NCBI GenBank assembly: GCA_018057825.1
Contig: JAGPCY010000004.1
Coordinates: forward strand, 62,001 to 126,000
Origin: Kofleriaceae bacterium
Lineage (GTDB): Bacteria > Myxococcota_A > Polyangia > Haliangiales > Haliangiaceae
Reading direction: 5' to 3'
Length of the DNA: 64,000 nt
The translations under genes were made by a program, and so were the position numbers. Shown here piece by piece: positions 1 to 64,000 of the stretch (positions are counted from its first letter, which is position 1; each line of letters starts with the position of its first letter). The notes under the pieces were generated by a model. It searched no databases, had not been told where the DNA came from, and saw only the letters and a list, made by a program, of their open reading frames with translations.

Positions 1-1
1 C

Positions 2-331
2 GACAATCTGGTGAAGCTGCTGAACGCGCGTGGCGGCCTTCGGCTTGCGACCGATACCGAGCTGACCGAGGCTCTCGACAAGGTCGTGCAGGAGGGCGAC
101 ATCCCGTTCCTCGAGGCGTGGGAGAGCCCGCGCGACACCGACGCCGAGCGCGCCACGCTGTTGCGCCTGGCCACCACTGACGGCCCCGGCCAGGCCGACG
201 GCCCTGCGGTCGAGCTGGCCCGCGATGGCTACGTGGCCCTCGACGGCGAGAACCAGGCGTCGATCGCCGTCCCGCTGTTCCGCGACTGGATCCGGCTCTA
301 CCAGCGGCACTGGCGACCCGCGCCGCCGTGA
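2..331 (+). CDS. C-terminal fragment of a probable AAA/STAND-like ATPase
   Basis: This open frame is already running at the left edge, so only the last ~110 residues are seen and no start or nucleotide-binding motif is visible. The tail has a helical stretch followed by a winged-helix-like end (GYVALDGEN, then an aromatic strand ending in LFRDWIRLYQRHW). That ending resembles the C-terminal winged helix of bacterial ATPases which read a cargo or DNA signal. It lies upstream of another ATPase gene on the same strand and could share its transcript. The family is inferred from the tail only. Confidence 0.4.
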   Translation, partial: DNLVKLLNARGGLRLATDTELTEALDKVVQEGDIPFLEAWESPRDTDAERATLLRLATTDGPGQADGPAVELARDGYVALDGENQASIAVPLFRDWIRLYQRHWRPAPP

Positions 332-415
332 CGCTGACCCGGTCGACCTCGGCGGGACCGCCCGGTGTCCCAGGTGGACAACCGCCGCGGGACGCGCGAT
401 CCTGCCGGGGTCGCC

Positions 416-1252
416 ATGGCGCAGCCACGACTCATCGATCTCGGCTCGTTGCCGCGCGACCCCGATCGCGACGCGGCGCTGGTCGAGGTGCGCGCGCCGG
501 GCCGCGCTCGCGACGAGCTGATCCTCGGCGCGGACCTCGGCCGCCAGCTCGATCGGATCGAGGCCGAGCATCGCGATCGCGAGGCGCTGGCCAGGCTCGG
601 GCTTGCGCCGAAGGGACGCCTGCTGTTCGTCGGGCCACCGGGCTGCGGAAAGACCGCGTGCGCCGAGGTCCTGGCCGCTGACCTGGGGCTGCCGCTGGTG
701 TACGCCCGGTTCGATGGGATCGTGTCGTCGTACCTCGGGGAGACCGCCAGCAACCTGCGCCGCGTGTTCCAGTACGCCGGGCGGCGACCGTCGCTTCTGT
801 TCTTCGATGAGTTCGACGCCCTCGGCAAGCGGCGCGACGACCCTCATGAGCTGGGCGAGCTGAAGCGCGTGGTCGGCAGCTTCTTGCAGTTGCTCGACTC
901 GCACCCGCGCGGCGAGCTGGTGGTCGCAGCGACCAACCATGAGGGGCTCCTCGATGACGCCCTGTGGCGGCGTTTCGACGACGTGCTCTTCTTCGGCAAG
1001 CCCGACGAGCGGCAGCTCCTCGAGCTGCTGGAGCTTCGACTCCGCAGCGTCCGGAAGCGCGGGGCGGACCTCACGGCGATCGTCGCCGGGATGGGTGGGT
1101 TCTCGTTCGCCGATGCCGAGCGGGTCTGCCACGAGGCGATGAAGGCGATGGTCCTGGCGGGACGGAAGGAGCTCACCCAGGACCTTCTGCTGGGCGAGCT
1201 TGCGGAACAGCAGCGACGGCTTGCGCTCGCTGCGACGCGACCTAGACAATAG
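416..1252 (+). CDS. AAA-family ATPase of the ATPase/subtilase gene-pair type
   Basis: A 278-residue AAA module. It shows Walker A GPPGCGKT at residues 73-80, Walker B LLFFDEFD at 127-134, a sensor-1 ATN at 172-174 and an arginine pair RRFDD near 185 that fits the arginine-finger region. The pattern GLPLVYARFDGIVSSYLGET is typical of AAA proteins encoded directly upstream of subtilisin-like (S8) proteases in many bacteria, pairs often proposed to act in defence. The N-terminal helical region is shorter than I expect for that family. I chose the ATG at 416; an in-frame GTG at 365 would add 17 residues of poor-looking sequence. The next gene begins 6 nt downstream and looks like the remnant of the protease partner. 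Confidence 0.75.
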   Translation: MAQPRLIDLGSLPRDPDRDAALVEVRAPGRARDELILGADLGRQLDRIEAEHRDREALARLGLAPKGRLLFVGPPGCGKTACAEVLAADLGLPLVYARFDGIVSSYLGETASNLRRVFQYAGRRPSLLFFDEFDALGKRRDDPHELGELKRVVGSFLQLLDSHPRGELVVAATNHEGLLDDALWRRFDDVLFFGKPDERQLLELLELRLRSVRKRGADLTAIVAGMGGFSFADAERVCHEAMKAMVLAGRKELTQDLLLGELAEQQRRLALAATRPRQ

Positions 1253-1258
1253 TGGGCG

Positions 1259-1825
1259 ATGGCGGGCGACGAACGGTTCCCTCACCTCCGACTCCTGACC
1301 CCGAAGGCCTTCGATCGGCGCCGCGTCGTGCGACGGCCGCCCGGGCCACCCCCTCGGGTGCCAGCTACGCATGGGGCGCGCCTGCGCGATGAGATCGCGG
1401 CCGTGCGCGCCCGCCTGGACGAGGTTGACCGCGAGCGGCCCCGCGGCGTGGTGCTGACCTGGAACCTCGCACGCGGCGACGTGCCGATTGGCAGGGTCCA
1501 CGATGCCATCGTCGCGGCGAGCGCGGACGCGCCGCGCCAGCCTACGCCGGCGGCCAAAGTGTTCATGACCGGTTCGCTGTCGAAGACGAGGCAGAGCGGC
1601 GGCACGGTGCAGAAGAACGTGTTCACCTGGGTTCGCGGCGACCACGGGGAGACCTATCGGCTGGCGGTCGTTGCGACCGCGCCACGACCGGGGCCTCCTG
1701 GGGCGACGCAGCGGTTTGCGGTGGTGGTGGGCCTGGCGGTGGAAGACGCCACCATCGACCTGCACGCCGAGCTGCGGGCGCGGCTCGCCGCCGGTCGCGT
1801 GCGCGTGCGGGTGGGGACCGAGTAG
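1259..1825 (+). CDS. Subtilase-partner remnant lacking the protease core
   Basis: A 188-residue protein. Its first ~57 residues (basic and proline-rich, then a helical segment HGARLRDEIAAVRARLDEV) resemble the N-terminus of S8 proteases paired with AAA ATPases. Its last ~120 residues (LTWNLARG, then GGTVQKNVF, QRFAVVVGLAVED and LHAELRARL) resemble the beta-rich C-terminal domain of the same proteases. The several hundred residues between, with the Asp-His-Ser catalytic triad, are absent. The two ends are joined in frame, as by an internal deletion. There is no frameshift, so a short protein could still be made, perhaps as a non-catalytic partner of the ATPase. The family link is from pattern memory, not from a search. 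Confidence 0.55.
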   Translation: MAGDERFPHLRLLTPKAFDRRRVVRRPPGPPPRVPATHGARLRDEIAAVRARLDEVDRERPRGVVLTWNLARGDVPIGRVHDAIVAASADAPRQPTPAAKVFMTGSLSKTRQSGGTVQKNVFTWVRGDHGETYRLAVVATAPRPGPPGATQRFAVVVGLAVEDATIDLHAELRARLAAGRVRVRVGTE

Positions 1826-1933
1826 GGCGGGGCGCGGGCCGGGCGCGGCCACGGCGATCGTGGCTAGCCGAGCGAGCACCGAAGGGGGGCTCAACATGCG
1901 CGGGGCGTGGGCGACTCGACAGACGAGGTCCCC

Positions 1934-2767
1934 ATGTCGCCCATCCCATCCCGCAGCGTCTTTCGTGTCGTATCGATCCTTGCCCTGGCGACGGCCGCGT
2001 GTAGCCAAGAGTCGACCGAGGGCGCCGAGCTCATGGGTCCGATGGGTCCTGCGGGTCCTGCGGGTCCTGCGGGTCCTGCGGGTCCTGCGGGTCCTGCGGG
2101 GCCTGCGGGAAGCCTGGGTCCCGTCGGTCCTGCCGGTCCTGCTGGAGCCGCCGGTCTCCCCGGCATCGACGGACAGCCGGGAGCGCCGGGGGAGCGTGGA
2201 CCCGAAGGCCCCCGCGGCGAGATCGGCAAGGTCGGGCCGACGGGCCCGAGCGGTCCTCGCGGTGACGTCGGTCCGGCCGGGCCCGCGGGCCCGCGCGGCG
2301 AGGACGGCGCGGCCGGGCCTCCGGGTCCGCAGGGGGTGCCCGGCCCGGTCGAGGTGTACCTCAGCGCGCAGATCTCGGGCGTGGTCTCGGCGGGTGGCTG
2401 GGTCGAGGTCACCGGGGCCGGTCAGCTCCTCACGCTGACCGAGGGCCGGACGGTCGACCTCGAGGCCGACGGCACGCTGGTGGCGCTTTTCGGGCTCGAT
2501 CCGAGCGGGCGGTGCGGCGTGCGCTTCGTGGTCGATGGCGCACCGCTGGTGGCCGCCGACTTCGGCGACCGCGCGGTCGGCTGCGATCGGGTCGACCCGA
2601 CCATGGTCGAGCGTTGGTGTCCGTGGACGATGCGGCAAGAGGTGGTGCTCCCGCCGGGCCCGCACACGATCGCCGTCGAGGTCCGCAGCGACCCGGCCTT
2701 CGATGCCCAGTGCAGCGTGCCGGCGGATCCGTCGTTCCAGACCAAGCTCTGGGTCCTGGCGCGCTGA
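1934..2767 (+). CDS. Collagen-like (Gly-X-Y) lipoprotein
   Basis: A 277-residue protein. The ATG at 1934 follows a GAGG ribosome site and gives a signal peptide ending in a lipobox with Cys at residue 23. Residues 35-139 are 35 uninterrupted Gly-X-Y triplets, including seven successive GPA, so a collagen-like triple-helical rod is expected. The last ~135 residues form a beta-rich domain with six cysteines after the rod (for example GRCGVRF, GCDR, RWCPW, AQCSV), reminiscent of the globular trimerising heads on bacterial collagen-like proteins. It is probably an outer-membrane-anchored trimeric surface stalk. An earlier start at 1907 is possible but would spoil the signal peptide. No operon partner is evident; the next gene is convergent. 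Confidence 0.8.
2045..2107 (+). repeat. 9-bp tandem repeat coding for Gly-Pro-Ala
   Basis: Seven copies of a 9-bp unit, GGTCCTGCG, six of them identical and the last with one change, inside the collagen-like gene. Identical codons (rather than only identical residues) suggest recent slippage, so the copy number, and hence stalk length, could vary in multiples of three residues without loss of frame. Confidence 0.85.
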
Positions 2768-2807
2768 GGCGGCGGAGCGGGGCGAGGCGCCGCCGCGCGA
2801 GCGGCGG

Positions 2808-3761
2808 TCAGCGGCCGCGGCCTTCGAGCAGCGCCAGGAAGGGCTTCGAGCGCTCGAGCTGGGCGGCGGCCCGGCTGTACAGATCGGCCCGGCGAGCCGT
2901 CGAGATGCCGAGGGTCGTGAGCAGCTCGGCGACCCGCGGATCGGTCTCGACCTCGGGCTCGCCGGGCGCGACCCCGGCGACCAGATCGCGGGCGATGACG
3001 TCGGCGACCGCGATCGCCTCGGCGCCGGTCCGCTGCGCCACCGGTACCTTGTCGCGGAGCTGCGGCTTGAGGACGTTGTGGTGGGCCTCGATCGGCACCG
3101 CCAGGGCCGGCGGCAAGCGCCAGCGTCGCGCCAGCTCGCGGCCGATCTGATCGTGGCGCGGGATGCCCAGGTGCTCCTCGGCCATCGCCCACGGCACGCC
3201 GTCGCGGTGGATCGCGTCCTGGATCGCGACCACGCGATCGGGGATGAGCTTGCACTGAGCGATCTTGCCCATGTCGTGCAGGAGCCCGGCGGTGAACAGC
3301 GCGTCGGGATCGCGGTGGCCGAGCTCCTCGCCGATCACGCGCGCGGTCGCGCCGACCGCCAGCGAGTGGAGCCACAGCGACCGCGGATCGAAGGTCGCCC
3401 CGTCGGGCAGGGCCAAGGTCTCGAGCACCGACACCGTCAAGACGAGCTGGTAGATCGTGTTGAAGCCGACGAACGGGATGGCTCGGCTGACGTCGGTCAC
3501 GCCGCCGGGGATCGCGAAGTACGCCGAGTTGACCAGGCGCAGGAGCTTGGCCGCCAGGCTGGGATCGCTGCCGATCAGCTCGGCGACGTGCTGGACCGAG
3601 GTCCGCCGGGAGTTCATGGCCTCGGTCAAGCGCAGCGCGACCAGCGGCAGGGTCGGCAGGGAGTCGAGCAGCGCGCCGAGCTGTTCGACGCTGACCGTCG
3701 CGGGGGCGAGGGCCGCGCCGTTCGCGGCGGCCGCGATCGCGCGGGGGGGCGGGGCGCTCAT
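2808..3761 (-). CDS. HDOD-domain protein
   Basis: A 317-residue cytoplasmic protein. After a low-complexity N-terminus it has a HDOD domain (about residues 27-225): LPTLPLVALRLTEA, then DPSLAAKLLRLVNSA, a hydrophobic helix and LLHDMGKIAQ with the HD pair at 162-163. HDOD proteins are non-catalytic relatives of HD phosphodiesterases and usually act as signalling scaffolds in motility, gliding or cyclic-di-GMP circuits. The C-terminal ~90 residues are helical with no recognised output domain. It is the last gene of an apparent motA-motB operon. Its ATG overlaps the stop of the upstream lipoprotein gene by the ATGA arrangement, so it is probably translationally coupled. Confidence 0.85.
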   Translation of the reverse strand: MSAPPPRAIAAAANGAALAPATVSVEQLGALLDSLPTLPLVALRLTEAMNSRRTSVQHVAELIGSDPSLAAKLLRLVNSAYFAIPGGVTDVSRAIPFVGFNTIYQLVLTVSVLETLALPDGATFDPRSLWLHSLAVGATARVIGEELGHRDPDALFTAGLLHDMGKIAQCKLIPDRVVAIQDAIHRDGVPWAMAEEHLGIPRHDQIGRELARRWRLPPALAVPIEAHHNVLKPQLRDKVPVAQRTGAEAIAVADVIARDLVAGVAPGEPEVETDPRVAELLTTLGISTARRADLYSRAAAQLERSKPFLALLEGRGR

Positions 3762-4180
3762 CGCGGCGCTCCGATCGGCAGGCGCGCGACGGCCGCGTCC
3801 ACGGCGGGCGCGGCGTCGATCGCGGCGTCGAGACTCGCGGCGTCGCCGTCGGTGGCGTCGGGGGCCGCGGCGTCGCCGTCGGTGGCGTCGGGGGCCGCGG
3901 CGTCGCCGTCGGTGGCATCGACGGCCGCGGCGTCGCCGTCAGTGGCATCGAGGGCCGCGGCGTCGTCACTGCCGGCGTCGACCGTCGCCGCGTCGCCGTC
4001 GTCGGCGTCGCCGACCGCGGCGTCGAGCCCGCCCGTGCAGGCGCCGATGGCCGAGCAGGTCTGGCCGCTCGGGCAGTCGCTGGTGCGCGTGCAGGCGGCG
4101 TCGTCGCACCCCGCGGTCGCGGCGGCGACGAGGACGAGCACCAGCGCGCCGAGCGCGCACCGCCAGCGATCACGGCGCAT
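3758..4180 (-). CDS. Asp/Ala-repeat lipoprotein
   Basis: A 140-residue predicted lipoprotein. The chosen ATG at 4180 gives a basic-hydrophobic signal peptide ending in VAAATAGC, with Cys at residue 25. The mature part starts with a small Cys-rich segment (CTRTSDCPSGQTC, then GACTGG), a pattern common at the N-terminus of secreted myxobacterial proteins. It continues as a highly acidic low-complexity tail of DATDGDAAAP-type decapeptides. There is no enzymatic domain. The start overlaps the preceding gene by 11 nt and the stop overlaps the HDOD start, so it sits inside the motAB transcript. A periplasmic or cell-surface spacer is a guess; the function is unknown. Confidence 0.7.
   Translation of the reverse strand: MRRDRWRCALGALVLVLVAAATAGCDDAACTRTSDCPSGQTCSAIGACTGGLDAAVGDADDGDAATVDAGSDDAAALDATDGDAAAVDATDGDAAAPDATDGDAAAPDATDGDAASLDAAIDAAPAVDAAVARLPIGAPR
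3841..3960 (-). repeat. Four 30-bp tandem repeats in the lipoprotein gene
   Basis: Four successive 30-bp units (3841-3870, 3871-3900, 3901-3930, 3931-3960); the first two are identical and the others differ at a few positions. A degenerate fifth copy follows. Each unit encodes ten residues of the acidic tail, so copy-number changes keep the frame. Confidence 0.9.
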
Positions 4181-4691
4181 CGATCGCCACTCCGAGGCCA
4201 AGGGCGACCTGGGCGACCGCGTTGCCCCGAGGCAGATCGGTCCCGGCGATATAGACGTCACCAGCGAGGTCGAGGCACGGCCGGGCCGCGCCCATCGGCC
4301 AGCACCAGGTGGCGCCGACGGTGGCGCCGTAGAGGGTGTAGGGCTTGGCGATCACGCGCGCGCCGGCCCGGACCCGGGTCCGCGGTCCCATCGCCATCGC
4401 CAGCCCGCCTTCGCCGCCGACCCCGGTGCGATCCAACGTCTCGACGGTGAGGCCGCCGTAGCCGTAGGTGCGCGGCGCATCGGACAGCGCGAGCGCGGCG
4501 GTGGCAGTGATGAGCAGCGGCGTGGCCCGCACCGCGCCGCGACCCGCGCCGCCGCCGGCGGCCAGGCCGTAGGCGACCCGCAGATCGACCCCGACCAGGG
4601 CCTCGGCGTGCGCCGGGCTCGGCCGAACCATCGCCCACCCCAGCGTCAACCCGAGGACGGCGAGACCGGCGAGGCGGCGCGGCGGAGTCAT
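4170..4691 (-). CDS. Predicted outer-membrane beta-barrel-like protein in the mot operon
   Basis: A 173-residue protein with a clear Sec signal peptide (basic start, hydrophobic core, AHA-EA cleavage near residue 29). The mature part is made of alternating glycine- and aromatic-containing strands such as VDLRVAYGLAAGGG, TYGYGGLTVETL, RVRAGARVIAKPYTLYG and VAQVALGLGVAID, which look like small outer-membrane barrel strands. I recognise no named family. It starts 3 nt after motB and overlaps the downstream lipoprotein gene, so it is co-transcribed with the stator genes. An envelope role linked to the motor is possible but is inferred from context only. Confidence 0.55.
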   Translation of the reverse strand: MTPPRRLAGLAVLGLTLGWAMVRPSPAHAEALVGVDLRVAYGLAAGGGAGRGAVRATPLLITATAALALSDAPRTYGYGGLTVETLDRTGVGGEGGLAMAMGPRTRVRAGARVIAKPYTLYGATVGATWCWPMGAARPCLDLAGDVYIAGTDLPRGNAVAQVALGLGVAIDAP

Positions 4692-4694
4692 CGA

Positions 4695-5633
4695 TCACGG
4701 CTCGAGCAAGCGCCGTGCCTGGGACGCGGTGCCGCGGATCATCGCCCGGACGCTGCTGGTATGCAGGGCGTCGCCATCCTTGGCGGCCTCCGTCAACGGC
4801 GGCGTCGCCTCCTCTGTCGGGGGCGTCGGCTCCGTCGGGGGCGTCGTCGGCGCGGCGCCGCTGGCCACCGGGGCGCTGCGCAGGAGGATCGACAGGCGGC
4901 GGTTGCGGGCCGACAAGGGCGCGTCGGGCAGGAGCGGCACCGCGGCGCCCCGGCCGATCACGCCGACCACGCGGTCGCGGTCGAGGCCGGCGCGCTCGAG
5001 GATCTTGCGGGCGGCGCTGGCGCGCTCGAAGGACAGCTCCCAGTTGGTCTTGTCGGCGCCGGTCGGGAACGGCGCGGCGTCGGTGTGGCCCTGGATCTCG
5101 ATCGGGGCCTCATGGGAGGCCAGGACCGGGACCAGCTTGACCAGGAAGTCGCGCAGCGCCGGCTTGAGCGCCGACGACGAGGTCTCGAACAGCATGCCGT
5201 CGTCGCTGTCGTCGACCTCGATCAGGACGCCCTCGGGCGTGGCCACGACCCGGACCTTGCTCGCGACCTCGGCCAGGTCGACGTGGTTGTCGGCCATGGT
5301 GCGGATCTGCTTCTGCACCGAGCGCGCCTGGTCGTCGAGGGACTGCTCGCCATGAGGTGGCGGCACGCCCGACTTCTCCATGATCGACGGGACGTAGGTC
5401 GCGCCGCCGTTCATCGCCAGCTCGGCGTCGGGCAGGACGCCGGTGCGGAAGTAGTCGGCGATCTCCTTGCGCGACTTGGAGTCGGTCGACGCCAGGAGCC
5501 AGAGCACCATGAACAGCGCCATCATCGCGGTGACGAAGTCGGCGTAGGCGATCTTCCAGGCCCCGCCGTGGTGGCCGTGGCCACCGACCTTCTTGATGAC
5601 CTTGCGACGCGATGGTTGCGGAGGGGGCGCCAT
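4695..5633 (-). CDS. motB: Flagellar stator protein MotB
   Basis: A 312-residue stator subunit. The N-terminus has one membrane helix with WKIAYADFVTAMMALFMVLW; Asp32 is the conserved proton-carrying aspartate. The region resembles proton-type (E. coli-like) MotB more than sodium-type PomB. A peptidoglycan-binding OmpA-like domain follows (about 130-265), with EIQGHTDAAP and a NWELSFERASAARKIL helix. The tail is rich in Thr-Pro-Glu. It starts 2 nt after the motA stop and is followed within 3 nt by an outer-membrane-like gene. Together with MotA it would form the ion channel that turns the rotor through FliG. Confidence 0.95.
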   Translation of the reverse strand: MAPPPQPSRRKVIKKVGGHGHHGGAWKIAYADFVTAMMALFMVLWLLASTDSKSRKEIADYFRTGVLPDAELAMNGGATYVPSIMEKSGVPPPHGEQSLDDQARSVQKQIRTMADNHVDLAEVASKVRVVATPEGVLIEVDDSDDGMLFETSSSALKPALRDFLVKLVPVLASHEAPIEIQGHTDAAPFPTGADKTNWELSFERASAARKILERAGLDRDRVVGVIGRGAAVPLLPDAPLSARNRRLSILLRSAPVASGAAPTTPPTEPTPPTEEATPPLTEAAKDGDALHTSSVRAMIRGTASQARRLLEP

Positions 5634-5635
5634 GA

Positions 5636-6490
5636 TCAGCTTCCCTTCAAGGACTGCATGGCCTTGTCGGCCTCGGAGAACGACGGCCGCTCGTCGTGAA
5701 AGATCACCTTGCGGCCGAACTCGATCGCGGTGGCCGGGGCGGCGCCGCGCATCGACGCGATGAGCGAGCTCTTGATGACCTCGAGGAGCCGGCGGTGGTG
5801 GGTCTCCTGGATCTCGGTCGCGGTGATGAGCGGCGAGACCAGGCCGTAGGACAGGAGGATGCCGAGGAAGGTCCCGACCAGGGCGGCGGCGACGTGGTGG
5901 CCGATCACCGCGGGCGGGGCGTCCATGTGGCCCATGGTCACGATCACGCCGAGCACCGCGGCGACGATGCCGATCCCGGGCAACGCGTCGGACACCGTGC
6001 GCAAGAGGCCCGAGGACATGTGGTTGCACGCCATCCAGGTGTCGAGCTCGGCGTCGAGCAAGGCCTCGAGGTCGTCGGCCGAGACGCCGTTGGCCATGGC
6101 TTGCAGGGCCTCGCCCAGGAAGGTGCGGAACAGCTCGTTCTTGGCCACCACCGGGTACTTGCGGAAGATCTCGCTCTTGGTCGGGTCGGCGGCGTGGGTC
6201 TCGAGGGCCAGGACGCCCTGGCGACGGGCCAGCGTCAGGAGCTCATAGATGAGCTTCAGGACGTCGAGGTAGTCCTTCTTCTTGGGCGTGGTGTCCTGCA
6301 GCGCCATCACCAGCACGTGCTTGACCCGGGCGCGCATCTGCCCGGGCGACGAGATCATGAGGGTGCCGATCGCGGCGCCGACGATGACTACGAGCTCGGA
6401 CGGCTGGAACAGGATCGGAGGTTTTCCTCCGGCCATGATGAAGCCGCCGAGCACACAACCGAACACGACGAGGATTCCGAGCTTGCCCAT
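5636..6490 (-). CDS. motA: Flagellar stator protein MotA
   Basis: A 284-residue inner-membrane protein starting at the ATG at 6490 (MGKLGILVVFGCVLGGFIM). It has four expected membrane helices, with a cytoplasmic loop between helices 2 and 3 that contacts FliG. The conserved proline segments are present: DALPGIGIVAAVLGVI (helix 3) and GTFLGILLSYGLVSP (helix 4). Length and motifs match the proton-driven MotA family. It is the first gene of a minus-strand operon with motB, and divergent from a response-regulator gene 132 nt away. I see no convincing flagellar sigma-factor promoter in that gap. Confidence 0.95.
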   Translation of the reverse strand: MGKLGILVVFGCVLGGFIMAGGKPPILFQPSELVVIVGAAIGTLMISSPGQMRARVKHVLVMALQDTTPKKKDYLDVLKLIYELLTLARRQGVLALETHAADPTKSEIFRKYPVVAKNELFRTFLGEALQAMANGVSADDLEALLDAELDTWMACNHMSSGLLRTVSDALPGIGIVAAVLGVIVTMGHMDAPPAVIGHHVAAALVGTFLGILLSYGLVSPLITATEIQETHHRRLLEVIKSSLIASMRGAAPATAIEFGRKVIFHDERPSFSEADKAMQSLKGS

Positions 6491-6622
6491 GGCGATAGGC
6501 GAATCGACTGCCCGCGCATTCCGTTGAGGCCGTGCGCCGATCCGCTCCGGCCTGGGGGCGGTGGCCCCTACACCTGCGGCGCGGGCGGTCGATACCAGCG
6601 GACGAGAGCCAAGAGGTCCCCG

Positions 6623-7024
6623 ATGCTGTTCCAGATCCTGGTCTGCGATGACGATCCGGAAATCCGCGCCGCGCTGCGCCGCACCTTGTGTCGTCACGAG
6701 GTGACGACGGTGGCCAGCCCGGCGGAGGGGCTCGCGGCGCTCAAGGCCCGGCGCTACCACGCGGTGATCTCCGACTTCGAGCTGGGCGCGGAGAGCGACG
6801 GTCTGGAGTTCCTCCAGGTGGTCCGCTTGATGTACCCCGACACCGTCCGGTTCCTGGTCACCGGCAGCCGCGATCTTCAGGTCGTGATCCGCGCGGTCAA
6901 CGAGGGCTCGGTCCATCGCTACTTCCTGAAGCCGTGGGACGACGAGACCCTGGCCGGGGCGATCGCGGTCCAGCTCCACGCTCACGGAGGCGGCTCCGAA
7001 CGCCCGGCGCCGGCGCCGACGTGA
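6623..7024 (+). CDS. Single-domain response regulator
   Basis: A 133-residue stand-alone receiver domain. The acidic pocket is CDDDPE at the start, the phospho-acceptor is Asp51 (ISDFE), the T/S switch lies in LVTGS, and Lys103 sits in FLKPW. The FLKPWDDETL ending is typical of receivers otherwise found on RpfG-like or kinase-linked regulators. There is no output domain, so it would act by protein contact. An AAGAGG ribosome site precedes the ATG. It ends in a GTGA overlap with the OmpA-like gene, so the two are coupled. It is divergent from motA, which makes a motor-related target plausible but unproven. Confidence 0.85.
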   Translation: MLFQILVCDDDPEIRAALRRTLCRHEVTTVASPAEGLAALKARRYHAVISDFELGAESDGLEFLQVVRLMYPDTVRFLVTGSRDLQVVIRAVNEGSVHRYFLKPWDDETLAGAIAVQLHAHGGGSERPAPAPT

Positions 7025-7548
7025 CCGCCGCGCGCGTGGTCCTCGCGATCGCGCTGGCCGCCGGCGGCGCCGCCGCTGAGCCCGCCACCCGACCGCTACC
7101 CGAGCCCTGCACCTGTCCCACTCCGGAGGCCCGCCATGATCGCGTTGTCGATGACTCCCGGGTTGCGCGCCGGCCCGTGTCGCGAGGCGAGCGCGCCGTC
7201 CGGCCCCGCGGCCCGGCTCGCTTCGGCCTCGGCGACGAGATCTACTTCGCCGCCGGCCGCGCGCGGATCCGCAGTCGCGAGCGGGCCGTCGTCGCGGCGG
7301 TCGTCGATCGCTGGCAGCTCCATCCCCAGTGGCGGCTGCGTGTGATCGGCCACGCCGCCAAGGTCGGCGATGGTCGCGGCAGCCGACGCCTGAGCCAGCT
7401 GCGCGCCGACCGGGTCAAGGCCGCCCTGGTGGCGGCCGGCGTGCCGGCGGCGCAGATCGAGGCGGTCGGGGTCGGCGCCGACGCGCCGGGGCTGCACCCG
7501 ACGGCGAGTCGGCGGGTCGAGTTCGAGGTCGTGGTCGACGCGCGGTGA
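7021..7548 (+). CDS. Secreted OmpA-like peptidoglycan-binding protein
   Basis: A 175-residue protein starting at GTG 7021, which overlaps the stop of the receiver gene. A short hydrophobic signal segment (VVLAIALAAGGAAAEP) is followed by a low-complexity linker with an early CTC. A C-terminal OmpA domain of ~100 residues begins GDEIYFAAGRARI and continues with RLRVIGHAAKVGDG and LSQLRADRVKAALVAAGV. Such domains bind diaminopimelate in peptidoglycan. It may be a periplasmic anchor protein. Its position beside motAB and a receiver domain suggests a link to the motor or cell wall, by context only. Confidence 0.75.
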   Translation: MTAARVVLAIALAAGGAAAEPATRPLPEPCTCPTPEARHDRVVDDSRVARRPVSRGERAVRPRGPARFGLGDEIYFAAGRARIRSRERAVVAAVVDRWQLHPQWRLRVIGHAAKVGDGRGSRRLSQLRADRVKAALVAAGVPAAQIEAVGVGADAPGLHPTASRRVEFEVVVDAR

Positions 7549-7779
7549 CGACCGATCCGCCGCAGCGCGCGTCGTGGCCCACCGGGGCCGCGGGGGCGGC
7601 GCCGTCGCCGGTACCCGCGCGGCATCCGTGCCCCGCCACCCAGCCGGGTACGCGGCTACCCAGGGCCGATCGACGCACCACCCACTCCGGAGTTCGCGGC
7701 CTTGAGCGATCTCAGGCGCTTCGCCGCGACGCGTGACTGTAAGCCAGCACGCCGGCCCCGGCGAGCTCGCTTCGCGGGT

Positions 7780-7795
7780 TGGATCGGTTCTCGCT
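7780..7795 (+). promoter_or_regulatory. Weak sigma-54-like promoter before the activator gene
   Basis: TGGATCGGTTCTCGCT has the GG and GC doublets separated by 10 nt and matches 9 of the 12 fixed consensus positions. It ends 13 nt before the ATG at 7809, similar to the better matches in this window. It could mean autoregulation, but the match is poor. Confidence 0.25.
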
Positions 7796-7808
7796 AAGGC
7801 TCCGGGTC

Positions 7809-8846
<1,038 letters not shown>

Positions 8847-8869
8847 GCGGCGCGGTCGGCGGGGGCGGC

Positions 8870-8956
8870 CACACGGCGACCGCGGTCACGCGGTCACGCG
8901 GTCATGGGTCATGCGGTCACGCGGTCATGCGGGCCACGCGGTCACGCGGCCACGCG
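8870..8956. repeat. Imperfect 9-bp repeat between convergent genes
   Basis: Roughly eight imperfect copies of GCGGTCACG/GCGGTCATG-type units fill the gap between the end of one sigma-54 activator gene and the end of the other. No hairpin with a T tract is visible. It may be a slippage product or a protein-binding array. Confidence 0.7.
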
Positions 8957-8963
8957 GCGCGCG

Positions 8964-10403
<1,440 letters not shown>

Positions 10404-10592
10404 GTACTTACTGTACAGCTCCTGCAAATATCCGGCGAGTAGCCAACGGATACCGCGCGGGTACCGTCGGGGTGCGACGCAAAGACGCGATCGCGACGGG
10501 GCGCGACCGCAGGTGCGACCTCGCCGCCGCGGGGTGAGGCCACCGTCGGAGCGAGCGCGATCGCCGGCGCGAGGTCACCGCGACTGACCGCC

Positions 10593-11960
10593 TCATGCGG
10601 CGGGCAGTCGCAGCACGAACACCGGGCCGTCGGGGAGCGACAGGTGGCGGACCGAGCCGCCGTGGGCCTCGCAGGCCAGCCTGCAAAAATACAGGCCAAG
10701 GCCCCGCTGCCCGCCCCGGCCGAGGGCGTACTTGCTGAACAAGGTCGGGGCCAGCTCCGACGGGATCGGCGGGCCGCTGTTGTGGACCGACAGCTCGACC
10801 CCGGCGACCCGACCGTCCTCGAGCCAGGGTTGCGCCGACAGCCGGATCTGGCCGCCCGGGTTGCAGTAGCGCGCGGCGTTGCCGACCAGGTTGTGCAGGA
10901 CCCGGGCGATCAGCGGCTCGTCGAAGTGGCCGATGAGCTGCGGGTCGCACGACACCTCGTGGCGGATCTGTCGGCTCAGGCTGGGCGCGTGCAGCGCCAT
11001 CACCTCGTCGAGCAACGCCGCCACCGCCACCCGGGTCGGGCGCGGCTTGAGGGCGCCCTCCTCGAACCGGGCGATATCGACGAAGTTGGCCACCAGGCCG
11101 GCCATCCGGCGCAGCGCGCGCTGGGTCGACTGCAGGGCCGCCCGGTCGTCCTCCTCGACCTGGAGCGTCGAGGTCAGGTAGGTGATGTTGGACAGCGCGA
11201 CCGCCAGGCCGTTGTTGAGATCGTGGGCCAGGAGCGCCGAGGCCTCGGCGGCCCAGGCCAGGAGGCGGTCGGCGTTCTCACGGGCCTGGCGGGCCTCGAC
11301 GTAGGCCTGCTGGCTGCGGGCCGAGGCCACCATCCGGCGCTGGAGCTCGACCATCGAGATCGGCTTCACCAGATAGCCGTCGGCGCCGGCGTCGAAGGCC
11401 GCGACCCGGACGTCCTCGCCGTCGCTGCCGGTGAGGATCGTCACCGTGGTGGCCGGCCCGTACATGGCCTTCAGGCGCCGCGTGACCTCGAGCCCACTCA
11501 TCGGCATGCCCAGGTCGATCACCGCCAGATCCGGAGGACTCTGCTCGGCCGAGGCCAGCGCCGGACCGCCATCGTCCGCGACCCGGACATCGAAGCCGAT
11601 GCGCGACAGCGTCCCGGCGATCGCGCGGCGGACCCGAGCGTCGTCGTCGACGACCAGCACGCGGACCCCCGGCGGGATCGCGCCAGGCACGACGATCGGG
11701 TGGGAGCCCGTGACCGACAGCCCGGGATCGCTTCCGAGGGCGATCGCGGGTTGTTGCCCGGTGCGCGAGTCGGCGGAGGGGGCCGTGGCGGAGGCTGGCG
11801 TGGCGAGGCGCTCGGGCGAGACAGCGGAGGCGGCGGACACGGTAGAGCGCAATGCCAGCCGCGTGCCAGCCGCGCGCCTGCACAGGCTTGCGCTGCGACG
11901 CAATTCGAGCGCCTTCGCCGTCAACGCTGGCACCCCCTGGGTAGCCGGTGACCCATGCAC
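10593..11960 (-). CDS. Hybrid receiver-histidine kinase
   Basis: An N-terminal receiver (VLVVDDD, acceptor Asp149, Lys199) is followed by a short coiled linker and a soluble histidine kinase. The H-box is LLAHDLNNGLAVALSN (His246), the N-box LHNLVGNAARY, and the ATP-lid glycines lie in GLGLYFCRLACEAHGG. There are no membrane segments. The order receiver-then-kinase means an upstream kinase could tune it. Numbering uses the longest frame (455 residues), but its first ~95 residues are low complexity. In-frame GTGs at 11840 and 11690 are equally possible starts and would leave more room for a promoter divergent from the Ser/Thr kinase gene. Confidence 0.8.
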   Translation of the reverse strand: MHGSPATQGVPALTAKALELRRSASLCRRAAGTRLALRSTVSAASAVSPERLATPASATAPSADSRTGQQPAIALGSDPGLSVTGSHPIVVPGAIPPGVRVLVVDDDARVRRAIAGTLSRIGFDVRVADDGGPALASAEQSPPDLAVIDLGMPMSGLEVTRRLKAMYGPATTVTILTGSDGEDVRVAAFDAGADGYLVKPISMVELQRRMVASARSQQAYVEARQARENADRLLAWAAEASALLAHDLNNGLAVALSNITYLTSTLQVEEDDRAALQSTQRALRRMAGLVANFVDIARFEEGALKPRPTRVAVAALLDEVMALHAPSLSRQIRHEVSCDPQLIGHFDEPLIARVLHNLVGNAARYCNPGGQIRLSAQPWLEDGRVAGVELSVHNSGPPIPSELAPTLFSKYALGRGGQRGLGLYFCRLACEAHGGSVRHLSLPDGPVFVLRLPAA

Positions 11961-12001
11961 GAAGCTCGCGCGCGGTCGAAAAATACAGCGGAGGCACTCG
12001 C

Positions 12002-13282
12002 ATGAACCCTGTACCCGCGATCGCGCCCGCTCCCCACGCCGACCCGCGTGGCCTCAGCCCCACCGCGATCTGCGACGTCATCTTCGGCGCGGCCTTGGCC
12101 GCCGGCGCCGACACCGTGTGGATCGAGCCGCAGGCCGAGCCGCCTCACGCCTACGTCCTCACGGTCGAGCAGCACGGCCGGACCGTGGCCACCGCGACTC
12201 TCGACGGACGCCTGGGCGCGGCCACGATCGCCCGGCTGGCGTTCATCGCGCAGATCGATCTGGTCAGCCGCACGGTCGGATCGGCCGCGGTGGTCGTGCG
12301 CGGGCCCGAGGTCACCGCCGACGTGGTGGTGACGATCCGGCCCGGCCGGGCGCTGCGCGCCGAGCTCTACGTGCGTCGCCACGGCGAACGCCGGGCCGTC
12401 GCCGGCCGACCGATCGCGCTCAAGGTCGGCGACGTCGTCGATCACTACCGGATCGCCGAGACCCTGGGCGCCGGCGGCATGGGCCGGGTCTACCGCGCCG
12501 AGCACACCGCGCTGGCGCGGGCCTTCGCGCTCAAGGTCATGCATGGTGCGCCGCCCGGCGACACCGAGGCGGTCGGCCGGTTCGTCCGCGAGGCCCGCGC
12601 CGCGGCGCGCATCCATCACCCCAACATCGTCGACGTCTTCGACTTCGGCTACCTGGGCGATGGCCGGCCCTACCTGGTCATGGAGCTCCTGGCGGGCTCG
12701 AACCTGTCGGGCCTCCTCGGCGATCCGTTGCCGCCGGCCTTCGTGTGGAGCGTCGCCCGTCAGGTCGCCAGCGGCCTGGCCGCGGCCCACGACGCCGGCG
12801 TCATCCACGCCGACGTCTCCCCTTCGAACATCTTCGTCGACGCCGAAGGTCGAGCCAAGCTGGTCGACTTCGGCCTGGCGCAGATGCGCAACGAGACGGT
12901 GGCGCTGACCGAGGACAAGCCGGCTGACCACGTCTACGGCACACCGTCGTACATCGCCCCCGAGCAGATCCGTGGCCTGTCCGCGCAGGAGGCGTCCGAT
13001 CAGTACGCCCTGGGCGCGGTGATCTTCGAGATGCTGGTCGGCACCCCGCCGTTCGTCGCGCGCAGCATCCGCGAGCTGTGCATCTCGCACCTGCGGTCCC
13101 CGGTGCCCGAGCTCGAGACCCCCCACGGCCCGCTCCCCGCCAAGGCCACCGCCCTGGTGAACCGCTGCCTGGCCAAGCGCCCCGAGGATCGCTTCGCGCG
13201 CATGGACGACGTGGTGGCGGCGATCGCCGACCTCGAGCGCAGCCAGCGGGTCGAGGGCTGGCAGCAATGGATGGCGCCATGA
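12002..13282 (+). CDS. Ser/Thr protein kinase with a secretion-ATPase-like N-terminal domain
   Basis: A 426-residue protein. Residues ~18-126 (AALAAGADTVWIEPQ, then a TLDGRLGAATIARLAFIAQID segment and a VTIRPGRALRAELYVRR end) resemble the N-terminal domain of GspE/PilB-type ATPases, where the motif reads ASDIHIEPQ and lRVSTlPt. The Walker ATPase part is absent. A Hanks-type kinase follows: glycine loop GAGGMGRVY (156-164), Lys178 in AFALKVM, catalytic loop HADVSPSN (269-276, the usual HRDxKPxN with R to A and K to S) and DFG (289-291). The K-to-S form DVSPxN is common in myxobacterial kinases. No membrane segment is seen. A GGAGG site precedes the ATG. It overlaps the next response-regulator gene by ATGA. 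Confidence 0.85.
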   Translation: MNPVPAIAPAPHADPRGLSPTAICDVIFGAALAAGADTVWIEPQAEPPHAYVLTVEQHGRTVATATLDGRLGAATIARLAFIAQIDLVSRTVGSAAVVVRGPEVTADVVVTIRPGRALRAELYVRRHGERRAVAGRPIALKVGDVVDHYRIAETLGAGGMGRVYRAEHTALARAFALKVMHGAPPGDTEAVGRFVREARAAARIHHPNIVDVFDFGYLGDGRPYLVMELLAGSNLSGLLGDPLPPAFVWSVARQVASGLAAAHDAGVIHADVSPSNIFVDAEGRAKLVDFGLAQMRNETVALTEDKPADHVYGTPSYIAPEQIRGLSAQEASDQYALGAVIFEMLVGTPPFVARSIRELCISHLRSPVPELETPHGPLPAKATALVNRCLAKRPEDRFARMDDVVAAIADLERSQRVEGWQQWMAP

Positions 13283-13860
13283 CCACCGCAGAGACTCCCC
13301 CCACGATCCTGTGCGTCGACGATGACCTCGAGGTCCTCGGCGCCATGGCCCGGATCCTGGTCCGCGACGGCTACCGGGTCCTCACCGCGTCGCGGCCGGC
13401 CGAGGCGCTCAAGCTCCTGGCCGAGGTCCGGATCGCCGTCATGGTCTCGGACTTCGACATGCCCGAGATGGACGGCGTCCAGCTCGCGGTGCGCAGCATG
13501 CAGCTCCAGCCCGAGACCACGCGCGTCATGGTCACCGGTCGGCGCGACGTCGCCACCGCCTTGGCCGGGATCAACGTCGCCGAGGTGTTCCGGTTCCTGC
13601 ACAAGCCGTTCGAGGTCGACCTCCTGCGGCGCGAGGTCGCGGCCGCGGTCGCCCATCACCTCGCCACCAGCGCGATCGCCGTCGAGCGCGGCACGGTGGC
13701 GCGCCGGCAGCAGATGATCGCCGCGCTCGAGCACGAGCACCCGGGGATCTCGCTGGTCGCCCGCGATCAGAGCGGCGCCTACCTGGTCGACGGTGACGCC
13801 GCGCGGCTGCTCGGCGGCGCGCTGGCGCCGCTGGTGGCCTTGGCCGCGGCCCACCGGTAG
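13279..13860 (+). CDS. Response regulator coupled to the Ser/Thr kinase
   Basis: A 193-residue protein: an N-terminal receiver domain (LCVDDDLE, acceptor Asp58 in VSDFDMPEMDG, Thr in MVTGR, Lys109 in FLHKPFE) and a ~70-residue C-terminal extension with no recognised fold. The ATGA overlap with the kinase gene argues for stoichiometric production and a joint pathway between Ser/Thr and His-Asp signalling. The FLHKPFEVDLLRREV motif is common in receivers attached to HD-GYP or kinase modules; here no enzyme follows. Confidence 0.85.
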   Translation: MTTAETPPTILCVDDDLEVLGAMARILVRDGYRVLTASRPAEALKLLAEVRIAVMVSDFDMPEMDGVQLAVRSMQLQPETTRVMVTGRRDVATALAGINVAEVFRFLHKPFEVDLLRREVAAAVAHHLATSAIAVERGTVARRQQMIAALEHEHPGISLVARDQSGAYLVDGDAARLLGGALAPLVALAAAHR

Positions 13861-13936
13861 GTCGGCCGTGCTGCCAAACTTGACGGCGGGGCGAGGCGGG
13901 GGCGGCGCTGGCGGGGCCGCCCGCGGGGGCGCGGAC

Positions 13937-13952
13937 CGGCACGAGGGTTGCT
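13937..13952 (+). promoter_or_regulatory. Sigma-54 promoter of the fliL-pse operon
   Basis: CGGCACGAGGGTTGCT matches 11 of the 12 fixed positions of TGGCACG-N4-TTGCW, with GG and GC doublets 10 nt apart. It ends 15 nt before the fliL ATG, giving a predicted leader of about 5 nt. It is the best sigma-54 match I found in the window. Confidence 0.65.
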
Positions 13953-13967
13953 GCACCAGAGGTCGCC

Positions 13968-14471
13968 ATGAGCGAAGAAGCCTCCGAACCTGACGCCGCG
14001 GCCGCCGCGGGCCCACCAGCGCCCAAGCCGCCGATGATCGTCGTCGCCCTCCTCGGGCTGAACCTCCTGGTCGGCGGCGCGGGGCTGTTCCTGAACCTCA
14101 CCGCCAAGCCGGTCGCGGCCGGGCCCGCGCCGGCGGCGGCGGCCCACTCCGAGCCGCCCAAGGTCGTCACCGGGCCGGTCCTCGAGCTCGATCCGTTCGT
14201 CGTCAACCTGAACGAGCCGGGCTCGTCGCGCTACCTGAAGGTCCAGGTCCGGGTCGAGGTCACCAACGCCGCGGCCGCCAAGCTGTTCGAGAAGTCGAAG
14301 ACGCTGATCCGCGATCAGCTCCTGCGCTACCTGTCGGGGCTGACGGTGGCCGACACCCAGGGCCCCGAGAACAAGGACAAGATCCGCGACGAGATGGTGG
14401 CGCGGGTGGCCGAGGTGATCGGCGAGGACCGCGTCCGGCGGACGATCTTCGCCGAGTTCGTGGTGCAGTGA
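13968..14471 (+). CDS. fliL: Flagellar basal-body-associated protein FliL
   Basis: A 167-residue inner-membrane protein with a short cytoplasmic Pro/Ala-rich N-terminus, one membrane helix (about 22-43) and a periplasmic FliL domain. The domain contains VLELDPFVVNLNEPGSSRYL, KVQVRVEV, helical LIRDQLLRYLSGLT and the C-terminal IFAEFVVQ. FliL sits around the stators and stabilises torque generation. Here it is not next to fliM as in many bacteria. It leads the pseudaminic acid operon, and its stop overlaps the pseI start by one base. A strong sigma-54-like promoter lies directly upstream. Confidence 0.9.
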   Translation: MSEEASEPDAAAAAGPPAPKPPMIVVALLGLNLLVGGAGLFLNLTAKPVAAGPAPAAAAHSEPPKVVTGPVLELDPFVVNLNEPGSSRYLKVQVRVEVTNAAAAKLFEKSKTLIRDQLLRYLSGLTVADTQGPENKDKIRDEMVARVAEVIGEDRVRRTIFAEFVVQ

Positions 14472-15520
14472 TGACCGCGCCGCACGCGCCGATCGCGCTC
14501 GGGCGCCCGGTCGGGCCCGGCCATCCGCCGTGGATCGTCGCCGAGCTGTCGGCCAACCACCTGGGCGACCTGGCGCGGGCCCACGCGATCGTCGACGCCG
14601 CCGCCGCTGCGGGCTGCGACGCGATCAAGTTCCAGACCTTCACGCCGGCGTCGATGACGCTGGCCGGCGATGGGCCAGGCTTCCGCATCGAGCGCGGCCC
14701 GTGGGCCGGCCGGACCCTGTGGGACCTGTACGAGGAGGCCCACCTGCCGTGGGCCTGGCACGGCGAGCTGTTCGCCCACGCGCGCGCGGTTGGCCTGGTG
14801 CCGTTCTCGACGCCGTTCGATCCCGACGCGGTCGCCGCCCTCGGCGAGCTCGCGCCGCTGGTTTGGAAGATCGCGTCGTTCGAGGCCGGCGACGACGAGC
14901 TGATCGCGGCGTGCGCGGCGACCGGGCGGCCGATCATCCTGTCGACCGGGATGGCGTCGGACGATGAGGTCGCCCATGCGGTGGCGGCGGCGCGCGGCCA
15001 CGGCTGTCGCGAGCTGATCCTGTTGCACTGCGTGTCGGGGTACCCGACGCCGCCCGAGCAGATGAACCTGCGCCGGCTCACGACGCTGGCGCGCCTCGCC
15101 CCGGTCGGCCTGAGCGATCACTCGCCGGGCGCGGTGGCGCCGATCGCCGCGGTCGCCCTGGGCGCGTGCGTGATCGAGAAACACCTGACCCTGGCGCGGG
15201 CCGACGGTGGCCCTGACGCCGGATTTTCCCTCGAGCCCGACGAGATGGCCGAGGTCGTGCGCGGCTGTCGCGCCGCCTGGGCCGCGCTCGGTGACGGCGG
15301 CGCCGCCCGCCCGCCGGTCGAGGCCGAGTCGCGCGGGTTCCGTCGCTCGCTGTACGCGGTGTCCGATATCGCGGTCGGCGAGCCGCTGTCGCGCGCCAAC
15401 GTCCGGGCGATCCGCCCCGGGTATGGGCTGGCCCCGCGTCACCTCGGCGCGCTGCTCGGGCGGCCGGCCCGGGTCGCGATCGCCCGCGGCACGCCGCTGG
15501 CGTGGGAGCTGGTCGCGTGA
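14471..15520 (+). CDS. pseI: Pseudaminic acid synthase
   Basis: A 349-residue NeuB-type synthase condensing phosphoenolpyruvate with the 2,4-diacetamido trideoxy-altrose sugar to give pseudaminic acid. It has the NeuB barrel (WIVAELSANHLGDL, CDAIKFQTF, KIASFEAGDDELI, IILSTGMASDDEV, LLHCVSGYPTP, GLSDHSPG, EKHLTL) and a C-terminal SAF/antifreeze-like domain (RRSLYAVSDIAVGEPLS). The segment SMTLAGDGPGFRIERGPW..LYEEAHLPWAWH fits PseI better than sialic acid NeuB. I use the ATG at 14471; a GTG one codon earlier is also in frame. It is followed by a GNAT gene with a GTGA overlap. Confidence 0.9.
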   Translation: MTAPHAPIALGRPVGPGHPPWIVAELSANHLGDLARAHAIVDAAAAAGCDAIKFQTFTPASMTLAGDGPGFRIERGPWAGRTLWDLYEEAHLPWAWHGELFAHARAVGLVPFSTPFDPDAVAALGELAPLVWKIASFEAGDDELIAACAATGRPIILSTGMASDDEVAHAVAAARGHGCRELILLHCVSGYPTPPEQMNLRRLTTLARLAPVGLSDHSPGAVAPIAAVALGACVIEKHLTLARADGGPDAGFSLEPDEMAEVVRGCRAAWAALGDGGAARPPVEAESRGFRRSLYAVSDIAVGEPLSRANVRAIRPGYGLAPRHLGALLGRPARVAIARGTPLAWELVA

Positions 15521-15963
15521 CCGCGCCGGCGTTGCGCCCGGCGAGCCCCGCCGACTCGGCCCAGATCCTGGGCTGGAACGGCGCCGCCGAGGTCCGCGCC
15601 CGATCGCTCGACCCCCGACCGATCGATCCCGCCGACCACGCGCGCTGGTTCGCCGCGCGCCTCGCCGATCCCGGCTGCGCGCTGTGGATCGTCGAGGTCG
15701 CTGGGGCCGCCGCCGGCGTGGTCCGGGTCGACGGCCTGCCGTCCGCCGCTCGGATCTCGATCGCCGTCGATCCGGCGTGGCGCGGCCGCGGTGTCGGCCG
15801 GGCCGCGATCGCCTTGGCCTGTCGCGCCGCCGGCGTGCCGGTGGTGGCCGAGATCCGCGTCGACAATCTCGCCAGCGTGGCCGCGTTCGCGGCCGCTGGC
15901 TTCACCCGCTGGCCGGCCGGCGATCGCGCCGACGCCGTCGCCTACCGCTGGGAGGTCCCATGA
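15517..15963 (+). CDS. GNAT acetyltransferase, probable PseH
   Basis: A 148-residue GNAT-fold protein. The acetyl-CoA loop is RGRGVGRAAIALA, followed by a RVDNLASVAAFAAAGF segment typical of GNAT C-terminal strands; AGVVRVDG and ISIAVDP form the central sheet. In this context (between pseI and the methylase and pseF-like genes) it should be the N-acetyltransferase that acetylates UDP-4-amino-4,6-dideoxy-beta-L-AltNAc, the PseH step. No other PseH candidate is present. The GTG start at 15517 overlaps the pseI stop. Sequence alone would only justify the name GNAT acetyltransferase. Confidence 0.75.
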   Translation: MTAPALRPASPADSAQILGWNGAAEVRARSLDPRPIDPADHARWFAARLADPGCALWIVEVAGAAAGVVRVDGLPSAARISIAVDPAWRGRGVGRAAIALACRAAGVPVVAEIRVDNLASVAAFAAAGFTRWPAGDRADAVAYRWEVP

Positions 15964-16574
15964 CCGCCGCTACCCCACAGCTCGAACTCTGGCGCTCGCG
16001 CTTCGGCGCCGACTACACGATCCGCAACGACCGCGAGCGCCCCGAGCGGGTCGCGGCGCTGCGCCGCGTCCTCGACGGCCTCGACGTCGCCGACGCGCTC
16101 GAGATCGGCTGCAATGTCGGCTGGAACCTGCGCTACCTGCGTCGGCTCGGCGTCAGCAAGGTGTGGGGCGTCGAGCCGCAGCGCTTCGCTCTGACTCGGG
16201 CTCGGGCGCGCTCGCCCGACCTCGATCTGGTCGAGGCCGACGCCGGCGATCTGCCGTTCCGCGATCGCCGCTTCGACCTGGTGTTCACCAGCGGGGTCCT
16301 CATCCACATCGGTCCGAGCCAGCTCCCGACGGCGCTCGCCGAGATGGCGCGGGTCAGCCGGCGCTACCTCCTGGTGATCGAGTACGACCATCCGTCGGAG
16401 GTCGAGGTCGAGTACCGCGGCCACGCCGGCGCGCTGTGGAAGCGCGATCACGGCGCCGCGGTCGCCGCGCACTGCCCCGACTTCGCGCGCATCCGGACCG
16501 GGCACCTCGACGTCGCCGAGGGCTACGACGACTGCACGTACCATCTGTTCGAGCGCCGCGGAGCGGTGTCGTGA
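15960..16574 (+). CDS. Pseudaminic acid-associated SAM methyltransferase
   Basis: A 204-residue class I methyltransferase. The SAM motif is ALEIGCNVGWNL, motif II region GVEPQRFAL, then EADAGDLPFRDRRFDLVFTSGVLIHI. The N-terminal QLELWRSRFGADYTIRND and the EYDHPSEVEVEYRGH..LWKRDHG region match the methylase family repeatedly encoded within pseudaminic acid clusters. It may add a methyl group to the sugar or its N-acyl substituent, but the exact target is not known from sequence. It overlaps both neighbours by four bases, so it belongs to the operon. Confidence 0.8.
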   Translation: MTAATPQLELWRSRFGADYTIRNDRERPERVAALRRVLDGLDVADALEIGCNVGWNLRYLRRLGVSKVWGVEPQRFALTRARARSPDLDLVEADAGDLPFRDRRFDLVFTSGVLIHIGPSQLPTALAEMARVSRRYLLVIEYDHPSEVEVEYRGHAGALWKRDHGAAVAAHCPDFARIRTGHLDVAEGYDDCTYHLFERRGAVS

Positions 16575-17329
16575 CGACGGTCGCGATCATCCAGGCGCGG
16601 CTCGGCTCCGAGCGGCTGCCGGGCAAGGTCCTGGCGCCGATCGCCGGGCGCTCGATGCTGGCCTGGGTGGTGGCGCGGGCCCAGGCCGCGGCCACCGTCG
16701 ACCAGGTCGTGGTCGCGACCACCACCGCGGCCGAGGACGACGCGGTCGAGGTCGCGGCGCGGGCCGCGGGCGCCGGGGTGTTCCGCGGCGAGCGCGCCGA
16801 CGTGCTCGGCCGCTACCTCGGCGCGGCGCGCACGGTCGCCGCCGATCGGGTGGTCCGCTTGACCGCCGACTGCCCGCTCCTCGACCCGGCGGTGATCGAC
16901 GCGGTGGTCGAGGCCCTGGCTACCACCCCGGGCTGCGACTACGCCTCCAACACCGTCGCCCGGACCTACCCGCGCGGCCTCGACGTCGAGGCCATGCCGC
17001 TCACCACGCTGGTGCGCCTCGACGCGGTGGCCCGCGCGCCGGCGCACCGCGAGCACGTCACCGCGTACCTCACCGACAACCCGGCGGGCTTCGCGCGCCT
17101 GTCGGTGTGCGCCGCCGTCGATCACAGCGACCTGCGGTGGACCGTCGACACCGAGGTCGACCTGGCCCTGGTGCGCGCCATCTACGCCGGGGTCGCGCCG
17201 ACCCCGACCACGCCGTACCTGCGGATCGTCGACTGGTTGCGGGCCCGGCCCGAGCTGTCGGGGATCAACGCCGGCGTCAACCAACGGTCGTGGCGCCACC
17301 ACGATCGCCGTGAGTCGTGTCATGGCTGA
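16571..17329 (+). CDS. SpsF-type cytidylyltransferase, probable PseF
   Basis: A 252-residue nucleotidyltransferase. The N-terminal IIQARLGSERLPGKVL signature is that of CMP-sugar cytidylyltransferases of the SpsF/NeuA group. VRLTADCPLLDPAVID holds the metal-binding Asp, and DLRWTVDTEVDLALV is the C-terminal signature. In this cluster it is the only candidate to activate pseudaminic acid as CMP-Pse. The GTG start overlaps the methylase stop. The SpsF branch also includes spore-coat enzymes of unknown substrate, so the name PseF rests on context. Confidence 0.8.
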   Translation: MTTVAIIQARLGSERLPGKVLAPIAGRSMLAWVVARAQAAATVDQVVVATTTAAEDDAVEVAARAAGAGVFRGERADVLGRYLGAARTVAADRVVRLTADCPLLDPAVIDAVVEALATTPGCDYASNTVARTYPRGLDVEAMPLTTLVRLDAVARAPAHREHVTAYLTDNPAGFARLSVCAAVDHSDLRWTVDTEVDLALVRAIYAGVAPTPTTPYLRIVDWLRARPELSGINAGVNQRSWRHHDRRESCHG

Positions 17330-19205
17330 GTCGACGCCCAGCCGGGCGCTTCTGTTGTTGGAGCTGGGCCGGGTCGGCGCCAGCCTGGCCGACGCGGTCG
17401 TGGCCGGCGAGGTGGTCGCCGCGCTGGCGGCCTCCCACGAGGCCCGGCGGCTGCGGGCCGCGCTGGCCCACGCGCCCGAGGTCGGCCTGGCCGACCCCGA
17501 GCTGGCCGAGCTGGCCGGGGCCGCGGTCGCGGCCCGCGGCGCGGTGGCGATCGTCGGCGCCTGGCGCGCCCGGGCGCTGCCGTCGCCGGCCGAGCTGGCG
17601 GCGAGCCCGCTCGGGATCGCGGTCCTGGCCGACCACCTGTTGCCCGCGACCTGGGACGTGGTGCGCGATCTGCTGGTGCTCGTCGCGCCGGTGGCCCCGG
17701 CGCTGCTCGAGCACCTGGCGGCGATCGGCCAGGCCCGCATCGTCGTGGTCGGGGAGCCGGCGCCGCCGGCCGACGCGATCGCCGTCGCCGACGCCGCGGG
17801 CGCGGTGGCCGCGGTCCGCGCGATGGCCGAGCGGCCGCCCGAGCGAGTCTTGGTCCGCGACCTGGCTGGTGGTGATCCGGCGGCGGCCGACGCGATCGCG
17901 ACCGCGGTCCATGGCGCGCTGTCGGATCTGCGAGTCCATCGCAACACCGTCGCGCAGTTCTCGACCACCTGGTTGCGCCAGGGCCTGGCCAACCTGCCGG
18001 CGATCGCCGCCGCGCCGTCGGTCGACGCGATCGGCGACAGCCTGGCTGGCGTGCCGTTCGTGATGGTCGCCCCGGGCCCGTCGCTGGCCCGAAACGTCGC
18101 GGCCCTGCGCGGGCTGCGCGGGCGGGCGATCGTGTGCGCGGTGTCGCACGCGCTGCGGCCGCTGCGGGCCGCCGGGGTCGTCCCCGATCTGGTGATCGCG
18201 GTCGATCCGCAAGATCTCCGCTACCACTTCGCGCCCGGCGATCTCGACGGCGTGACCGCGCTGATCAACGCCGTGACCGTGCACCCCGGGCTGTTCGCGC
18301 TGCCCGGTCCGCGGGTCCTGACCCTGGCCGGCAACGGCGCGATCGATCGCTGGCTTTACGAGGCGGTCGGTGGCGGCGCCGAGGTCGGCGGTGGCGGCTC
18401 GGTCGCGACCACCGCCGTCGCCCTGGCCTTGCGCTGGCGCTGCGAGCCGATCGTCACGGTCGGCCTCGACCTGTCGTACGCCGACGGGCGGGTCTACGCC
18501 ACCGGCTCGACCGACGGCGAGGCCCGCCTCGAGCGCCACGCCGACGGCACGATCAGCGTGGCGGGTTGGAGCGAGGGCTTCCGCGAGATGCGGGCCGGCC
18601 AGGCCGCGCCGGCCCGCGAGCGCGTGGTCGAGCTGCCGGGGTGGCACGGTGGAACCGTGACCTCGAGCGTCGCGTTCGCGATGTTCCACCGCTGGTTCGT
18701 CGAGACCGCCACCCACACCCTCGGCGTGCGGCTGGTCAACTGCACCGAGGGCGGGGCGGCGATCGCCGGGATGGAGCACCGCGCCCTGGTCGACGAGATC
18801 GCCGGCTGGTCGGCGCCGGTCGACGTGCCGGCCGCGATCGCCGCGGCCTACGCCCGCCTCGACGTCGAGCGGCGGCGCGCGGGGGCGGCGCGCTGGCGTC
18901 GTCGGGTCGAGCGCGAGCTGCGCGGCGCCGGTCGACTGGCCGCCCGCGGCGCCGCCCTGGCGCGCCGCGGCGATCCGCGGACCGAGGCTCGGCTCCAGGT
19001 CATCGAGGCCGAGGTCGCGCGTCGCCTCGAGCCCCACGGCTTCGTCGCGATGCCGGCCCAGGGCGCGATCGGCGACGCCGTCGATCTCGCCCACCGCGAG
19101 GTCGGCCGCGAGCGCCTGCTGGCGGCCTCGGGGCAGCTCCTGGCCGCGGCCGCCGCCACCTGTCGCGCGGTCGCCACCGCCTTCGCCGAGGTGGGTCGTG
19201 GTTAG
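17322..19205 (+). CDS. maf: Maf-family flagellin glycosyltransferase
   Basis: A 627-residue protein of the motility-associated-factor family (MAF_flag10/DUF115). The central domain contains VPFVMVAPGPSLARNVAALR, IVCAVSHALRPLRAAGVVPDLVIAVDPQD, the AGNGAIDRW segment, SVATTAVALALRWRCEPIVTVGLDLSY and TSSVAFAMFHRWF. Maf proteins transfer nonulosonic acids such as pseudaminic acid from the CMP form to flagellin Ser/Thr residues in the cytoplasm. The N-terminal ~200 residues are a divergent Ala-rich domain. I use the ATG at 17322, which overlaps the pseF-like stop; a GTG at 17310 is possible. It sits directly downstream of the CMP-sugar gene and in the same operon. Confidence 0.88.
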   Translation: MAESTPSRALLLLELGRVGASLADAVVAGEVVAALAASHEARRLRAALAHAPEVGLADPELAELAGAAVAARGAVAIVGAWRARALPSPAELAASPLGIAVLADHLLPATWDVVRDLLVLVAPVAPALLEHLAAIGQARIVVVGEPAPPADAIAVADAAGAVAAVRAMAERPPERVLVRDLAGGDPAAADAIATAVHGALSDLRVHRNTVAQFSTTWLRQGLANLPAIAAAPSVDAIGDSLAGVPFVMVAPGPSLARNVAALRGLRGRAIVCAVSHALRPLRAAGVVPDLVIAVDPQDLRYHFAPGDLDGVTALINAVTVHPGLFALPGPRVLTLAGNGAIDRWLYEAVGGGAEVGGGGSVATTAVALALRWRCEPIVTVGLDLSYADGRVYATGSTDGEARLERHADGTISVAGWSEGFREMRAGQAAPARERVVELPGWHGGTVTSSVAFAMFHRWFVETATHTLGVRLVNCTEGGAAIAGMEHRALVDEIAGWSAPVDVPAAIAAAYARLDVERRRAGAARWRRRVERELRGAGRLAARGAALARRGDPRTEARLQVIEAEVARRLEPHGFVAMPAQGAIGDAVDLAHREVGRERLLAASGQLLAAAAATCRAVATAFAEVGRG

Positions 19206-20190
19206 CCCGCCGCCGCGGGCGGGGCGGGTGGTCGCGGTCGCCGGCGGCAAGGGCGGCGTCGGCAAGAGCCTGGTCGCGCTCAACCTGGCGGTGACCCTCG
19301 GTCGCCAGGGCTATCGCACGACCTTGATCGACGCCGATCTCGGCGCGCCCAACCTCCACACCATGCTCGGCATCACCCGGCCCGGCCCTGGCCTGGGTGG
19401 GTTCATCGACCACGAGGCCAGCTCCCTCGACGAGATCGCCCTCGAGGTCGAGGCGGCGCCCAACCTGTGGCTGGTGCCCGGCAGCGCCCGGGTCGGCGCC
19501 GCCAACATCAACGCCGGACAGAAGCTGCGGCTCCTGCGCGCGATCGCCCGGCGCGCGTCCGACGTCGTGATCGTCGACGTCGGCGCCGGCATGGCGTGGA
19601 ACACCGTCGATCTGGTGATCGCCGCCGACTTCAAGCTGATCGTCATGACCCCGCAGCTCACGTCGATCCAGAACGCCTACGCGTTCCTGAAGACCTGCGT
19701 GCAGCGGGTGATCCGCCGTCTGCCCGAGGAGGCCGCCGTCCGTCGCGAGCTCGACGAGCGCTTCGCCGGCGACGGAGGCGCCCGGCCGATCCGCAAGGTC
19801 CTGGCCGAGCTGGCGACCACCGACGCGCTCCTGGCCGAGCGCGCGACCGATGTGCTGTCGCGGTTCGGCGCGCTCCTGTTCGGCAACATGCTGGCGCAGC
19901 CGGCCGACGATCAGGTCCTGACCCGGATGGCGGCGATGATCGACGACTACCTGATGATCCGCGCGCCGGTCTTGGGTGGCCTGCCCCTGGCCGATCCGAT
20001 CCGCCGGTCGATCGATCTGCGCCAGCCCTTCGCGCTCGGCCGCGGCCCGGCCGACGCCCAGGCGGCGCTGCGCCGGTTGGCCCGCGGCATCCTCGACGCC
20101 GACGTCGCCGCGCTGCGCACCGCGGCGCGCTCCGGGGTGCCGGCGCGCACCCTGCCGATCTGGATCGACGGCGACGTCCGCGCGATGTAG
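19198..20190 (+). CDS. MinD/FlhG-like P-loop ATPase
   Basis: A 330-residue ParA/MinD-superfamily ATPase. The deviant Walker A is GGKGGVGKS near residues 16-24, switch I DADLGAPNLHTMLG, and switch II VDVGAGMAWNTVD. An insertion (LPEEAAVRRELDERFAG..., about residues 180-220) is absent from classical FlhG. It lacks the N-terminal DQAxxLR helix of the true FlhG encoded at 34.7-35.6 kb. No terminal amphipathic membrane-targeting helix is obvious. It is the last gene of the fliL-pse-maf operon, starting inside the maf stop. It may localise the glycosylation machinery or flagellum, but this is inference. Confidence 0.75.
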   Translation: MVSPPPRAGRVVAVAGGKGGVGKSLVALNLAVTLGRQGYRTTLIDADLGAPNLHTMLGITRPGPGLGGFIDHEASSLDEIALEVEAAPNLWLVPGSARVGAANINAGQKLRLLRAIARRASDVVIVDVGAGMAWNTVDLVIAADFKLIVMTPQLTSIQNAYAFLKTCVQRVIRRLPEEAAVRRELDERFAGDGGARPIRKVLAELATTDALLAERATDVLSRFGALLFGNMLAQPADDQVLTRMAAMIDDYLMIRAPVLGGLPLADPIRRSIDLRQPFALGRGPADAQAALRRLARGILDADVAALRTAARSGVPARTLPIWIDGDVRAM

Positions 20191-20208
20191 CCGGCGCGCG
20201 GCGAGCGC

Positions 20209-21240
20209 TCACGCTGTCAGGGCCGCGACCACCCGCGCGGCGCCACGGCCGTCGGTGGTGGCGGCGCCGCGGCGGGCCAGGGCGCGCCGCCGGTCGGGAT
20301 CGGCGATCAGCGCGCGCAGCTCGTCGGCCAACGCCGCGTCGGTGAGCTCGGCCAGCGGCCAGCCGCCGGCGACCAGGCCGGCCGCGGCGTGGCGGCGGGC
20401 GTTGGCGACCTGGTCGGGGGCGATCGCGATCGCGACGGTGGGCCGGCCGAGGTAGGCCAGCTCGGCCAGGGTGCCGCCGGCGCTGCTGATCGCGAGGTCG
20501 CAGGCCGCCAGGCGGGCCGCGAGATCGGCGGGCTGCGACGCCAGCTCGAGCCGGAGGCCGCGCGCCTCGCAGGCCGCCGCGGCCTCGGTCAGCGCGCGAT
20601 CGGTCCGGAAGTCGGGGCCGAGCACGGCCAGGATCTCCAGTCGCCCGGCCGGCAGCGCCGCGAGGACGCGGGCGGTGGCGCCGGCGGGATCGCTGGCGCC
20701 CATGGTCACGGCGACGCGCTCGACCCCGGGGCCGAGCGGCGGGCCACCGGCGGGCAGGGCGCGGAACTCGCGGCGCAGGAGGTGAAAGCGGCGGCCGAGC
20801 AGGCGGTGGGTCGCCGCCGGGTAGCGGGCCGCGAGCTCCTCGGCGCCCAGGTTGTGGTTGATCACCGCCGCGGTCGGCAGCGGCGCGACGCCGAGATCGT
20901 CGACCGAGACCACCGCCAGGCCGGCCTCGGCCAGCGCGGCGACGTAGGCCGCGGTGAGGTCGGGACCGTCGACGATCACCGCGGTCGCGGCCAGGGCGCG
21001 CGCCGCCCCGAGGGTCGCCTCGAGGTCGTCGGCGCTCGCGGTGGTCGCCGCGAGCGCGGTCGCGGCCAGGCCGCGCGCGGTCAACCCCGCCACGCTGGCC
21101 GCCGGGCTGCCCCCGATCAAGAGGTGGGCGGCGCCGCCGACCTCGACCGCCGCCTCGGCCAGGGCGGCCAGGCGAAGGACGTGACCGCCGCCCAGACGGT
21201 GGCTCGCGTCGGCGCGCAGGAGCCACCGCGGCGCGATCAA
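20209..21240 (-). CDS. pseG: PseG-type UDP-sugar hydrolase
   Basis: A 343-residue GT-B-fold hydrolase that removes UDP from the diacetamido sugar before PseI. The N-terminal LLRADASHRLGGGHVLRLAALA carries the signature GxGHxxR with the catalytic His. The C-terminal half has VAVTMGASDPAGATARVL, CDLAISSAGGTLAELAYLGRPTVAIAIAPDQ and AGLVAGGW, the UDP-binding half of the MurG-like fold. The start is a TTG at 21240 forming TTGA with the stop of pseB. No ATG or GTG gives a better N-terminus. It is the last gene of the minus-strand pseC-pseB-pseG operon. Confidence 0.88.
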   Translation of the reverse strand: MIAPRWLLRADASHRLGGGHVLRLAALAEAAVEVGGAAHLLIGGSPAASVAGLTARGLAATALAATTASADDLEATLGAARALAATAVIVDGPDLTAAYVAALAEAGLAVVSVDDLGVAPLPTAAVINHNLGAEELAARYPAATHRLLGRRFHLLRREFRALPAGGPPLGPGVERVAVTMGASDPAGATARVLAALPAGRLEILAVLGPDFRTDRALTEAAAACEARGLRLELASQPADLAARLAACDLAISSAGGTLAELAYLGRPTVAIAIAPDQVANARRHAAAGLVAGGWPLAELTDAALADELRALIADPDRRRALARRGAATTDGRGAARVVAALTA

Positions 21241-22295
21241 GCCACCCGCCCCAGGGACGCCGGCGGCATCGCCGGCTCGTCGATCATCGCCAGGAGCGCG
21301 CGGGTCGCGTCGACGTCGAGGCGCGGCCCGGCCCGGTCGCTCGAGTAGACGAAGTCCTCGGGCAGGGCCCGCCCGCGGCTGCGCTCGCGGGCGTGGTGGA
21401 AGACGAACTCCGGCCAGATCACGATCAGCTCGTCGACGTCGACCGCGCGGCGGGCCTCCTCGTTCGACAACAGCACCTCGTGCAGCTTCTCGCCGGGGCG
21501 GATGCCGATCGTGTCGCGCGGCAGCCCGGGGGCCATGGCCTCGGCCAGCGTGACGATGTCGGTGGTCGGCAGCTTGGGCACGAAGACCTCGCCGCCGGTC
21601 ATGAGATCGAGCCCGCGCAGGACCAGGGCCACCGCGTCGGCCATGCGGATCCAGAACCGGGTCATCCGCTCGTCGGTGATGGTCAGGCGTCCGGCCGCGC
21701 GCTGCGAGCGGAACAGCGGGATCACGCTGCCGGCCGAGCCCATGACATTGCCGTAGCGCACGACCGAGAACCGGGTCGCCAGCTCGCCGGCGTAGGCGTT
21801 GGCGGCGATCAAGAGCTTCTCCATGCACAGCTTGGTCGCGCCGTAGAGGTTGGCCGGCGCCACCGCCTTGTCGGTCGACAGGGCCAGCACCCGACCGACC
21901 CGGTTGGCGATCGCGGCCTCGATCAGGTTGCGGGCGCCGACGACGTTAGTCTGCACCGCCTCGATCGGGTTGTACTCGCAGATCGGCACGTGCTTCATCG
22001 CCGCGGCGTGGACCACGACGTCGACCCCGCGCAGCGCGGTGTGCAGGCGGTCGCGGTCGCGGATGTCGCCGACGAAGCAGCGCAGCCGGGGATCGCGCCG
22101 GGTCCGCTCGAGCTGGTAGTGCTTCTGCTCGTCGCGCGAGAACACGATCACCTTGCGCGGTCGGCCGTGAGCCAGGAGCACGTCGACGAAGGCCTGGCCG
22201 AACGAGCCGGTGCCGCCGGTGACGAGCACCACCTGATCGGTGACGGTGTCGATGAAGTCGAGCATGCGATCGGCGAGGGCAGGGGCGCTGGTCAT
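21237..22295 (-). CDS. pseB: UDP-GlcNAc 4,6-dehydratase (inverting)
   Basis: A 352-residue short-chain dehydrogenase-type enzyme catalysing the first pseudaminic acid step. The Rossmann motif is VLVTGGTGSFGQAFVDVLL, followed by VFSRDEQKHYQLER, FVGDIRDRDRL, AAAMKHVPICEYNPIEAVQTN, LSTDKAVAPANLYGATKLCMEKL (active-site Asp-Lys region and Tyr) and RYGNVMGSAGSVIPLFR, all characteristic of PseB/FlaA1. The ATG at 22295 overlaps the pseC stop. An internal ATG eleven codons later would also keep the domain intact. Length and motifs are canonical. Confidence 0.93.
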   Translation of the reverse strand: MTSAPALADRMLDFIDTVTDQVVLVTGGTGSFGQAFVDVLLAHGRPRKVIVFSRDEQKHYQLERTRRDPRLRCFVGDIRDRDRLHTALRGVDVVVHAAAMKHVPICEYNPIEAVQTNVVGARNLIEAAIANRVGRVLALSTDKAVAPANLYGATKLCMEKLLIAANAYAGELATRFSVVRYGNVMGSAGSVIPLFRSQRAAGRLTITDERMTRFWIRMADAVALVLRGLDLMTGGEVFVPKLPTTDIVTLAEAMAPGLPRDTIGIRPGEKLHEVLLSNEEARRAVDVDELIVIWPEFVFHHARERSRGRALPEDFVYSSDRAGPRLDVDATRALLAMIDEPAMPPASLGRVA

Positions 22296-23497
22296 CGGGA
22301 CAGCTCCGTCAGGGTGTCGGCCAGCGCCGCGACGATCGTCGCGACATCGGCGGTGGTCAGGCCGGGGTAGATCGGCAGGCTGAGCGTGCGGCGGTAGTAC
22401 CGCTCGACGCCGGGCCGGCTGCGGTCGGCCGCGGCCCCGGCCTGGGCGCGGTGGAACGGCTGCTGGGTCAGCGGGATGTAGTGGACCTGGGTGCCGATGC
22501 CGCGCCGGGCCAGCCGGCGCATGACCTCGCCGCGGCCGCCGTCCAGGCGATCGAACTCGACGGCGATCGCGAACAGGTGATAGGCGCTGACCCGATCGGG
22601 GAACTCGACCGGCGGCGTCACCATCGGTAGCGCGGCCAGGGCGGCGCGGTAGTCGGCGGCGATCGAGCGGCGCGCGGCGAGGAACTGCGGCAGCTTCTTC
22701 ACCTGCGACGTGCCCAGGGCGCACAGCAGATCGGGCAGCCGGTAGTTCCAGCCCTGCTCGACCACCTCGTAGTACCAGGGACCGGGCGACGCGATCGACA
22801 GCGCCGCGGGATCGCGCTCGACGCCGTGGTGGCGCAGGCGGGCGGCGCGTCGGCGATGCTCGCGCTCGCGCCACACCACCGCTCCGCCCTCGCCGGTGGT
22901 GACGTGCTTGACCGGATGGAACGACAGCACCGCGGCGTCGCTGTCGCCGTCGGGCACCGCCCGTCCGCCGTACAGCGCGCCCAGGGCGTGACAGGCGTCC
23001 TCGATGAACAAGAGGCCCTTGCCGCGGGCGAAGGCGCGCAGCTCGGTCAGGTCGCACGGCTGGCCGCCCAGGTGGACCGCGACGATGGCCTTGGTCTTCT
23101 TGGTGACCAGGGCCGCGACCTTGCCGGGATCGAGGTTGCCGGTCCGCGGGTCGACGTCGGCGAACTTGACCTTGGCGCCGACCTGGTACGCGGCCGACGC
23201 GGTGGCCGAGAAGGTCACCGGACTGGTGATGATCTCGTCGCCGGCTCCGATGCCCAGGGTGGCGTAGGCCAGGTGCAAGGCGGCGGTGCCGCTCGAGCAC
23301 ACGGTGACGTGGCCGACCCCGAGGAACTCGGCGATCGCGCGCTCGAACAGGCCGACCTCGACCCCACAGGTCAGGGTGCCGCTGCCCAGGGCCGCGACCA
23401 CCGCGGCGACGTCGTCGGCGTCGACGGTGTGACGGCCATAGGGGTAGCGGAGGGCCGGCGGCGGTGCGGCGGGGCGCGGCGCAGGCTGCGGAGGCAT
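22292..23497 (-). CDS. pseC: PseC-type aminotransferase
   Basis: A 401-residue PLP-dependent DegT/DnrJ-type aminotransferase that aminates the C4 keto sugar made by PseB. It has VTVCSSGTAALHLAYATLG, FIEDACHALGALYGG, SFHPVKHVTTGEGGAVV with the Schiff-base Lys, EQGWNYRLPDLLCALG, and QVHYIPLTQQPFH near the end, all typical of the family. It is the first gene of pseC-pseB-pseG. The ATG at 23497 has no clear ribosome site and lies exactly 12 nt after a sigma-54-like promoter, so a nearly leaderless mRNA is expected. Confidence 0.92.
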   Translation of the reverse strand: MPPQPAPRPAAPPPALRYPYGRHTVDADDVAAVVAALGSGTLTCGVEVGLFERAIAEFLGVGHVTVCSSGTAALHLAYATLGIGAGDEIITSPVTFSATASAAYQVGAKVKFADVDPRTGNLDPGKVAALVTKKTKAIVAVHLGGQPCDLTELRAFARGKGLLFIEDACHALGALYGGRAVPDGDSDAAVLSFHPVKHVTTGEGGAVVWREREHRRRAARLRHHGVERDPAALSIASPGPWYYEVVEQGWNYRLPDLLCALGTSQVKKLPQFLAARRSIAADYRAALAALPMVTPPVEFPDRVSAYHLFAIAVEFDRLDGGRGEVMRRLARRGIGTQVHYIPLTQQPFHRAQAGAAADRSRPGVERYYRRTLSLPIYPGLTTADVATIVAALADTLTELSR

Positions 23498-23509
23498 GCC
23501 GCCGGGGGT

Positions 23510-23525
23510 TGCGAATCTCGCGCCA
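23510..23525 (-). promoter_or_regulatory. Sigma-54-like promoter of pseC
   Basis: On the minus strand TGGCGCGAGATTCGCA matches 10 of the 12 fixed positions of the sigma-54 consensus, with GG and GC 10 nt apart. The pseC ATG begins 12 nt after the last base, the same distance as in the fliM and flgB promoters. Confidence 0.5.
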
Positions 23526-23565
23526 AGGCCAAGGCCGCGGAACCTCGAGGCGCGGGACGTCGGCC

Positions 23566-23584
23566 GGTTGACGTCGACGTCACC
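23566..23584. promoter_or_regulatory. Palindrome upstream of pseC, candidate activator site
   Basis: GGTTGACGTCGACGTCACC contains a perfect 14-bp palindrome, TGACGTCGACGTCA (23569-23582). It lies about 70-83 bp upstream of the predicted pseC start of transcription, where enhancer-binding activators often bind. Confidence 0.4.
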
Positions 23585-23604
23585 TCTGACGACGGGCGCG
23601 CCGG

Positions 23605-23976
23605 TCAGCCGGCGCTCTTGGCCTCGGCGAAGGCGTCGCGGAGCTGGGTCAGGACCGCGGCCGCGTCGCCGAGCGGCGCGACCGTCAGGTGCAGGTTGGC
23701 CTGGGTCAGCCGGTCGAGCACGTAGACGTACAGGGCCTCGAGGTTGCCGCACAGCTCGGGGGCGCGGGCATGATCGAGGGCGGCGCGCAGCTCGGTCACG
23801 ATCAGGGTCGCGTGGTCGAGGGCGGACGCCTTGGCGGCGATGTCCTTGCGCTCGATCGCCGCGCGGGCGGTGGCGACGTCGGTCAGGAGCCGATCGTAGA
23901 GCCGAGTCAAGATGTCGCCCTTGGGGGCGGACGCGAGGTCGACGGCGCGATAGGCCGATGCGGCGCGGGCGTACAT
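23605..23976 (-). CDS. fliS: Flagellin chaperone FliS
   Basis: A 123-residue helical cytoplasmic chaperone. The N-terminus YARAASAYRAVDLASAPKGDILTRLYDRLL matches the FliS motif, where ..YR...V.TASP..LI.MLYD is usual. EALYVYVLDRLTQANL matches the later LY.Y...RL..AN. It prevents premature flagellin polymerisation and delivers it to the export gate. The ATG at 23976 has a GGAGG ribosome site 6 nt upstream; an ATG four codons earlier lacks one. It follows fliD by 26 nt in the same direction. Confidence 0.92.
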   Translation of the reverse strand: MYARAASAYRAVDLASAPKGDILTRLYDRLLTDVATARAAIERKDIAAKASALDHATLIVTELRAALDHARAPELCGNLEALYVYVLDRLTQANLHLTVAPLGDAAAVLTQLRDAFAEAKSAG

Positions 23977-24002
23977 GAGAACCTCCAAAGGCGCCGGGGC
24001 CC

Positions 24003-25313
24003 TCAGCCGAGGATGGCCTGCAGGCGCTGTCCTTGTTGTTGCAGCATCGCGACGGTCTGCTCCATGCGCGAGAACTGCTCGCGCAGGCGATCGCCGAGGC
24101 GAGTCGCCGCGGCCTCGATGCGCTCGATCTGCTGCTGGTAGGCCGCGCTCTGGGTGTCGAGGCGCTGGCCCTTGCGGACCAGGGCGCCGTCGCCCGCGCG
24201 GGCGTAGACGTCGGCCAGGCTGGCGATGCGATCGGCCAGGCCTCCGTCGACGAACAGCGCCTCGGCGGCGGCGGGGTCGGCGGTCAAGGCCGCGGTCAGC
24301 TTGCTGTCGTCGACCACCAGGCGGCCGTTGCGCTCGAAGCGAACGCCGAGGCGAGCCAGGGTCGCGCCGCCGTGCTCCTCGGTGGCCAGGCGGCCCATCC
24401 CGCGTTGCAGCTCGCGCAGCGCGCTGTCGCCGAAGAGCGTGTCGGAGCCCTTCTTGGTGCCGGTGTACGAGAGCTGATCATTGACCAGGTTGGCGGCGGC
24501 GTTCCACGCGTCGGCGAGCCCCTTGACCTTGGCGGTCACCGCTTCATGGTCGGGGCCGACCTCGAAGGCGTCGGCCGCGACGCCGGCGCCGTGGCTGGCC
24601 TTGAGCGTGAGGGTGACCCCGGTCAGGGCGTCGGCGACGACGTTGCCCGGTCGGGTCATGGGGATGCCGTCGAGCGTGAAGCGGGCGTCGGCGGCGGTGA
24701 TCGAGACGTTGGCCGGCGTGCTCCAGCCCAGGCCGGCGCCGGACTCGACGAAGGTCGGGGCGGCGGCCAGCCCGGTGGCGCGCGCGGTGGCGACCAGCCG
24801 ATAGGCGGCGCCGTCGAAGAGCACGGAGGCCGAGACCCCGGCGTCGGCGCTGTTGATGCGCGCCGCCAGGTCGGCCAAGGAATCGGACGCGGTCCAGGAC
24901 ACCGACGTGGTGCCGGCCGCGGTGGTGATGTCGACCGCGCCCGCGCCAGCGATGCCGGCGTCGGCGGTCGTGAAGGTGCGCGAGGTGACGACCTGGGCCC
25001 GCGCCAGCCCCTCGACCGCGAGCGAGTGGGTGGCGGGTTGGGCGGCGGCCGACACCGCGACTCCGAGTCGGTCAGTCGAGGTCGGAGTGACCTTGACCGC
25101 GCGCAGGTCGCCGGCGGTGTCGATGCCGCGGGCGCGGTCGCGCAGCCCGGTGAGGCGGGTGGTGAGATCGTCGAGGATCGTCCCCTGACGGCCGAGGTCG
25201 GCTACCCGTTGGCGCAGCGCGGTCGCCGACGCCTTCTCCGCCGCCACGAGCTGGTCGATCATGCTGCCGGTGTCGAGGCCGGTGGCGAGGCCGTTGAAGC
25301 TGATGACTGGCAT
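24003..25313 (-). CDS. fliD: Flagellar hook-associated protein 2 (filament cap)
   Basis: A 436-residue FliD. The N-terminal ISFNGLATGLDTGSMIDQLVAAEKA is the family signature, followed by the coiled region, TADAGIAGAGAVDITTAAG with SDSLADLAARINSADAGVSASVL, and TRPGNVVADALTGVTLTLKASH. The C-terminal half has SDTLFGDSALRELQRGMGRL, LARLGVRFERNGRLVVDDSKL and a final coiled coil. It forms the cap under which flagellin polymerises. It lies downstream of fliC and upstream of fliS, with about 50 nt between the flagellin stop and its ATG. Confidence 0.94.
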   Translation of the reverse strand: MPVISFNGLATGLDTGSMIDQLVAAEKASATALRQRVADLGRQGTILDDLTTRLTGLRDRARGIDTAGDLRAVKVTPTSTDRLGVAVSAAAQPATHSLAVEGLARAQVVTSRTFTTADAGIAGAGAVDITTAAGTTSVSWTASDSLADLAARINSADAGVSASVLFDGAAYRLVATARATGLAAAPTFVESGAGLGWSTPANVSITAADARFTLDGIPMTRPGNVVADALTGVTLTLKASHGAGVAADAFEVGPDHEAVTAKVKGLADAWNAAANLVNDQLSYTGTKKGSDTLFGDSALRELQRGMGRLATEEHGGATLARLGVRFERNGRLVVDDSKLTAALTADPAAAEALFVDGGLADRIASLADVYARAGDGALVRKGQRLDTQSAAYQQQIERIEAAATRLGDRLREQFSRMEQTVAMLQQQGQRLQAILG

Positions 25314-25363
25314 GGCGGAGGCTCAGGGGACGATCACTCGTACGATCATCGTGGGGCGAGGTC

Positions 25364-26206
25364 CTAGCGCAGGAGCGACAGCGCCGAGTTCGGCAGCTGG
25401 TTGGCCTGCGACAACACCGCGAGGCCGGCCTGGCTGAGGATCTGGCTCTTGGTCAGCGACGAGGTCTCGGAGGCGACGTCGACGTCGCGGATGCGCGAGT
25501 TGGCGGCCGACAGGTTCTCGTGGGCGACCGCCAGGTTCGACACCGTGACCTGCATCCGGTTCTGCACCGCGCCGACCTTGGCGCGCGCCGTCGACAGCTG
25601 CTGGATCGCGGCGTCGAAGGTGCCGATCGCGGCCCGGGCGTTGGTGGCGGTCGACAGCGACGCCGACGCCAGGTGGAGCGAGGTCGAGCCCAGGGTCGAG
25701 GTGGTCAGCCGCGTGATCTGCATCGAGATGCGATCGTTGGCGGTGTTGTGGATGCCGATCTGGAAGGACAGGCCGGCCGAGGCCGAGCCGTCGATCAGCT
25801 TCTGACCGTTGAACTCGGTGACCGCCGAGATGCGGTTGATCTCGTTGCGGAGCTCGCCGAACTCGGTCTGGATGTAGCCGCGCTCGGTAGCGCCCAGGGT
25901 CTGGTTGGCGGACTGCACCGACAGCTCGCGCATGCGGGTGACGATGCCCTGGATCTCGTTCATCGAGCCCTCGGCGACCTGCGACATCGACACGCCGTCG
26001 TTGGCGTTGCGCGAGGCCTGGGACAGCGACCGGAGGTCGGCCTTCAGGTTCTCGCTGATGCCGAGGCCGGCGGCGTCGTCGGAGGCGTTGTTGATGCGCA
26101 TGCCGGACGACAGGCGGGCGATCGAGTTGTTGAGAGCTGCCTGGGTGCCCGTCAGATTGCGCTGAGCGTTCATCGAGGCGACGTTGGTGAGGATCGAGAT
26201 GGCCAT
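25364..26206 (-). CDS. fliC: Flagellin, short form
   Basis: A 280-residue flagellin with canonical N-terminal D0/D1 (MAISILTNVASMNAQRNL, LSSGMRINNASDDAAGLGIS, LKADLRSLSQASRNANDGVS) and C-terminal D1/D0 (ENLSAANSRIRDVDVASETSSLTK, then QILSQAGLAVLSQANQLP). The variable D2/D3 region is nearly absent. A Ser/Thr-rich stretch at about residues 168-189 lies at the domain junction and is the natural candidate for Maf-dependent glycosylation. An AGGAG site lies 7 nt before the ATG. A sigma-28-type promoter is upstream, which places this gene late in the hierarchy. It is the only flagellin in the window. Confidence 0.96.
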   Translation of the reverse strand: MAISILTNVASMNAQRNLTGTQAALNNSIARLSSGMRINNASDDAAGLGISENLKADLRSLSQASRNANDGVSMSQVAEGSMNEIQGIVTRMRELSVQSANQTLGATERGYIQTEFGELRNEINRISAVTEFNGQKLIDGSASAGLSFQIGIHNTANDRISMQITRLTTSTLGSTSLHLASASLSTATNARAAIGTFDAAIQQLSTARAKVGAVQNRMQVTVSNLAVAHENLSAANSRIRDVDVASETSSLTKSQILSQAGLAVLSQANQLPNSALSLLR

Positions 26207-26248
26207 TTGAGAGACTCCTGCGGGTTGTTTGCTGCGCCGTTCACCTCC

Positions 26249-26275
26249 TGATTCGCCCGGATCCGCAGTTCTTTA
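26249..26275 (-). promoter_or_regulatory. Sigma-28 (FliA)-type promoter of fliC
   Basis: On the minus strand TAAAGAAC is followed after 11 nt by GCGAATCA, compared with the consensus TAAAGTTT-N11-GCCGATAA: five of eight positions match in each box and the spacer is exact. It is the only such match found upstream of a late flagellar gene here. Confidence 0.6.
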
Positions 26276-26318
26276 GAGGGGCGATCGCTCCCGGGCCCGA
26301 TTGGCCCGCCCAATCGCG

Positions 26319-27194
26319 TCAGCGCCGCGGGCTGAGCAGCGCGGTCAGCTTGGCGCCGACGAGCTGCGCGGCCTCGAGGACGTGGGAGCCCTGGGCCAGC
26401 TCGGTGGCGGCCGCGACCACGTCGACGTCGACCATGTCGCTGATGCGCGCGGCCAGGCGATCTTCGAGGGCGCCGCGGCCGAGGTCGGCCTCGCGCACCA
26501 CCGAGGCCATGGCGCCGATCTCGGCGCGCGCGGCGCTGACCTGTTCGTTGCCGTCGGTGAGCGCCGCGATCGCCAGGCTGATGTTGGGTCGATCGTTGGC
26601 GGCCAGGGCGGTCGCCAGCGCGCGCAGCGCCGGCAGGACGTCGATGCCGCTGGCGGCGGTGAGCGAGGTCCCGGCCAGGCTGGCGGCGCCGCGCGCGCCC
26701 TCGGAGGTCTCGACGTCGCGCACGCTGGCGTCGCCGACGTAGGCCCCGGTGGCGTCGAAGGGCGCGGTCGCGCTCAGGCTGCCGGCCAGGAGGTAGGCGC
26801 CGCTGGCGTCCTGGGTGTTGGCGGCCGACAGCGCCAGCTCGAACAGGCCATTGACGTGGGTCGCCAGCATGGCCCGCTGGATCGGTCCATAGCTGTCGTT
26901 GGCCGCCTGGATCGCGAGGGCCCGGCCCTCGGCGACGGCGTTGCCGATCGTCGTGAGCGCGCGCTCGGTCTCGGCGAGCTGATCGTTGGCCAGCGCGAGG
27001 CCGTCGCCGCGACCGCGGCTGAGCGTCGCGCGCAGCTCGTCGCGGCGGGCCTGGGCCCAGGCCACCGGGTCGTCGGACGCGCGGCGCACCGCTCGGCCCG
27101 ACGAGATCTGGTCGGCGAGGCGCGCGACGTCCTCTTGGGCCGCCGCCACGTTCTTGGCGTGGGTGGCCATCATGTGGTGTCCGGTGATGCGCAT
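26319..27194 (-). CDS. flgL: Hook-filament junction protein FlgL
   Basis: A 291-residue hook-associated protein 3. The N-terminus MRITGHHMMATHAKNVAAAQEDVARLADQISSGRAVRRASDDPVA is typical of FlgL (flagellin-like D0/D1). The C-terminal ISDMVDVDVVAAATELAQ..VLEAAQLVGAKL resembles the family end. It joins the hook to the filament beyond FlgK. I use the ATG at 27194, preceded by AAGGAG; the frame extends further upstream without homology. It follows flgK by 22 nt. The flagellin promoter lies between its stop and fliC. Confidence 0.92.
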   Translation of the reverse strand: MRITGHHMMATHAKNVAAAQEDVARLADQISSGRAVRRASDDPVAWAQARRDELRATLSRGRGDGLALANDQLAETERALTTIGNAVAEGRALAIQAANDSYGPIQRAMLATHVNGLFELALSAANTQDASGAYLLAGSLSATAPFDATGAYVGDASVRDVETSEGARGAASLAGTSLTAASGIDVLPALRALATALAANDRPNISLAIAALTDGNEQVSAARAEIGAMASVVREADLGRGALEDRLAARISDMVDVDVVAAATELAQGSHVLEAAQLVGAKLTALLSPRR

Positions 27195-27216
27195 CGCGGG
27201 CTCCTTCGGGCCGCAG

Positions 27217-28584
27217 CTACAGGCGCTGCAGCAGATCGGACAGCAGGCCATCGACGGTCGCGATGAAGCGGGTCATGGCCTCGGCGCCGTGCTGGAACTG
27301 CGCCAGGTTGGACAGCTCCTCGTCGATGTCGACGCCCGACAGCGCGGCGCGTAGGTCGCCCAGGTGATCGCTGATCAGGGTCGTGCGGTCGACCTCGGCC
27401 TTGGCTTCGGCGCCGCGTCGGCCGACCCGGCCGACGATGTCGATCGCGGCGTCGCCGAGGGTCTGGGTGCCGCCGCCGGCGACCCGCTGATCGCGCAGCC
27501 CGAGCATCGCTAGGGCGCCGGCGTTGTCGCCCGGGCCGGCGCCGGGGGTGGCGGTGGCCAGGCGGGTCGGGTCGGCGGCGACGCCGGGATCGACCGCGAA
27601 GTTGGCGGCGGCGCCGGCGGTGGCGGTCGGCGGCACGAACAGGTCGCGCCCGGAGACGCCGTCGGTGCCGGCGTGGGCGCGGTGGACGTTGTTCCAGGCG
27701 GTGGCGACGTCGACCGCGAGCTGATCGAGCGCGCCGGCGGCCGCCGCGCCCTCGCCGTCGCGGAAGGCCAGCTCGCCCGCCAGGCTGCCGCCGGTCAGGG
27801 AGGTGGTGACGTCGCGGCGGCTGCTGCCGTCGACCACCGTGAGCTGATGCCAGCCGGTGACCGGATCGGGGGTGGCCTCGAGGCGCGCCGAGCGCGTGCC
27901 GTCGACCAGGACCGCGCCGTCGGGCAGGGTCCAGTGGACGTGGCCGTCGCTGTCGATGCGGCCAGTGCCGCCGACCAGCTCGGCCAGCTTGCGGCCGGCC
28001 TGATCGCGGCGATCGGCGATCACCGGGTCGGGGGAGATCGCGTGCTGGCGGTTGAGCTCGGCCAGCTCGGCGGCGGCGGTGGTCACGGCCGTGGCTTGAT
28101 CGCGGATGCGGGTGTCGGCCTCGGCCCGCGCCGCGGCGACCGCCTCGGCCCGCTCGCGGAAGCCGGCCGCGAGATCGGCGGCGGCGGCGATGGCCGCGGC
28201 CCGGACCAGCGAGTCGGACGGCATCGCCGCGACCCGCTCGAGGCCGGCCCACAGCGTGGCCAAGCGACGGTCGAGCGGTGGGCCGCCGCCGTCGAGGCGG
28301 GCTTCGAGATCGAGCATCGCCGGAGCGAAGGCCTGGGCCTGGGCCCGGCCAGCGTCGGACTCCCGCTCGCGCCGCGACAACAGCTCGTCGTGCCAGCGCT
28401 CGGGGCGACCGGTGCGCACGCCGCCCAACGTCGGGGGCCCGATCTCGGCGCGCAGATCGAGGCGCTGCCGCGAGTAGCCGGGGCTGTTGACGTTGGCGGC
28501 GTTGTTGCTGGCGACCGCGACGCCGGCGTGCTGGGCCGACAGGCCGGCGGCGCCGAGACCGAGCAGCGACAGCAAGGACGACAT
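27217..28584 (-). CDS. flgK: Hook-filament junction protein FlgK
   Basis: A 455-residue hook-associated protein 1. The N-terminal SSLLSLLGLGAAGLSAQHAGVAVASNNAANVNSPGYSRQRL is the rod/hook-type signature with the ANxxxxGY motif. The middle contains RDQAGRKLAELVGGTGRIDSDG and LAVDVATAWNNVHRAHAGTDGVSG. The C-terminal ELSNLAQFQHGAEAMTRFIATVDGLLSDLL is the classic FlgK/FlgE-type end helix. It is shorter than enterobacterial FlgK, mostly in the middle. It is the first hook-associated gene of the flgN-flgK-flgL run. Confidence 0.93.
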   Translation of the reverse strand: MSSLLSLLGLGAAGLSAQHAGVAVASNNAANVNSPGYSRQRLDLRAEIGPPTLGGVRTGRPERWHDELLSRRERESDAGRAQAQAFAPAMLDLEARLDGGGPPLDRRLATLWAGLERVAAMPSDSLVRAAAIAAAADLAAGFRERAEAVAAARAEADTRIRDQATAVTTAAAELAELNRQHAISPDPVIADRRDQAGRKLAELVGGTGRIDSDGHVHWTLPDGAVLVDGTRSARLEATPDPVTGWHQLTVVDGSSRRDVTTSLTGGSLAGELAFRDGEGAAAAGALDQLAVDVATAWNNVHRAHAGTDGVSGRDLFVPPTATAGAAANFAVDPGVAADPTRLATATPGAGPGDNAGALAMLGLRDQRVAGGGTQTLGDAAIDIVGRVGRRGAEAKAEVDRTTLISDHLGDLRAALSGVDIDEELSNLAQFQHGAEAMTRFIATVDGLLSDLLQRL

Positions 28585-28594
28585 GGCGGCCTCC

Positions 28595-28948
28595 TTACAA
28601 GACCATCGTACGTAGGGGTTGAGTCGCTGCGTAGCAGCGGGCGTGGCGGTCGTAGCGCTCGTCGGGACCGTGCCCGAGCAGGGCGCCGACGCCCTCGGTG
28701 GTCGCGGCCAGGAGCGCCGCGTTGGCGGCCAGCTCGACCTTGGCGGCCACGATCATCCGGGCCTCGGCGGCGGTCGGCGCCAGCGGCGCGTGGGGCGTGA
28801 GCGCGGCCAGGATGGCCTCCTTGCGCTCGGTCAGCCCGCTGAGCGCGGCGACGTCGAGGTTGGCCAGGGCCTGGCGCTCGTCGGCGAGGACCGCGCGCAG
28901 CGCGATCAGCGCCTCGGCCAGCGGCGTCGACGGCGTGGGCGTGGTCAC
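28595..28948 (-). CDS. flgN: FlgN-like hook-associated protein chaperone
   Basis: A 117-residue helical cytoplasmic protein. The pattern LIALRAVLADERQALANLDVAALSGLTERKEAILAAL matches the FlgN family (L..ll..E...L...d...l..l...K..ll..l). FlgN carries FlgK and FlgL to the export gate, and its position directly before flgK-flgL and overlapping the flgM stop supports the call. There is no other FlgN candidate nearby. Primary sequence identity in this family is low, so context contributes much. Confidence 0.75.
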   Translation of the reverse strand: MTTPTPSTPLAEALIALRAVLADERQALANLDVAALSGLTERKEAILAALTPHAPLAPTAAEARMIVAAKVELAANAALLAATTEGVGALLGHGPDERYDRHARCYAATQPLRTMVL

Positions 28949-29217
28949 CGCTCGCCCCCGCGCGCGACGTCGTCGTCGAGGATGCGCTCGGCGAGCTGGT
29001 CGAGGTCGACCTCGTACTCGCCGGCGGCGAGCAGCTCGCGGACCCGCGAGATCCGGGCCGCGACCTCGGGCTCGAGGGGGCTGGCGGCGGCGGCGGCGGT
29101 GGCCTCCTCACCCAGGCGAACCACGCTGGCCCCCTCGGCGGGGGTCCGGTTCGTCGCCACGGTGGTGCGGGGGCGGCCTTCGCTGATCGGGACGATCGTC
29201 GTCGGGTCAATGCGCAT
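28945..29217 (-). CDS. flgM: Anti-sigma-28 factor FlgM
   Basis: A 90-residue protein. The N-terminal half is presumably disordered; the C-terminal half ARISRVRELLAAGEYEVDLDQLAERILDD matches the FlgM sigma-28-binding helices (R...i..l...I..G.Y.vd...iA..ll). It would hold FliA inactive until exported through the finished hook. I chose the ATG at 29217, with GGAG 8 nt upstream. It overlaps flgJ by 11 nt and flgN by 4 nt. It lies far from fliA but in the same apparent transcript. Confidence 0.85.
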   Translation of the reverse strand: MRIDPTTIVPISEGRPRTTVATNRTPAEGASVVRLGEEATAAAAASPLEPEVAARISRVRELLAAGEYEVDLDQLAERILDDDVARGGER

Positions 29218-29992
29218 CGGGTTTCTCCAAGGAGGTGGTTCGGCCGTCCGCGGCGGGAGTTGAGGGGGGCGGCAGGGGCAGCGCCGGGCGGGGATCCACC
29301 GCGTGGCCGTCGCGCCGCAGCTCGAAGTGCAGGTGGGGGCCGGTCGACCGACCGGTCGAACCGACCGCGCCGATGGCCTGGCCGCGCGCGACCTGGGCCC
29401 CGACCTCGACCCCGATGGCCGACAGGTGGGCGTAGCGGGTCTCGCTGCCGTCGGCGTGGCGCAGCACGATGAGCTGGCCGTAGCCGCCGGCGTCGCCGGC
29501 CCGGACCACCGTGCCAGCGGCGGCGGCCACCACCGGAGTGCCGGTGGGCGCGGCCAGGTCGAGGCCGGTGTGGTAGCCGCCGGCGCCGTGGAGGGGATCG
29601 ACCCTCGGGCCGAACCCCGACGACACCCGGCCGTGGACCGGCAACGCGAAGGCCGCCGGTGGTCCGGCCGCTGGCCGGCCCAGGGCGCGGTCGAACTCGT
29701 CGGCGTCGACGACGACCGACGGCTCGGCGCCGCTGCCGGGCTCGCCGGAGAGCGCGGCGGCGAAGGTGTCGGCCAGGCCCAGGCCGGCGTTGGCCATCGC
29801 GTCGGCCAGGGCCTCGTCGAGCATCGACTGGAAGGTCTCGCCGGCGAAGCCGCCCGACAACATGCCCCCGGTCCCGCGGGTCTCGGACAGGAGCTGGCGC
29901 AAGAAGAACGCCTCGAGGCCGCGCCCGGCGCGGACCTCGTCGGGCTCATCGGCCCGCGCCGGCGTCACGCCGGGAGCGACGCCGTCGATCAC
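29207..29992 (-). CDS. flgJ: FlgJ rod-binding domain fused to an M23 peptidase
   Basis: A 261-residue protein. Residues ~20-80 (RGLEAFFLRQLLSETR..GETFQSMLDEALADAM, LGLADTF) are the rod-binding FlgJ domain. Residues ~115-240 are a LytM/M23 metallopeptidase with GRVSSGFGPRVDPLHG, YHTGLDLAAPTGTPVVA (His141, Asp145), YAHLSA (His189) and GPHLHFELR (His220 and His222), so all zinc ligands and catalytic positions are present. Enterobacterial FlgJ carries a glucosaminidase instead. Here an endopeptidase would open the peptidoglycan for the rod. No signal peptide is seen, consistent with export through the flagellar route. It overlaps flgI upstream and flgM downstream. Confidence 0.85.
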   Translation of the reverse strand: MIDGVAPGVTPARADEPDEVRAGRGLEAFFLRQLLSETRGTGGMLSGGFAGETFQSMLDEALADAMANAGLGLADTFAAALSGEPGSGAEPSVVVDADEFDRALGRPAAGPPAAFALPVHGRVSSGFGPRVDPLHGAGGYHTGLDLAAPTGTPVVAAAAGTVVRAGDAGGYGQLIVLRHADGSETRYAHLSAIGVEVGAQVARGQAIGAVGSTGRSTGPHLHFELRRDGHAVDPRPALPLPPPSTPAADGRTTSLEKPDAH

Positions 29993-31091
29993 AGGACCTC
30001 GACCTCGGCGCGCAGGGCGCCGGCGGCGCGCAGCGCGGCCAGGATGGCGATCAGATCGCGCGGCTTGACCCCGAGGCGGTTGAGCGCGGTCGTGAGGTCG
30101 CTCAGGGTCGCCGCCGCCGGCAGGGCGTGGAGGTCGCCGGCGACCTCGGTGACGACGGCCTCGGTGCGCGGCACCACCGTGGTCTTGCCGCGGCCCAGGG
30201 GGGCCGGCTGGCTGACCTCGGGCTGCTCGGAGATCTGGACGGTCAGGCCGCCGTAGGCGATCGCGACCGGTCGCAGCGCGACCTCGCCGCCGATCACGAC
30301 GGTGCCGGTGCGCTCGTCGATCACGACGCGCGCCACCTGATCGGGCTCGACCGTCAGCGGCTCGATCGTGGCGATCAGGCCGGCGACGTCGCCGCGCCAG
30401 CGCTGGCCCAGCGGGACGATCACTGCGCCGGCGTCGCGGGCGGTGGCGGTGTCGGGGCCGAGGGCGGCGGTGATCGCGGCCGCGATCCGGACCGCGGTCG
30501 TGAAGTCGGGTTCGCGCAGGAGCAAGACCACCTCGCGCTTGGGCAGCGGCGTCGGGGCGGTGCCCTCGACGGTGGCGCCGCCCGGGATCCGAGCCGCGGC
30601 GACGTGGTTCTTGCGCTCGCTGGCGGCCCCGGCGTCGATCAGGAAGCCGCCGACCGCCAGCGGCCCCTGGGCCACCGCCCAGGTCTTCTGGTCGCCACCC
30701 TTGAGCGGCGTCGCCAGGAGGGTAGGGTGCCGCCGGCCAGGCTCTTGGCCGAGCCGAACGACGACACCACGACGTCGATGGCCTGGCCGGGACGGGCGAA
30801 CGGCGGCAGCTCGGCGGTGATCATGACCGCGGCCACGTTCTTGGCGCGCAGCTCCTCGGGCGCGATCGCGATGTCGAGGCGCTTGAGGGCCTTGGCCAGG
30901 GTGCGGCGGACGATCGGCGAGCTGGCGTCGTCGCCGGTGCCGGCCAGTCCGACCACCAGGCCGTAGCCGGTGAGCTGGTTGGTCCGGACCCCGGCCACGG
31001 TGGTCAGGTCCTTGACCCGATCGGCGGTGGCGGTGCGGGCGGTGAGCGCCAGCGCGAGCGCCAGCGCGAGCGCGAACCATCGGGTCACCAT
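29989..31091 (-). pseudogene. flgI: P-ring protein FlgI, interrupted by a frameshift
   Basis: The ATG at 31091 opens a signal peptide ([19 protein letters not shown]) and a normal FlgI N-terminus ([30 protein letters not shown], then [28 protein letters not shown]). The frame then leaves register at 30719-30728 and the rest of FlgI ([22 protein letters not shown] to DLIAILAALRAAGALRAEVEVL) continues in another frame. The cause is a tandem duplication of the 5-mer ACCCT (minus strand). Removing one copy restores about 365 residues, the family length. Either flgI is inactive, or phase-variable, or the duplication is a sequence error. Neighbours flgH (7-nt overlap) and flgJ are intact. Confidence 0.85.
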
Positions 31092-31765
31092 GGCCAGATC
31101 CTCCCGAGCAGGCGACTGCCCCAGCCGCGCCGCTGTTGATCGGTGACGTCGCCGCGGCCGGTGTACTCGATCTCGGCGTCGGCGATCCGCGACGACGCGA
31201 CGGTGTTGTCGGCGCTGATGTCGGCGACCCGGACGATGCCCGACAGGTACAGGTGATGCTCCTCGGCGCCGACCATCACGACCTTGGTGCCCTCGACGTA
31301 GAGGTCGCCGTTGCCGAGCTCCTCGACGACCCGGACCGGCAAGGTCGCCGACAGCGTGCCGCGGCGGACGATCTGCCCGCTGCCGGCGAAGCCCATCTCC
31401 GACTCGGTGGCGAAGAGCTGGGCCGGGTCGACGTCGGGGTACTTGGCGGTCAACGCGGCGAGGATCCCGACCGCGGCCGGCATGCCGTAGGACGCCTTGT
31501 CGTCCTTGGCCAGCTTGGTCGCGGCGTCGCGGCTGGCGGCGTCGCGCTCGTCGATCCGGACCACCAGCACGTCGCCGACGTGGCGGGCGGTGTCGTCCTC
31601 GAACCAGCCGTCGCCGGCGAACAGGCTGCCGGCGGTCGGGGTCGGGCGCGCCGGATAGCGATCGGCGGCGAAGCTGCGGCGCTTGGCGCGGTACGGCGCG
31701 ATGTGGGTGGTGCACGCGGACAGCGCGAGGCCGAACGCGAGCGCGGCGACGAGGCAGCGGGTCAT
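31085..31765 (-). CDS. flgH: L-ring lipoprotein FlgH
   Basis: A 226-residue lipoprotein with lipobox FGLALSAC (Cys18). It continues with [85 protein letters not shown] and [20 protein letters not shown], all FlgH signatures (the usual GSLF, VGDiltV, f.G.G..r...l.....v.V..v.pNG.L.v.G.k). It forms the outer-membrane L ring. Its stop overlaps the flgI start and its ATG overlaps the flgA stop. The family identification is secure. Confidence 0.93.
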
Positions 31766-32415
31766 GGTTCCTCCTCGAGGACCACCAGGTCCTCGGACCA
31801 CAGGCGACCGTGGACGGTCGCGCCGGTGGTGAGCCGGACGTGCGCCAGCTCGCCCGGGCGGGCGCTGGCGATCAGGCGGCCGGTGGTGCGGAGCGTGATG
31901 GCGCCGGCCCGGCTCTCGACCGCGACCGCGCGATCGCGAGCGACCGGGGCCGGGCGGGCGACCGCGGCGCGGGCGATCGGCGCCCCGGCGGCGATCGCGG
32001 TGAGCACGGTCGCGCCGACCGCGTGGTCGGCCGGGGTCACGCCGGGCTGGCGCGGGCGGCGGAGCACGACGACGTCGGTCGGGCCGATCCGAGCGCCGAC
32101 CGCGAGGTCGCGGGTCGCGATCGGATGATCCTCGAGCGGGGCCAGGGTCACCGCGATCAGCCCGACCGCGCGGCCGTCGGCGGTGACCCGGACGCTCGTC
32201 CGGCCGGCCCGCGGCGCTCGCGGCCACTCGACCGCGACCACCGATGGCGCCGGGTGGCGGCGCTCGATCCGGGCCGGGACGTGGACCGCGACCACCGCCA
32301 GCTCGGCGGGCAGCTCGTCGGTGGCGGCGGTGGCGATGGCGTCGGCCAGGGTCTCGGCGCCGGCCGGGCTGGCCGCCGCCAGGGCCGCGGTGACGAGGAC
32401 GAGCGCGGCCCTCAT
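31762..32415 (-). CDS. flgA: P-ring assembly chaperone FlgA
   Basis: A 217-residue periplasmic protein. A signal peptide ([17 protein letters not shown]) precedes the domain. The C-terminal SAF-type half shows [56 protein letters not shown] and [41 protein letters not shown], the FlgA pattern ending in G.V....V. It helps FlgI assemble around the rod. It lies between flgG and flgH with four-base overlaps on both sides. Confidence 0.9.
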
Positions 32416-33191
32416 CGGAGCTGCGCCGTCTGGCCGAGCATCTCGTCGGCCGCCTTGATCACGCGGGTGTTGACCTCGTAGGCGCGCTGCCCCGAGATCA
32501 GGTCGATCATCTCCTCGACCACGCTGACGTTGGACAGCTCGAGGGTGCCGGCCGACAGCGAGCCGGCGCTGCCCTCGGCGGGGTTGCCGGTCACCGCCTC
32601 ACCCGAGCTGGCGCTGGGGCGAAACAGAGTCCGGCCCATCGGCTCGAGCCCGGCCGGGTTGGCGAAGGTCGTGATCTGGAGCTGGCCGACCTCGACCGGC
32701 TCGGGGTCGCCGGGGATGCGGGCGGTGATCCGGCCGTCGTTGCCGATCGACACGCTGGTCGCCTCGGCGGGGATCGTGATCTCGCCGCCGACCGGGTAGC
32801 CGTCGGCGGTGACCATGCGCCCGGTGGCGTCGAGCTGGAACGCGCCGTTTCGGGTGTAGGCGGTGTCGCCCGACGGCAAGGTCACCGGGAAGTAGCCGGC
32901 GCCCTCGATCGCGACGTCGAGCGGGTTGCCGGTCGTGCGCATCTCGCCCTGGCCGAGGAGGCGCTGGGTGGTGGCGACCCGGACGCCCAGCCCGACCTCG
33001 AGGGCGCTCGGTCCGCCCGGCCCCTCGGGGCCGCCGGCCGGTCGCATGGTCTGGTACATCAGGTCGGCGAACTCGGCCCGGCTCTTCTTGAAGCCCGCGG
33101 TCGAGACGTTGGCGATGTTGTTGGCGGTGACGTCCAGCTTGGTCTGCTGGGCCTCCATGCCCGAGGCTGCGGTGGTGAGCGCGCGCAACAT
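32412..33191 (-). CDS. flgG: Distal rod protein FlgG
   Basis: A 259-residue rod protein. MLRALTTAASGMEAQQTKLDVTANNIANVSTAGFKKSRAEFADLMYQT is the classical FlgG N-terminus, including ANNxANxxTxGFK. The centre holds LEVGLGVRVATTQRLLGQGEMRTTGNPLDVAIEGAGYFPV and the C-terminus LELSNVSVVEEMIDLISGQRAYEVNTRVIKAADEML. Length equals the enterobacterial protein. A CGGAGG ribosome site precedes the ATG. It follows flgF by 12 nt. Confidence 0.96.
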   Translation of the reverse strand: MLRALTTAASGMEAQQTKLDVTANNIANVSTAGFKKSRAEFADLMYQTMRPAGGPEGPGGPSALEVGLGVRVATTQRLLGQGEMRTTGNPLDVAIEGAGYFPVTLPSGDTAYTRNGAFQLDATGRMVTADGYPVGGEITIPAEATSVSIGNDGRITARIPGDPEPVEVGQLQITTFANPAGLEPMGRTLFRPSASSGEAVTGNPAEGSAGSLSAGTLELSNVSVVEEMIDLISGQRAYEVNTRVIKAADEMLGQTAQLR

Positions 33192-33203
33192 GGGAACCTC
33201 CGA

Positions 33204-33917
33204 TCAGGTGGGACCGCCGAGCTCGCGGGCGGCGCGGCTCTCGACGTCGTGGAAGCCTTGGATGAGGCGGAGCAGCGACTCGTAGGTCCGGGACACCCGG
33301 ACCAGGTCGACCACGCCGCGGACGACGTTGACGTTGGCGCCCTCGAGGGAGCCCTGGATGACCTGGGGCAGGGGGCCGGCCTGGGGCGGGCCGGTGGCGA
33401 CGAAGTTGCCGCCGCCGTCGTGGCGCAGCGCCCCGGGCGCGAACCGGGCCAAGGCGAGCTGCCCGACCGGGCCGAGCTCGGTCGAGATCGTGCCGTCCCG
33501 GGCGATGTCGATCGTCGTGGCCTCGGCCGGGATGGTCAGCGGTCCGCCGCCGACGCTGCGCACGGCGGCGCCGGTCGCGGTGCGCAGGACGCCCTCGGCG
33601 TCGGGGCGCAGCGCCCCGGCCCGGGTGTAGCGGACCCCGCCGGGGGCGTCGACCGCCAGGTAGCCGTCGCCCTCGAGCGCGACGTCGAAGGGCTCGCCGG
33701 TGCTGGTGATCGCACCCGGGATGCGATCGATCGTGGTGGTGTCGTCGGTGACCAGCGCGATGTCCGGCGACCGGACGCGACCCAGGGCCTCGCGGAAGCT
33801 GACCCGCTCGGCGCGGAAGCCGGTGGTGCCGGCGTTGGCGACGTTGTTGGCGGTGACGTCGAGGGCCATCGACTGCGCGACCGCGCCGGCGGTGGCGACG
33901 TAGATGCCGTCACCCAT
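33204..33917 (-). CDS. flgF: Proximal rod protein FlgF
   Basis: A 237-residue rod protein. MGDGIYVATAGAVAQSMALDVTANNVANAGTTGFRAERVSFREAL is the FlgF N-terminus. GEPFDVALEGDGYLAVDAPGGVRYTRAGALRPDAEG marks the middle, and LEGANVNVVRGVVDLVRVSRTYESLLRLIQGFHDVESRAARELGG the C-terminal helix. A GGAGG site lies 7 nt before the ATG, which overlaps the fliA stop by 8 nt, so rod and sigma-28 genes share a transcript. Confidence 0.94.
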   Translation of the reverse strand: MGDGIYVATAGAVAQSMALDVTANNVANAGTTGFRAERVSFREALGRVRSPDIALVTDDTTTIDRIPGAITSTGEPFDVALEGDGYLAVDAPGGVRYTRAGALRPDAEGVLRTATGAAVRSVGGGPLTIPAEATTIDIARDGTISTELGPVGQLALARFAPGALRHDGGGNFVATGPPQAGPLPQVIQGSLEGANVNVVRGVVDLVRVSRTYESLLRLIQGFHDVESRAARELGGPT

Positions 33918-34689
33918 GGCGGGCCTCCGAGGCCGAGGCCGGGTTGGTGCTGGCGTTGGCGTTGGCGTTGGCGGTCCCGGCGCGGGCCGGGGTCGCCTCG
34001 ATCGCGGTGCGCAGCCGGGCGATCGCGCGGCCGTGGAGCTGACACACCCGCGAGGTCGTCACGCCGAGGACCTCGGCGATCTCGTGGTAGGTCAGCTCGT
34101 CGTTGTAGTAGAGCGACAGGAGCAAGACGTCGCGCTGATCGAGCGTCGTGAGCGCGGTGCGGATCCGCCCGACCACCTCGCGGCGCTCGCTGGCGCGGTG
34201 CGGCGAGTCGTCCGACGCGATCGGCGGCGGCTGATCGAGCTGGTCGAGCGAGCCCACGCTGACGTGGACCAGCCCCTCGAGCTCGTTGCGGTAGGTGTCG
34301 AGGGGCACGCCCAGGGCCTCGGCCACCTGCTCGTCGGACGGCGGGCCGCCCAGCCGACGCTCGAGGTCGCCGATCAGCGCGCCGATCTTGCGCGCCATCT
34401 GGCGGCTGCGGCGCGGCATGATGTCGCCGCGACGCAGCTCGTCGAGGACCGCGCCGCGGATCCGCTTCTCGGCGAACACCAGGAACGGCTCGGCCCGGGT
34501 GTCGTCGTAGCGCTCGGCGGCCTCGGGCAGGCCGAGCATGCCGGCGGCGACCAGATCGTCTGGGGTGACCCAGTCGGGGCAGCGCCGCGCCACCCGCATC
34601 GAGATCCGCCGCGCGATCGCCAGGTGTTCGACGATCAGACGGTCGCGCTCGGCGGTCGAGCGTCGCGAAGCTTGGTTATAGGCCCTCAT
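33910..34689 (-). CDS. fliA: Flagellar sigma factor FliA (sigma-28)
   Basis: A 259-residue sigma-70-family factor. Region 2 includes IVEHLAIARRISMRVARRCPDWVTPDDLVAAGMLGLPEAAERYDDTR and FAEKRIRGAVLDELRRGDIMPR, the FliA-type region 2.4. Region 3 has IGDLERRLGGPPSDEQVAEALGVPLDTY, and region 4 LDQRDVLLLSLYYNDELTYHEIAEVLGVTTSRVCQLHGRAIARLR. It directs late flagellar transcription and is antagonised by FlgM (28.9-29.2 kb). The tail is a short Ala-Asn repeat from a GTTGGC hexamer. It overlaps flhG upstream (ATGA) and flgF downstream. Confidence 0.94.
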   Translation of the reverse strand: MRAYNQASRRSTAERDRLIVEHLAIARRISMRVARRCPDWVTPDDLVAAGMLGLPEAAERYDDTRAEPFLVFAEKRIRGAVLDELRRGDIMPRRSRQMARKIGALIGDLERRLGGPPSDEQVAEALGVPLDTYRNELEGLVHVSVGSLDQLDQPPPIASDDSPHRASERREVVGRIRTALTTLDQRDVLLLSLYYNDELTYHEIAEVLGVTTSRVCQLHGRAIARLRTAIEATPARAGTANANANASTNPASASEARHG

Positions 34690-35561
34690 GGTTCGCCTCC
34701 GGTGACCGCGAGCTGCTGGTGCCAGAAGTCCTGGGCCGCCCGCAGTCGGTGGTCGGGGGTAGTGGCGCTATCGAGCGCGCGTGCGATCCGTCGCAGCGCG
34801 CGCGCGGCCGGCGCGTCGGGGTTGTGGTGGAGCAGCGGCACGCCGTCGCGCGCCGCCTCGGTGACCGCGGGATCGGCGGGCACGAACGGCAGCGGCACCA
34901 GCGTCAGATCGACGAAGCGGGTGACCAGATCGCACAGCCGGGCGACCACGCTCTCGGCCTGATCGCGGCTGGCCACTCGGTTGGGCACGACGTAGGCCGA
35001 GGTCAGGCCGGCGCGCAGCGCCAGCACCTTCAGGCAGGCGTAGGCGTCGGCCATCGACAGCGGCTCGGGGTTCACGACCACGACGACGTCGCGGGCGGCC
35101 CGGGTGAAGGCGAGCTGGTGGTGGCCGATGCCGGCGGCGATGTCGACCACCAGGGTGTCGTGGCGGCGCGCCAGCTCGCCGACCAGCTCGATCGAGCGCG
35201 CGCGGGCGGCCGCGCCCATGGTCGCGAGGTCGAAGTTGCCGTTCATCGCCGGCAAGAGCTCGATGCCGTGGGCCCGCATGAGCACGTCCTCGAGGGGCGC
35301 CCCGGCCAACAGATCGGCCAGGCTGCGCGACGGCGCGACCCCGAGCAGGAGGTTGAGGTCGGCCATGCCGAGGTCGCCGTCGACCAGGAGGGTGCGGGCG
35401 CCGTCGATGGCGTAGGCGGTGGCCAGGCCGACGGCGACCGTGCTCTTGCCGACGCCGCCCTTGCCGCCGGTGACGGCGATCGCGCGCTCGCGGCGCGGCG
35501 CGGTGGCATCGCCCTGGCCGCGGACCAGGCGGAGCGACGCGGCTTGATCTTGAGTCGCCAT
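34686..35561 (-). CDS. flhG: Flagellar number regulator FlhG
   Basis: A 291-residue MinD-like ATPase. The N-terminal QDQAASLRLVRG contains the DQAxxLR motif by which FlhG activates the FlhF GTPase. Then come the deviant Walker A GGKGGVGKST, switch I DGDLGMADLNLLLG, and switch II VDIAAGIGHHQLAF. The VVNPEPLSMADAYACLKVLA and VVPNRVASRDQAESV segments are FlhG-specific. The C-terminal ALRRIARALDSA stretch may be the amphipathic membrane helix. It directly follows flhF and precedes fliA. With FlhF it sets flagellar position and number, and it may also restrain the sigma-54 activator, as FlhG/FleN does elsewhere. Confidence 0.94.
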   Translation of the reverse strand: MATQDQAASLRLVRGQGDATAPRRERAIAVTGGKGGVGKSTVAVGLATAYAIDGARTLLVDGDLGMADLNLLLGVAPSRSLADLLAGAPLEDVLMRAHGIELLPAMNGNFDLATMGAAARARSIELVGELARRHDTLVVDIAAGIGHHQLAFTRAARDVVVVVNPEPLSMADAYACLKVLALRAGLTSAYVVPNRVASRDQAESVVARLCDLVTRFVDLTLVPLPFVPADPAVTEAARDGVPLLHHNPDAPAARALRRIARALDSATTPDHRLRAAQDFWHQQLAVTGGEP

Positions 35562-35562
35562 G

Positions 35563-36627
35563 TCAGGCCGCCACCGCGTTGGGGGTGAGGCCGACCTTGG
35601 CCAGGGTGGCCAGGCCGGGCGCAGTCGCCAGCTCGAGGTCCTCGGGCACCGCCTGCCCGGTGGTGATCCAGGTGACCGGCAGGCCGAGGCGCTGGGGCGC
35701 CGCGATCAGCTCGGGCGCCGGGCCGCACTCGTCGACCTTGGTGAACAACAGGCGGCGGATGCCGAGGCCGCGGTAGCGCTGGTGCAGCTCGTCGATCCGC
35801 TCGCCCGAGGTCGCGGCCGCCACCGTCAGGTGGACCTCGACCTCGCCCAGGCCGGGCATGGCCGCGGCCAGGGCGTCGTGGGCGGCGCGATCGCGCGGGC
35901 TCTTGCCGGCGGTGTCGATCAGCGTCAGGTCGTAGTCGGCCAGGCTGGCCAGGCAGTCGGCGAGCTGGGCCGGGGCCTCGACGATCTCGAGCGGGACGCC
36001 GATCAGGTCGGCGAAGGTCCGGATCTGATCGATGCCGCCGACGCGGTAGTTGTCCATCGTCACCACCGCGACCCGCCGGCCCTCGACCAGCGCGGCGCGG
36101 GCCGCCAGCTTGGCGATCGTGGTGGTCTTGCCGACGCCGGTCGGGCCGACCAGCATGACCGCGCGGGCGGTCGAGCTGGCGACCAGGCCGCGGCTGCCGG
36201 TGCGCGGGCCCGGGGTCTCGGCCGGGCCGGCCGCGGCGACGCCGCTGCGGAGCTGCTCGACCGCGCGACGCAGCGCGGTCAGCTCCTCGCGCAGCTCGGC
36301 CGAGCCGGTGCCGCGCTCGTCGGCCCGGGCCCGGACCAGGGCGCGCAGCGATCGCAGCTCGGCGCGCAGCGGCGCGACCACGCGCTCGACCTCGCCGTCG
36401 TCGAGGGTCGGGCGGGCCGCCCAGGCCGGGCGCGGCGCCGGGGTCGGCGTCGGCTCGGCCGGAGCGTCGTCGCCGCTCTCGATCGCCGCGGCGATCTCGT
36501 AGCCCGAGCCGAGCAGGCCCCGGCGGATCTGGCGGGTCGAGACCACCACGGCCTGGTCGCCGAGTTCGGCCTTGACCTTGGCCAGGGCCTCGCGCATCGA
36601 CGCGCCCTCGAACTTGAGGATCTTCAT
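35563..36627 (-). CDS. flhF: Flagellar SRP-like GTPase FlhF
   Basis: A 354-residue SRP-family GTPase. The N-terminal B domain (MKILKFEGASMREALAKVKAELGDQAVVVSTRQIRRGLLGSGYEI) is characteristic. The variable N region is coiled. The G domain has VMLVGPTGVGKTTTIAKLA (G1), TMDNYRVGGIDQIRTFADLIGVP, LTLIDTAGKSPRD (G3) and LLFTKVDECG (G4, TKVD). It marks the pole for flagellum assembly. It overlaps flhA by ATGA and is followed one base later by flhG. Confidence 0.95.
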   Translation of the reverse strand: MKILKFEGASMREALAKVKAELGDQAVVVSTRQIRRGLLGSGYEIAAAIESGDDAPAEPTPTPAPRPAWAARPTLDDGEVERVVAPLRAELRSLRALVRARADERGTGSAELREELTALRRAVEQLRSGVAAAGPAETPGPRTGSRGLVASSTARAVMLVGPTGVGKTTTIAKLAARAALVEGRRVAVVTMDNYRVGGIDQIRTFADLIGVPLEIVEAPAQLADCLASLADYDLTLIDTAGKSPRDRAAHDALAAAMPGLGEVEVHLTVAAATSGERIDELHQRYRGLGIRRLLFTKVDECGPAPELIAAPQRLGLPVTWITTGQAVPEDLELATAPGLATLAKVGLTPNAVAA

Positions 36628-38693
36628 GCTGCCTCCAGGGCGGAGATGACTCCGCGGGTGACGAACGGAACCGCGGGGTCGACCTCGCGGAAGGACAAGA
36701 CGGCCAGGCCGGGGGCGTGGCGGGCGGCCAGGCCGGCCACCGCGCGACGCAGGTCAGGGGCGACCACGACGACCGGCGGCTCGTCGTGGCGGGTCAGGTC
36801 GCGCGCGCTCGCGGCCAGCTCGTCGGTCAGGCGGGCCAGGGCCCGGGCGTTGCGCCCGGCTGGCTCGCGCAGGAGCTGCTCGGCGCGCGGGTCGAGCACC
36901 AGCGGGCGGAGCGCGCCGTCGCTGGCCAGGTGCGTGCGGGTGATGCGGCGACCCATGCGCTGGCGGACCAGCTCGGTCAGCTCGTCGGTCGACTTGATCG
37001 CGCCGGCGTGGTCGGCCAGGGTCTCGAGGATGGTCCGCAGGTCGCGGATCGAGACGCCCTCGCGCAAGAGGTTGCGCAGGACCTTGATCACGTCGCCGGT
37101 CGACAGCAGGTGCGGGATCAGCTCCTCGACCAGCTTGCCGTCGGTCTTGCCGACGATCTCGAGCAGCTCCTGGGCCTCGCGGCGGCCGATCAGCTCGTGG
37201 GCGTGGCGCCGGATCAGCTCGGCCAGGTGGGTGGCGACGACCGCGGCCGGGTCGACCACGGTGGCGCCCGCGGCCTCGGCCCGGGCGCGCTCGGTGGTGG
37301 CGATCCACTTGGCCGGCAGCCCGAAGGTCGGCTCGGTGGTGGTCTCGCCGGCGATGCCGTTGGTCGCGGTGCCGGTCGGGTCAAGCGCGAGCAGGCGATG
37401 GGCCGCGACCTTGCCCTCGGCGATCGTCACGCCCGACAGCAGCACCCGGTAGGCGCCGGGGGCGAGCCGCAGGTCGTCGCGGATGTGGATCGGCGGCACC
37501 AGGAGGCCGAGCTCGCTGGCGAGCTGCTTGCGCAGGGTCGCGATCCGCCGCAGGAGCTCGCCGTTCTTGCCGGCGTCGACCATGCCCAGGAGATCGAGGC
37601 CGACCTCCATCGCCAGGAGCTCGACCGGCAGCGCGGCCTCGAGGTCGGCCTTGCCCGCCGACGGGGACGGCGCGCCGCCCGGGGTCGCCGCAGCGCCGGC
37701 GCGGGTCGGGGCCTCGGCGTCGTCGGCGGCCGGGCCGGCGTCGGTGCGGCGGCGGCCCATCCAGGCCAGGCCGGCGGCGCCCGACAGGAACAGGAGGTGC
37801 GGCATGCCCGGCACCAGGCCGATCACCGCGAGGAGCGCGGCGGTGGCCATGAGCGGCCGGCGCCGACGCAGGAGCTGCTGGGTCAGCGCGACCCCGAGCT
37901 CGCGGTCGTCGGACCGGGTGATCAGGAGGGCCGCGCCGGTCGACACCAGGAGCGCCGGGATCTGCGACACCAGGCCGTCGCCGATCGACAGGATCGTGAA
38001 GGTGCGGGCGGCGTCGCCGAACGACATGTCGCGCTGGGCGACGCCGATGATGATGCCGCCGACGACGTTGATCGCGAGGATGAGCAGGCCGGCGACCGCG
38101 TCGCCGCGGACGAACTTCGAGGCGCCGTCCATCGCGCCGTGGAAGTCGGCCTCGCGCTGGATCTGGCCGCGGCGCTCGCGCGCGGTGCGCTCGTCGATGA
38201 GGCCAGCGCCCAGATCGGCGTCGATCGCCATCTGCTTGCCGGGCATCGAGTCGAGGGTGAAGCGGGCCGCGACCTCGGAGATGCGCTCGGCGCCCTTGGT
38301 GATGACGACGAAGTTGACGATCACCAGGATCAAAAAGATGATCGCGCCGACGACGAAATCGCCGCCGATCGCGAACGTGCCGAACGCCGCGATCACCGCG
38401 CCGGCCGCGTGGTCGCCCTCGCCGCCGTGGGTCAAGATCAACCGCGTCGAGGCGACGTTGAGCGCCAGGCGGAACAGGGTCACGAACAGGAGCAGGGCCG
38501 GGAACGCCGAGAAGTCGGTGGGCCGCTCGACGTAGAACGCGACCAGGAAGGTCAGGGCCGCCAGGCACAGCGCGGCGGCCAGGAGCAGATCGAACAAGAG
38601 CGGCGGCAGCGGCGCGACGGTCACGGCCAGCACGCCGACCAGGGCCGCGGCCATGGTCCAGTCGCTGCGCCCGGCGGCGCGGTTGGCGATCAC
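36624..38693 (-). CDS. flhA: Flagellar export gate protein FlhA
   Basis: A 689-residue export-gate protein. The N-terminal half has about eight membrane helices and the FHIPEP signature region ALLLFVTLFRLALNVASTRLIL, then ERISEVAARFTLDSMPGKQMAIDADLGAGLID and GASKFVRGDAVAGLLI. A Pro/Ala-rich linker leads to the cytoplasmic nonameric ring domain (PVELLAMEVGLDLLGMVD, HIRDDLRLAPGAYRVLLSGV, LRNLLREGVSIRDLRTILETLADHA). The GTG start at 38693 overlaps the flhB stop. The frame continues upstream without homology. Length matches the family. Confidence 0.96.
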   Translation of the reverse strand: MIANRAAGRSDWTMAAALVGVLAVTVAPLPPLLFDLLLAAALCLAALTFLVAFYVERPTDFSAFPALLLFVTLFRLALNVASTRLILTHGGEGDHAAGAVIAAFGTFAIGGDFVVGAIIFLILVIVNFVVITKGAERISEVAARFTLDSMPGKQMAIDADLGAGLIDERTARERRGQIQREADFHGAMDGASKFVRGDAVAGLLILAINVVGGIIIGVAQRDMSFGDAARTFTILSIGDGLVSQIPALLVSTGAALLITRSDDRELGVALTQQLLRRRRPLMATAALLAVIGLVPGMPHLLFLSGAAGLAWMGRRRTDAGPAADDAEAPTRAGAAATPGGAPSPSAGKADLEAALPVELLAMEVGLDLLGMVDAGKNGELLRRIATLRKQLASELGLLVPPIHIRDDLRLAPGAYRVLLSGVTIAEGKVAAHRLLALDPTGTATNGIAGETTTEPTFGLPAKWIATTERARAEAAGATVVDPAAVVATHLAELIRRHAHELIGRREAQELLEIVGKTDGKLVEELIPHLLSTGDVIKVLRNLLREGVSIRDLRTILETLADHAGAIKSTDELTELVRQRMGRRITRTHLASDGALRPLVLDPRAEQLLREPAGRNARALARLTDELAASARDLTRHDEPPVVVVAPDLRRAVAGLAARHAPGLAVLSFREVDPAVPFVTRGVISALEAA

Positions 38694-39733
38694 GACGGCC
38701 TCCCGGCGCCGCGACGGCGCAGGCGGTAGACGTAGGCCAGGACCTCGGCGACGGCGTGGTACAGCGCCGACGGGACCTCGCGGCCTTCGGGCACGAGCTT
38801 CCACAGCGCGCGAGCCAGCGGCGGCCGGCTGACCACCGGGACGCCGGCGGCGCGCGCGGCCTCGCGGATGCGGCCGGCCAGCTCGTCGGTGCCCTTGGCG
38901 GTCACGCGCGGCGCGCCGCCGTCCTCGGCGCGGTAGCGCAGGGCCACCGCGTAGTGGGTCGGGTTGACGAGGATGACGTCGGCCCGCTTGGCCTCGGCCA
39001 CCACGCGCCGCCGCGCCAGCTCGCGCATGCGCGCGCGGCGCCGGGCCTTGACCGCCGGATCGCCGTCCTGCTCGCGATGCTCGCGGCGGATCTCGTCGGG
39101 CGTCATCATCATCTTCTTGCCCAGCGCCCGGCGCGCCCGCAGGTAGTCGAAGGCCGCGACCGCGAGCATCACGGCGATCGCCACCGCGGCCAGCTCGAGC
39201 ACCGCGGCGCGGGCGGTGGCGGCGATCGCGTCGGCGTCGGCCGCGGTCGCGACCGCGGTCAGGTGACGGGCCAGGACCAGCGCCAGGGCGGCGGCGATCG
39301 CGGCGGTCTTGGCGGCGGCGCCACCGAGGCGGGCCAGCGCGGCCTTGGGCGACCACGCGCCGGCCAGACCGGAGAAGCCGAACACCCGGCTGAGCTCGAA
39401 GCCCGGCCAGCGCACGACCGGCGGCCAGCCGCGCTGGGCCATCGCGGCGAGCAGCGCCGCCGCCGCGCCGACCACCAGGATCGGCGCGACCGCGACGGTG
39501 AAGGCGGTCCGGGCGTGGACCAGGACCGCGGCGCGGCCATCGCCACCGAGGGCGGCGGCGGTGACCGCGTGCAGGCTACGCCAGGCCGCGGGGCCGGCCG
39601 CCACCAGGGCGATCGCGGCGGCGGCGAAGGTCGCGGCCGCGGTCAGCTCGCGCGAGCCGGCGATCTCGCCGCGGTCGCGGAACTCTTTTCTCCGCCGCGG
39701 CGTCGGCTGATGGGTGCGGTTGTCGTCGCTCAT
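38690..39733 (-). CDS. flhB: Flagellar export switch protein FlhB
   Basis: A 347-residue inner-membrane protein. The N-terminus (HQPTPRRRKEFRDRGEIAGSRELTAA) is the FlhB pattern, where the usual form is KTE.PT.kk..dAR..G.v..S.el. Four membrane helices follow. The cytoplasmic part holds MTPDEIRREHREQDGDPAVKARRRARMRELAR and the autocleavage site ILVNPTHYAVALRY (NPTH), which switches export from hook to filament substrates when cut. EIREAARAAGVPVVSRPPLARALW follows. It overlaps fliR and flhA by four bases. Confidence 0.95.
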   Translation of the reverse strand: MSDDNRTHQPTPRRRKEFRDRGEIAGSRELTAAATFAAAAIALVAAGPAAWRSLHAVTAAALGGDGRAAVLVHARTAFTVAVAPILVVGAAAALLAAMAQRGWPPVVRWPGFELSRVFGFSGLAGAWSPKAALARLGGAAAKTAAIAAALALVLARHLTAVATAADADAIAATARAAVLELAAVAIAVMLAVAAFDYLRARRALGKKMMMTPDEIRREHREQDGDPAVKARRRARMRELARRRVVAEAKRADVILVNPTHYAVALRYRAEDGGAPRVTAKGTDELAGRIREAARAAGVPVVSRPPLARALWKLVPEGREVPSALYHAVAEVLAYVYRLRRRGAGRPS

Positions 39734-40452
39734 CGCCCACCTCGACCGGCCAGGATCGCGACGGCGTCACCGGCGATCGCGTCGAGCGCGGCCGCGGTGG
39801 TCGGCACCGTGGCCATGAGGATCAGCCCGCCGCCGACCAGCACCGCGGCCAAGGACACCGCGAAGACGTTGAGCGCCGGCACCGCGCGCGACAGCACCGC
39901 GAGGGCGGCGTTGGCGACCACCGCGGCCAGCATGACCGGGGCGGCGAAGCCGACCGCGCGCGCGGTCAGGCCCAGGGCCAGCTCGACGGCGGCCGACAGC
40001 TCGAGGCCGAGCTGCGCCGGATCGACCGGCGTGGCCAGGGCGCGGACGCCGGCCTCGAGGCCACCGGCGGCGAGGAAGGCCAGGGCGGCCACCGTCGCGC
40101 ACAGCCGGCGGATGATGTTGGCCTGCTCGCCGGCGTTGGGGTCGAAGCTCTGGGCGAAGCCGAGGCCGAGGTGCAGGCCGATGAGCTGACCGCCGACGGC
40201 GGCCGCCTCGAGCACCAGGCGGGCGGCCAGGCCGGGCAGCGCGCCGGCCGCGAACTCCCACGGCACGGTGGCGGCGGCGTCGAGCGTCGTGGCCGCGCCG
40301 CGCGCCGGGGCCAGCGCGATCGCGACCGCGACCGCGAACACCAGGCGGACCCGGGCCGAGGTCGTGGGGTCGCCGATGAGCGGCGCGGTCAACGCGAAGC
40401 CGCTGGTCCGGGCCAGGGTCGGCACGAAGCCGGCGATGCCGAGGTCGATCAC
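39730..40452 (-). CDS. fliR: Flagellar export protein FliR
   Basis: A 240-residue membrane protein with about six hydrophobic segments. GFALTAPLIGDPTTSARVRLVFAVAVAIALAP fits the FliR N-terminal motif, where R...l..P......vP...r..la..la..l.p is usual. LVLEAAAVGGQLIGLHLGLGFAQSFDPNAGEQANIIRRLCATVAALAFLAAGG matches the E...iG..iG......f....p..g pattern. It forms, with FliP and FliQ, the helical export channel. It overlaps fliQ and flhB by four bases. Confidence 0.93.
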   Translation of the reverse strand: MIDLGIAGFVPTLARTSGFALTAPLIGDPTTSARVRLVFAVAVAIALAPARGAATTLDAAATVPWEFAAGALPGLAARLVLEAAAVGGQLIGLHLGLGFAQSFDPNAGEQANIIRRLCATVAALAFLAAGGLEAGVRALATPVDPAQLGLELSAAVELALGLTARAVGFAAPVMLAAVVANAALAVLSRAVPALNVFAVSLAAVLVGGGLILMATVPTTAAALDAIAGDAVAILAGRGGR

Positions 40453-40724
40453 GGCCCGACCTCGTCGACGCTGGCCTGGGGCACCGCGGTGAAGGCGTCG
40501 GTCGTGAACTGACCGATGCGATCGATCAACCAGCCGCCGGCCAGGACCAGGACCAGGATCGCCGCCGCCAGCTTGGGCACGAACGACAGCACCGCTTCCT
40601 GGAGCTGGGTCGCGGTCTGGACCAGCGCGATCCCGACGCCGACCACCAGCGCGGTGATGAGGAACGGCGCCGCCAGGGTCACCAGCAGCTCGAGCACGCG
40701 CTGCCAGACGTCGAGGGTGGTCAC
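40449..40724 (-). CDS. fliQ: Flagellar export protein FliQ
   Basis: A 91-residue protein with two membrane helices: LELLVTLAAPFLITALVVGVGIALVQTATQLQEAVLSFVPKLAAAILVLVLAGGWLIDRI. The central TQLQEAVLSFVPK is the near-invariant FliQ loop (TQIqE.tL.FvPK). It overlaps fliP and fliR. It belongs to the FliP5-FliQ4-FliR1 export core. Confidence 0.96.
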   Translation of the reverse strand: MTTLDVWQRVLELLVTLAAPFLITALVVGVGIALVQTATQLQEAVLSFVPKLAAAILVLVLAGGWLIDRIGQFTTDAFTAVPQASVDEVGP

Positions 40725-41431
40725 ATGGCCCCCTGGAGCAGCGAGCGCACGATCAGGTGCCAGCCATCGACGGCGAGGAACACCAGGAGCTTGAGCGGCA
40801 AGGACAGCACCTGGGGCGGCACCATCACCATGCCGAGCGCGGTGAGGACGGTGGCGACCACCAGGTCGATCACCAGGAACGGCAAGAGCACGGTCAGGCC
40901 GAGCTCGAAGGCGGTCCGCAGCTCGGACACGATGAAGGCCGGCACGGCGATGCGCAGCGGCACGTCGTCGGCGGTGGCCGGGCGCGGCAGCTCGCTGACC
41001 TCGTAGAACATCGCCAGGTCACGCTCGCGGGTGCGCTCGAGGAGGAAGCGGCGCAGCGGCGGGGTCGCGGCGTCGGCCGCGGCGGCAGCGTCGAGCTGGC
41101 CGGCGAGGTACGGCTTGCCGCCGGCGTCGTACATCTCGCGCGCGACCGGGGCCGACACGAAGATCGCCATGAACAGCGCGAGGCCGACCAGGACCTGGTT
41201 GGGCGGCGCCGACGGCGTCGACAGGCCGTTGCGGACGAAGCCGAGCACGACCACGAAGCGGACGAAGGTGGTGCACGACAGCACCAGGGCCGGCAGGAGC
41301 GTCGCGATCGTGAGGATCGCGACCATGGTCACCGCGCTCGTCGGACCGGCCACCGGCGCCGCCGGATCAGCGGCGAGGGTCGGCGCCGCGGCGACCGCGG
41401 CAGGAGCGAGCGTGGCGACCAGGTGGATCAC
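40721..41431 (-). CDS. fliP: Flagellar export protein FliP
   Basis: A 236-residue protein with a cleavable signal-like N-terminus (LVATLAPAAVAAAPTLAAD). Helices include TMVAILTIATLLPALVLSCTTFVRFVVVLGFVRNGLSTPSAPPNQVLVGLALFMAIFVSAPV and, at the end, PAFIVSELRTAFELGLTVLLPFLVIDLVVATVLTALGMVMVPPQVLSLPLKLLVFLAVDGWHLIVRSL, all typical of FliP. The periplasmic loop (ERTRERDLAMFYEVS) is also typical. I place the start at GTG 41431, overlapping the fliO stop. In many FliP the segment reads TSFTRI; here CTTFVRF. Confidence 0.95.
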   Translation of the reverse strand: MIHLVATLAPAAVAAAPTLAADPAAPVAGPTSAVTMVAILTIATLLPALVLSCTTFVRFVVVLGFVRNGLSTPSAPPNQVLVGLALFMAIFVSAPVAREMYDAGGKPYLAGQLDAAAAADAATPPLRRFLLERTRERDLAMFYEVSELPRPATADDVPLRIAVPAFIVSELRTAFELGLTVLLPFLVIDLVVATVLTALGMVMVPPQVLSLPLKLLVFLAVDGWHLIVRSLLQGAM

Positions 41432-42504
41432 CGGCGACCTCCGGTCGCGGCCAGGATGTCGCGCGCCCACTGCTCGTCGGCGTCGACGTCGTCGGTCGCG
41501 ATGTCGTCGGCCAGCGGCGAGGTGCGCTCGCGCAGCCGGAGGATGCCGCTGACCGCCGGGCTGGCGGCCGGGCCGGGCACCGCGCGCAGGCGGCTCGAGC
41601 CGGAGGCCATGCGCGGGCCGTCGTCGGTGGTGGCCGGCAGCGCGGTCGCGGTCGGGACCGCGGCCTCGGGGCGGCTCCACTGGCCGAGCAGCCGGACCTG
41701 GGTCGGGCTGATCGCGACGACCAGCTCGCGGCGACCGGCGCCCAGCCAGACCACGCGGGCCTTGGGGCCGATCGCGCGCGAGTCGAGGATCTCGAGCTGG
41801 CCGTGGGCCGGCGCGGCGACGCGGCGCCGGCGGACCAGGGCGTACAGGCCGCCGCCGACCAGGGCCAGGCCGCCGAGGAGCCACGGCCAGCGCGCGCCGG
41901 CGCCGGCGGCGCCACCGACCGGGCGCGGCAGGGCCAAGGCGGTCGGGGCGGTGGCGATCGGGGCGGCGACCTCGGCCGGCGGGGCGGCGGTGGTGGCGGT
42001 GGTGGCGGTGGTGGTCGCGGCGGTCGCGGTCGGCGCGGCGATCGGCGCGGCGGTGGCGGTCGCGATCGGCGGGGCGGTCGGGGCGGCGGTGGCGACGGTG
42101 GTCGCGGCGACCGCGGGGGGCGGCGCCGTCGGCCGCCGCGGGATGATGACGTGGATGTCGTCGCCGACCTGGCGCGCGACCACCGCGGTGGCGAAGCTCC
42201 CGACCTGCTTGCGGTCGGCGCGCAGCTTGATCGACAGGCGGCGCGGCTCGGCGCCGCGGACCTCGACCCGGCGGATCGTGCGGTCCTCGTAGGACCGGCG
42301 GGCCTCGCGCGGGCCACCGGCGATGACCCACTCGAGGCGCTCGCGATCGACCGTGACCGCGGCGGGGTCGACGATCGTGGCGCCGCGCGCGATCACCAGG
42401 ACGTGATCGCCGCGGTCGTCGAGCTGCAGCCGCGGCAGGGGGGGCTCGTCGGCGTGGGCCACCGCGACCGCGCTGCACAAGAAGGCGAGGACCAGAGCGC
42501 GCAT
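41428..42504 (-). CDS. fliO: FliO with an extra periplasmic AMIN-like domain
   Basis: A 358-residue protein, more than twice the usual FliO. A signal peptide (ALVLAFLCSAVAVAHA) leads to a beta-rich periplasmic domain (LQLDDRGDHVLVIARGATI, VRGAEPRRLSIKLRADRKQ, DDIHVIIPRR) resembling AMIN domains. A long Ala/Thr linker follows, then one membrane helix (WLLGGLALVGGGLYALVRRRR) and the true FliO cytoplasmic domain (LEILDSRAIGPKARVVWLGAGRRELVVAISPTQVRLLG). It assists assembly of the FliP/Q/R gate. The AMIN assignment is from shape and position. It starts one base after the fliN stop. Confidence 0.85.
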   Translation of the reverse strand: MRALVLAFLCSAVAVAHADEPPLPRLQLDDRGDHVLVIARGATIVDPAAVTVDRERLEWVIAGGPREARRSYEDRTIRRVEVRGAEPRRLSIKLRADRKQVGSFATAVVARQVGDDIHVIIPRRPTAPPPAVAATTVATAAPTAPPIATATAAPIAAPTATAATTTATTATTAAPPAEVAAPIATAPTALALPRPVGGAAGAGARWPWLLGGLALVGGGLYALVRRRRVAAPAHGQLEILDSRAIGPKARVVWLGAGRRELVVAISPTQVRLLGQWSRPEAAVPTATALPATTDDGPRMASGSSRLRAVPGPAASPAVSGILRLRERTSPLADDIATDDVDADEQWARDILAATGGRR

Positions 42505-42505
42505 C

Positions 42506-42784
42506 TCAGGACTCCTTGTCGAGGATCTCGATGACCCGGATGCCGGCGCGATCGCCGACGGCGACCGCCTCGGCCCGCGCCACCAGGCGGGAGTTGACGC
42601 GCACGTCGAGCGGCGCGCCGGTGACCTTGTCGAGCACGATGACCGAGCCGGGGCCGAGGCGGGCCGCCAGGTCGGCGATGTTCATGCGGATGCGGCCGAG
42701 CTCGACGGTGACCTCGAGCGGGACGTCGTGCAGCAGCGCCTCGAGGCGGCGGACGTCGAAGGGCGGGGGGCCGTCGTCGTTCAT
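42506..42784 (-). CDS. fliN: Flagellar motor switch protein FliN
   Basis: A 92-residue C-ring protein made almost entirely of the SpoA/FliN domain: LEALLHDVPLEVTVELGRIRMNIADLAARLGPGSVIVLDKVTGAPLDVRVNSRLVARAEAVAVGDRAGIRVIEIL. The motif with LG, a hydrophobic strand, G, L.....LDV.vN..l.a.geVvvv...Gvri.ei is canonical. It lacks the longer N-terminal region of many FliN. Start and stop: the ATG at 42784 overlaps fliM by four bases, and fliO begins just after. Confidence 0.94.
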   Translation of the reverse strand: MNDDGPPPFDVRRLEALLHDVPLEVTVELGRIRMNIADLAARLGPGSVIVLDKVTGAPLDVRVNSRLVARAEAVAVGDRAGIRVIEILDKES

Positions 42785-43725
42785 GGCCGACCTCCACCCG
42801 GCCGAGCCAGGGCAGCGACCTCGACCGACAAGACGCCGCGGGTGACGATCGGGCGGCCCCAGGCCTTGAGCACGTCGCCGCAGTAGATCGGCAGCGGATC
42901 GTCGACGAAGACCGGCAGCGTGAGCTGCGAGCCGACGGTCAGGGCCTGGACCTCGGCCCAGCGCAGGCGCAGGGTGCCGAGCTCGACCCGGACCTCGATC
43001 GGCACGGCGCCGAGCGCGGCCGCGATCGCGGCGGCGTCGGCGGCGACCCGCGAGGTGGCGTCGTCGTCGGAGGCCGGGGTCAGGACGTTGGGCCGGGCCA
43101 GCACGCGGATCTGGCCGCGGGCGCCGCCGGTGACCGCGATCGTGGCCGACAGGATCGGGTCGCGACCGAGGCGCTCGAGCGCGGCGTCGATCGACACCGG
43201 GGCGGTCGTCAGCTCGGTCGGCCACAGCTCGGCCCAGGCCTCGGGCAGGGTGCCGAGGGCGGCGGCGCCGATCGGCGCGAAGAGCCGGACCGCCAAGGGC
43301 GACGGGGCGCGTCCGCTCGGGGCGTCGGCCTCGGCGTCGGCGCCGCACCGGCGCGCGGCGCCGGACTCGATCAGATCGCCGCCGATCGCGACCACCAGGT
43401 GGCCGCCGGCGGGGGTGGTCGCCGCGCCGAGCCAGGTGGTGCGCAGCTCGTCGGCGATCATCGACGGCTCGACCTCCTCGGCGCTGGTCGCGGTCAGCTC
43501 GACCTCGCCCAGGTACGCGCGCAGCGGCCGACCCAGCCGGCGGGCCCAGCGGTTGGCCAGCTCGGTCAGGGTCGGTCGGGCGGCGGCGGCGTCGCGCTCG
43601 CGCGCGAACAGCGGCAGCGGCACCGCGTCGGTGACCAGGGGGACACTCGTGCGAGGCGGCGCGGCAGCCTTGACCGCGGCCTGGATCGCCTCGAGTTCGG
43701 CTAGATCGAGGGGTGCGTCGCTCAC
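42781..43725 (-). CDS. fliM: Divergent flagellar motor switch protein FliM
   Basis: A 314-residue protein with a C-terminal SpoA domain (PIEVRVELGTLRLRWAEVQALTVGSQLTLP, then YCGDVLKAWGRPIVTRGVLSVEV) and a weakly conserved middle domain. I choose the GTG at 43725, not the GTG at 43749. It gives a normal FliM-length N-terminus and lies exactly 12 nt after a sigma-54 promoter. The N-terminal CheY-binding helix is degenerate: LDLAELEAIQAAV aligns with LSQDEIDALLAAV. The central family motif (GGxG region) is also hard to find, so binding to CheY or FliG may differ. It starts the second flagellar transcript with fliN downstream. Confidence 0.85.
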   Translation of the reverse strand: MSDAPLDLAELEAIQAAVKAAAPPRTSVPLVTDAVPLPLFARERDAAAARPTLTELANRWARRLGRPLRAYLGEVELTATSAEEVEPSMIADELRTTWLGAATTPAGGHLVVAIGGDLIESGAARRCGADAEADAPSGRAPSPLAVRLFAPIGAAALGTLPEAWAELWPTELTTAPVSIDAALERLGRDPILSATIAVTGGARGQIRVLARPNVLTPASDDDATSRVAADAAAIAAALGAVPIEVRVELGTLRLRWAEVQALTVGSQLTLPVFVDDPLPIYCGDVLKAWGRPIVTRGVLSVEVAALARPGGGRP

Positions 43726-43737
43726 GACCGGGGGTTC

Positions 43738-43753
43738 TGCAACCCCCACGCCA
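43738..43753 (-). promoter_or_regulatory. Sigma-54 promoter of the fliM operon
   Basis: On the minus strand TGGCGTGGGGGTTGCA matches 10 of the 12 fixed consensus positions, with exact GG-N10-GC spacing. The last base lies 12 nt before the GTG at 43725. This is the argument for the shorter FliM start. Confidence 0.55.
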
Positions 43754-43765
43754 TCCCCAACCCCG

Positions 43766-43784
43766 CGACACTGTTGGAGTGTCG
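43766..43784. other. Hairpin or dyad between flgE and fliM
   Basis: CGACACT-GTTGG-AGTGTCG is a perfect 7-bp inverted repeat with a 5-nt loop. There is no following T tract, so it is not a classical terminator. It is 12 bp upstream of the sigma-54 promoter of fliM, so an activator or anti-terminator site is as likely as weak termination after flgE. Confidence 0.5.
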
Positions 43785-43834
43785 GCCGCGCTGTCGGCGG
43801 CGCTGACGGCCGCGCTGGCGGCCTGACGGGTTCG

Positions 43835-45121
43835 CTACCGCTTGATCGAGGCGACCTCGGCCAGCATCTCGTCGGCCGTGGTCACGGTCTTCACGTTGGC
43901 CTGGAACGCGCGTTGGTAGGCGATCATCGTGACCAGCTCGTCGCCGAGATCGACGTTCGAGCCCTCGAGGGCGCCGGCGACGATCGCGCCACGGCCGCCG
44001 GTGGCCGCCGCCGCCACCAGGGGCTGGCCCGACGCGCTCGACTGCGCGAACAGGCCGGAGCCGGCGCGCTCGAGGCCGGCCTCGTCGACGAAGGTGGCGA
44101 GGGCGACCCGGGCCAAGGCCCGGCGCTCGCCGTTGTCGAAGCGGCCCGTGATCGTGCCGTCGGCGTCGACCGCCAGGTCCATCAGCGTGCCGGCGCCGTG
44201 GCCGTCGACGTCGAGGCCGACCACCGCCGACGCGCCGAACGGCTGGGTCGTGCCGGCGCGACCGGTGCCGCCGTCGGTGGTGATGGCGTCGCCGAAGTCG
44301 AAGCTGATGGTCTGGGGCGCGGCGCCGAGGAACGTCGCGGCGCTGGCACCGGGGGTCTCGACGTCGAGGGCGCCGTTGGCGTCGAAGGTCAACGTGCCGG
44401 TGGCGATCTCGGTCGGCGTGCCGGCGGTGCCGCCGGTGAGCTCGCCGCCGTCGACCATGGCGTGCCACTCCCACGCCCCCGCACCTTGGGCGCGCAGGTA
44501 GACGTCGACCCGATGGGGCGCACCCAGGGAGTCGTACACGGTGAGCGAGGTGGCGAAGTTCGAGGTCGTGGCGGGGTTGGCCGGATCGAACGGCGGCAGC
44601 GGCGTGGTCTGGGCGCTAGCGTCGAGGGACAGCGCCACGCCGGCGGTGGTGGTCGCGGCCGGGGCGCTGGTCACCCCGGCGAGCTGGAGATCCGTGGCCG
44701 AGGTCGCGACCGCGCCGGTGGCGTCGATCGTGTAGCCCTGCAGGCGCAGCCCGCCCGGGTTGACGACGTAGCCGGTGTTGTCGAGGGAGAACCGGCCATC
44801 GCGGGTGTAGTACTGCGCGTCGCGGCCGTCGTGGGAACCGCTGACCACGAACAGGCCGTTGCCGCGCACCGCGAGGTCGAGGGGCGCGTCGGTCTGCTGG
44901 AGCGAACCCTGGGCGAACTGGGTCTCGAGGGCGCCGAGCCGCACGCCGGCGCCCAGCCGCTGACCGGCGAGGGTGCCGCCGAGGACGTCGGCGAAGCCGG
45001 CGCGGGTCCGCTTGAACCCGACGGTCGAGACGTTGGCGACGTTGTCGCCGACGACGCTGATCGCGGAGCCGTGGGCGCCCATGCCGCTGGCGCCGGTGAA
45101 CAGACTGGTGAGCAGGCTCAT
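43835..45121 (-). CDS. flgE: Flagellar hook protein FlgE
   Basis: A 428-residue hook protein. The N-terminus SLLTSLFTGASGMGAHGSAISVVGDNVANVSTVGFKRTRAGFADVL carries the rod/hook signature, followed by LGALETQFAQGSLQQTDAPLDLAVRGNGLFVV. A central domain with LTVYDSLGAPHRVDVYL is typical of FlgE. The C-terminal GALEGSNVDLGDELVTMIAYQRAFQANVKTVTTADEMLAEVASIK is the classic end helix. A GGAGG site lies upstream of the ATG, which overlaps the flgD stop. It ends the flgB-to-flgE transcript. Confidence 0.95.
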   Translation of the reverse strand: MSLLTSLFTGASGMGAHGSAISVVGDNVANVSTVGFKRTRAGFADVLGGTLAGQRLGAGVRLGALETQFAQGSLQQTDAPLDLAVRGNGLFVVSGSHDGRDAQYYTRDGRFSLDNTGYVVNPGGLRLQGYTIDATGAVATSATDLQLAGVTSAPAATTTAGVALSLDASAQTTPLPPFDPANPATTSNFATSLTVYDSLGAPHRVDVYLRAQGAGAWEWHAMVDGGELTGGTAGTPTEIATGTLTFDANGALDVETPGASAATFLGAAPQTISFDFGDAITTDGGTGRAGTTQPFGASAVVGLDVDGHGAGTLMDLAVDADGTITGRFDNGERRALARVALATFVDEAGLERAGSGLFAQSSASGQPLVAAAATGGRGAIVAGALEGSNVDLGDELVTMIAYQRAFQANVKTVTTADEMLAEVASIKR

Positions 45122-45786
45122 GGGAGTCCTCCGGAGGTGATGGTGGTGACGGCGGCCGGGCTGACCCGGATCGCGCCCAGATGCAGGCGGGGGCCGTCGG
45201 CGGTGAAGCGCAGGGCGTCGACGACCGCGGTGAGCTGCGGCGTCGCCGCGACCTCGACGCCGGCGGCGTCGGTGGCGTGGACCTCGATGGCGTAGGCGCC
45301 GGCCGGCAGCGGTTGGCCGGCGTCGTCGGTGCCGGCCCAGACCAGGCGGGCCGGTGGCCCGGGCTCGATCGGCGCGCGCGCGACCGGGCGGCCGTCGCTG
45401 TCGCGGACGATCGCGTGGCCGCCGGCGATCGGTCGGCCGGCGTCGAGGGTGATGGCCGGCGGTGCGCCGTCGCCCGACAGCTCGAAGGACGACGCCGACA
45501 CCGTCACGGTGCGGCCGATCATCTGCGCCAGGCCGGCGCTGGCGGCGGCGTCGCTGGCCGCCGCGAGATCGGAGATCCGCTGGTTGGTCTCGACCTGTTG
45601 TTCGACCGAGGTGAACTGCGCGAGCTGCGCGACCATGTCGGCGCCGCTCTGCGGATCGAGAGGGTTCTGGTGTTCGAGCTGGGCGATGAACAGCCGCAGG
45701 AATTGATCGCGGCTGGGCGACAGGCCGGCGGTCGGTGTCGCGCCGAGGGTCGGGTTGGTCGCGTTGGTCGGGGCGTCGATGCGCAT
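45118..45786 (-). CDS. flgD: Hook cap protein FlgD
   Basis: A 222-residue hook-capping scaffold. The conserved N-terminal SRDQFLRLFIAQLEHQNPLDPQSGADMVAQLAQFTSVEQQVETNQRI matches the FlgD signature (FL.Ll..QL.nQDPl.Pm....fvaQlAqFs.vEQ). LAQMIGRTVTV follows, and the C-terminal FlgD Ig-like and Tudor domains include LVWAGTDDAGQPLPAGAYAIEVHATDAAG. It is followed by flgE with a four-base overlap and preceded 12 nt away by fliK. Confidence 0.94.
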   Translation of the reverse strand: MRIDAPTNATNPTLGATPTAGLSPSRDQFLRLFIAQLEHQNPLDPQSGADMVAQLAQFTSVEQQVETNQRISDLAAASDAAASAGLAQMIGRTVTVSASSFELSGDGAPPAITLDAGRPIAGGHAIVRDSDGRPVARAPIEPGPPARLVWAGTDDAGQPLPAGAYAIEVHATDAAGVEVAATPQLTAVVDALRFTADGPRLHLGAIRVSPAAVTTITSGGLP

Positions 45787-45798
45787 GGCGGCTCCGGG

Positions 45799-46962
45799 TC
45801 AGGCCAGCGCGCGGAGTCGCGGATCGCGGAGCGCGGGGTCGCGCTCGTCGATCGGCGGCGGCGCCGGGGTTGGGCGGTGGGGTGGTGGCTGGCGGCGGGC
45901 GCCGCCGTCGCCGTTCGCGAGGTCGAGGCCGTGGCGGGCCAGGGCGCCGCCGAGCTCGGGGAGGCCGGCGGTGAACGCCTCGGCCAGGGCGGCGTCGCCG
46001 CCGCGGACCGCGACCGCGACCTGGCCGTGATGGACCGCGACCTGAACGACCAGAGAGCCGGCGTCGCCGTCGACGACCAGGCGGACCTGGCCGCCGGCGG
46101 TCGGCGGCTCGGCCGGCGGCGCGATCGGCTCGGCCGGCAGGGTCGGTGCGGGATCCCCGCCGGTGAGCGCGGTCGGCGCCGACGGGCCCGAGGGGCCCGA
46201 GGCGCCCGACGGCGACGCGGCGGCGGGGGCGCTGCCGTCCTGGCCGGGTGGGGCGGTGTCGCCGGTCGACGCGAGGGCCGTGGCCAGGGCGTCGATCAGG
46301 CTGCCGGCGGGGTCGGTGGTCGAGGCGTCGGGGTCGTCGGGATCCGCGGTGTCAGCGGTCGAGGCGGTCGAGGCGGTCGCGGCGGATGTGGCGGTATCGG
46401 CGGATGTGGTGGTATCGGCGGTAGCGGCGGGGGCGGCGGTCGCGGCGGTCGCGGCGGTCGTGGCGACGAGGGCGTCGGCGGCGTCGGCGGCGGTCGGGTT
46501 GGTGGTCTGGGCCTGCGCGGCGGCGACCGCGGCGACGTCGGCGGCGTCGAGGTCGCCGCCAGCGAGGGCGGGGCCCTCCGTCGTCGCGTTGTCGGCCGTC
46601 GCGTTGTCGGCCGTCGCGGTGGCGTCGTGCGCGGCGGGGCCGTCGTGCGCGGCGGGGCCGTCGGGGCGGGCGTGCCCGGCGGGCCCGGCGTCGTTGACGC
46701 GGCCGCCGGGCGTGCCGCGGGTCGGGCTGGCGCCGGGCGGTGGTCGCGGCGGCGCCGGGGGCGGCGCCGCGGCCTCGGCCGGCGGCGGCCGGGGCGGCTC
46801 GTCGTCGTCGACGCGGCGCGCCCGCGGCGGGCGCGGCGCGGCGGCGGCGGGGCGATCGTCGTCGGCGGCGCGTAGCGCCGCGGCGAAGCCGTCAGGCCGG
46901 CCGGCGCGCGCGGAGGCGCGCGGCGGCGCGGCCCGCGGGCCCGGCTCGAGCTCGATCTTCAT
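45799..46962 (-). CDS. fliK: Hook-length control protein FliK
   Basis: A 387-residue protein. The N-terminal ~240 residues are Pro/Ala/Thr/Asp low-complexity and likely an extended ruler. The C-terminal ~100 residues (VRLVVDGDAGSLVVQVAVHHGQVAVAVRGGDAALAEAFTAGLPELGGALARHGLDLANGD) fit the FliK substrate-switch domain, where L.P..LG.v.v......v.v.f.......v...l..l...L...G is usual. The C-terminal domain is divergent, so the call leans on position: between fliJ and flgD. The tract at 46370-46470 is rich in simple GGCGGT-like repeats. Confidence 0.8.
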   Translation of the reverse strand: MKIELEPGPRAAPPRASARAGRPDGFAAALRAADDDRPAAAAPRPPRARRVDDDEPPRPPPAEAAAPPPAPPRPPPGASPTRGTPGGRVNDAGPAGHARPDGPAAHDGPAAHDATATADNATADNATTEGPALAGGDLDAADVAAVAAAQAQTTNPTAADAADALVATTAATAATAAPAATADTTTSADTATSAATASTASTADTADPDDPDASTTDPAGSLIDALATALASTGDTAPPGQDGSAPAAASPSGASGPSGPSAPTALTGGDPAPTLPAEPIAPPAEPPTAGGQVRLVVDGDAGSLVVQVAVHHGQVAVAVRGGDAALAEAFTAGLPELGGALARHGLDLANGDGGARRQPPPHRPTPAPPPIDERDPALRDPRLRALA

Positions 46963-47393
46963 CGCGCCCGTCCGCGGACGGCGTGGTCGTCGCTGGCGAG
47001 CTGCTCGGCGCGGGCCTCGAGGACCTCATGGACCTCGGCCTGGCGATCGCGCAGCGCCTCGATCGAGCGCACCTCGCGCTCGCGCCGCGCCACCTGCGCG
47101 CTCGACGCCTGCACCGCGGCCAGGGCATCGATCCGGGCCTGCTCGGCGGCCGCGACCTCGGCCCGACGGGTCTCGAGCTCGGCGCCGATGCGGATCAGGC
47201 CGGTCAAGGACGCCGCCCGCATGCGCCGGGCGCTGTCATCGAGAAACTCGGTCAACGCGGCGTCGGCGCCGCGGGCGTCCTGCACGATCTGTTCGGCGTG
47301 GGCGCTGGCTCGGGCCAGGTCGGCCGACGCCAGATCGCGCAGCCGCTCGCGGACGCGCTGGACGGTGACGAGGGTGCGGGGGCGCAAGGTCAT
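46959..47393 (-). CDS. fliJ: Flagellar export chaperone FliJ
   Basis: A 144-residue protein, almost wholly helical coiled coil (LVTVQRVRERLRDLASADLARASAHAEQIVQDA, ELETRRAEVAAAEQARIDALAAVQASSAQVARREREVRSIEALRDRQAEVHEVLEARAEQLASDDHAVRGR). The late VRSIEALRDRQ region matches the FliJ motif (.k..e.L.er....). It contacts FliI as a gamma-like stalk. It has four-base overlaps with fliI upstream and fliK downstream, and its position between them supports the identity. Confidence 0.85.
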   Translation of the reverse strand: MTLRPRTLVTVQRVRERLRDLASADLARASAHAEQIVQDARGADAALTEFLDDSARRMRAASLTGLIRIGAELETRRAEVAAAEQARIDALAAVQASSAQVARREREVRSIEALRDRQAEVHEVLEARAEQLASDDHAVRGRAR

Positions 47394-48703
47394 GGGGTCC
47401 ACTCCAGTTCGAGGGCGTCGGCCAGACGGGCCAGGCTCTCGGGCCACGGCGTGGTCTGGCTCGGGGGTTGGCGGGCCCAGGCGTCGAGCCGGGCACCGAT
47501 CGCGAGGGCGCGATCGAGGGTCGGGTTGGCGCCCGGGGTGTAGGCACCCAGGGCCTGTAGCTCGAGGGCGGTGCGGCGGTCGGCGAGGGTCGAGCGAGCG
47601 GCGTCGGCCAGGCGCAGCGCCGCCGGCGTGGCGACCCGCCGCGCGACCCGCGACGCGCTGGCCAGCGGATCGATGGCCGGGAAGTGGCCGCGGTCGGCCA
47701 GGTCGCGGGCCAGCACCAGGTGGGCGTCGAGCAGCGAGCGCGCGGCGTCGGCGATCGGGTCCGACAGATCGTCGCCCTCGACCAGCACGGTGTAGAACGC
47801 GGTGATCGCGCCGCCGACCGCGGCCGGGGCGACCCGCTCGAGCAGGCGCGGCAGCGCCGCGAACACGCTCGGCGGATAGCCCTTGGTCGCCGGCGGCTCG
47901 CCCAGCGACAGCCCGACTTCGCGGAGCGCCATCGCGTAGCGGGTCAGCGAGTCGATCACCAACAGGACCTCCTTGCCAGCGGCGCGGAAGTGCTCGGCGA
48001 TCGCCGACGCGGTGGCGGCGCCGCGGACGCGCTCGAGCGGCGAGCGATCGGCGGTCGCGACCACCGCGATCATGCGCTCGCGGCGCGGCGAAGCCATCAG
48101 CTCGCGGACCTCGCGGCCGCGCTCGCCGATCAGCCCGAGCACGACGATGTCGGCGTCGGCGTGGGCCGCGATCTGCTCGACCAGCACGCTCTTGCCGCAG
48201 CCGGCGCCGGCGAACACGCCGATGCGCTGCCCGCGGCCACACGGCAACAGGCCGTCGATCACGCGGACCCCGGTGGCGAAGCGGCGGTCGACCTGGCCGC
48301 GCTCGGCCACCGGCAGCGGCACGCCGTCGATCGCCACCCGCGCGGTCGCGCTCGGCGGGGGATCGCCGTCGAGGGGCGCGCCGAAGGGATCGATGAAGCG
48401 GCCGAGCAGGCCATCGCCGACCGCGATCTCCGAGCGGGTCCCCGAGCGCCACACCGGCGCGCCGGGGCGGACCATGCGCAGCGGGCCCAGCGGCACCGCC
48501 AGCAGATCGTCGCCGCGGAAGCCGACGATCTCGCACGGCAGCCGACCGTCGCCGGTCTCGATCTCGGCGATGTCGCCGGTCGCGGCGGGGAAGCCGCTGA
48601 CCCGCACCACCAGGCCGCTGACGTCGAGGACGCGGCCGCCGATCGCCGGCCGGGCCTGGCGCCGGGCCAGGGCCGCGGCGGCGCTCACCAGCGCCGCGGT
48701 CAC
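47390..48703 (-). CDS. fliI: Flagellar export ATPase FliI
   Basis: A 437-residue ATPase related to F1-beta. The N-terminal beta domain is ARPAIGGRVLDVSGLVVRVSGFPAATGDIAEIE. DGLLGRFIDPFGAPLDG is the hinge. The Walker A region is RIGVFAGAGCGKSVL. LGLIGERGREVRELMAS, SLTRYAMALREVGLSLGEPPATKGYPPSVFAALPRLLERV and ITAFYTVLVEGDDLSDPIADAARSLLDAHLVLARDLADRGHFPAIDPLASASRV are FliI signatures. The GTG at 48703 overlaps the fliH stop. Family identification is certain. Confidence 0.96.
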   Translation of the reverse strand: MTAALVSAAAALARRQARPAIGGRVLDVSGLVVRVSGFPAATGDIAEIETGDGRLPCEIVGFRGDDLLAVPLGPLRMVRPGAPVWRSGTRSEIAVGDGLLGRFIDPFGAPLDGDPPPSATARVAIDGVPLPVAERGQVDRRFATGVRVIDGLLPCGRGQRIGVFAGAGCGKSVLVEQIAAHADADIVVLGLIGERGREVRELMASPRRERMIAVVATADRSPLERVRGAATASAIAEHFRAAGKEVLLVIDSLTRYAMALREVGLSLGEPPATKGYPPSVFAALPRLLERVAPAAVGGAITAFYTVLVEGDDLSDPIADAARSLLDAHLVLARDLADRGHFPAIDPLASASRVARRVATPAALRLADAARSTLADRRTALELQALGAYTPGANPTLDRALAIGARLDAWARQPPSQTTPWPESLARLADALELEWTP

Positions 48704-49392
48704 GGCTCCTCCGGGGCCGGCGCGGCGGACGGCGGCGCGAGCTCGCGCTCGACCAGGGCCAAGAGCGGCGCGCGCAGCGCGGCGAGCCGGGTCGGCCACG
48801 ACCCGTCGATCACCGCGCGCGGGGCCTCGACCCGCAGCTCCCCGGGATCGAGGCGCTCGTCGGTGACCAGGCGGACCTCGGCGCTGGCCAGGTCGGCCAG
48901 CCGGGCGACGTCGCCGGCGTGGAGGTGCAGCGTGACCGGCCCGCCGCCGCCGCCGCCGATCAGCTCGGCCGCCAGGGCCCGCAGCTCGGGCGGCGAGATC
49001 GCGGCCGCCGCCGGCACCAGCTCGCCGGCGATCGCCAGGGCGACGTCGACGATGAGCTCGACCAGATGCGCCGTGCCGGCCGCCGCCGTCGCCGCCATCG
49101 CCGCCGCCGCGCGGCCGACCAGATCGCGGGCCGCCGCCTCCTCGGCCAGGCCAGCGGCGCGCCCGACCTCGCGGGCCTCGTCCTCGAGGCTGGCCAGGCG
49201 AGCGCGGGTGGCGCGCCACTCGGCGCAGTCGGGACACGGCGCGGGCGTCGGCGCCGCAGCCGCGGCGACCGCGGCCGGCGCGGTCGGCGTCAACCAGGCC
49301 GCGCGCGCCGGCGCGACCGAGCGCGGCAAGGCGTCGGCCAGCTCCTGGCGCGGCGCCGCGGTCGCGGTCATCCACGGCACGCGCGCGGTCAC
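48700..49392 (-). CDS. fliH: Flagellar export regulator FliH
   Basis: A 230-residue cytoplasmic protein. An Ala/Pro-rich N-terminus carries a CPDC motif, then comes a helical region EDEAREVGRAAGLAEEAAARDLVGRAAAAMA (the usual GxxxG-like part is degenerate). The C-terminal domain VELIVDVALAIAGELVP, VTLHLHAGDVARLADL and LDPGELRVEAPRAVIDGSWPTRLAALRAPLLALV corresponds to the FliH/SctL fold, where GgC.ve...g.vDas...rl is usual. It inhibits and delivers FliI. It overlaps both neighbours by four bases. Confidence 0.87.
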   Translation of the reverse strand: MTARVPWMTATAAPRQELADALPRSVAPARAAWLTPTAPAAVAAAAAPTPAPCPDCAEWRATRARLASLEDEAREVGRAAGLAEEAAARDLVGRAAAAMAATAAAGTAHLVELIVDVALAIAGELVPAAAAISPPELRALAAELIGGGGGGPVTLHLHAGDVARLADLASAEVRLVTDERLDPGELRVEAPRAVIDGSWPTRLAALRAPLLALVERELAPPSAAPAPEEP

Positions 49393-50408
49393 GCCTCACC
49401 TCGTGGCGGGAGCTGGAGCGTGCCCTCGGCGGCCAGCCGGGTGGCGGTCTCGACGATCTGCCGCTGCGCCGCCTCGACCTCGGCGATCCGCCGCGGCTTG
49501 TTGTTGGCGAGGTCCTCGCGCAGGGTCTGGGCCGCGCGCTGCGACAGCGCGCCGAAGAAGTGAGCCCGCAGCTCCTCGCTCGCGGTCTGCAGCGCGATCA
49601 CCACCTGCTCCGACTGCACCGCGCGCATGAGCGGCCCGAGCTGCCGCTGCTCGACGCGCAGCAGATCCTCGAAGGTGAACATCGCCTCGCGGACCCGGGC
49701 CGCGACCGCCGGATCGACCTCGCCGACCTTGGCCAAGAGGGCGTCGCCGTGGTCGACCGGCAGCTCGTTGACCAGCGCGGCGACGAAGGCCAGCCCGTCG
49801 AACTCCGAGCGGGCGTCGGAGTTCGATAGCCCACCGGCGGCGGCCAGGGCGCGGGCCAGCGACTCCGAGGCCTCGAGCACCGCGGCGTCGGGGATCTCCT
49901 CGATCGCCGCCATGCGCTTGGCTAGATCGGCGCTCCGGTCCTCGGGCATGGCCTTCAGCACCGCGGCCGCGGTGCGGGTCGGGAGCTGGCACATGATGAT
50001 CGCCGCGATCTGCGGGTGCTCATCGCCCAGGAGGTCGGCCAGGGTCTTGGTGCGGGCCGACTTGACCAGCTCGATCGCCGGCACCGGCGGCGCCTCGGTC
50101 GGGCCGAACAGCCGACTGGCGCGCGGCTCGCCGAGCGACAGCGCCGCCAGGCGCTCGACGTAGGCCCGGCCGCCGGTGCGCGACACCGACACCGGCCCGG
50201 TCATCGCGCGGGCCAGCTCGCCCAGCACCGCCGACAGGGTCTCGCTCGGGACCACGTCGAGCTCCTCGACCGCCTTGGCCAGGGCGCGCATCTCGGCGTC
50301 GCCGAGGTGCGACAGGAGCTGCGCGGCGACGCTCTCGTCGAGCGCGAGCACCGCGATCGCGGCCTTGTGCTGAGGGCCCAGGGGGGCGCCGGTCCGGGTG
50401 GTGGTCAT
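49389..50408 (-). CDS. fliG: Flagellar motor switch protein FliG
   Basis: A 339-residue rotor protein. The N domain includes KAAIAVLALDESVAAQLLSHLGDAEMRALAKAVEELDVV, the middle SARTKTLADLLGDEHPQIAAIIMCQLPTRTAAAVLKAMPEDRSADLAKRMAAIEEIPDAAV (with the EHPQ motif), and the C domain MFTFEDLLRVEQRQLGPLMRAVQSEQVVIALQTASEELRAHFFGALSQRAAQTLREDL, which carries the charged residues that contact MotA. All three domains are intact. It overlaps fliF and fliH by four bases. Confidence 0.96.
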   Translation of the reverse strand: MTTTRTGAPLGPQHKAAIAVLALDESVAAQLLSHLGDAEMRALAKAVEELDVVPSETLSAVLGELARAMTGPVSVSRTGGRAYVERLAALSLGEPRASRLFGPTEAPPVPAIELVKSARTKTLADLLGDEHPQIAAIIMCQLPTRTAAAVLKAMPEDRSADLAKRMAAIEEIPDAAVLEASESLARALAAAGGLSNSDARSEFDGLAFVAALVNELPVDHGDALLAKVGEVDPAVAARVREAMFTFEDLLRVEQRQLGPLMRAVQSEQVVIALQTASEELRAHFFGALSQRAAQTLREDLANNKPRRIAEVEAAQRQIVETATRLAAEGTLQLPPRGEA

Positions 50409-52021
50409 GCTGCCTTGTGCTTGCTGGCGGCGGGCGCCGCCGCGGGTGGGGGTAGGGCCTCGGCCAGCCAGGCCGAGAGGACCCGGGCGGCGCGCGGCAG
50501 GTCCGCGCCGATCTGTTCGAGCGCGGCGACCTCGGCCGGGCGCTCCGTCGGGGCCGGCAGCGCGCCGGCGTTGGGCGTCTCGAGCGCGCGCTCGACCTCG
50601 GCCACCGGCGCCGGCAGGGCGATCGTCGGGGTGGCCTCGGCCTTGGCCTTGGCGCGCCGCCGCCGCCACACCAGGCCGGCGATGATCAAGCCGAGCGCCA
50701 GCGCGCCGCCGCCGACCGCCAGCGGCAGCCAGGTCGGCCGGGCCGCGGGCCGCGTCGCCGTCGGCGCCGCGCCCTCGTCGACGAACGGCATCGCGCGGAT
50801 CTCGAGGCGATCGCCGCGGCTGTCGTCGAGGCCGGCCGCGGTCTTGGCCAGCGCCGCGTACATCTCGAGCTCGGCCGCGGTCGGCGCGATCGGCTTGCCG
50901 TCGGGGCCCGGCCGGTGATCGACCAGGATCGCGAGCTGCACCCGCCGCACCCGCATCGGATCCGACTCGGTCTGCCGGATCGTCCGGCTGACCTCGAAGT
51001 TGCGCTGCTCGGTGGTCGGCGCCGGCACCGCGGTCCCGCCGTTGACGGTCGGCGCCGGCGCGCCCGGCAGGTTGCCCTGGACGCCGATCACGCCGCCGGC
51101 CACCGGCGCCGGGGTGCCGCCGACGGCCGCCGGCCCGATCCGGTTCTCGCTGCGCAGCGCGGTCGCCGTCGGGTCGTAGAGCTCCTCGGACTGCGTGACC
51201 TTGCTGCGATCGACCTCGACCCGCGCGACCACCTCGACCCGGCCCGGCCCGAGCGTCCGCTCGAGCAGGGTCCGCACCGTCGCCGCCATCTGGCGCTCGA
51301 GGTCCGCGGCGTCCTTGCCGCGCTCGCCGTCGTCGCCGCCGAGCGGCGTGCCGTGTTGATCGACGACCACGACCTGGCTGGCGACCAGGCCGTCGAGGGA
51401 GCTGGCCACGAGCTGGCGGATGCCATCGACCTGATCTGGCGTCAGGCGCTGCTCGGGCCGCAGCCGGACCGCCACCGACGCGGTCGGCGGCTGGTCGGCG
51501 TCCTTCAAGACCGATCGGCGCCCGAGCGCCAGGTGGACGCGGGCGGTCTCGACCGGGGCCAGCGCCGCGATGCTGCGGGCCAGCTCGCCCTCGAGGGCGC
51601 GCCGGTAGTTGACCTGCTCGGCGAAGCTCGACTGGCCGAGCTTGACGCGGTCGAACAGCTCGAAGCCGACCCCGCGCCGTGGCAGGCCGGCGCTGGCGGC
51701 GGCCACCCGGGCCTCGGCCAGGCGGGTGCTCGGCACCTCGATCGACCGGCCGTCGGGGCCGAGCCGATGGGGGATCCCGCGCTGGGCCAAGGTCGCGGCC
51801 AGCTCGGTGGCGTCGATCGGCGTGAGTTGCTCGACCACCGTCGGCCACGGCTCCGGCCCCGGGCGCAGCCACAGGAACCCGACCACGCCGACGATCGCCA
51901 CCACCGCCGCGATCGCCGCGGCGCGCCCGCGCGCCGGCAGGCGCCGCCACAGCGCCACGGCCTGGCCGGCCAGAGCGGCCGGCGAGGTGGGCGAGGGGGC
52001 GGGCGGGGTGGGCTCGGGCAT
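50405..52021 (-). CDS. fliF: Flagellar MS-ring protein FliF
   Basis: A 538-residue membrane ring protein. TM1 is AAAIAAVVAIVGVVGFLWL; the periplasmic ring-building motifs include LTPIDATELAATLAQRGIPHRLGPDG, LPRRGVGFELFDRVKLGQSSFAEQVNYRRALEGELARSIAAL, VETARVHLALGRRSVLKD and ASVAVRL. LGPGRVEVVARVEVDRSKVTQSEELYDP and VSRTIRQTESDP are also typical. TM2 is LPLAVGGGALALGLIIAGLVW, and the tail DLPRAARVLSAWLAE is the FliG-binding helix. It starts 4 nt after the fliE stop. Confidence 0.96.
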   Translation of the reverse strand: MPEPTPPAPSPTSPAALAGQAVALWRRLPARGRAAAIAAVVAIVGVVGFLWLRPGPEPWPTVVEQLTPIDATELAATLAQRGIPHRLGPDGRSIEVPSTRLAEARVAAASAGLPRRGVGFELFDRVKLGQSSFAEQVNYRRALEGELARSIAALAPVETARVHLALGRRSVLKDADQPPTASVAVRLRPEQRLTPDQVDGIRQLVASSLDGLVASQVVVVDQHGTPLGGDDGERGKDAADLERQMAATVRTLLERTLGPGRVEVVARVEVDRSKVTQSEELYDPTATALRSENRIGPAAVGGTPAPVAGGVIGVQGNLPGAPAPTVNGGTAVPAPTTEQRNFEVSRTIRQTESDPMRVRRVQLAILVDHRPGPDGKPIAPTAAELEMYAALAKTAAGLDDSRGDRLEIRAMPFVDEGAAPTATRPAARPTWLPLAVGGGALALGLIIAGLVWRRRRAKAKAEATPTIALPAPVAEVERALETPNAGALPAPTERPAEVAALEQIGADLPRAARVLSAWLAEALPPPAAAPAASKHKAA

Positions 52022-52025
52022 GGCG

Positions 52026-52322
52026 CTACACCGGCGTCGACATCAGCTCGCGGTAGGCGTCGACCAGCTTGTTCTTGAGGGTGGTCGCGTAGCGCAGCGA
52101 CACGCTGGCCTTCTCGGCCGCGATCATCGTCTCGTGGATGCCGATCGTCGGATCGCCGGCGGCGAAGCCGTCGGCGGCGGCGGTGGCGGCGCGCTCGTTT
52201 TGCTCGGCCTGGCCGACCGCTTGATCGAGCAGCGCGGCGAAGCCGTTGGCCTCGCGCGGGCGGCGCTCGACCAGCGCCGGGGCGGCCGCCGACGGGCCGG
52301 CGATGGCGCCGATCGCGCTCAT
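52026..52322 (-). CDS. fliE: Hook-basal body protein FliE
   Basis: A 98-residue adaptor between MS ring and rod. The characteristic C-terminal region is NGFAALLDQAVGQAEQNERAATAAADGFAAGDPTIGIHETMIAAEKASVSLRYATTLKNKLVDAYRELMSTPV: FliE has F...L..a...v...q..a......f..G....d..evmia..ka.ls......vrnKlv.AY.eim...v. It lies between flgC and fliF with a four-base overlap to flgC. Confidence 0.95.
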   Translation of the reverse strand: MSAIGAIAGPSAAAPALVERRPREANGFAALLDQAVGQAEQNERAATAAADGFAAGDPTIGIHETMIAAEKASVSLRYATTLKNKLVDAYRELMSTPV

Positions 52323-52729
52323 CGGCCGATCCCCAGGGCGCGCTCGGCCATCGACACCGAGGTCGACAGCGCGGTCACGCCGGCCTCGTAGGCCCGCGAC
52401 GCCGTGATCATGTCGACCATCTCCTCGACCGGGTTGACGTTGGGGTAGGCGACGTAGCCGTCGACGTCGGCCTCGGGGTGACCGGGGTCGTACTCGAGGC
52501 GCGGCGCGCGAGCGTCGTCGACGATGCCGGTCACCGTCACTCCGCTGACGCCGGGCGCGGCGCCCTCGACCGGGTCGGCCGCGACGGTCACGTTCTTGCG
52601 CACGTAGGGCCCACCGCCGTTGGCGCTGGTGGTCGAGACGTTGGCCAGGTTGGACGACGCCACGTTCATGCGGACGCGCTGCGCGCCCAGGCCCGAGGCC
52701 GATACTTCCATCGCGGTGAAGAAGTCCAC
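52319..52729 (-). CDS. flgC: Proximal rod protein FlgC
   Basis: A 136-residue rod protein. DFFTAMEVSASGLGAQRVRMNVASSNLANVSTT is the FlgC N-terminus, and PEADVDGYVAYPNVNPVEEMVDMITASRAYEAGVTALSTSVSMAERALGIGR the C-terminus, nearly the consensus. The GTG at 52729 has a GGAGG site just upstream and is preferred to the ATG six codons later because FlgC begins with F..m...aSgl. It lies 17 nt after flgB. Confidence 0.95.
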   Translation of the reverse strand: MDFFTAMEVSASGLGAQRVRMNVASSNLANVSTTSANGGGPYVRKNVTVAADPVEGAAPGVSGVTVTGIVDDARAPRLEYDPGHPEADVDGYVAYPNVNPVEEMVDMITASRAYEAGVTALSTSVSMAERALGIGR

Positions 52730-52746
52730 GGGGTCCTCCGAAGGGT

Positions 52747-53127
52747 TCAGCCGCGGCCGTCGCCGGCGGCGTAGCGCAACAGGGCAAACCGGCGGGTGAC
52801 CAGCTCGGCCGAGGTGCCAAAGCGGACCCGGTTGGCGTCGATCTTGGCCAGCTCGCGCTCGAGCGAGACCGCGTTGCCGTCGGGGCCCGCCAGGGCGCCG
52901 CCGTCGTCGAAGCGCTCGGGCTCGCTGCCGGGACCGCCGCCGCCCAGGTGCGCGGGGTGGGTCGTCGTGAGCGCCATCTGTGTGCCGGTGTCGGTGCGCC
53001 GCACGTCCGACGGCCGATATCCCGGGGTGTCGACGTGGGAGACGTTGCTGGCCAGGACGGCGTGGCGATCGCGGTGGAACGACAGCGAGCGCGAGAGCTG
53101 GTCGACCGAGTCGAAGATCCGGGACAC
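52747..53127 (-). CDS. flgB: Proximal rod protein FlgB
   Basis: A 126-residue rod protein. SRIFDSVDQLSRSLSFHRDRHAVLASNVSHVDTPGYRPSDV corresponds to the FlgB pattern, where ...AL.lR..R..vLAsNiANadTPgYkarD is usual. VSLERELAKIDANRVRFGTSAELVTRRFALLRYAAGDG is the C-terminal region. The start is GTG 53127, without a ribosome site, placed exactly 12 nt after a sigma-54-like promoter. It is the first gene of the long minus-strand flagellar locus. Confidence 0.94.
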   Translation of the reverse strand: MSRIFDSVDQLSRSLSFHRDRHAVLASNVSHVDTPGYRPSDVRRTDTGTQMALTTTHPAHLGGGGPGSEPERFDDGGALAGPDGNAVSLERELAKIDANRVRFGTSAELVTRRFALLRYAAGDGRG

Positions 53128-53139
53128 GCCGCATGGCTG

Positions 53140-53155
53140 TGCAAGACCCTTGCCG
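53140..53155 (-). promoter_or_regulatory. Sigma-54-like promoter of flgB
   Basis: On the minus strand CGGCAAGGGTCTTGCA matches 10 of the 12 fixed consensus positions with the GG-N10-GC spacing. The flgB GTG begins 12 nt after its last base, as for fliM and pseC. Transcription would begin about 2 nt before the start codon. Confidence 0.5.
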
Positions 53156-53205
53156 CCGCTAAGTCATCACGTCGCCTCGGGTCGGTCCGGCCGCTGTCGG
53201 CGGCC

Positions 53206-53234
53206 TTGACATCGCCGGGTGCCGGTCGATTCAG
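53206..53234 (+). promoter_or_regulatory. Possible housekeeping promoter of the kinase gene
   Basis: A perfect TTGACA at 53206-53211 is followed 17 nt later by ATTCAG, a poor -10. If used, transcription would begin at or next to the ATG at 53241 and the message would be leaderless. The TTGAC could instead belong to an activator site shared with flgB. Confidence 0.3.
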
Positions 53235-53240
53235 CCGACG

Positions 53241-54437
53241 ATGCCCGCTGCGAGCTCCCCCTCGGTCGCCGACGCGGTCTTCGGCCTGCTGTTCGATCTG
53301 GGGGGCGACGCGGCGTGTGTGGTCGACCGGGGCCACCACGCGGTCCTGGCCGCCAACGCCCAGCTCGGCGCGCTGGTCGGCCGCGATCCCGCGGCGTTGA
53401 TCGGCCGCCGGGTCGACGAGCTGTTCCACCTCGACCTCGATCTGGGCGGCTCGGGCCTGGTCGACACGCCGGGCCGGTACGAGGACGTGTGGCTCGGCGA
53501 GCCCGCCGGCGCCGAGTTCGACCTCGGGCTCTCGGTATCGCTGACCGTGGTCCACCTCGACCACCCCGAGCACGGCGCCCTGGCCGCGTGCACCGCGCGC
53601 GACACCACCGAGCGCCGCAGCCTCGAGCACGATCTCCTGGCCAAGCACGCCAGCCTGATCGCCGCCCACGGCGAGCTCGAGCGCACCGTCGGCGAGCTGC
53701 GCCGGACCCAGGCCATGCTCGAAGATCGCACCCGCGAGATCGCCGCCATGGCCGGTCAGGTCGCGCAGTTCGGTTGGCGCGCCGCGGTCGGCGAGATGTG
53801 CGCCACGATCGCCCACAACCTCAACAACCCGGTGGCCGCCTTGCAGAGCACGCTGCGCACGATCGAGCGCCGCGCCGGCGACCAGGCTGACGCCGCCGCC
53901 TTGACGCCGCTGGTCGCGCGCGCCTCGAGCGCCGCGACCCGCATCCAGGAGCACGTCGCCGCGGTGGTCAACGTGCATCGGGTCGGCTCCCTCGACGTCG
54001 CGCCGCGCCGCCTCGATCTGGCCCGCGAGCTCGAGACCGCCCTGGCGTTGATCGCGGGGCGGACCTCGACGATCGACATCCGCCGTCGCTTCGCCGGCCC
54101 GGTCGTGGCCCTGGCGCCCCAGGATCCGCTGCAGCACGTGCTCGGGATCGTCCTCGACAACGCGGTCAAGGCCATGCCCACCGGAGGCGTCCTCGACCTC
54201 GCCATCGAGGCCCAGGGCGGTCGCGCGGTGGTCGCGGTCGCCGACGACGGCGTCGGCCTGCCACCGCACATCGCGGCTCGGTTGTTCGAGCCGATCGTCA
54301 CCGCCCGGCCGACCGGGGCCGGCCTCGGTCTGGCCACCGCGCAGCGGCTGGCTCGATCGTGGGGCGGCGACATCGCCTACCGACCGCGGCCGCGCGGCGC
54401 GTGCTTCGAGATCTCGGTCCCCGCCAAGGAGTCGTGA
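53241..54437 (+). CDS. Soluble PAS histidine kinase, FleS/FlgS-like
   Basis: A 398-residue kinase. Residues ~10-125 form a PAS-like domain (ACVVDRGHHAVLAANAQLGALVGRDPAALIGRRVDELF, ending in ACTARDTTERRSLEHDLLA). A coiled coil follows, then the dimerisation domain with MCATIAHNLNNPVAALQSTL (His192) and the ATPase domain (VLDNAVKAMPTGG, VADDGVGLPPHIAARLFEP, GAGLGLATAQRLARSWGGD). No membrane helices are seen. The kinase resembles the cytoplasmic kinases that sense flagellar assembly and phosphorylate sigma-54 activators. It is divergent from flgB and directly followed by a receiver protein gene. Confidence 0.82.
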   Translation: MPAASSPSVADAVFGLLFDLGGDAACVVDRGHHAVLAANAQLGALVGRDPAALIGRRVDELFHLDLDLGGSGLVDTPGRYEDVWLGEPAGAEFDLGLSVSLTVVHLDHPEHGALAACTARDTTERRSLEHDLLAKHASLIAAHGELERTVGELRRTQAMLEDRTREIAAMAGQVAQFGWRAAVGEMCATIAHNLNNPVAALQSTLRTIERRAGDQADAAALTPLVARASSAATRIQEHVAAVVNVHRVGSLDVAPRRLDLARELETALALIAGRTSTIDIRRRFAGPVVALAPQDPLQHVLGIVLDNAVKAMPTGGVLDLAIEAQGGRAVVAVADDGVGLPPHIAARLFEPIVTARPTGAGLGLATAQRLARSWGGDIAYRPRPRGACFEISVPAKES

Positions 54438-55840
54438 TGTCTACCGTCAGCATCCTCATCGTCGACGACGACGACGACGTCCGAGCGGCCCTGGTCGACG
54501 AGCTGTCGCGCGACTATCAGGTCGAGGCCGCCACCTGCGGCCGCGAGGCCTTCGCCGCCCTGGCCGCCCGCACCTTCGACGCCGTGATCTCGGATCTCAA
54601 GATGCCCGATCACGACGGCATCGAGGTCCTCGACTTCGCGCGGGCCCAGGACCCCGAGGTCATCCGCATCCTCCTGACCGGCTACGTCGACGAGCGCGCC
54701 CACGCGGCGCTCTTGCGCCCCGACGCGCCGTTCAAGGTCGGCAAGCCCTGGTACGACGAGATCGAGGTCACCTTGCGGCGCGCCCTCGAGCAGCGTCGGC
54801 GCACCCAGGAGCTGTCGTCGACCCTCGAGTCGGCGTGCAACCTGGGCGAGATCGAGGCCCAGCTCACGCCGGTCGCGACCCTGGTCGAGCTCGGCGAGGT
54901 CCTGACCTTGCAGATCGCGCGGCTGTCGGGGGTCGAGGTGGCGTGGGCCACGATCGACGGCGCGGCCTTGGTCGGGGCCGCAGTCGCCGCGCCGCCCGGC
55001 GCCTGGCAGCTCGATCGCGCGGTCGACGCCGGCGGTCGGCTGCTGATCAGCTGCGTCGGCACCGGCGCCTCGGCCGGCCAGGTGATCGAGCGCCTGATCC
55101 ACCTCGGCCGCCGCCAGGCCGCCCAGCTCCAGCCCGAGCCGATCGGCCCCGAGGTCCGGCGCTCGCGCGTGCAAGATCTCATGCACCACGCCACCGTCGG
55201 CGCGATGGCGTCGTCCTTGCTCCACGACCTGGCGTCGACCCTGCAAGTCATCGACGGCGCGGTCGGCGAGATCGTCGAGCGCGTCGGCGCGATCGATCCC
55301 GACCTCGTGGCCGCGGCCGACGACGTCGCGCGCTCGACCCGCGAGATGCTCGACAGCTTCATCGCCACCCGGCGCTTCCTGGCCGAGGGCGCGGTGACCC
55401 AGCACCGGGTCGCGGCCTCGGAGATCGTCGAGCGGATCTTGCGCCACGTCGGCGCCAAGGTGCGCTCGCGCTGCGAGCTGGTGGTGACGATGGAGCGCGG
55501 CTTCGATCTCGAGACCTCGCCCGCGCTCCTGGTCCGGGCCCTGTCGACCATCCTCGGCGTGGCCTCCGACCTCGCCCCGGCCGGCAGCCGGGTCGAGCTC
55601 ACGGTCCGGGCCGACCCCCGCGACGTCGAGTTCATCGTCAGCCATCCCGGCCCGGGGCTAGCGCCCGAGCTGGTGCCGTCCTTGTTCGAGCCGCTGGCCT
55701 GGAACCGCCCGGCCGAGCTGCCGATCGGGCTGGCCATCGCCGCCCACGCCGCCCGGGCCTTCGGCGCCACCGTCCGCTACCGCCGCGACGACGACGGCGC
55801 CGGCCGCTTCCTGGTCGCGCTGCCCAGCCGCCCGGTGTGA
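54437..55840 (+). CDS. Receiver protein with degenerate histidine-kinase-like C-terminus
   Basis: A 467-residue protein. The receiver (ILIVDDDDDVRAAL, acceptor Asp53 in ISDLKMPDHDGIEVLDF, Thr in LLTGY, Lys103 in VGKPW) is followed by a linker domain and a kinase-like part. A His occurs in SSLLHDLASTLQVIDG, but the N-box asparagine is missing (VRALSTILGVASDLAP), the DxGxG loop reads SHPGPGLAP, and the second glycine loop is IGLAIAAHAARAFGA. ATP binding is therefore doubtful. AAGGAG precedes the ATG, which overlaps the previous kinase stop. It may be a scaffold or a competing partner for the kinase. Confidence 0.8.
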   Translation: MSTVSILIVDDDDDVRAALVDELSRDYQVEAATCGREAFAALAARTFDAVISDLKMPDHDGIEVLDFARAQDPEVIRILLTGYVDERAHAALLRPDAPFKVGKPWYDEIEVTLRRALEQRRRTQELSSTLESACNLGEIEAQLTPVATLVELGEVLTLQIARLSGVEVAWATIDGAALVGAAVAAPPGAWQLDRAVDAGGRLLISCVGTGASAGQVIERLIHLGRRQAAQLQPEPIGPEVRRSRVQDLMHHATVGAMASSLLHDLASTLQVIDGAVGEIVERVGAIDPDLVAAADDVARSTREMLDSFIATRRFLAEGAVTQHRVAASEIVERILRHVGAKVRSRCELVVTMERGFDLETSPALLVRALSTILGVASDLAPAGSRVELTVRADPRDVEFIVSHPGPGLAPELVPSLFEPLAWNRPAELPIGLAIAAHAARAFGATVRYRRDDDGAGRFLVALPSRPV

Positions 55841-55858
55841 GCGGCGGCTGCGCGGTCG

Positions 55859-56347
55859 TCAGTGGATCAGGTTGACCCGCGGGAACGCCGGGATGTCGTC
55901 GCGGGCGTCGTTGCGCTCGCGCACCGCCAGGAGCACCAGGTTGGACATCGCCGCGTCGTCGATCTTGGTGCCGCGCTCGGGGACGTCGAGGGCGGTGCCG
56001 GTCCACTCCGGGGAGAACAGGAGCGGGATGCCGTTGCCGTTGTAGCCGAGCTGGACGAAGCCCTCGGGGGTGTACTCGACGCACTTCTTGTCGCAGCAGT
56101 GGAAGGTCGCGCCGACGCGGTAGAACCCCTCGCGCGGCAGCGGCATGAGCGCGCGCGGATCGAAGCCGCTCGGCACGGTCATGCCGCGGCTGCCGAACTG
56201 GGCCCGGTTCTTCACCCACTTCTCGGGGAAGTACAGGCCGGGGCCAGGGTTGCCGTGGTTGTGGAAGTAGACGAGGCGGTTGGCCTCGCACTCGCCGATC
56301 TTGGCGAGGGTGCGGTAGATGCCGCAGGGCGGGAGGTCGGTGGCCAT
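55859..56347 (-). CDS. Conserved-looking hypothetical protein with a Cys cluster
   Basis: A 162-residue soluble protein with no signal peptide or membrane helix. It contains EANRLVYFHNHGNPGPGLYFPEKWVKNRAQF and a HCCDKKCVEY cluster that could bind a metal, and it ends with LLAVRERNDARDDIPAFPRVNLIH. Codon use is like that of its neighbours, and the ATG at 56347 is the only plausible start. I recognise no family. It faces the end of the kinase operon and is divergent from the HAD phosphatase gene. The gap of about 80 nt holds no clear promoter. Confidence 0.7.
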   Translation of the reverse strand: MATDLPPCGIYRTLAKIGECEANRLVYFHNHGNPGPGLYFPEKWVKNRAQFGSRGMTVPSGFDPRALMPLPREGFYRVGATFHCCDKKCVEYTPEGFVQLGYNGNGIPLLFSPEWTGTALDVPERGTKIDDAAMSNLVLLAVRERNDARDDIPAFPRVNLIH

Positions 56348-56428
56348 CGCGGCAGTGTGCCAGGCCGGCGGCGACCTGGCGATGGTGTCGCCGCCCGCGC
56401 CGCGGCCGGGCGTGCTAGCACTCGCGCG

Positions 56429-57079
56429 ATGCGGGCCGCGGCCCTGTTCGATCTCGATCACACCGTCCTGGTCAGCGACACCGGCATGAGCTGGATGCGG
56501 TTCCAGCGCCGGCGCGGCGAGCTGTCGAGCCTCGGCCTGGCGCGCGCGGTGTGGTGGAGCGTCCTCTACAAGGCCGCGGTCCTCGACCTCGAGGCCCTGG
56601 CCACCCGCCTGACCGCCGAGCTGGCCGGCCAGCCCGAGGCCGCCATGCGCGAGGCCGCCGCCGCTTGGTACCAGGCCGACGTCGTGCCGATGATCTCGCC
56701 GGCCGCGCGCCACGCGATCGCCGCCCACCGCGCCGCCGGCGACGTGATCGCCCTGGCGACCGGCGCCACTCAGTACGCCGCCGAGTCGGTGGCCGCGGGC
56801 CTGGGCATCGAGCACACGTTGTGCTCGCGCCTCGAGGTCCAGGGCGGGACCTTCACCGGCCGGCTCGCGGCGATGTGCTTCGGCGCCCACAAGGTGCCCC
56901 TGGCCGAGGCCTTCGCCGCCTGCGAGGGCGTCGATCTCGCGGCCTCGACGTTCTACTCCGACAGCTACAACGATCTGCCGCTCCTGTCGCGGGTCGGCAC
57001 GCCGGTCGCGGTCAATCCCGACGTGCGGCTGTGGCGCCACGCCCGCGCTCACGGCTGGCGCATCGAGCAGTGGCGATAG
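56429..57079 (+). CDS. HAD-IB family phosphatase (SerB-like)
   Basis: A 216-residue HAD hydrolase. Motif I is AALFDLDHTVLVSD (nucleophile Asp and acid Asp), motif II IALATGATQY, with the conserved FGAHKVPLAEAF Lys region, and motif III STFYSDSYNDLPLL. The helical cap between (about 15-90) is that of subfamily IB, which includes phosphoserine and related phosphatases. The substrate is unknown: several such proteins act on glycerol-phosphate or lipid phosphates. It is followed 27 nt later by nadC and may form a short operon with nadC and the biotin ligase. Confidence 0.85.
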   Translation: MRAAALFDLDHTVLVSDTGMSWMRFQRRRGELSSLGLARAVWWSVLYKAAVLDLEALATRLTAELAGQPEAAMREAAAAWYQADVVPMISPAARHAIAAHRAAGDVIALATGATQYAAESVAAGLGIEHTLCSRLEVQGGTFTGRLAAMCFGAHKVPLAEAFAACEGVDLAASTFYSDSYNDLPLLSRVGTPVAVNPDVRLWRHARAHGWRIEQWR

Positions 57080-57106
57080 CCCGCCGGCCTTGGCATGCTG
57101 CCGCCA

Positions 57107-57976
57107 ATGTCGACCCCCGCGCTCGCCGGTCTGGCGCTCCTGCCTCACGTCCGCCGCCTGATCGACCTCGCGCTCGACGAGGATCTCGGGCGCGGCGACG
57201 TCACGACCGCGGCCACCGTGGGCGCCGCCGACACCACCGCGGTCGCGGTCATGAACGCGCGGGTCCCGCTCACCGTGTTCGGCCTCGACCTCGCGGCCGC
57301 GGTCTTCGCCCTGGTCGATCCCCGCATCGCCGTCGAGCGCCACGTCGCCGACGGGGCCCGCGTCACCGGCGCCCGCGCGCCGCTTCTGACCGCCCGCGGC
57401 CCGGCCGCCGAGCTCCTCATGGCCGAGCGCACCGCGCTCAACTTCGTCCAGCGGCTGTCCGGGGTCGCGACCCTGGCGACCCGCTACGCCGAGGCGGTGG
57501 CCGGCACCGGCTGTCGCGTCGTCGACACCCGCAAGACCACGCCGGGCTACCGGGTGCTTGAGAAGGCCGCGGTCGCCGCCGGCGGATGTGGCAATCACCG
57601 CTTCGATCTCGGCTCCGGCATCCTGATCAAGGACAACCACATCGTCGCGTGCGGCGGCGTGCGGGCCGCGGTCGAGCGCGCGCGCGCCCGGGCGCCGCAC
57701 CCGCTGCGCCTCGAGTGCGAGGTCACCAACCTGAGCGAGCTGGCCGCGGCCATCGACGCCGGCGCCGAGCTGGTGCTCCTCGACAACATGACCCCGGCCC
57801 AGGTCAAGGAGGCGGTCGCGGTCGCCCACGCCCGCGGCGTGCGCTGCGAGGTCTCGGGCGGCGTCACCCTCGCCACCATCCGCGACTACGCCCTGGCCGG
57901 CGCCGATCTGATCTCGGTCGGCGCCTTGACCCACTCGGCCCCCGCGGTCGACATCGGCCTCGACTTCGCGTCGTGA
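57107..57976 (+). CDS. nadC: Nicotinate-nucleotide pyrophosphorylase
   Basis: A 289-residue quinolinate phosphoribosyltransferase of NAD synthesis. The usual blocks are present: [108 protein letters not shown] and [42 protein letters not shown] prefer the ATG at 57107; another at 57095 adds four residues. Its stop overlaps the biotin ligase start by GTGA. Confidence 0.96.
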
Positions 57977-58716
57977 CCGCCCTCGGTCAGCCTCACCGCG
58001 CCCTGGTCACCGTCGCCTCGACCAACGACGTCGCCCTGGCCTGGGCCCGCGACGGCGCGCCCCACGGCGCGATCGTCACCGCCGACGCCCAGACCGCCGG
58101 GCGCGGGCGCCACGGCCGCACCTGGGCCTCGCCGCCCGGTCGCCACCTCTATCTCTCGCTGGTGGTCCGCCTCGGCCCGGGCATCGCGGTGCCGCCGCTG
58201 ACCCTGGCCGTCGGGGTCGGGCTGTGCGACGGGCTGCGCGCGCTCGGCGCCACCGCGGCCGGGCTCAAGTGGCCCAACGATGTCCTGGTCGGCGGTCGCA
58301 AGCTGGCCGGGGTGCTGTGCGAGAGCGCCGGCGACGCGGTCGTGGTCGGGATCGGCGTCAACCGCGACGGCGCCGCCGCCGACCTGCCGCCCGAGGTCGC
58401 GGCCCGGGCCATCACCCTGGCCGAGGTGGTCGGTCGCGCCGTCGGCCGCGAGGACCTCCTGGCCGCGGTCCTCGACGGCCTCGCGCCGTGGATCGAGCGC
58501 TACCGCGGCGGCGGCCTCGACGCGATCGCGCCGGCCTGGGAGGCGCGGATGATCCCCGAGCTGCCGGTCGTCGCCGATCGGGTCTCGGGGCGCGCGGTGG
58601 GCCTCGATCGCGACGGGGCCCTGCGGGTCCGCGACGCCGGCGGGGTGGTCCACCGGGTCCTGTCGGGCCAGGTCGAGTGGAACCCACCCGACGGCGATGG
58701 TAGAGACCAGGCATGA
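57973..58716 (+). CDS. birA: Biotin-protein ligase, without DNA-binding domain
   Basis: A 247-residue monofunctional ligase that biotinylates carrier proteins. [54 protein letters not shown] holds the biotin/AMP-binding loop GRGRHGR, and [20 protein letters not shown] the catalytic Lys region. The C-terminal domain is shown by [23 protein letters not shown]. No N-terminal helix-turn-helix, so it is not a repressor. It starts at GTG 57973 overlapping nadC and overlaps the next gene by four bases. Confidence 0.93.
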
Positions 58717-59345
58717 ACCGTCGGTGGATCGCCGTCGCCGCCCTGGTCGCCGTCGCGGTGGTCGCGATCGTTTGGTGGCGCGGCCGGGAGCGCGGCGCGA
58801 CGACCTCGCGCGCGAGCGGTGGGGCCGCGGTCGATCCGTCGGCGCCAGGGGCCGGCCCGGCCGGTGGCTCGGCGGCGCCGAGCCGGCCGCGTCCGCGGGT
58901 GCCCGGCACGACCGACGTCGAGGTCTTGCCCGACGGCACCCGGGTCTACGTCTCCGACAAGGGCGTGTTCCGCGATCACCGCGGCAGCGGCGCCCCTCCG
59001 CCGCTCGGTCCACCCGGGCTGCCGCCCGATCAGAAGACCATGAGCTCGGCGGTCACCGCGCAGATCTACGATCAGCTGAAGCCCGCGGTGGTGGCGTGTA
59101 GCGCCGCGGTGGCCGCGGCCGATCGCGGCGCCGATCCCTTCGTCTACGTCACCCTCACCGTCGCGGTCGCCGGCGGCGCCCTGTCGACCACCGGCGTCGA
59201 GGTCGGCGTGAACGACGTCGCGACCTCGGCCCAGGCTGCCCTCGTCCAATGCGTGTCCGAGCGCGCTAGGGCGGTGGCGATCCCGGCCTCTGGTGAGCCA
59301 GATCGCACGGACTACATCGTCCAGTACCCCATCCGGCTGCGGTGA
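58713..59345 (+). CDS. Membrane-anchored hypothetical protein
   Basis: A 210-residue protein. An N-terminal membrane helix (WIAVAALVAVAVVAIVWW) is followed by a Pro/Gly/Ala-rich region with LPDGTRVYVSDKG. A C-terminal domain contains IYDQLKPAVVACSAAV, DPFVYVTLTVAVAGGALSTTGVEVGVNDVATSAQAALVQCVSERAR and YIVQYPIRLR. This last part recalls the TonB/AgmX-like domains of myxobacterial proteins, in which two Cys are common. The location is probably periplasmic with one anchor. The family is not firmly recognised. Confidence 0.65.
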   Translation: MNRRWIAVAALVAVAVVAIVWWRGRERGATTSRASGGAAVDPSAPGAGPAGGSAAPSRPRPRVPGTTDVEVLPDGTRVYVSDKGVFRDHRGSGAPPPLGPPGLPPDQKTMSSAVTAQIYDQLKPAVVACSAAVAAADRGADPFVYVTLTVAVAGGALSTTGVEVGVNDVATSAQAALVQCVSERARAVAIPASGEPDRTDYIVQYPIRLR

Positions 59346-59427
59346 CCCATCGCCGAGGCCATGCGGCATCGATCTGCGGCACCGAGGTCGCGGTGGCCGT
59401 CCTGGTGCTAGGCCGTTTTATGTGTGA

Positions 59428-59448
59428 CACCGCGTGGTCGTCGCGGTG
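59428..59448. other. Hairpin upstream of the TPR-TonB operon
   Basis: CACCGCG-TGGTCGT-CGCGGTG is a perfect 7-bp inverted repeat. There is no T tract. It lies upstream of a candidate promoter and could be an operator or a weak terminator for the plus-strand genes before it. Confidence 0.4.
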
Positions 59449-59478
59449 ACGGTGTAAACCAAGCTCGTGCGGAGCCCC

Positions 59479-59507
59479 TTGTCGCCTGCCGACCACTTCT
59501 GTACAGT
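59479..59507 (+). promoter_or_regulatory. Candidate sigma-70-type promoter of the TPR-TonB-Exb operon
   Basis: TTGTCG and TACAGT are separated by exactly 17 nt; each hexamer matches the consensus at four of six positions. The predicted start of transcription is only a few nt before the ATG at 59518. Confidence 0.4.
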
Positions 59508-59517
59508 GCCGCGGCTT

Positions 59518-60426
59518 ATGAGCCGGCCCCACCGTTCGCGGAGCATCTTGTCCTCGATGCTCGTGGTTGTCGTCGCAACGGTCGCCCTCGCTGGCTGCGA
59601 TCAGGTCTCCGCCCGCAAGAAGATCCAGGAGGCCGGCCAGCTCTACGCCGACCAGGAGTTCGAGAAGGCGGCCGAGAAGCTCGAGGCGGCGCTCAAGATC
59701 GCGCCCGACATCGACATCGCCCACCACAACCTCGGCATCACCTACAGCCGGTTGTTCAAGGCCGGCCAGGAGACGGCGGCCAACAAGGCCATCGCCGAGA
59801 AGGCGACCCGCCACCTGAAGATCTGGCTCGAGAAGCACCCGAACGACGACAAGGTCCGGAAGCTCCTCACCAAGCTGTGGCTCGATTCCGGCGATTACCA
59901 GACGGCCCTCGACTACTGGCAGAAGATCCACGAGGCCGACCCCAAGGCCCGCGACGTGATCCAGCTCATCGCGGGCATCTACATGAAGACCGGCGACTGG
60001 CGGACCTCCCTGACCTGGTGGGAGAAGGATCTGGCCGCCGCGCCCGACGCCGCCGGCCGGATGTCGTCGCACCAGTCGATCATCCGCATCACCTTCAACA
60101 AGATGCTGGCCGGCGGGACCAAGGTCCTCGGCGCCGAGCGAGTCGAGCTAGGCGACATCGGCCTACATTCGGTGGACGAGTCGATCAAGATCGACGCCAA
60201 GGCCATCGAGCCCTGGAGCATGGGGGCGGGCCTGTGGCGCCAGCGCAGCCTGGCCCAGGGGGCCTCGTGGGCGATGGCGATCGATGAGGCCGAAGGGCAA
60301 ATCTTTTCGCAACGTGCGCGCGTTCTAAAGGAAGAGGCCAAGAAGGCTGCTCCTCCCGCGACCGGCGCCCCCGCGCCCGGCACCCCCGCGACCGGCGCTC
60401 CCGCCAGCCCGGGCAAGGGAACCTGA
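59518..60426 (+). CDS. TPR-repeat lipoprotein of the TonB operon
   Basis: A 302-residue lipoprotein. The ATG at 59518 gives a signal peptide ending in VALAGC (Cys27). Tetratricopeptide-like helices follow: GQLYADQEFEKAAEKLEAALKIAPDIDIAHHNLGITYSRL, KATRHLKIWLEKHPNDDKVRKLLTKLWLDSGDYQTALDYWQKIHEADPKARDVIQLIAGIYMKTGDWRTSLTWWEK. The C-terminus is a GAPAPGTPATGAP-rich tail. It lies 24 nt upstream of tonB and would be an envelope partner of the TonB-ExbBD energy-transfer complex. Its codon use shows more AAG and GAG than the flagellar genes. Confidence 0.8.
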   Translation: MSRPHRSRSILSSMLVVVVATVALAGCDQVSARKKIQEAGQLYADQEFEKAAEKLEAALKIAPDIDIAHHNLGITYSRLFKAGQETAANKAIAEKATRHLKIWLEKHPNDDKVRKLLTKLWLDSGDYQTALDYWQKIHEADPKARDVIQLIAGIYMKTGDWRTSLTWWEKDLAAAPDAAGRMSSHQSIIRITFNKMLAGGTKVLGAERVELGDIGLHSVDESIKIDAKAIEPWSMGAGLWRQRSLAQGASWAMAIDEAEGQIFSQRARVLKEEAKKAAPPATGAPAPGTPATGAPASPGKGT

Positions 60427-60450
60427 CCGTACGGCCCACCGGAGCCCGCC

Positions 60451-61218
60451 ATGTTTGAGAACTACACGGAATCAAAGAAGTCCAAGGGCATGTCCCTGGC
60501 GATCGGGATCCTGGTCCTGGTCGTCGCCGGGCACGCCGTCGCCGGCACCGTGTTGATCGTCCAGTCGCTCTGGAAGATCAGCAAGCTCGACGTGCCGAGC
60601 ACCGGCACCGACCTGGCCGTGGCGCCCCCGCCGCCCCCGCCGCCGCCTCCGCCGGCGGGTGGCAAGAAGCTCGAGGCGGTCAAGAAGCCGACCGTCAAGA
60701 AGATCAAGGTCACCGAGGCCGTCCAGCCGGTCGAGAAGAAGCCCGAGGACGAGAAGCCGGCCGAGGTCATCGACGAGGGCGGCGGCGTCGAGGGTGGTGA
60801 GGAGGGTGGCGAGGAGGGTGGCGAGGTCGGCGGTGTGGTCGGCGGCACGATCGGTGGGGTCGGGACCGCGCCTCCGCCGCCTCCGCCGCCTCCGCCGCCC
60901 CCGGCTCCGCCCCAGATCGTCCCGCCCACCGCGCTCGAGCAGCAGCGCATCGAGGGCGACAAGAACATCCTCCCCGACGACGTGACCCGCACCGAGATCC
61001 AGCGCTCGGGCAAGACCCGCCTGGTCATCCCGGTCAAGGTCTGCGTCAACCGCGGCGGCGGCATCGACTCCGTGAACGTCATGAAGTCGTCGGGCTTCCC
61101 GTCCTACGACGAGAAGCTCAAGCGCGAGATCCGCCGCTGGAAGTACCGGCCGTTCATGGTGAACGGTCAGGCGGCCCCGGTCTGCGCGGTCGTCCAGTTC
61201 ATGTACAGCCAGAAGTAG
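60451..61218 (+). CDS. TonB-like energy transducer
   Basis: A 255-residue protein with a cytoplasmic start, one membrane helix (LAIGILVLVVAGHAVAGTVLIVQ) and a periplasmic region with two proline runs, lysine-rich KKPTVKKIKV and a glycine/glutamate repeat (VEGGEEGGEEGGEVGG). A C-terminal TonB domain follows: RLVIPVKVCVNRGGGIDSVNVMKSSGFPSYDEKLKREIRRWKYRPFMVNGQAAPVCAVVQFMY. The fold and WKYRPF are typical. It transmits proton-motive energy from ExbB/ExbD to outer-membrane receptors or, in myxobacteria, to other envelope machines. A GGAG site precedes the ATG. Confidence 0.88.
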   Translation: MFENYTESKKSKGMSLAIGILVLVVAGHAVAGTVLIVQSLWKISKLDVPSTGTDLAVAPPPPPPPPPPAGGKKLEAVKKPTVKKIKVTEAVQPVEKKPEDEKPAEVIDEGGGVEGGEEGGEEGGEVGGVVGGTIGGVGTAPPPPPPPPPPPAPPQIVPPTALEQQRIEGDKNILPDDVTRTEIQRSGKTRLVIPVKVCVNRGGGIDSVNVMKSSGFPSYDEKLKREIRRWKYRPFMVNGQAAPVCAVVQFMYSQK

Positions 61219-61279
61219 CGGCCGCAGCTACGTCACGACCCGACCACGGCAACCCACCACCCCCGTAAGGCCACGCGTC

Positions 61280-61963
61280 ATGGATCAAAGTCTCTCGTCA
61301 ATCTGGGACCACATGAGCCTGCCCGTGAAGGGCATCATGTTCTTCATGCTGGGCATGTCGATCTACATGCTCTACCGCGTGGTCGACCGCCTGGTGGTCT
61401 TCACCAAGGCCTCGAGCGAGACCGTCCGGTTCGTGCTCGGCCTGCGCGAGCAGCTGAAGAACCAGCGCTACGACGAGATCCAGCGGGTGGCCCAGGGCTT
61501 CCGCTACAGCCCGGTCGCCAAGGTCGTCGGGGCCGGCACCGCGGCCTACCGCCAGGGCCAGGACGCGCTGACCAAGTCGGGTCCCCAGGACGTCGGCGAG
61601 TTCGACCTGGTCGACTCGGTCAACCGCGCGATCGAGCGGGTCAAGGAGCGTGAGGTCTCGAGCCTGCGCAAGGGCCTGGCCGGCATCGGCACCGTGGCGA
61701 CCGCGACCCCGTTCGTCGGTCTGCTCGGCACCGTCATCGGCATCATCAACGCCTTCGCGCTCCTCAAGGGCAACGCGACCATCGAGGTCATCGGCCCGGC
61801 GATCGCCGAGGCGCTGTACGCGACCGCCGGCGGCCTCCTGGTCGCCATCATCGCGGCCATGGGCTTCAACTACTGCACGACCCGGGTCGAGGAGCTGACC
61901 GTCGACATGAACGACGTGTCCTCGGAGTTCCTCGATCACATCCTGCGCGAGGGTCGGGGCTAG
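61280..61963 (+). CDS. ExbB/TolQ-type proton channel protein
   Basis: A 227-residue inner-membrane protein with three helices: VKGIMFFMLGMSIYMLYRVV, FVGLLGTVIGIINAFALLKG and GPAIAEALYATAGGLLVAIIAAMGFNY. The LGLLGTVxGxxxAF-type motif and EALxxTAxGLxxAIP-type motif are the MotA/TolQ/ExbB signatures. The cytoplasmic loop contains EREVSSLRKGLAGIGTVATATP. It works with the two ExbD-like proteins encoded immediately downstream and the upstream TonB. Confidence 0.92.
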   Translation: MDQSLSSIWDHMSLPVKGIMFFMLGMSIYMLYRVVDRLVVFTKASSETVRFVLGLREQLKNQRYDEIQRVAQGFRYSPVAKVVGAGTAAYRQGQDALTKSGPQDVGEFDLVDSVNRAIERVKEREVSSLRKGLAGIGTVATATPFVGLLGTVIGIINAFALLKGNATIEVIGPAIAEALYATAGGLLVAIIAAMGFNYCTTRVEELTVDMNDVSSEFLDHILREGRG

Positions 61964-61965
61964 CC

Positions 61966-62457
61966 ATGGGCGGCCTCGGCAAGCGCAAGCGGATCCATCA
62001 CACCAAGCAGACCAAGCTGGAGCAGCCCCGGAGCGACATCAACGTCACGCCTCTGGTCGATGTCGTCTTGGTGCTGCTCATCATCTTCATGGTGATCACG
62101 CCGATGATGTCGCGCGGCCGCGACATCAAGCGCCTGCCCAAGACCCAGAACCACTACGAGCTCAAGGACGGCCAGCAGCCGGTCATCGCGCTCGACTACG
62201 ACGCCAAGACCGACACCTACCCGGTCTACTACGACAAGGAGCGGCTCGGTGAGCTCCAGGAGGAGGGCGTCAAGGACCGGCTCGCCGACAAGATCCAGCG
62301 CGGCTGGACCAAGGTGAAGATCGTCGAGCTGCAGAACCGGGTCTACATCAAGGCCTCCGCCGAGATCCCCTACGAGAAGGTCTACCCGCTCCTCATGGCG
62401 ATCAACGAGATGGGCGTGACCTCGATCGACCTCGGCACCAACGACAAGGACAAGTGA
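61966..62457 (+). CDS. ExbD-like protein 1
   Basis: A 163-residue protein: a basic N-terminus, one helix (SDINVTPLVDVVLVLLIIFMVITPMM) with the conserved membrane Asp, and a periplasmic ExbD domain (LADKIQRGWTKVKIVELQNRVYIKASAEIPYEKVYPLLMAINEMGVTSIDLGT). It begins 2 nt after the exbB stop and is 4 nt from the second exbD. Confidence 0.92.
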   Translation: MGGLGKRKRIHHTKQTKLEQPRSDINVTPLVDVVLVLLIIFMVITPMMSRGRDIKRLPKTQNHYELKDGQQPVIALDYDAKTDTYPVYYDKERLGELQEEGVKDRLADKIQRGWTKVKIVELQNRVYIKASAEIPYEKVYPLLMAINEMGVTSIDLGTNDKDK

Positions 62458-62461
62458 CGCC

Positions 62462-62935
62462 ATGGGCATGAACCTAGGTGGCGGCGGGGGAGTGAAGAAC
62501 GACATCAACGTGACGCCGCTCATCGACGTCGTCTTGGTGCTGCTCATCATCTTCCTCGTGACCATGCCGATCATGATGCGGACGATCACCCTCGAGGTGC
62601 CGCGCAAGACCACCGACATGGACGACGTGTCGGCGGTCGGCAAGCAGATCACGGTGACGGTCAAGGCCGACCTCACGGTCGTGATCAACACCGGCGACAA
62701 GGAGCTCGAGCCGATGCCGGTGGCCGCGGTCGCGACCACGATCCGCCCGCTCCTCGAGGACAAGAAGACCGAGAAGCTGGTCTTCGTCGACTTCGAGCCC
62801 CGGGTGCCGTGGGCCGAGGTCGTCGGCGTGATGGACAGCATCCGCGCGGTGTCGAGCGACCCCCAGCACAACGACATCAAGGTCGCGCTCAAGATGAAGG
62901 ACGACAAGGCCCCCGAGGGCGCCGTGAATCCGTGA
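62462..62935 (+). CDS. ExbD-like protein 2
   Basis: A 157-residue ExbD paralogue: NDINVTPLIDVVLVLLIIFLVTMPIM carries the membrane Asp, and the periplasmic domain has LEVPRKTTDMDD, ITVTVKADLTVVINTGDKELEPMPVAAVATTIRPLLEDKKTEKLVFVDFEPRVPWAEVVGVMDSIRAV. It differs from ExbD 1 in the periplasmic part, so the two may form a heterodimer, as reported for several TonB systems in Gram-negative bacteria. It is the last gene of the operon; a strong hairpin follows 13 nt after the stop. Confidence 0.92.
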   Translation: MGMNLGGGGGVKNDINVTPLIDVVLVLLIIFLVTMPIMMRTITLEVPRKTTDMDDVSAVGKQITVTVKADLTVVINTGDKELEPMPVAAVATTIRPLLEDKKTEKLVFVDFEPRVPWAEVVGVMDSIRAVSSDPQHNDIKVALKMKDDKAPEGAVNP

Positions 62936-62948
62936 TACGTGAGCCAGA

Positions 62949-62971
62949 GAGGGTTTTTCGAAAAAACCCTC
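62949..62971 (+). terminator. Intrinsic-like terminator of the TonB-Exb operon
   Basis: A 10-bp perfect stem, GAGGGTTTTT paired with AAAAACCCTC, has a 3-nt loop and starts 13 nt after the exbD stop codon. A-T-rich stem ends make it nearly bidirectional. It is immediately followed by a second hairpin. Confidence 0.7.
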
Positions 62972-63128
62972 CCCCAGCATTCGCTGGGGCCCCCTCCCAA
63001 AACGTCCGGATCTCGGAAGCGCCGTCGGTGACCCCACCGGCGGCGTTGTTGCGTGAGGGCGGGGGTTCTGCCGCTGTCTGCTTCAGCGCGGGTTGGCGGT
63101 GACCTCCGGCGAAACCCTCCCCCAGCAT
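62964..63128. repeat. 17-bp direct repeats in the 62936-63279 gap
   Basis: AAACCCTCCCCCAGCAT occurs at 62964-62980 and again at 63112-63128. The first copy overlaps the two hairpins; the second is not followed by the same stem. The gap from 62936 to 63279 has no convincing gene. It holds the terminators, this repeat, a GGCTCG hexamer run and a hairpin. Confidence 0.6.
62972..62989. other. Second hairpin downstream of the Exb operon
   Basis: CCCCAGC-ATTC-GCTGGGG is a perfect 7-bp stem with a 4-nt loop right after the first stem. It may strengthen termination or be part of the repeated element described below. Confidence 0.6.
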
Positions 63129-63186
63129 GCGCGAGAGCAGCGAACGGTTTGAATGCCGTCGCGAGACGGGGACGTGTGAGGCAGAT

Positions 63187-63223
63187 GGCTCGGGCTCGGA
63201 ATCGGGCTCGGGCTCGGGCTCGG
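63187..63223. repeat. GGCTCG hexamer run
   Basis: About six imperfect copies of GGCTCG in the non-coding gap. It has the look of slippage and no known role. Confidence 0.6.
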
Positions 63224-63254
63224 CATCTTCCCCCTCTCCAACCTGGACTCGAAC

Positions 63255-63273
63255 GCCCGCCGCATGGGCGGGC
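63255..63273. terminator. Hairpin after the RCC1 gene
   Basis: GCCCGCC-GCATG-GGCGGGC is a perfect 7-bp stem located 6 nt beyond the stop of the minus-strand RCC1 gene. No T tract follows on either strand. Confidence 0.35.
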
Positions 63274-63279
63274 CCTGGG

Positions 63280-63999
63280 TCACCACACGTCGATGAAGGG
63301 CAGGGCGTCGCCCATCTCGCCGGGCTGGTCGCCGCGGTAAATGGTGTCGCCCTGGCCGAGCTGACCGTTCAAGTTGCCGCCCCAGCACTTGATCTGATCG
63401 GAGGGGGTCAAGATGCAGGTGTCGTAGAGCATCGTCGACAGCAGGTCGGGCGTGACCCCGGTGCCGAGCGCGATCGCCGGCAGGTTGTCGCCCAGCTCAC
63501 CCGGGTTGTCGCCGAGCCAGTTGGAGTTGCCCTGGCCGAGCTGGCCGAAGTCGCCGAAGCCCCAACACTTGACCGCGCGGTTGTCGAGGAGCGCGCAGGT
63601 GTGATGGCCGACCGCGATCGCCAGCGCGGTCCGCCCGGTGCCGAGGCTGATGGCGGGCAAGGCGTCGCCCATCTCGCCGGGGGCGGCGCCGCGGTCGCCG
63701 CCGTCGCCCTGGCCGAGGGCGCCGAAGGAGCCGAAGCCCCAGCACTTGACGGTGCGGTTGGTGAAGCGCGCGCAGCTATGGAGCTCGCCGAGCGCCACCT
63801 CGGCGACGGTGAGGCCGGTGCCGAGGTTGACGGCGGGCAGGGCGTCGCCCATCTCGCCGGGGCCGTCGCCGCGGTGGGCGGTGTCGCCCAGGCCGAGCTG
63901 GCCGCGGTCGTTCCGTCCCCAGCACTTGACCGCGCCATTGTCGAGGAGCGCGCAGGTGTGGGAGCCGCCGGCCCACACCATCAGCGCGGTCCGCCCGGT
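63280..63999 (-). CDS. RCC1-repeat protein, partial
   Basis: The gene enters from the right edge; about 240 C-terminal residues are seen and the frame stays open to the end of the window. Four RCC1-like units of about 54 residues repeat the pattern HTCALLDNGAVKCWGRNDRGQLGLGD..GEMGDALPAVNLGTGLT. The conserved Cys pairs and the GEMGDALPAV linker are typical of large secreted beta-propellers of the myxobacteria. It would be a surface or secreted protein-binding propeller. The 5' end, signal peptide and promoter lie outside. Confidence 0.85.
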   Translation of the reverse strand, partial: TGRTALMVWAGGSHTCALLDNGAVKCWGRNDRGQLGLGDTAHRGDGPGEMGDALPAVNLGTGLTVAEVALGELHSCARFTNRTVKCWGFGSFGALGQGDGGDRGAAPGEMGDALPAISLGTGRTALAIAVGHHTCALLDNRAVKCWGFGDFGQLGQGNSNWLGDNPGELGDNLPAIALGTGVTPDLLSTMLYDTCILTPSDQIKCWGGNLNGQLGQGDTIYRGDQPGEMGDALPFIDVW

Positions 64000-64000
64000 G

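Follow-up and report, generated by a model that had tools for sequence, protein, structure and literature searches.

A protease-dead and probably disarmed derivative of the IetAS defence pair in a Kofleriaceae genome

A gene pair at the beginning of a 64-kb stretch of DNA from a Kofleriaceae bacterium (the whole stretch that was analysed, referred to here as the window) consists of an AAA ATPase of the IetA family followed by an IetS partner from which the S8 protease core is missing. The locus is best explained as a protease-dead deletion derivative of IetAS, one that has probably been disarmed. A single in-frame deletion would have taken out the whole catalytic core, fusing the first ~58 residues of IetS to a more distal portion of its C-terminal domain, and the IetA gene would separately have lost its N-terminal helical module. 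The deletion event may be fairly recent, and the ATPase and the remaining stub may still be produced, with the stub possibly still touching IetA through the retained IetS ends. No proteolytic effector would be delivered by such a pair, which would leave the cell without IetAS-type defence.

The IetA gene and its surroundings

The window comprises bases 62001-126000 of a 335-kb contig (C16) in an 8.9-Mb genome. The ATPase gene occupies positions 416-1252 of the forward strand (ATG at 416, 278 amino acids; an alternative in-frame GTG start at 365 is possible) and, judged by its profile matches, is the IetA gene of an IetAS pair. The PADLOC IetA profile (PDLC02196) matched residues 10-267 with an E-value of 3.7e-85, Pfam AAA matched with 1.1e-27, and the NCBIfam entry NF042959, "anti-phage ATPase IteA", matched with 6.6e-74 and 249 bits, which is below the equivalog cut-off of 510 for that family. 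In line with the original prediction that all catalytic motifs are present, Walker A (GPPGCGKT), Walker B (FFDEFD), the sensor (ATN) and the arginine positions of WRRFD are intact. Moreover, of the 45 positions with a conservation of 90% or more among IetAs, 43 are kept, a value in the middle of the range for 42 sequences, and the window IetA showed no detectable relaxation of constraint.

The profile match begins only at profile position ~66. In the alignment, a helical module at the N-terminus, ~55 residues long with the consensus ATAxQxKALIxSHxEGDxxF...GHxxxAxxLR and present in all 12 relatives compared, is absent from the window protein, which begins after it; the original prediction had overlooked this loss. 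The ATG at 416 is separated by 84 nt from the stop of the preceding gene, which encodes a membrane-type NTPase, starts outside the window and contributes its 3' end at positions 1-331 on the same strand.

Seen over the upstream sequence (C16:58269-62331, piece L008), this gene (~6172-8331, with a GV-repeat region) follows a PNP-type nucleosidase/NTPase gene (4269-6122) that matches the PADLOC "Effector PN-superfamily" profile at 5e-70. Both lie on the same strand as the IetA gene and are spaced like an operon with it. Homologs of the membrane-type NTPase occur in a few other genomes, in one of which (G111) the gene is found ~10 kb from an IetA gene on the same contig. The region looks like a defence island, and the upstream genes are context and candidate members only. 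Within L008, at 6318-6713, ~24 near-perfect 12-nt tandem repeats give rise to the GVAV/GVAF stretch in the NTPase and form a likely slippage site. Just downstream of the pair, positions 1907-2767 of the window encode a protein of collagen-like GPxGPA repeats, the start of which resembles that of a lipoprotein.

An IetS reduced to its two ends

On re-reading, the reported gene coordinates were confirmed: after a gap of 6 nt from the IetA stop, a second forward-strand gene runs from the ATG at 1259 to the stop at 1825 and encodes 188 amino acids. Taken alone, the protein has no significant match in Pfam, NCBIfam or PADLOC and no Peptidase_S8 (PF00082) match, and single-sequence searches returned few, weak and scattered matches; one of these, an 889-aa frame (L014), codes for a different kind of membrane protein and was rejected as an IetS. 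For a comparison by profile, the partner gene downstream of IetA was taken from 40 loci of the same class, and the 30 that were full-length IetS (745-861 aa) provided separate profiles of the first ~62 residues, the core and the last ~140 residues. The N-terminal profile matched residues 1-55 of the 188-aa protein with 20.9 bits (conditional E 1.9e-8) and the C-terminal profile reached 29.4 bits (best domain 28.7, conditional E 6e-11), while the core profile gave no match. In all other frames of the window the top scores were 6.4 and 6.5 bits for the N- and C-terminal profiles, and among 5000 shuffles they were 13.8 and 14.8.

By these comparisons, the 188-aa protein is an IetS cut down to its two ends, as had been predicted from the translation. 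The idea that it is unrelated to IetS and simply has its normal length could draw on the lack of a significant family match for the protein alone and on its few homologs in single-sequence searches. It is refuted by the IetS profile scores, with both halves far above shuffles and other frames, by the order of the two segments and by their place beside IetA, where IetS is expected, and no unrelated family matched the whole protein.

Alignment with three full-length IetS proteins (L049, L140 and L054) places the break precisely. Residues 1-58 of the stub (positions 1259-1432), with an H..RLR helix predicted at residues 35-59, correspond to the IetS N-terminus, and residue 60 onward (residues 60-188, positions 1436-1822) corresponds to residue 681 onward of the 816-aa L049 protein, so aligned that the junction falls at positions 1424-1438. 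Missing are ~620 residues, which take in the whole S8 domain together with the region that precedes it, and the first strand or strands of the C-terminal domain. A junction near residue 57 had been predicted and agrees with this mapping. The ~120 residues that had been assigned to the C-terminal end are indeed related to the IetS C-terminal domain, but the break lies inside that beta domain and not at its border, a reach of the deletion that had gone unnoticed. The remainder retains the GTVQ, R(F/Y)AVVV and (I)DLHAEL motifs. There is no stop or frameshift within the frame, and its GC content by codon position (79/56/85%) is of the coding type.

A sequencing or assembly artefact, with a full-length gene in the organism, might be suspected in a draft genome of 84 contigs. 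Such an error is highly improbable here, as the locus is internal to its contig of 335 kb, the reading frame continues exactly across the joint and the codon structure matches, and a collapse of 1.86 kb would be unlikely where no repeat flanks it and no long repeat spans the joint.

A second core-less locus and the decay of IetS among relatives

Related loci were surveyed with the C-terminal profile in the same class, in a phylum sample and in additional classes of that phylum, with the length of the open frame read at each of ~75 loci. Only two of these ~75 C-domain loci hold a core-less, in-frame IetS, the window and a locus in another genome (G227:C4, L078), and no third N+C fusion was found among them. 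At the second locus, a 218-aa partner beside a full-length IetA (326 aa) matches positions 1-59 of the N-terminal profile, fused directly and in frame to the C-terminal domain. This domain shares 70.6% identity with residues 663-822 of IetS (827 aa) from a normal pair (L063), whose IetA is 83% identical to that of G227. The two core-less loci are alike in having IetA followed by an in-frame IetS without a core and with an N-terminal break at about residue 59; they differ in that the G227 IetA is full length and its partner keeps one more C-domain strand (VELRVTLSYF), absent from the window stub. In a tree of 42 IetAs well-supported branches force two origins for them, so that on this phylogeny the joints must have arisen independently. 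The search for the same junction at homologous loci thus yielded one other case, similar in its N-terminal break and different in its C-terminal one.

The recurrence in G227 with a near-identical N-terminal break is the best point for retention of the pair, and for the possible, though doubtful, reading that it is a retained non-proteolytic pair. The core-less IetS would then act as an adaptor, lid or brake, its N-terminal helix and C-terminal domain being the parts that dock on IetA, and IetA would remodel a target without cutting or be restrained. Two independent in-frame joints beside a motif-intact IetA would fit such a role, as would the tight 6-nt spacing of the window pair and the persistence elsewhere of intact IetA genes without IetS. 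Both joints are in frame and no out-of-frame joint was found, an outcome expected by chance about once in nine, which is suggestive, not decisive. On the other side stand the rarity of core-less loci (two of ~75), the different C-terminal sides of the two junctions, the loss of the IetA N-terminal module in the window and not in G227, the absence of close relatives showing long-term retention, and the moderate model of the window stub. The AlphaFold2 model of the stub, from a family alignment, has the helix at residues 35-59 and part of a beta domain (mean pLDDT 68.5, pTM 0.49), and that of the G227 protein has a fuller strand set (pLDDT 63.3, pTM 0.53). A PDB fold search gave no significant match for either, both models being of moderate confidence, and neither tells whether the stub folds. 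A recurrent non-proteolytic form of IetAS, whose IetA ring with a core-less IetS would remodel or sequester its target instead of feeding a protease, is rather unlikely.

Decay of IetS, by comparison, is common among relatives, through frameshifts, IS insertions, remnants and IetA genes left without IetS. The IetS gene is frameshifted at three loci (L052, L273 and L277) and reduced to a C-terminal remnant at three (L272, L274 and L266), and an intact IetA stands without a downstream IetS at L060 and L071. No IetS lies downstream of IetA at L068 either (771-3756, genome G024), where a gene for an S8+PPC protein is found immediately upstream. On contig G170:C198, the IetA of L063 (at 11664, with full IetS) and that of L071 (at 33319, without IetS) lie 21 kb apart. 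Two Klebsiella conjugative plasmids (L259, L262) carry IetS genes disrupted by insertion sequences. The other short C-domain frames examined (G238, G262, G172, G159, G287, G295 and others) lie at contig ends, are frameshifted, or are remnants that lack the N segment and IetA. Many incomplete defence systems were likewise reported in a survey of environmental genomes, which pointed to genetic erosion and noted that solitary genes can remain active (PMC10924106). No description of a core-less IetS was found in the open-access literature.

The closest IetA relatives of the window, L049 (G221) and L140 (Deltaproteobacteria MAG Zod_Metabat.542), share 46-48% identity with it and have full-length IetS proteins of ~790-816 aa. 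Six genomes of the same genus lack an ortholog of the locus. Seven S8 genes are present in the host genome (G000); four of them give weak matches to the IetS core profile, and the C-terminal profile matches none. The C-domain search of this genome finds the window locus only, so that it holds no other IetS, and no other IetA was found in it. Because the S8 core is gone, IetAS-type proteolysis from the window locus is impossible, and because the genome has no other IetS as well, a disarmed derivative is favoured over an adaptor pair.

The host genome also bears on the proposal that the stub is a dominant-negative protein or decoy, protective against other IetAS systems or the host's own IetA, since its retained segments could compete for IetA binding or cap the AAA ring. 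This is improbable, given that the host has no other IetA or IetS and that no plasmid or phage record searched with the window stub held a relative. The G227 protein matched two phage records, both short and unannotated, and the one that was read is a 1.6-kb fragment. Its plasmid matches, among those opened of 410 records, were full-length, IS-broken, frameshifted or C-terminal IetS fragments, and no core-less pair was among them.

Constraint and the age of the deletion

Divergence of the two core-less proteins is as expected for their IetA partners: the window C-domain is 24% identical to its nearest kin, as predicted from an IetA identity of 46-47%, and likewise the C-domains of L078 and L063 are 71% identical at an IetA identity of 83%. 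Both stub segments keep roughly as many of their conserved residues as the nearest full-length kin do, and departures from conserved C-domain residues number 19 of 84 in L078 as against 21 of 84 in the intact L063. No relaxed constraint was therefore detectable in either core-less C-domain, while dN/dS is uninformative because synonymous sites are saturated. Since relaxed constraint is undetectable, the deletion would be either recent or tolerated in a protein that is used. These features also speak for an adaptor, yet a recent deletion would show the same lack of relaxation, and there is no close relative by which to date it.

The original prediction had offered a decayed defence pair or a natural non-proteolytic version and had preferred a retained product. 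A core-less AAA/subtilase pair is what was found; the preference is not established, as an open frame under unrelaxed constraint also fits a recent deletion, and decay is favoured over retention. Counted for disarming are the profile matches of both ends without the core or any S8 match, the losses of the IetA module and of C-domain strand, the common decay of IetS, the lack of a same-genus ortholog and the full-length IetS of the closest relatives. Counted against it are the absence of erosion (an uninterrupted frame, the 43 conserved IetA positions, predicted C-domain identity and coding periodicity), the near-identical N-terminal break in G227 without excess lineage-specific changes, and the two in-frame joints.

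Comparison with full-length IetAS pairs

As of 2023, how IetAS works had yet to be described (PMC9958689). Going by the protein families, the presumed division of work in full-length pairs is unfolding or activation by IetA and cutting by IetS. A natural IetAS free of its protease core would reveal which IetS segments are turned towards IetA and whether the ATPase does anything by itself. In the case of a dead pair, the locus shows how a defence pair is disarmed, with the effector core lost first and cleanly and the ATPase engine left intact. The window locus resembles known IetAS pairs in gene order, spacing, an IetA AAA module with all motifs and the N- and C-terminal segments of IetS, and differs from them in lacking the S8 catalytic domain and the IetA N-terminal module and in its incomplete C-terminal domain. 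L049 and L140, its nearest kin by IetA, have by contrast a full-length IetS, and the L049 IetA has the N-terminal module.
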